Of a stretch of 16,166 bases of DNA, positions 1 through 16,166 are shown in pieces. The notes under the pieces were generated by a model. That model saw only the letters and a list, made by a program, of their open reading frames with translations, was not told the origin of the DNA and made no database searches. Source of the DNA: an uncultured Pelolinea sp. (GTDB taxonomy: Bacteria > Chloroflexota > Anaerolineae > Anaerolineales > Anaerolineaceae); assembly GCA_937902055.1 (NCBI GenBank), contig CALGUJ010000226.1, forward strand, positions 1 through 16,166, given 5' to 3'. The position numbers and the translations under genes are program-made. Position 1 is the stretch's first letter, and the number at the start of each line of letters is the position of its first letter.

Positions 1-4
1 TCTT

Positions 5-46
5 TCCTCTCCCAACACTTCGACAAGCTCAGTGATCGGGAGAGGA
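5..46. repeat. Hairpin-forming intergenic repeat
   Basis: An inverted repeat lies downstream of nrdG. The outer arms are TCCTCTCCC (5-13) and GGGAGAGGA (38-46). An inner CACT/AGTG pair (16-19 and 31-34) surrounds the core CTTCGACAAGCTC (18-30). From memory, this core recurs in intergenic regions of many bacterial genomes, so I read it as a REP-like element. It could stabilise the 3' end of the nrdDG message, but no T-run follows the stem on either strand, so it is not a standard intrinsic terminator. Confidence 0.55.
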
Positions 47-49
47 GGA

Positions 50-71
50 AAATCTGCGTTCAGCTGTGTTA
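50..71. repeat. Short dispersed repeat, copy 1
   Basis: AAATCTGCGTTCAGCTG followed by TGTTA resembles the segment at 5662-5684 (15 of the first 17 bases match). Both copies sit just past the 3' end of a minus-strand gene. It looks like a degenerate intergenic repeat of unknown function; two copies in one window are weak proof by themselves. Confidence 0.4.
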
Positions 72-85
72 AGCAGAGATGCCCT

Positions 86-772
86 TCAGCGGACTTCGCA
101 GACCTTCACGAAGCGCTGTAATTTTTCCGCCGCCTGCCGCAGCCAGGTATCCTCTTCATGCCCTGGTTTAACATTTGTGACTTTGGTATTAAACGTGTTT
201 AGTCTTTGCAAATAATATTTTTCCGCCCCACGGATCATCTTCCCGATTTCAAACAAGTCCTCTTCATTCAATAGCGCTCGATCCACGGTGGTGCGGAATT
301 CATAATCCACCCGCCCCCCCAGCAGCAGCGCAACGCTTTCCCGGATCGGTTCAATCGCAAAGTCCACGCCGCAGACGCGCGCGTATTTGCTGAAAGGCGC
401 CTTGACGTCCATGGCCACGTAATCCAACAGCCCGGCCCCGATCAACTCCCTCAGTAAATCGGGGCGGCTGCCGTTGCTATCCAGCTTGAGCGCGAAACCC
501 ATCTCCTTAATCGCGCGCGCAACAACCGGCAGGTCCGCCTGCAGGGTCGGTTCGCCGCCAGTGATGGTGACCGCTTCCAGCAGCCCGCGGCGCTGGCGCA
601 GGAAATCCAGCACGCCCTCCAAAGGGATTTCCGGCGCGTATTGTTCCGGCCAGACCAGTTCGGGGTTGTGGCAATACGGGCAGCGGAAATTGCATCCGCG
701 CGTGAACAGGATGGCGCAGGTCTTGCCGGGATAATCCACCAGCGAGAATTTCTGCAGTCCACCCAGGATCAT
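86..772 (-). CDS. nrdG: Anaerobic ribonucleotide reductase activating protein
   Basis: This radical-SAM activase uses a 4Fe-4S cluster and S-adenosylmethionine to install the glycyl radical on NrdD. The protein is 228 aa. The cluster cysteines C27, C31 and C34 form the CxxxCxxC motif (RGCNFRCPYC), and the SAM-contacting GGEP motif is at about 72-75. The N-terminal stretch GLQKFSLVDYPGK is typical of the NrdG2-type family. The start is the ATG at 772, which overlaps the nrdD stop as ATGA and so implies translational coupling. An open frame continues upstream to 889, but it lies inside nrdD and lacks conserved residues. The gene is the last of the nrdDG operon and so falls under the cobalamin riboswitch ahead of nrdD. 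A pyruvate formate-lyase activase is an alternative, made unlikely by the neighbour. Confidence 0.93.
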   Translation of the reverse strand: MILGGLQKFSLVDYPGKTCAILFTRGCNFRCPYCHNPELVWPEQYAPEIPLEGVLDFLRQRRGLLEAVTITGGEPTLQADLPVVARAIKEMGFALKLDSNGSRPDLLRELIGAGLLDYVAMDVKAPFSKYARVCGVDFAIEPIRESVALLLGGRVDYEFRTTVDRALLNEEDLFEIGKMIRGAEKYYLQRLNTFNTKVTNVKPGHEEDTWLRQAAEKLQRFVKVCEVR

Positions 773-2859
773 GCCGGCACTTTGTAATGCTTGCGCTCTT
801 TGAACTCGGCTTTCTTGCCGTTGTTCCACTGCTTGACCGGGCGCAGGTAACCCACCACGCGCGAGTACACCTCGCAGCTTTCGCCGCATTGGTCACAGAC
901 TTCGACCTCGCCGTTGATGTAGCCGTGGTTCGGGCAGACGCTGAAACTGGGCGTCAACGTGAAATACGGCAGGTGGTAATTTTCGCAGATCTTGCGCACC
1001 AGCTTTTTCACCACAGCCGGATCGTGGATGCGCTCGCCTAGGAAGAAATGCAGCACGGTTCCGCCGGTGTATTTCGCCTGCAGCGAATCCTGCAGATCCA
1101 GCACTTCAAAGATATCCTCGCTGAAATTGACCGGCAGGTGGCTGGAATTGGTGTAGAACGGGTCTTGCACCTGGCGGCCCAGGCCGTTGGCAAAGTGGCA
1201 ATCCTCAAAAGCCCGCTGGTCCAGGATCGCCAGCCGGTAGGAAGTGCCTTCCGCCGGGGTGGCTTCCAGGTTGTAATTGTTGCCGGTTTCCTCCTGGAAT
1301 TCCAGCAGCCGCGTGCGGATATGCTCCAGCACATCCTCGGCCATCTGCTTGCCCTGCGGGCCGGCGATACCTTCGCCCAGCAGGTTCAACAGCGCTTCAT
1401 TCATGCCGATCACGCCGATGGTGGAAAAGTGGTTCTTCCAGTAGCTGCCGTGGCGGCTCTTGATATCGCGCAGGTAGAATTTGGTGTAGGGGTAAAGGTT
1501 ATTTTCGGTATAAATTTCCAGCGCCTTGCGCTTGATCTCCAGGCTTTCCCTGGCCAGCAGCAGTAATTCATCCAGCCGCCGGAAAAAGTCCGCACGGCTC
1601 TTTTGGGTGTAGCCGATGCGCGCCAGGTTGAGCGTGACCACGCCGATCGAGCCGGTCAGCGGGTTGGAGCCGAACAGCCCGCCGCCGCGCTTTTGCAGCA
1701 TGCGGTTGTCGATGCGCAGGCGGCAGCACATGGAACGCGCGTCTTCCGGATTCATGTCGGAGTTAATGAAATTGGAGAAATACGGCAGCCCGTAGCGGGC
1801 GGTGGCTTCCCATAATTGTTTGATCGAATCCCGCTCCCAATTAAAGTCCCTGGTGATGCAATAGGTCGGAATGGGGAAGGTGAACACGCGCCCGTTGGCG
1901 TCGCCCTCGGTCATCACTTCGAGGAAGGCCTCGTTGAAAATATCCATCTCCGCCTGGAATTCTTTATAGGTTTCCGCCTGGGGCTTGCCGCCGATGATGA
2001 CCGCCTGATCGGCGTAATACGAGGGCACGGTCAAGTCCAGCGTGACGTTGGTGAAGGGGGTTTGAAAACCTACGCGCGTGGGTACGTTGATGTTGTAGAT
2101 GAACTCCTGCATGGCCTGCTTGACCTCTGCGAACGTGAGCCGGTCGTAGCGGATGAAGGGCGCCAGCAGGGTATCGAAATTACTGAAAGCCTGCGCCCCG
2201 GCCGCCTCGCCCTGCAGGGTATAGAAAAAGTTGACTACCTGTCCCAGAGCAGTGCGGAAATGTTTGGGCGGGCGGCTGGAGATCTTGCCCTCCACGCCGG
2301 TGAAACCGACCGCCAGCAGATCGTACAAGTCCCAGCCCACACAGTAGACCGATAGCAGGTTCAAATCGTGCAGGTGAAAATCGCCGCGGCTATGCGCCAG
2401 GCGCACCGGCTCGGGATAGACCATGTTCAGCCAGTAATTCTTGGTCACCTCCGAAGACACGTAATAATTTAATCCTTGCAGGGAGAAAGCCATATTGCTG
2501 TTCTCGTTGACCTGCCAGTCGCTGCGGCTGAGGTAATCGTCCACCAGACCGTTGTTCAATTTATTGGCAATCTCGCGCATGCGCTTGTGCTGGTCGCGGT
2601 ACAGGATGTAAGCCTTGGCGGTTTTTTTATAGCGTGAATCCAGCAGCGCGTCTTCCACGATGTCCTGGATCTGCTCGACCCCGGGGATGGTTGACCGGAT
2701 TGCATTGAGCGCCTGGGCGATGACCCTGTCTTTCAACTCCAGCGCCTCGCTCTCGCCGAATTCGCCGGTGGCCCTGCCCGCGTTCCATATCGCGCGCGTG
2801 ATCTTGGCTTCGTCGAACGCAGCCACGCGCCCATCCCGTTTTTTAATCGACAAAAACAT
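769..2859 (-). CDS. nrdD: Anaerobic (class III) ribonucleoside-triphosphate reductase
   Basis: NrdD reduces ribonucleoside triphosphates to deoxyribonucleotides without oxygen, using a glycyl radical made by NrdG. The protein is 696 aa, a normal length. It opens with an ATP-cone allosteric domain (IKKRDGRVAAFDEAKI from about residue 4). The catalytic region includes SMCCRLRIDNR and the loop GGGLFGSNPLTGSIG. The C-terminus carries a zinc-type cysteine cluster (VCPNH, then CDQCGESC) followed by RVVGYLRP, whose Gly670 is the expected radical site. I chose the ATG at 2859 because AGGAGG lies 7 nt upstream and the ATP-cone begins at once. The open frame to 3006 would translate the riboswitch and terminator. 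The gene shares the ATGA overlap with nrdG. The electron donor (formate or thioredoxin-like protein) cannot be told by eye. Confidence 0.96.
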   Translation of the reverse strand: MFLSIKKRDGRVAAFDEAKITRAIWNAGRATGEFGESEALELKDRVIAQALNAIRSTIPGVEQIQDIVEDALLDSRYKKTAKAYILYRDQHKRMREIANKLNNGLVDDYLSRSDWQVNENSNMAFSLQGLNYYVSSEVTKNYWLNMVYPEPVRLAHSRGDFHLHDLNLLSVYCVGWDLYDLLAVGFTGVEGKISSRPPKHFRTALGQVVNFFYTLQGEAAGAQAFSNFDTLLAPFIRYDRLTFAEVKQAMQEFIYNINVPTRVGFQTPFTNVTLDLTVPSYYADQAVIIGGKPQAETYKEFQAEMDIFNEAFLEVMTEGDANGRVFTFPIPTYCITRDFNWERDSIKQLWEATARYGLPYFSNFINSDMNPEDARSMCCRLRIDNRMLQKRGGGLFGSNPLTGSIGVVTLNLARIGYTQKSRADFFRRLDELLLLARESLEIKRKALEIYTENNLYPYTKFYLRDIKSRHGSYWKNHFSTIGVIGMNEALLNLLGEGIAGPQGKQMAEDVLEHIRTRLLEFQEETGNNYNLEATPAEGTSYRLAILDQRAFEDCHFANGLGRQVQDPFYTNSSHLPVNFSEDIFEVLDLQDSLQAKYTGGTVLHFFLGERIHDPAVVKKLVRKICENYHLPYFTLTPSFSVCPNHGYINGEVEVCDQCGESCEVYSRVVGYLRPVKQWNNGKKAEFKERKHYKVPA

Positions 2860-2866
2860 TGCTGAT

Positions 2867-2872
2867 CCTCCT
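2867..2872 (-). promoter_or_regulatory. Strong Shine-Dalgarno of nrdD
   Basis: The minus strand reads AGGAGG 7 nt before the ATG at 2859. This fixes the start of NrdD and shows that the upstream in-frame codons are leader RNA. The site lies just beyond the terminator T-run, so it is transcribed only when the terminator is not formed. Confidence 0.85.
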
Positions 2873-2884
2873 GGTATTTCGAAT

Positions 2885-2940
2885 AAAAACACCGGGCTCG
2901 AAGGCCAGGTGTCCATTGTCAATGGCCTTGCGCGAGCCGG
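2885..2940 (-). terminator. Riboswitch-linked intrinsic terminator in the nrdD leader
   Basis: On the minus strand a long stem pairs CCGGCUCG (2940-2933) and AAGGCCA (2929-2923) with UGGCCUU (2907-2901) and CGAGCCCGG (2900-2892), with a small bulge and an internal loop. UGUUUUU follows (T-run 2889-2885). The loop contains a second small self-complementary segment, CCATTGTCAATGG on the plus strand (2913-2925), which competes with part of the main stem. It begins 4 nt after the aptamer closing stem and ends before the ribosome binding site. This is the usual arrangement for transcription-terminating riboswitches. Confidence 0.85.
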
Positions 2941-2944
2941 GGTA

Positions 2945-3029
2945 AACCTATGCATTGGCATTCGGGATCGGACTATGACCGTTGCGCGACAGTACCGGAA
3001 TCTCACCGGATTTCACCGCATGCCAGGTT
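2945..3029 (-). ncRNA. Cobalamin (B12) riboswitch aptamer
   Basis: The 85-nt minus-strand RNA carries the hallmark cobalamin core: CCGGUGAGAUUCCGG (P4 hairpin), then ACUGUCGCGCAACGGU (P5, where ACUGU pairs with ACGGU across a CGCGCA loop). Nested outer stems close it: AACCU with AGGUU (P1, both ends) and GGCAU with AUGCC (P2). It is compact and lacks the long peripheral P8-P12 arms of the classical btuB type, so it resembles the short class II/variant forms. An intrinsic terminator follows. The family is known to repress B12 uptake and synthesis genes, and also B12-independent isozymes when cobalamin is plentiful. Here it would turn off the class III reductase. Ligand preference (adenosyl- versus aquo/methylcobalamin) cannot be read by eye. 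Confidence 0.85.
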
Positions 3030-3046
3030 GTCAATTTCTATAATTA

Positions 3047-3074
3047 ATATTAGCATATCCATATCGCGCGGCAA
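3047..3074 (-). promoter_or_regulatory. Candidate promoter of nrdDG
   Basis: The minus strand reads TTGCCG (3074-3069), a 16-bp spacer, then TAATAT (3052-3047); each hexamer matches 4 of 6 consensus bases. Transcription would start about 10 nt before the riboswitch aptamer. The location fits, but the match is weak and the region is AT-rich. Confidence 0.3.
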
Positions 3075-3127
3075 TCACATCAAACTTAAATATGTCCGAT
3101 TTTTAACATTGCCGCCAGGGTTATAAA

Positions 3128-3970
3128 ATGATGAAACCAAAACTCGCAATCCAGATCATGCCAATACTTGCATTCACTTTTTCAATCGGGTGCGGACCTG
3201 CTTCTGCAATTCCGAACTTCAACCTGGTCCCAACCCCAACCGCCGAACCTACCCGGTGGGCGCCGCAACCCGGCGACCGCCTGCAGATCCAGTATGCCGA
3301 TTACCCGCCCGACATAACCATCGACGCGCAGGTCTTCGCGCTGGACCTGTTCGAAACGCCCCAATCTTCCATCGATGAGCTGCACGCCGCCGGCAAGAAA
3401 GTGATCTGTTACGTGAGCACCGGCTCCTGGGAGGAATACCGCCCGGACGCGGGCGATTTTCCAGCCGACGCCATCGGCAGTGATTACGAGGGTTGGCCGG
3501 GCGAGAAGTGGCTGGACATCCGCCATTATGAAAAGTTCGCCGGTATCATGCAGGCGCGCTTCGACCTGGCCAAGAACAAGGGCTGCGACGGCATCGACGC
3601 CGATAACATGCAGAATTTTCAGGAAGAAAATACCGGCTTTGAATTTAGCGCGGAAGACCAATTGGCGTACAACATCTGGCTGAGCGAACAAGCCCACCAG
3701 CGCGGGCTGTCCATCGGCCTCAAGAACGATCCCGAACAGGCGCAGGAACTGGTTGGGTACTTCGACTGGTCGCTGATCGAGGATTGCGCCGTTTACGATT
3801 GGTGCGAGCTGCTGCAACCTTTTACGCAAGCCGGCAAAGCGGTCTTCCAGGTTGAGTACAGCGACGAATTCGATTCCGGCGCGCAGTTTTGCGGCGCAGC
3901 CGGGCAGAAGGGTTATTCCGCCTTTTTCAAAAACCGCGAACTGGACGCCTGGGTGGAATTCTGCCCTTAA
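3128..3970 (+). CDS. GH114-like secreted glycosidase (putative lipoprotein)
   Basis: The 280-aa protein looks like the TM1410/endo-alpha-1,4-polygalactosaminidase-like TIM-barrel family (GH114, COG3868), whose studied members act on galactosaminogalactan-type polymers. The N-terminus has a hydrophobic segment (about 7-20) ending in FSIGC, a weak lipobox with Cys22. A low-complexity linker follows (PTPTAEPT, 35-42), then the barrel from about residue 50. Family-like motifs are QIQYADYPPD, VICYVSTGSWEEYRPD (92-107), the acidic cluster CDGIDADNMQ (153-162) and WSLIEDC with E218/D219. Several cysteines (94, 153, 220, 226, 255, 279) may form disulfides outside the membrane. ATG 3128 is preceded only by a weak AGGG. 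The gene diverges from nrdDG and seems monocistronic. The family call is fairly safe; the substrate in this organism is unknown. Confidence 0.8.
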   Translation: MMKPKLAIQIMPILAFTFSIGCGPASAIPNFNLVPTPTAEPTRWAPQPGDRLQIQYADYPPDITIDAQVFALDLFETPQSSIDELHAAGKKVICYVSTGSWEEYRPDAGDFPADAIGSDYEGWPGEKWLDIRHYEKFAGIMQARFDLAKNKGCDGIDADNMQNFQEENTGFEFSAEDQLAYNIWLSEQAHQRGLSIGLKNDPEQAQELVGYFDWSLIEDCAVYDWCELLQPFTQAGKAVFQVEYSDEFDSGAQFCGAAGQKGYSAFFKNRELDAWVEFCP

Positions 3971-4016
3971 GAATCCGTAATCAGGTGTAAAAGCCATTTT
4001 GCTGCGCTTGTGATAC

Positions 4017-4022
4017 TATAAT
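4017..4022 (+). promoter_or_regulatory. -10 box of the glycosyltransferase-rnhB unit
   Basis: A perfect TATAAT sits 27 nt before the TTG start at 4050, giving a predicted start near 4029 and a leader of about 20 nt. No good -35 hexamer is at the right spacing, so another sigma contact or activator may be needed. Confidence 0.5.
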
Positions 4023-4049
4023 CACATTAATTCTAGAAACGGTACCCGA

Positions 4050-4781
4050 TTGAAAAACCCATATCTTTCCATCATCATCCCGGCTTACAACGAAGCCGCC
4101 CGCCTTTCCGCATCGCTGGAAAAGATCGACGCTTTTTTGCGCAATCAAACTTATTCCGCGGAAATCATCGTGGTCGAGAACGGCAGCACAGACGACACTT
4201 TGCAGCTTTGCCGGGCAATGCAAGCGCGCATCAAGAACCTGGTTGTGATCCACGAAGACAAACGCGGCAAGGGCTGGGCGGTCAGGCGCGGCATGCAAGC
4301 CGCCCAAGGCGCATACCGCTTCATCTGCGACGCCGATCTTTCCATGCCGATCGAGGAGCTGCCGCGCTTCTTCCCTCCGCTGCTCGAGGACGCGCCGGTG
4401 GCCATCGCCTCGCGCGAAGCGCCCGGCGCCAGGCGCTACGGCGAGCCGGAATACCGCCACATCATCGGACGGGTCTTCAACTGGATGGTGCGCCTGATCG
4501 TCCTGCCGGAGCTGCAGGATACGCAATGCGGCTTCAAGTGCTTTCGCGCGGACGTGTCGGAGGCAGTTTTCCCGCTGGTCGGCATCACCGGCTGGACCTT
4601 CGACGTGGAGGCGCTGTTCATTGCCCGCCGACTGGGATACGCCATCACGGAGATTCCCATTCCCTGGTATTACAATGCCCACAGCAACATCCGCGTACTG
4701 CGCGATTCGCTGCAAATGGGAACCGACCTGTTTAAAATTCGCTGGAATGCGCTGACAGGAAAATACCATGCGCCGAAATAA
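4050..4781 (+). CDS. GT2 glycosyltransferase, dolichyl-phosphate glucosyltransferase (ALG5/DPM1)-like
   Basis: This 243-aa family 2 glycosyltransferase probably moves a hexose from a nucleotide sugar to a polyprenyl phosphate at the inner face of the membrane, supplying lipid-linked sugar for glycan assembly. The GT-A motifs are clear: SIIIPAYNEAARL (7-19), VVENGSTDDT (41-50), the metal-binding DAD (94-96), QDTQCGFKCFR (156-166) and GWTFDVEALF (181-190), followed by PWYYNAHSNI. This order matches ALG5/DPM1-like proteins rather than cellulose-synthase types. No membrane span is evident, so it is likely peripheral. The start must be TTG at 4050, since it lies directly before the conserved first strand and no upstream ATG or GTG is available; no Shine-Dalgarno is visible. 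The 3' end overlaps rnhB by 14 bp. Confidence 0.87.
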   Translation: MKNPYLSIIIPAYNEAARLSASLEKIDAFLRNQTYSAEIIVVENGSTDDTLQLCRAMQARIKNLVVIHEDKRGKGWAVRRGMQAAQGAYRFICDADLSMPIEELPRFFPPLLEDAPVAIASREAPGARRYGEPEYRHIIGRVFNWMVRLIVLPELQDTQCGFKCFRADVSEAVFPLVGITGWTFDVEALFIARRLGYAITEIPIPWYYNAHSNIRVLRDSLQMGTDLFKIRWNALTGKYHAPK

Positions 4782-5424
4782 AGTAATGGCCTTGCCGGCT
4801 AAACCGCACATCGAATATGAGAAGCGCCTGTGGGCGGACGGCTACCAGGTGGTGGCCGGGTTGGACGAAGCCGGGCGCGGCGCCTGGGCCGGGCCGGTAT
4901 TCGCGGCGGCCGTGGTGCTGCCCAACGACGAACGCATTTGCAGCCTGCTTTCCGGCGTACGCGATTCCAAGCGCATGACCGCGCTGCAGCGCCGCCGCTG
5001 GCAGGACTGCATCAAGTCCGCTTCAGTAGCCTGGGCAGTGGGCAGCGCCGACAACACTGAGATCGATGAATTGGGCATCGTTCCCGCCACCTGCCTGGCC
5101 ATGCGGCGCGCCCTGGAAGAGATCAACAATCCCCCACGCTATCTACTGGTGGATTATCTCAACATCTCGGATTGTTCCGCCCCGCAATTATCCATCCCCA
5201 AGGGCGATTGCCAGTCTTTGAGCATCGCGGCGGCTTCCGTGTTGGCCAAGGTCAGCCGGGATGCTTTTATGACGCAGATGGATGAACAATATCCCGGATA
5301 CGGGTTTGCACAGCACAAAGGCTACGGCACTGCGCTGCACGTTGCCAGTCTGGCGCAAAAAGGTCCTTGCGCGATCCACCGCATGACCTTCCACCCGCTG
5401 AGCAGCGGCTTCCTGACGAACTGA
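4768..5424 (+). CDS. rnhB: Ribonuclease HII
   Basis: RNase HII cuts the RNA strand of RNA/DNA hybrids and removes single ribonucleotides misincorporated in DNA. The protein is 218 aa, normal for the family. Its acidic metal-binding set is present: D33 and E34 in GLDEAGRGAWAGPV, D129 in LLVDYL and D147 in KGDCQS. DSKRM (66-70), SIAAASVLAKVSRD (152-165) and HKGYGT also match. The ATG at 4768 has AGGA 7 nt upstream, inside the end of the glycosyltransferase gene; ATG 4786 is a possible but weaker alternative. The 14-bp overlap implies co-transcription and perhaps translational coupling. The pairing has no obvious functional logic. Confidence 0.95.
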   Translation: MRRNKVMALPAKPHIEYEKRLWADGYQVVAGLDEAGRGAWAGPVFAAAVVLPNDERICSLLSGVRDSKRMTALQRRRWQDCIKSASVAWAVGSADNTEIDELGIVPATCLAMRRALEEINNPPRYLLVDYLNISDCSAPQLSIPKGDCQSLSIAAASVLAKVSRDAFMTQMDEQYPGYGFAQHKGYGTALHVASLAQKGPCAIHRMTFHPLSSGFLTN

Positions 5425-5480
5425 GTGGGGATTTCGTCTGCAAGCTTGAGTGACGGTAGCGTTACCATTTTTCCAGCCAA

Positions 5481-5544
5481 GAGATTGCTTCCTCAAGAGG
5501 ATGCTCCGCGATCGCGATGCTGCGCATCGCTCGCAAAGTCATAC
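5481..5544. repeat. Degenerate intergenic repeat, copy A
   Basis: The segment is framed by GAGATTGCTTC (5481-5491) and GCATCGCTCGCAAAGTCATA, as is copy B at 5619-5660. Inside is a perfect hairpin, GCGATGC-TGC-GCATCGC (5514-5530). From memory, similar 'GAGATTGCTTC...CTCGCAA.GTCAT' units are scattered in intergenic DNA of some Chloroflexota and other genomes. It lies in the gene-free stretch 5425-5734, in which I see no coding region. Confidence 0.55.
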
Positions 5545-5560
5545 TAGGATGTTTGTTTTC

Positions 5561-5587
5561 GCGAGCCGCGTAGCGGCGTGGCGATCT
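5561..5587. repeat. Palindromic segment between repeat copies
   Basis: GCCGC-GTA-GCGGC (5565-5577) forms a small hairpin and is followed by GTGGCGATCTC. It lies between repeat copies A and B and probably belongs to the same composite element. No coding potential is seen. Confidence 0.35.
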
Positions 5588-5618
5588 CATCCCGAATTTT
5601 CATATATGGTCAAAAAAC

Positions 5619-5660
5619 GAGATTGCTTCACTATGCGTAGCATCGTTCGCAAAGTCATAT
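5619..5660. repeat. Degenerate intergenic repeat, copy B
   Basis: This shorter copy has the same ends as copy A: GAGATTGCTTC (5619-5629) and CATCGTTCGCAAAGTCATA (5641-5659). The centre is different but again palindromic (ATGC-GTA-GCAT). Conserved ends with a variable hairpin centre suggest a mobile or recombining short element. Confidence 0.55.
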
Positions 5661-5661
5661 G

Positions 5662-5684
5662 AAATCTGTGTTCATCTGAGGTTA
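5662..5684. repeat. Short dispersed repeat, copy 2
   Basis: AAATCTGTGTTCATCTG followed by AGGTTA resembles the segment at 50-71. It directly abuts repeat copy B and the ATPase terminator. Confidence 0.4.
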
Positions 5685-5716
5685 AAAAAACCGGAAGGAT
5701 TTTTTCCTTCCGGTTT
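5684..5716 (-). terminator. Intrinsic terminator of the calcium ATPase gene
   Basis: A perfect 12-bp stem, AAACCGGAAGGA (5688-5699) with TCCTTCCGGTTT (5705-5716), has a 5-nt T loop. On the minus strand seven T follow (5690-5684). The stem begins 18 bp past the ATPase stop codon. On the plus strand only TTTGATT follows, so weak bidirectional action on transcripts from rnhB is possible. Confidence 0.9.
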
Positions 5717-5734
5717 GATTACTGACAAAGGCTC

Positions 5735-8575
5735 TTATTCAGCCATAGCCTTCTTGCTGCGCGCGGTGACGATGTACTTGACCACCTCGGAAGCAATGGA
5801 CGGCACCAGGAACAACGGAATCACCATTTCCCATTCGGTCCAACCCATCGGCAGCGTGTTGAAAACGTCCCGCAGGAAGGGCACGTACAGCACGAACAGC
5901 ATCAGGACGGTGGACGCCAGGACAGCCAGGTTCATCCACTTGTTGGTGAACAAGCCGATCTTCAGCAGCGGGTAGCGTTCGGAACGCGCAGTGAATGCGC
6001 GCAACAGTTCGGAGAACACCAGGGTGACGAACGCCAGGGTTTCCGCGTAGCGCGGGTCGGGGTGATTCAGGCCGATGGCATACGCGATCAACGTGGTCGC
6101 GGTGATGGCAACAGTTTGCACGATCACACCCAGTAGCATGAAGCGGTTGATGATAGGTTCATTGGCCGGGCGCGGTTTCTGGTCCATAATGTCGGGGTCG
6201 CCTTTTTCGGTGCCCAGGGCCAGCGCCGGCGCGCCATCCGTCACCAGGTTCAACCACAACAGTTGGATCGGCAGCAGCGGGGAAAGCATGCCCATGGCGG
6301 CCGCTTTCGGGAAGAGCAGCTTGCCGAACACAGTCGGAATGAAGATGATCATGATTTCCGCCATGTTGCAGGAGATCAGGTAGTAGACAAACTTGCGGAT
6401 ATTGCTGTAGATGATGCGTCCCTGTTCCACGGCCGAAACGATGCTGGCATAGTTGTCGTCGGTCAGCACCATGTCGGCGGTTTCTTTGGCCACGTCCGTG
6501 CCGGTGATGCCCATGGCAACGCCGATGTCGGAAGCCTTGATAGCCGGGGCGTCGTTGACACCATCGCCGGTCATGGCGACAATTTCATTGTTGGCTTTCA
6601 AGGCGCTCACGATGCGCATCTTGTGCTCAGGTGAGACGCGGGCGAAGACGTCGATCTCTTCCACGTCGCGCGAGAGCGCCGCGTCATCCATCTTGTCGAG
6701 TTCCGCTCCGGTGCACACCTTGTGTCCGGGGCGCAGCAAGCCGATGCTTTCAGCAATGGCTTTGGCGGTATTGGGATAATCGCCAGTAATCATGACCGTG
6801 CGAATACCCGCGCCAATAGCTTTCATCAAAGCCGGTTTGACCTCTTCGCGCGCCGGGTCGATCATGCCGACCAGGCCGGCGAAGACCAGGTCTTTTTCAA
6901 GGTGTTCGCTGTCCACCTGGTCCGGCTTGGCGGAAACAATGCGATAGGCCATACCCAGCACGCGCAGGGCGTCCTTGGTCATGGCGTCGTTGGCCGCCAG
7001 CACGGTTTGTTTGCCTTTTTCATCCAGCGGGGCGTTGGTATTATCTTTTTTCTGAATGCGGTTGCACAAGCCCAGCACCACGTCCGGCGCGCCTTTGACC
7101 GCAATGACGTAACTTTCTTTGTCGTTTTTGCCATTGAAAGGCGAAATATCTTTCGCCTGGGGATCCTTGATCTCGTGCAAGGTTACCATGCGCTTGCGAT
7201 CCGAGTCGAAAGGAATTTCGCCGGAGCGCGGATAAGCCTTGTTCAGTTCGGGGGCGAGGGCGCCGGCTTTGGCCGCCGCCACCAGAATGGAGCCTTCAGT
7301 CGGGTCGCCGATGATGCGGTAAGAGGCAGCGCCATTTTCATGGGAGGCTTCCAGTTGCGAGTCGTTGTTCAGCGTGCCCACCCACAGCGCGGTGTTGACG
7401 GCCGGAAAATCGGAGGGGTCGACCTTTTTCCCGTCCTGGCGGAATTCGCCTTCGGGGACGTAACCGCTGCCGGTGATCTCCAACATCTGCCCGTCCACCC
7501 ATACGCGCGTGACAGTCATGGCATTCTGGGTCAGCGTACCGGTTTTATCCGAGCAGATCACGGTGGCTGAACCGAGGGTTTCCACCGATGATAATTTGCG
7601 GATCAGCGCATGGCGCTTGATCATTTCCTGCATACCCAATGCCAGGCTGATGGTCACCACGGCGGGCAGGCCTTCCGGCACTGCAGCGATGGCCAGGCTG
7701 ACCGCTACCATGAACATCTCCAGCGCATCTCCGCCTTCCAGCATACCCGAGAGGAAAACCAAACCGCTGATCACCAGACAGGCATAACCCAAGGTTTTGC
7801 CCAGTTGATCCAGGCGTTTCTGCAATGGCGTTTCTTCTTCTTCCACCGACTGCAGCATGGTGGCGATCAAACCGATCTGGGTGTGCATGCCGGTGCTGAC
7901 CACCACGCCCTTGCCGCGCCCGTAGGTGACCACGGTGCCACTGAAGGCAGTGTTTTTGCGGTCGCCCAGGGCCGATTCCGCTTCGAATACCGAAGCGGCA
8001 TTCTTCTCGACCGGCACGGATTCGCCCGTCAACGCGGCTTCGTCGACGCGCAGGTTGACTGCTTCCAGGAGGCGCACGTCGGCAGGCACGTAATTGCCTG
8101 TTTCCAGAAAGACGATGTCGCCGGGGACGAGTTCGCGCGATGGGACGGATACGCGGCGTCCGCCGCGCAGCACCATGGCTTCAGGGGCTGCCATCTTTTT
8201 CAAGGCGTCCAGTGCGTTTTGGGCGCGCGATTCCTGAACCACGCCCATGATGGTATTCAAGACTACGATGGTGATAATTGCTATGGAGTCGACGATTTCA
8301 CCCAGGAAAGCGGAAATCACGGCAGCCACGATCAGGAGGATCACCACAAAACTGTTAAGTTGTTCGATGACCATTTGAAGGAAAGTGGTTTTCTTCCCCT
8401 CTTCCAGTTGGTTGTAGCCGTATTTTTCCAGCCGTTCCCCGGCCTGGGTTTGGCTGAGGCCCTGATCAAGGCCGGTGTCGAGTTTCTTGAGAACTTCTTC
8501 GCGGCTTAACGCGTGCCAGGTCACTTGAAGATCTGACTTGGTGCTCACGTCTTCCGCCCTTTCTTTTGCAGGCAT
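5735..8575 (-). CDS. SERCA-like P-type Ca2+-transporting ATPase
   Basis: This 946-aa P2A-type pump probably exports Ca2+ from the cytoplasm using ATP. The order is a cation-ATPase N domain, the actuator with TGES (183-186), PEGLP (300-304) in M4, the phosphorylated Asp343 in DKTGTLTQ, KGAP (494-497) in the nucleotide domain, the hinge MTGDGVNDAP (668-677), then M5-M10. By motif alignment, the SERCA calcium ligands have counterparts E301, N737, E740, N776, T779, D780 and E856, covering both transport sites. Many bacterial and plasma-membrane pumps lack some of these. The ATG at 8575 has AAAGGAG at 8589-8583. It lies 87 bp after glgC on the same strand and ends at a strong terminator. Specificity for Mn2+ or another cation is possible; Na+/K+ and H+ pumps fit less well. 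Confidence 0.93.
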   Translation of the reverse strand: MPAKERAEDVSTKSDLQVTWHALSREEVLKKLDTGLDQGLSQTQAGERLEKYGYNQLEEGKKTTFLQMVIEQLNSFVVILLIVAAVISAFLGEIVDSIAIITIVVLNTIMGVVQESRAQNALDALKKMAAPEAMVLRGGRRVSVPSRELVPGDIVFLETGNYVPADVRLLEAVNLRVDEAALTGESVPVEKNAASVFEAESALGDRKNTAFSGTVVTYGRGKGVVVSTGMHTQIGLIATMLQSVEEEETPLQKRLDQLGKTLGYACLVISGLVFLSGMLEGGDALEMFMVAVSLAIAAVPEGLPAVVTISLALGMQEMIKRHALIRKLSSVETLGSATVICSDKTGTLTQNAMTVTRVWVDGQMLEITGSGYVPEGEFRQDGKKVDPSDFPAVNTALWVGTLNNDSQLEASHENGAASYRIIGDPTEGSILVAAAKAGALAPELNKAYPRSGEIPFDSDRKRMVTLHEIKDPQAKDISPFNGKNDKESYVIAVKGAPDVVLGLCNRIQKKDNTNAPLDEKGKQTVLAANDAMTKDALRVLGMAYRIVSAKPDQVDSEHLEKDLVFAGLVGMIDPAREEVKPALMKAIGAGIRTVMITGDYPNTAKAIAESIGLLRPGHKVCTGAELDKMDDAALSRDVEEIDVFARVSPEHKMRIVSALKANNEIVAMTGDGVNDAPAIKASDIGVAMGITGTDVAKETADMVLTDDNYASIVSAVEQGRIIYSNIRKFVYYLISCNMAEIMIIFIPTVFGKLLFPKAAAMGMLSPLLPIQLLWLNLVTDGAPALALGTEKGDPDIMDQKPRPANEPIINRFMLLGVIVQTVAITATTLIAYAIGLNHPDPRYAETLAFVTLVFSELLRAFTARSERYPLLKIGLFTNKWMNLAVLASTVLMLFVLYVPFLRDVFNTLPMGWTEWEMVIPLFLVPSIASEVVKYIVTARSKKAMAE

Positions 8576-8662
8576 AGTATGTCTCCTTTATACATAGTCA
8601 TCCCCATGTTCAAAAAAACAGGGGAAAAATTGCCGTACAAAGAGACAAGTTTATCTTATTTT

Positions 8663-9928
8663 CTATTCTGGTGCAATATGGGTGCCTTCCGGCAGGGAAG
8701 TACCCTTGGGGATCACCACGATCCCATCGCGAACGACATACAGGTCGTTATCGATATTCGTGCCCGCGGGAAATGGGCGGATCACGCTGCCGTGCCCGAC
8801 GCTGGCATTTTTGTCGATGATGGCGCCCTCAATATCGCAATCCCGGCCAATGCCCAGGATGCGATCGCCTTCCGGTTCATTGCCCCGCCGGAAAAAGCCG
8901 TAGTAATCGGCGCCCATCAGGATTGAGCGTTTGATTTTCGTCCCTGCGCGCACCTGGCTGCGCAAGCCGACCACCGCGCTGCGGATGTCGGCATTCTGGA
9001 TCCAGCAGCCTTCCGCGATCAGGGTGTCTTCGAGGTAAGAATTTTCTATCTGCGAGCCCGGCAAAAAACGCGGATGCGTGTAGATCGGCCAGCCTTCGTC
9101 GATCAGGGAGAACGGCGGATTTTTACTGGCGATTGCCAGATTGGTTTCGAAGAAAGCGCGGATCGTCCCGATATCCGCCCAAAAGCCGTTATATTCATAT
9201 CCGAACACGTCATATTTTTTAATCGCCTCAGGGATTACATGCTTGCCGAAATCCTCGGCGGTCGAGTTTTCCAGGATATCCAGCAGCACCTCGATATTAA
9301 AAAGATAAATGCCCATCGATCCGAAAAACGGTTTATCGGAATCCGGCTGGCTGATCATCTGCGCCAACAGTTGCGCGTCTTTGGGTTTTTCCGCAAAACT
9401 GGTGATCACTTTTTCCGCGTCGCGCTTGAGAATGCCCAGGTGCGGGGCTTCAGTGCGCGTTACCGGCTGCACCGCCACGGTCACGTCCGCCTGTTTATCC
9501 CAATGGAAATGGATCATGTCGCTGTAATCCATGCGGTAGAGGTGATCCCCCGCCAGGATCAGCACAAACGGCACCCGCGCGGATTTGATCTCGATCAACT
9601 GCTTGCGCACTGCGTCGGCAGTGCCCTGGTACCAGTCGTTCGCCAACGGCGTTTGCTCCGCCGCCCAGATCTGCACCCAACCGGTATGGAACACATCGAA
9701 ATTGTAGGCTTGAGAAATATGGCGATGCAGCGAAACGGAGTTGAATTGCGTTAGAACGGCGATCTTGAAGATACCCGAGTTGATGCAATTGCTGATCGGA
9801 ATATCGATCAACCGGTACTTCCCCGCAATCGGAACAGCCGGCTTGGCGCGCTCTTTGGTCAGCGGATACAGCCTGGTACCCTGGCCGCCCCCCATAATAA
9901 CGCCCATCACATTATCATAGGATTTCAT
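8663..9928 (-). CDS. glgC: Glucose-1-phosphate adenylyltransferase (ADP-glucose pyrophosphorylase)
   Basis: GlgC makes ADP-glucose from glucose-1-phosphate and ATP, the committed step of bacterial glycogen synthesis. The 421-aa protein has the nucleotidyltransferase signature GGGQGTRL (13-20), KPAVPIAGKYRLIDIPISNC (29-48), WYQGTADAVR (99-108), the catalytic-site motif AGDHLYRMDY (126-135) and SFAEKP, the sugar-phosphate binding lysine region. The C-terminal third is a left-handed beta-helix-like domain. The sequence resembles cyanobacterial/plant GlgC more than the enterobacterial form, so its allosteric effector may differ. The ATG at 9928 has GAGGG just upstream; a TTG six codons earlier (9946) is less likely. 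No other glycogen gene is adjacent. Co-transcription with the downstream ATPase is possible, as no terminator is seen between them. Confidence 0.95.
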   Translation of the reverse strand: MKSYDNVMGVIMGGGQGTRLYPLTKERAKPAVPIAGKYRLIDIPISNCINSGIFKIAVLTQFNSVSLHRHISQAYNFDVFHTGWVQIWAAEQTPLANDWYQGTADAVRKQLIEIKSARVPFVLILAGDHLYRMDYSDMIHFHWDKQADVTVAVQPVTRTEAPHLGILKRDAEKVITSFAEKPKDAQLLAQMISQPDSDKPFFGSMGIYLFNIEVLLDILENSTAEDFGKHVIPEAIKKYDVFGYEYNGFWADIGTIRAFFETNLAIASKNPPFSLIDEGWPIYTHPRFLPGSQIENSYLEDTLIAEGCWIQNADIRSAVVGLRSQVRAGTKIKRSILMGADYYGFFRRGNEPEGDRILGIGRDCDIEGAIIDKNASVGHGSVIRPFPAGTNIDNDLYVVRDGIVVIPKGTSLPEGTHIAPE

Positions 9929-9986
9929 CTTTCCCTCACAAAACAATCAGCCAAAGCAATTTTGGATCAACGCTATTTCTCTTAAG

Positions 9987-9992
9987 AGTATA
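9987..9992 (-). promoter_or_regulatory. Candidate -10 box of glgC
   Basis: The minus strand reads TATACT (5 of 6 consensus bases) about 59 bp before the glgC ATG, in an AT-rich gap between glgC and the SDR gene. No convincing -35 element was found. Confidence 0.3.
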
Positions 9993-10044
9993 CAGGAATA
10001 GTCTCCCGATTTGTGATTCTTGTGAATTAAGTGAGGAAATCAGG

Positions 10045-10839
10045 TTATTTTCGACGCAGCAGCAGCGGCCCCAACGGGTCGATCAGGTTCCCGAACAGCG
10101 GTTCCAGCAAACGCGAAACAGACAACCAACCCGGCACGTACATCACGCGCCGCGGACGGCGCAGCAGGTTCCACAGTGCCCGGTTGACGCGCGCCACCGG
10201 GATGGCGAATTGCTCGGCGGGCACTGCGCCGCCGTTTTCCAGGCCTTTGGCCTGCTCGTAAAACTCGGTTTCCACCGGCCCCAGGCGCATGGCGCTGACC
10301 GACACGCCGCTGCCGCGCAATTCTCGGTAGAGGGATGTACTGAATGCATCCAAAAAAGCTTTGCTGGCGGAATAAATGGCAATGCCCTGGTTGGGCAGGC
10401 CCCCGGCAATCGAACTGATGTTGATCACGTGGCCGGATTTTTTCGCCAGCATGCCCGGCAGGAGCAGACGCGTCAGGTGCGCAGCCGCTTCCACGTTGAC
10501 CGCCAGCATGCGCGCGGCATCTTCCCAGGACATCGCATGGTAATACCCATACCAGCCGAAACCGGCGTTATTGATCAGGATGTCCACCGACCCGACATCG
10601 GCATTGACCTTCCGCAGCAAGTCCTCCCGCTCGGGGGCAGCGCTGAGATCGCGCGCCCAATAATCCGCTTTTCCGCCCTCGGCGCGGATATTGCCCGCGA
10701 GTTCTTCCAGGCGATCTTCGCGCCGGGCGGTAATCAGCACGTGCGCCTGGCGTTCAGCCAAAAAGCGCGCGAAAGCCGCGCCGATACCCGATGAAGCGCC
10801 CGTGATCAAAACCACCTTGCCGGTCAACGATTCTGCCAT
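10045..10839 (-). CDS. Classical short-chain dehydrogenase/reductase
   Basis: This 264-aa Rossmann-fold NAD(P)-dependent oxidoreductase has the cofactor motif TGASSGIG (13-20), NNAG (90-93) and the catalytic tetrad N115, S143, Y156 and K160 (YSASK). Arg39-Arg40 after the second strand (TARRED) suggests NADP(H). The C-terminus is extended and hydrophobic (GWLSVSRLLEPLFGNLIDPLGPLLLRR), as in SDRs that act on lipids or associate with membranes. It starts 18 bp after the epimerase-like gene and is the third gene of the operon led by the TetR regulator. The start ATG is clear, with only a weak GCAGG upstream. Substrate unknown; a ketone, aldehyde or fatty-acyl-derived carbonyl is plausible. Confidence 0.9.
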   Translation of the reverse strand: MAESLTGKVVLITGASSGIGAAFARFLAERQAHVLITARREDRLEELAGNIRAEGGKADYWARDLSAAPEREDLLRKVNADVGSVDILINNAGFGWYGYYHAMSWEDAARMLAVNVEAAAHLTRLLLPGMLAKKSGHVINISSIAGGLPNQGIAIYSASKAFLDAFSTSLYRELRGSGVSVSAMRLGPVETEFYEQAKGLENGGAVPAEQFAIPVARVNRALWNLLRRPRRVMYVPGWLSVSRLLEPLFGNLIDPLGPLLLRRK

Positions 10840-10857
10840 TCAGCCTGCCTGCCAAAA

Positions 10858-11847
10858 TTAATGGGATCGGTTATGTTCTTCGCTTGCCAGCCACCAATGA
10901 ACCGTGTCGATGATCGTTTCCAGCATTTCCCGTGGGTTATACCCCAATTCTTTCTTGGCCTTCTTGTTGGAAATATCCGAGTTGCTTTGCACGGTTTCGA
11001 TGGAATATTTGGTGAACTTTGGGATTTTTCTAAAAAGCGAGTAATACCAGGGGGTGAAAGCGCACCCGAACCTGGCCAGCCAGGTGGGAACCTTGATGGT
11101 CAGGGAATGCCTGCCGATGACGTCCTGCACCATCTGTTTCATTTGCATGATTTTTATGCTGCGCCCGGAAAGAATATACACTTCCCCCTTGCGCCCGTTC
11201 CGGCACGCCAGGATCTGCCCGCGGGCCACGTCGCGCACATCCACGAAATCATACGCGCCCTCGATCAACAGGTGCGGGCGTTTGCGCAGCCAGGTGCGCA
11301 GCAGGCTGCCCATCTCAGAACCGCGGTAATCGTAAGGCCCGATCACGCCGGTCGGGCAAACGATCACGGCGTCCAGGCCTTCCTTCACGGCCTGCAGCAC
11401 CGCCAGCGACGCCTGGGCCTTGGTGCGGTCGTATTCACCGGCCTGGTTGCAGGGGTCGAAAGGCACCTTCTCGTCGATCTTGCCCTTCCAGTCGCGGCTG
11501 AGCGCGTGGATCGAACTGGTGTACACCAGGCGCCTGACGCGCGCTTTCTTCGCGGCGGCCAGCACGTTGAGCGTGCCGTCCACGTTCACGCGCCGCATCA
11601 GCTCGTTCTGACCGGGCATGATCGAGATCACGCCGGCCAGGTGATAAACGTAGTCAACGCCGCGCAGCGCGCGCTCCAGCGAGCCCGGGTCCAGCACGTC
11701 TCCCTCGCAAAACTCGATCTCCAAGCCCTTCAGCGAGGAAATATCCTCGCCCGGCAGGATCAAAGCCCTGACCCGCTCGCCATCCTGCAACAATTCACGC
11801 ACCAGCACATTGCCGATGTGCCCGGCCGCCCCGGTAACCAATATCAT
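10858..11847 (-). CDS. NAD-dependent epimerase/dihydroflavonol reductase-like extended SDR
   Basis: The 329-aa protein has the extended-SDR nucleotide motif TGAAGHIG (5-12), the YTSSIHA segment with candidate Ser111/112, and the catalytic pair Y139 and K143 (YDRTK). Later motifs PTGVIGPYDYRG and DFVDVRDVARG are typical of the DFR/HpnA/3-beta-HSD-like branch rather than strict UDP-sugar 4-epimerases. The ATG at 11847 has AAGGAG upstream, at 11859-11854, and overlaps the tetR stop as ATGA, so the two are translationally coupled. The longer frame to 11910 runs inside tetR and lacks family features. Substrate cannot be assigned; a sugar, steroid- or polyisoprenoid-like, or other hydroxy/keto compound are all possible. 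Confidence 0.88.
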   Translation of the reverse strand: MILVTGAAGHIGNVLVRELLQDGERVRALILPGEDISSLKGLEIEFCEGDVLDPGSLERALRGVDYVYHLAGVISIMPGQNELMRRVNVDGTLNVLAAAKKARVRRLVYTSSIHALSRDWKGKIDEKVPFDPCNQAGEYDRTKAQASLAVLQAVKEGLDAVIVCPTGVIGPYDYRGSEMGSLLRTWLRKRPHLLIEGAYDFVDVRDVARGQILACRNGRKGEVYILSGRSIKIMQMKQMVQDVIGRHSLTIKVPTWLARFGCAFTPWYYSLFRKIPKFTKYSIETVQSNSDISNKKAKKELGYNPREMLETIIDTVHWWLASEEHNRSH

Positions 11848-12446
11848 TCTGCGCTCCTTTGCATGCTGTTCAAATACATGTTCATGCCGGTTTTCACCAC
11901 CAGTTTCCAATCCGCCGCCTCCGGCATCACTTCGCCTTGCAGCAGGGCGCCCACCAAAAACGCGATCAACACCCAGGCTGCCGATTGTTCATCCAGATGC
12001 GCCTGGATGGATCCTTCATGTTTTCCTTCTGCCAGCATGCGCGCGAACTGGGCTTGGTACGTCCGGTAAGGCGCAATGGCCGCTTCCCAGACCGCCTGAT
12101 CGCGGCTGGCCTGCACCATGAATTCCAGGAACATGGGCAATTGCCCGCTGGCGTCATTGAAAACAGATTCCATCGCGCCGGTCATCGCCTGCATCACCTG
12201 GGGAACATTGCTGCCCGCTGCACGGAACCCGGCAAGGCGCCTGTCGATGCTTTGCAGCCATCGATCCATGATGACCAGAAATAACGCTTTTTTGGATGGG
12301 AAATGATGATAAAAAGCGCCCTTGCTGACCCCGGCAGTGGCGCAAATTTCAGCCACGCCGCAGGCATCGTAACCCAGGCGGCAGAAGAGCTCGACTGCGG
12401 CCGCCATGATCTGTTCACGGGTATTCTCGCTGCGCTGTTGCACCAT
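11844..12446 (-). CDS. TetR/AcrR-family transcriptional regulator
   Basis: The 200-aa repressor has an N-terminal helix-turn-helix (about 28-48: ACGVAEICATAGVSKGAFYHHF) followed by an all-helical ligand-binding and dimerisation domain. I chose the ATG at 12446. The upstream TTG (12464) falls inside the palindromic operator, and its extra six residues are not conserved-looking. No Shine-Dalgarno precedes the ATG; the leader is mostly T. It heads the operon with the extended SDR (ATGA overlap) and the classical SDR, so it probably senses a substrate or product of those enzymes. The perfect palindrome at 12453-12476 on its own transcription start predicts autorepression. Confidence 0.92.
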   Translation of the reverse strand: MVQQRSENTREQIMAAAVELFCRLGYDACGVAEICATAGVSKGAFYHHFPSKKALFLVIMDRWLQSIDRRLAGFRAAGSNVPQVMQAMTGAMESVFNDASGQLPMFLEFMVQASRDQAVWEAAIAPYRTYQAQFARMLAEGKHEGSIQAHLDEQSAAWVLIAFLVGALLQGEVMPEAADWKLVVKTGMNMYLNSMQRSAE

Positions 12447-12452
12447 AAGAAA

Positions 12453-12476
12453 AAAACCGACCAATCGGTCGGTTTT
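12453..12476. promoter_or_regulatory. TetR-family operator palindrome
   Basis: A perfect inverted repeat has 10-bp arms, AAAACCGACC (12453-12462) and GGTCGGTTTT (12467-12476), with a 4-bp AATC spacer. The ACCGACC/GGTCGGT core is of the size and symmetry bound by TetR dimers. It begins 1 bp past the -10 box, covers the predicted start site (about 12471) and ends 6 bp before the tetR ATG, so binding would block transcription initiation. Confidence 0.85.
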
Positions 12477-12477
12477 A

Positions 12478-12507
12478 ATTATAGGTTTATTATCAACAAA
12501 CCGTCAA
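12478..12507 (-). promoter_or_regulatory. Sigma-70-type promoter of the tetR-SDR operon
   Basis: The minus strand reads TTGACG (12507-12502, 5 of 6 consensus), an 18-bp spacer, then a perfect TATAAT (12483-12478). The predicted start near 12471 gives a leader of about 25 nt. It lies in the 82-bp gap downstream of the permease/UspA gene; no terminator separates the two units. Confidence 0.85.
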
Positions 12508-12528
12508 GGCGGGAATGTTAGCAGTAAC

Positions 12529-14748
12529 TTAGAAATCCAGGCGCTTGACTTGCTGGCGCAGCCAGGAAGCCGCGGCGGTTTGATGGCGCTTGACGACCAA
12601 CACGCTGCAAGGTGCTTTTTCGGCAACCTGATCGGCAACCTTTCCGAACATGGAACCGTTCATGGCATGTTCATCCGCCGACCCCATGATGATCAGGCTG
12701 TATGGATTATTCCTGATCTCGTTCAGCAAAGCCTTATCGACCTGATCGGCAAACAAGAGCCGCAGGACCGCGTTTTTGGGCAGTTCGCCCAATTCCGTGA
12801 TCACCACTTCCTGCAAATTCGCCATCTGGTCTTCCAGGACTTCCTCATCTTTTGAAGCCGGCAGGACGCGAACGTAATCGATCTGGGCATTTTCCTGAAT
12901 GGCGATTTTGCTGGCCAGTTGCACTGCCAGGCGGCAATGCACGCCCGTTCCCACCGGCACCATGATGGTATGAATTTCACTCAGGCCATGATCGACCAAA
13001 ACGCCAAGGTTGGTCTTGGATTCCAGGCAAAGCTTCCTGACCGCATCCTCCGAAAGGTAATGGGAAAGGTGTCGTTCAGGCCATTGAACCAGGATCATGC
13101 GCGTGTCGGAATCATTTTCGACTTCCTTCAGGATGCTCTGGATGATCGAGCCGCCTGCCACCATTTTGGTATACATGGGAACGTTGCGTTCAATTGCATA
13201 ATGGATGAATTTCTTCATCACGGCCATACGTTGTTTATTCATGCTTTCCATGTACTGCTCGCGGACATCCGGTTGATTGACCAAAGCATCCGAAACCACG
13301 GACATCATGCAGATATTCAGATCTTTATCAGCTTGAGCCAGAATAGCCGCCAACCCGATCAAGCTGTCATCCTCGGTGGTGTGAAAAACCGGAACAACGA
13401 TGCGGGCTTTGCCCGGCAGAACTGCTGTTTCACGGGAGCGGATCCACAATCTCGCTGCCTGTTGGCCATAGAAATAAACCACAAAGGCACCAATGATACC
13501 GAAAGTAAACAACAACGGTTTTAGGTCGGAGAAAATGATCACCAACAAACAAGTAAAGGAAGCCACAATGGGAGTCAACGGGAAAAGCGGCGCCTTGAAA
13601 GGTCTTTGGATGGCCGGATATTTTTTATGCAGCCGGATCATGGCCAAATTCGACCAGAACAGCACGAACAGGTAACCGGCGGAAGTGATGAAGCTGAGAA
13701 AATCCACCACACCAATAATGGTGATCAACGCTGAAACCAGACCGATGAAGAGCACCGCCATGAATGGCACGCGGAAGCGATTCAGGCGCGCCAGATTATG
13801 CGGCCAAAGCGTATCGCGGCTTAAAGTGAACGCTTCGCGCGTGGCGCTGAGCATGGAGGAGTTGACCGAAGTGAGCGTGGCGACCAGGCCGGCCAGCGCC
13901 ATCATCGGTACGCCGAACTTCGGCATGAATTTCGCGATCGCGTCCGTCAGGGCAGTTTCGGAACCCGCCACCTGCTGCCAGGGAAGCGTACCCAAGGTAA
14001 CGGTCATGGTGACTGAGTAGATCAGCGTGATCATCGTCAGGCTGACCAGGATGGCGATGGGGATGCTTTTATCCGGCCGGCGGATTTCCTCTGCGTCATC
14101 AGCGATCACTTCAAAACCAACGTAAGCGGCGTAGATCAGGGCAATGGTCTTCAGCAGGGAAGCAACGTTTTGTTTCCCCGTCGCGTGGGCGAAAAATTGA
14201 CCGCCGGGCGCCAGCGTTGCCCAATGGAAACCATTCGGAGAAATGAACCCATAAATGATATAGGTGCCAAAGATCAACAGCAGTGTCCCGCCCAAAATGA
14301 TCTGCGCGTTGCCAACTAGGGATACTCCCCTGATATTCAACAGGGTAAAGACAATGATCACCAGAATGGCGGTCGGTACAATGGGAACCATGGGAAAAAA
14401 CACGCTCAAGGAGTAAGCAAAACCGACCGCGGAAAGGGCGCAGTAGAACGTGCTGGAAATGCAATCCATAGACCCCACCAGGAAAGACAGCAGCCCTTTA
14501 CCCCAGGCTTCGCGCACGTAGGTCATCGCTCCGCCCGTCTCCGGGTATACGGTTGCCAATTCGCTGTAATTCAAGGCGATGCTGAAACTCAACAAGCCGC
14601 CGATGATGATCGCGAGTATGGAAGCCGATCCTGAAATCGCAGCCGCATGGCCGGTCAAAACAAATATCTCCGATGCGATCGTGCCGGCCGTTCCCAGCAT
14701 GATCACCTGAAAGAGGCTCAGTTGTCTTTTTAAAACACGTTTTGTCAT
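12529..14748 (-). CDS. APC-family permease fused to tandem UspA domains
   Basis: The 739-aa membrane protein has two parts. Residues 1-430 are an APC-superfamily amino-acid/polyamine permease with about 12 hydrophobic segments. They include the broken first helix MLGTAGTIAS (17-26) and the conserved TSVNSSMLSATREAFTLSRD (293-312). Residues 448-590 and 592-721 look like two universal stress protein (UspA) domains, starting RIVVPVF and TIMVPVG and ending CSVLVVKRH. The second lacks the canonical G2xG9xG(S/T) pattern (GSAD, then FGK), so ATP binding is doubtful. Fusions of this type are known in bacteria and archaea; the cytoplasmic UspA part is thought to regulate transport. Substrate unknown. 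ATG 14748 has only a weak GAG upstream. It follows a paralogue 40 bp away on the same strand, so both are likely co-transcribed. Confidence 0.9.
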   Translation of the reverse strand: MTKRVLKRQLSLFQVIMLGTAGTIASEIFVLTGHAAAISGSASILAIIIGGLLSFSIALNYSELATVYPETGGAMTYVREAWGKGLLSFLVGSMDCISSTFYCALSAVGFAYSLSVFFPMVPIVPTAILVIIVFTLLNIRGVSLVGNAQIILGGTLLLIFGTYIIYGFISPNGFHWATLAPGGQFFAHATGKQNVASLLKTIALIYAAYVGFEVIADDAEEIRRPDKSIPIAILVSLTMITLIYSVTMTVTLGTLPWQQVAGSETALTDAIAKFMPKFGVPMMALAGLVATLTSVNSSMLSATREAFTLSRDTLWPHNLARLNRFRVPFMAVLFIGLVSALITIIGVVDFLSFITSAGYLFVLFWSNLAMIRLHKKYPAIQRPFKAPLFPLTPIVASFTCLLVIIFSDLKPLLFTFGIIGAFVVYFYGQQAARLWIRSRETAVLPGKARIVVPVFHTTEDDSLIGLAAILAQADKDLNICMMSVVSDALVNQPDVREQYMESMNKQRMAVMKKFIHYAIERNVPMYTKMVAGGSIIQSILKEVENDSDTRMILVQWPERHLSHYLSEDAVRKLCLESKTNLGVLVDHGLSEIHTIMVPVGTGVHCRLAVQLASKIAIQENAQIDYVRVLPASKDEEVLEDQMANLQEVVITELGELPKNAVLRLLFADQVDKALLNEIRNNPYSLIIMGSADEHAMNGSMFGKVADQVAEKAPCSVLVVKRHQTAAASWLRQQVKRLDF

Positions 14749-14788
14749 TCGCTCTATTTAATTAACAAATCAACCTTTATTAGACATT

Positions 14789-16166
14789 TTATGTTATTGA
14801 TTTTACCCGATGTCGCAGCCAGGTGGCGGCCACACCCTGGTGGCGCTTGATCACCAAAACCGGGCATTCAGCATTCTCGGCAACCGAATCGGCCACCTTG
14901 CCAAACAGATAGCCGTTGGGTTTCTCGTCTTCGGAAGAGCCGATGATGACCATATCGTAGTGATTATTCTTTATCTCCGCCAGCAGAGCATTCTCGACCT
15001 GGTCGGAGAACAGCAAGCGCAGCGAAGCATTCTGGGGCTGTTCTTTCAACTCGGTAATGACCACTTCCTGCAGATAGGCCATCTCGTCTTCCAGCATCTC
15101 CACGTCTTTCTCGGTTGGCAGGACGCGCACGAAATCCAGGTGGGCGCTTTCCAGCCCGGCGATCTTGTTGGCGATTTGCACTGCCAGCCGGCAGTGCAGC
15201 CCGCCGCCAACCGGAACCAGAATTGTCTGCATTTTTTCCAGGCTGTGTTCGTTCAACACGCCAACATTGGCTTTGACATTGCTGCAAATCTCCCTGATCG
15301 AACCCTCGGAAAGGTGGCTGGCGGAATGTTTTTCGGGCCAGGGGAGCAGGATCAGGCGGGTGTTGGTATCCAGCTCGACTTCCTGCTGCAAGCTCTCGGC
15401 AAATGATTTGCCGACCACCATCTTGGTGTACATCGGCACGTTGCGGTCTACCGCGTAATGAATGAATTTCCGCAGGATTTGTTGGCGCTGCCCGTCCACT
15501 TTTTTCAGGTATTCATCCCGGTTGCCGTTTTGGTTGATCAACGCATCCGTCACCACCGAGGTCAGGCACAGGTTGAGGTCTTGATCCGCCTGGGCCATGG
15601 CGGTTCCAAGGCTGATCAAATTAGCAGACAGGTGCGGCTGCAGGATCGGGATGAGAAGGCGCGATTTTCCGGGAACCACATCCTTTTTATGCGTTTCCAC
15701 ATAGGTCTTCGAAAATTCTCTCAAATAATAATAGATTGTCAGCGTACCGATCACACCCACCAGGAAAAGCAGCGACTTGCGGTCGGAAAACAGGATCACG
15801 ATCAGGCAGGTCAAGGTCGCAACCAGCGGGGTCAGCGGGAAGAGCGGCGCCTTGAACGGCCGGTTGATGGCCGGAAATTTTTTGCGCAGGGTGATCATGG
15901 CAAAGTTAGAGAAAAACAACACGAACAGGTAACCGGCGGAGGTGATATAGCTCAGAAAGTCGACCACCCCGTTGATCGAGATCAGGGAAGAAATCGTACC
16001 GATCAGCAAAATAGCCATGAACGGTACGCGATAGCGGTTCAGGCGGGAAAGGAAAGCCGGCCAGGCGCCGTCGCGGCTGAGGGTGAAGGTTTCACGGGTG
16101 GCGCTTAGCATGGACGAATTGACCGAGGTCAAAGCCCCGATCATGCCGGCCAGGCCGATCATCACC
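14789..16166 (-). CDS. APC permease-UspA fusion, paralogue (5' end cut by window edge)
   Basis: The frame runs open to the right edge, so the true start is outside. The 458 residues visible align without obvious gaps to residues 281-738 of the neighbouring permease/UspA gene; about 280 N-terminal residues are missing. Matching landmarks are TSVNSSMLSATRETFTLSRD, RPFKAPLFPLTPLVATLTC, RNVPMYTKMV, LHCRLAVQIANKIAG and CPVLVIKRH. The last transmembrane helices come first, then two UspA domains. The second UspA nucleotide motif is altered here too (GSSE, then FGK). By eye the membrane part is more alike between the copies than the first UspA domain. The pair arose by tandem duplication and probably serves related substrates. 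Confidence 0.9.
   Translation of the reverse strand, partial: VMIGLAGMIGALTSVNSSMLSATRETFTLSRDGAWPAFLSRLNRYRVPFMAILLIGTISSLISINGVVDFLSYITSAGYLFVLFFSNFAMITLRKKFPAINRPFKAPLFPLTPLVATLTCLIVILFSDRKSLLFLVGVIGTLTIYYYLREFSKTYVETHKKDVVPGKSRLLIPILQPHLSANLISLGTAMAQADQDLNLCLTSVVTDALINQNGNRDEYLKKVDGQRQQILRKFIHYAVDRNVPMYTKMVVGKSFAESLQQEVELDTNTRLILLPWPEKHSASHLSEGSIREICSNVKANVGVLNEHSLEKMQTILVPVGGGLHCRLAVQIANKIAGLESAHLDFVRVLPTEKDVEMLEDEMAYLQEVVITELKEQPQNASLRLLFSDQVENALLAEIKNNHYDMVIIGSSEDEKPNGYLFGKVADSVAENAECPVLVIKRHQGVAATWLRHRVKSIT

Follow-up and report, generated by a model that had tools for sequence, protein, structure and literature searches.

The control of nrdDG, the genes for class III ribonucleotide reductase and its activase, by vitamin B12 is a known mode of regulation, described in 2004 and again in 2013. 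The first of these studies, in the excerpt available, reports B12-elements before nrdDG in the delta-proteobacteria Desulfovibrio vulgaris and Desulfuromonas, notes that NrdJ is encoded as well and suggests that B12 represses the operon (PMC545781). The second, likewise in excerpt, annotates a riboswitch in the nrdDG 5′ UTR of Propionibacterium (Cutibacterium) acnes, with nrdRJ encoded elsewhere, and proposes the same logic (PMC3848588). An earlier note on the DNA studied here had cited metE and class I nrdAB as known cases of such control; this list was incomplete, as control of nrdDG had been published with the same reasoning. In Cupriavidus without its nrdDG plasmid, cobalamin counters the anaerobic defect, which the authors, in the excerpt available, credit to NrdJ (PMC2864759). 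For Chloroflexi, the cobalamin regulons of five members have been described, and isozymes of B12-dependent enzymes form one of the categories; the string 'nrd' is absent from the main text as available (PMC3766115). The available portions of PMC7733943 and PMC2667541 contain no nrdD switch.

Here, we analyse an nrdDG operon in a stretch of 16,166 nucleotides, the whole of which we refer to as the window. To judge from its sequence, the element in front of nrdD is a genuine cobalamin riboswitch of an already published kind.

The nrdDG locus

The aptamer lies between a divergently oriented gene of the GH114 family (3128-3970, plus strand) and nrdD on the minus strand, with nrdG after nrdD (Table 1). 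The equivalog score of NrdD and the adjoining gene for a radical-SAM NrdG activase mark the operon as that of a class III reductase, and the C terminus of NrdD carries the motif RVVGY, which we take to be of the glycyl-radical type. AGGAGG followed by nrdD and nrdG had been read from the letters in the earlier note; profile matches confirm both genes, with the start codon of nrdD, an ATG, at 2859. The NrdG2 match (TIGR02495) begins at residue 43 of the listed nrdG reading frame, the first residues of which are probably over-called.

The closest relative of the locus is found in Anaerolineae bacterium Ch43 (locus L001, genome G001), with about 90% DNA identity over two stretches that total 12.6 kb. 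Positions 5398-5683 of the window have no blastn match to L001, while the flanking stretches align at about 90%. Further along the window, two neighbouring minus-strand genes (12529-14748 and 14789-16165) encode amino-acid-permease-like proteins, the profile scan covering the first, with C-terminal halves that are similar by eye; the pair is probably a tandem duplication.

Table 1. Features of the nrdDG operon and its leader in the window, in the direction of transcription
Feature	Position	Strand	Basis
Extended -10 promoter element (probable) TGCTAATAT, about 22 nt upstream of P1	3047..3055	-	by eye
AdoCbl-II (RF01689) cobalamin aptamer	2955..3034	-	cmscan
P1 5′ arm UGGCAUGCGG	3016..3025	-	9 of 10 pairs with 2956-2965; covariation
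P4 hairpin CCGG-UGAGAUU-CCGG	2995..3009	-	Rfam structure
P5/L5 UGU-CGC-GCA	2983..2991	-	Rfam structure; CGCG 2985-2988 is a possible kissing partner of L13
P6 CGG-UCAUAGU-CCG	2969..2981	-	Rfam structure
P1 3′ arm CCGAAUGCCA	2956..2965	-	covariation
P13 stem and L13 loop GGCU-CGCGCAA-GGCC	2924..2938	-	-4.5 kcal/mol; L13 CGCG 2931-2934
Antiterminator 5′ arm AAGGCCA (with GGCUCG at 2933-2938)	2923..2929	-	pairs with 2895-2907
Intrinsic terminator hairpin ACACCUGGC-CUUCGA-GCCCGGUGU	2889..2912	-	-11.8 kcal/mol, 8 of 9 pairs
Antiterminator 3′ arm UGGCCUU-CGAGCC, overlaps terminator	2895..2907	-	folding energy
Terminator U-run UUUUUAUU	2882..2889	-	sequence
Shine-Dalgarno AGGAGG, outside all switch stems	2867..2872	-	sequence
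nrdD, class III ribonucleotide reductase, 696 aa, ATP cone	769..2859	-	NF006126 1055.5 bits, TIGR02487 566 bits, PF13597, PF03477
nrdG, radical-SAM activase of NrdD	86..889	-	TIGR02495 NrdG2 220.7 bits; PF04055

The aptamer

A search of the window with all Rfam models (Infernal cmscan) returned the AdoCbl-II model (RF01689) on the minus strand, matched over its full length with 39.6 bits against a gathering score of 36.5 (E 1.6e-6). Three matches in the 16-kb window have an E of up to 1, and this one alone exceeds its own cut-off. The cobalamin aptamer proposed in the earlier note is thus borne out, and both motifs that had been quoted from it, GGTGAGATTCC and GTCGCGCAACGGT, are present. Of the stems assigned there, P1, P4 and P5 stand and P2 falls, since RF01689 has one closing stem and three hairpins, which we take to be P1, P4, P5 and P6 in the usual naming. 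The span given for the element, 2860-3029, holds P1 as drawn here but cuts off the 5′ end of the Rfam match at 3034.

The assignment to RF01689 follows from a score above the curated cut-off together with a P1 helix that closes the core and carries compensatory changes. Over nine leaders (L001, nearly identical to the window, was left out), 81 of 90 P1 cells are standard pairs and a double change occurs at each of the ten positions. When P1 arms were swapped between leaders, none of 5000 trials equalled the 81 paired cells (mean 68.8), and the double changes and the number of pair types were equalled in 12 and 78 of the 5000, respectively; sliding P1 by one or two bases left at most 54 standard cells. 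The arms of P4 become AGGG/CCCU in relatives. Folding of the whole leader, compared with dinucleotide shuffles, gave no excess stability (z -0.70), so the support for the switch comes from covariation and not from the overall fold.

The expression platform

Downstream of the aptamer, the leader continues with the P13 stem-loop, where GGCUCGCG is found in all ten nrdD leaders compared and CCUUCGCGUCAAAGG in three metE leaders. CGCG occurs in both L5 and L13 and is invariant over the ten nrdD leaders, an invariance that leaves covariation uninformative; from this complementarity we infer a kissing pair between the two loops.

The long stem and T-run noted earlier are also present, as a terminator hairpin directly followed by UUUUAUU. 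A script detected a hairpin directly before a U-run in eight of the ten nrdD leaders (window, L001, L002, L003, L007, L008, L094 and L182). It found none in L005, where a short mismatched one is visible by eye, and the L006 leader has neither a detectable terminator nor a U-run. A simple terminator scan of the window's leader detected none, probably because the stem is mismatched.

The anatomy is that of transcription attenuation in that terminator bases 2895-2907 are shared with the antiterminator pairing. The antiterminator is predicted at -19.5 kcal/mol and P13 plus terminator at -16.3 kcal/mol, values close enough for a kissing loop that contributes a few kcal/mol to decide between them. 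In its minimum free energy fold, the platform forms a longer hairpin, which includes the antiterminator and ends next to the U-run. The antiterminator duplex of the window is better than 97% of 500 shuffled arms, and in seven leaders the corresponding figure is 92-100%. When arms were swapped among leaders, 1514 of 5040 permutations were as good as the cognate arrangement (cognate mean -11.9, swapped -11.4 kcal/mol), and the antiterminator step is thus without covariation support. Because the Shine-Dalgarno sequence lies outside all stems, control of transcription is a better reading than control of translation.

A probable extended -10 promoter element lies upstream of P1 (Table 1), where we place it by eye: a TGn-TA(A/T)(T/C)(A/C)T-like element is likewise visible in seven of eight relatives compared, L002 being the exception. 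A sigma-70 promoter scan gave no minus-strand site at 3047..3055 and reported two promoter-like sites, both on the plus strand.

Proposed mechanism

We consider it probable that this AdoCbl-II riboswitch attenuates the transcription of nrdDG, with cobalamin promoting the terminator and turning the operon off. Without cobalamin, the L13 loop and the 3′ strand of P13 would pair with the 5′ side of the terminator to form the antiterminator, and RNA polymerase would continue into nrdDG. Once cobalamin is bound, L5 would kiss L13 and hold P13 shut, so that the antiterminator would be blocked and the terminator would end transcription. With nrdDG off, the cell would rely on its B12-dependent class II reductase. 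The sequence itself supports the earlier reading of a cobalamin riboswitch with a terminator that controls nrdDG.

Reporter data for other cobalamin switches speak on both sides. In the available excerpt of that study, an L5-L13 kissing loop is described and 38 of 86 reporters were repressed by corrinoids, 37 of these 38 with a predicted terminator; the 48 reporters without repression count against the attenuation model (PMC9600662).

Alternative readings

The switch could have the same design but respond in nature to methyl- or hydroxocobalamin, or to another corrinoid, rather than to adenosylcobalamin. Among the class II cobalamin aptamers are some with a preference for smaller upper ligands, which lends this idea some weight, as does a score just 3 bits over the AdoCbl-II cut-off. 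Since the class II reductase that the switch logic would track uses adenosylcobalamin as its cofactor, we regard a different effector as rather unlikely.

Reversed logic is less probable still. Here, the long hairpin GGCUCG...AAGGCCA/UGGCCUU...CGAGCC, extended by ACC/GGU, would be the real terminator, and B12, by keeping P13 closed, would block it and thereby turn nrdDG on. This would agree with the folding prediction for the platform, in which the long hairpin has the lowest energy and ends next to the U-run. However, in six more distant relatives (L002, L003, L007, L008, L094 and L182) it is a compact hairpin not using P13 that stands directly before the U-run, and a cell that has NrdJ would gain little metabolically if B12 switched on its B12-independent enzyme. 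Moreover, the functional switches in the excerpted reporter study repress (PMC9600662).

That the element is a decayed relic which has lost its response is very improbable: while decay seems to occur within the same clade, as in the L006 aptamer without a detected terminator, the aptamer stems, P13, the terminator and the U-run are all in place both in the window and in G001, whose aptamers are 99% identical. Finally, a chance likeness to RF01689, which the small margin over the cut-off, the score of L094 just under it (36.2 bits; no match at gathering) and the lack of an Rfam match at gathering in L002 might suggest, is ruled out by the Rfam score (E 1.6e-6, in the right place and on the right strand) and the covariation of P1 across phyla, and also conflicts with cobalamin-family matches at gathering before nrdD in L003, L005, L006, L007, L081, L097, L102 and L182.

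The partner reductase in relatives

Cobalamin-dependent repression of nrdDG presupposes a second reductase, and the earlier note had accordingly expected a class II enzyme in this cell. Such an enzyme is present in the closest relative, and from there we infer it for the window's own organism. G001, in which the nrdD switch scores 37.2 bits, encodes a single PF02867 protein, which TIGR02504 identifies as NrdJ (647 bits, cut-off 400) and which is located beside NrdR. In G002, G005 and G019, the last with an RF00174-type switch before nrdD, one PF02867 protein each was also scored as NrdJ (class II). A search for NrdB, the class I beta subunit, covered these four genomes and matched in none of them. 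Class II and class III are hence the sole reductases found in the four, which makes B12, rather than oxygen, the sensible signal; a class II reductase works with or without oxygen.

Among nine genomes examined that have a strong switch before nrdD, class II was found in eight. Six of these are G001, G002, G005, G449, G454 and G534; in the other two, G450 and G452, the protein is divergent and RTPR-like and scores below the RTPR family cut-off. Searches with PF02867, TIGR02505 and TIGR02504 did not find it in G453, which has an aptamer without a terminator, or in G451, which has no switch. Thus, the two members of the NrdD clade for which no class I or II reductase was found lack either the switch or its terminator. 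Retention of the switch appears to track the presence of class II, a lead rather than a proof in a set of ten genomes.

Other cobalamin switches were seen in these and related genomes. G001 has a second one (C1:137629-137784; L083, L086), an RF00174 match of 43.5 bits before an operon that resembles B12 ABC transport by eye. In the Anaerolineae loci L134 (G081) and L159 (G360), RF01689 matches of 56.1 and 34.3 bits, the latter under the cut-off, lie upstream of the B12-dependent nrdJ, which is the opposite of the usual logic.

Distribution of the switch and of its NrdD clade

To follow the switch beyond the window, contigs of genomes were scanned for NrdD relatives, and the 80 best of 555 loci were retained. 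A model, R1, was built from eight copies, including the window, L081 (the same place as L008) and L094, whose matches to it are therefore built in; L001 is nearly identical to the window, and L002, L003, L005, L006, L007 and L182 lie outside the building set. Applied to the 80 loci and the window, R1 detects a switch immediately in front of nrdD in 12 of the 81. Eight matches are strong (75.6-85.6 bits; window, L001, L002, L003, L005, L006, L007 and L008) and four are weak (28.4-39.3 bits; L052, L060, L062 and L074). At gathering, Rfam confirms L003, L005, L006, L007 (as RF01482) and L182, but not L002. The four weak loci, two of them labelled Melainabacteria, have a different cobalamin-like aptamer before an nrdD of another NrdD clade, which suggests independent recruitment.

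In an NrdD tree of 62 rows (the window, 46 of the 80 loci, 13 of 30 loci from an Anaerolineae class search, L094 and L097), the window falls into a clade of ten rows (support 99/95), nine of which have the switch directly upstream; the tenth, L004, has none. The clade comprises Chloroflexota (window, L001, L008 and L094, a relative of G001), Gottesmanbacteria (L002), Parcubacteria (L003), Berkelbacteria (L007), Elusimicrobium (L006) and L005. Twelve other rows from the class search (L103-L114) form a distant clade without the switch, and L097 stands beside L115, outside the window's clade. The switch label requires at least four changes on this tree, and none of 500 shuffles needed as few. Over ten members, aptamer distances correlate with those of NrdD (first 450 aa) at r 0.69, reached in none of 5000 permutations, and at 0.53 (44 of 5000) when L001 is left out, as expected if both had moved together.

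The class search gave 43 nrdD matches (E 1e-100 or better) in 42 of 396 Anaerolineae genomes. Among the 30 loci examined, a switch, by Rfam at gathering or by R1, was seen in L102 only, which belongs to G001; the switch is thus not general to nrdD in Anaerolineae. These comparisons make it probable that nrdDG and its switch pass from one phylum to another together.

In the Gottesmanbacteria genome, nrdDG and the switch (L002) lie in a 17-kb stretch with 38.9% GC, compared with 46-48% at two other loci, a probable recent import; the resolvase-type recombinase nearby also fits an acquired island. L002 and L007, the latter on a 7.9-kb contig, could be foreign to their bins. Misbinning was also considered for L003, which looks genuine (IF-2-like gene; 32.6% GC against 34.4-34.5% at the genome's other loci).

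Cobalamin switches in CPR bacteria

The phylum of G449 (Gottesmanbacteria), which we take to be Patescibacteria/CPR, has R1 matches at E 1e-3 or better in 70 of 379 genomes. Thirty of these loci were examined (L180-L209), and three precede nrdD (L180-L182, of which L180 and L181 are the same loci as L007 and L002) and one an nrdA-like gene (L187). An Rfam cobalamin-family match with gathering score coincides with the R1 position in 16 of the 30. By both counts, B12 riboswitches look fairly common in CPR; a literature search returned, among the matches listed, no paper on cobalamin riboswitches in these bacteria. In six of eight CPR loci picked by eye and scanned, a DUF4430 protein is encoded downstream, and the switches before these proteins may point to B12 uptake or binding.

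Two further R1 matches deserve mention. That of L187 (G754, Patescibacteria), which has no Rfam cobalamin match at gathering, lies in front of a gene for an NrdA-like protein of class I (PRK06539; partial protein, 732 bits, cut-off 988). In G449, a second match (C19:49074-49148, 35.8 bits) is found about 1 kb past nrdJ on the same contig.

Taken further, riboswitch and nrdDG might form a portable, self-regulating module that has moved intact among Chloroflexota, at least three CPR lineages (Gottesman-, Parcu- and Berkelbacteria) and Elusimicrobiota, is kept only together with a class II reductase and decays without one. Some CPR bacteria with genomes of 600 to 900 kb would then choose their DNA-precursor enzyme by scavenged B12. 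We see the case for and against this broader proposal as evenly balanced. The spread across phyla adds a testable point, a regulatory RNA that seems to move along with its operon and to decay where the B12-dependent partner is missing.

Comparison with known systems

The core architecture of a known cobalamin riboswitch structure, including P13 with its complementary loop, is shared by the switch in the window, whereas the outer P1 is drawn in a register other than that of the Rfam alignment. The same core and the CGCG in L13 recur in AdoCbl-II switches from other relatives of G001 (L088-L091 and L093), which control metE instead of nrdDG (L089 and L091 by NCBIfam, the other three by eye). In L093 (G046), the riboswitch and terminator are followed by an ORF of 41 codons and then by the metE-like gene. 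In a comparison of just these two sequences, this ORF aligns with the N-terminal part of the L187 NrdA-like protein (71% over 24 aa, E 7e-10); the arrangement looks like a metE gene that has captured an nrd leader.

Among the described nrdDG switches, those of D. vulgaris and Desulfuromonas are alike in having a cobalamin riboswitch before the class III genes, NrdJ in the genomes and the same proposed repression logic; they differ in phylum, and the comparison made here covers gene context and logic (PMC545781). P. acnes, according to the excerpt, additionally has nrdAB under riboswitch control (PMC3848588), whereas no class I enzyme was found in G001. In Chlorobium, a riboswitch lies upstream of nrdD as in the window, but the available text describes the Chlorobi switches as mainly translational (PMC8620254), while the one in the window has a terminator.

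Compared with these systems, the locus is a clean new example: in its relatives, only class II and class III enzymes were found, and B12 supply can explain the choice between the two while oxygen alone does not. What goes beyond the cases that we found in the literature is a switch-bearing NrdD clade across Chloroflexota, three CPR lineages and Elusimicrobiota. This host clade and its apparent joint transfer with the switch are the part most worth following, and they would add B12-sensing control to what has been described in CPR bacteria.
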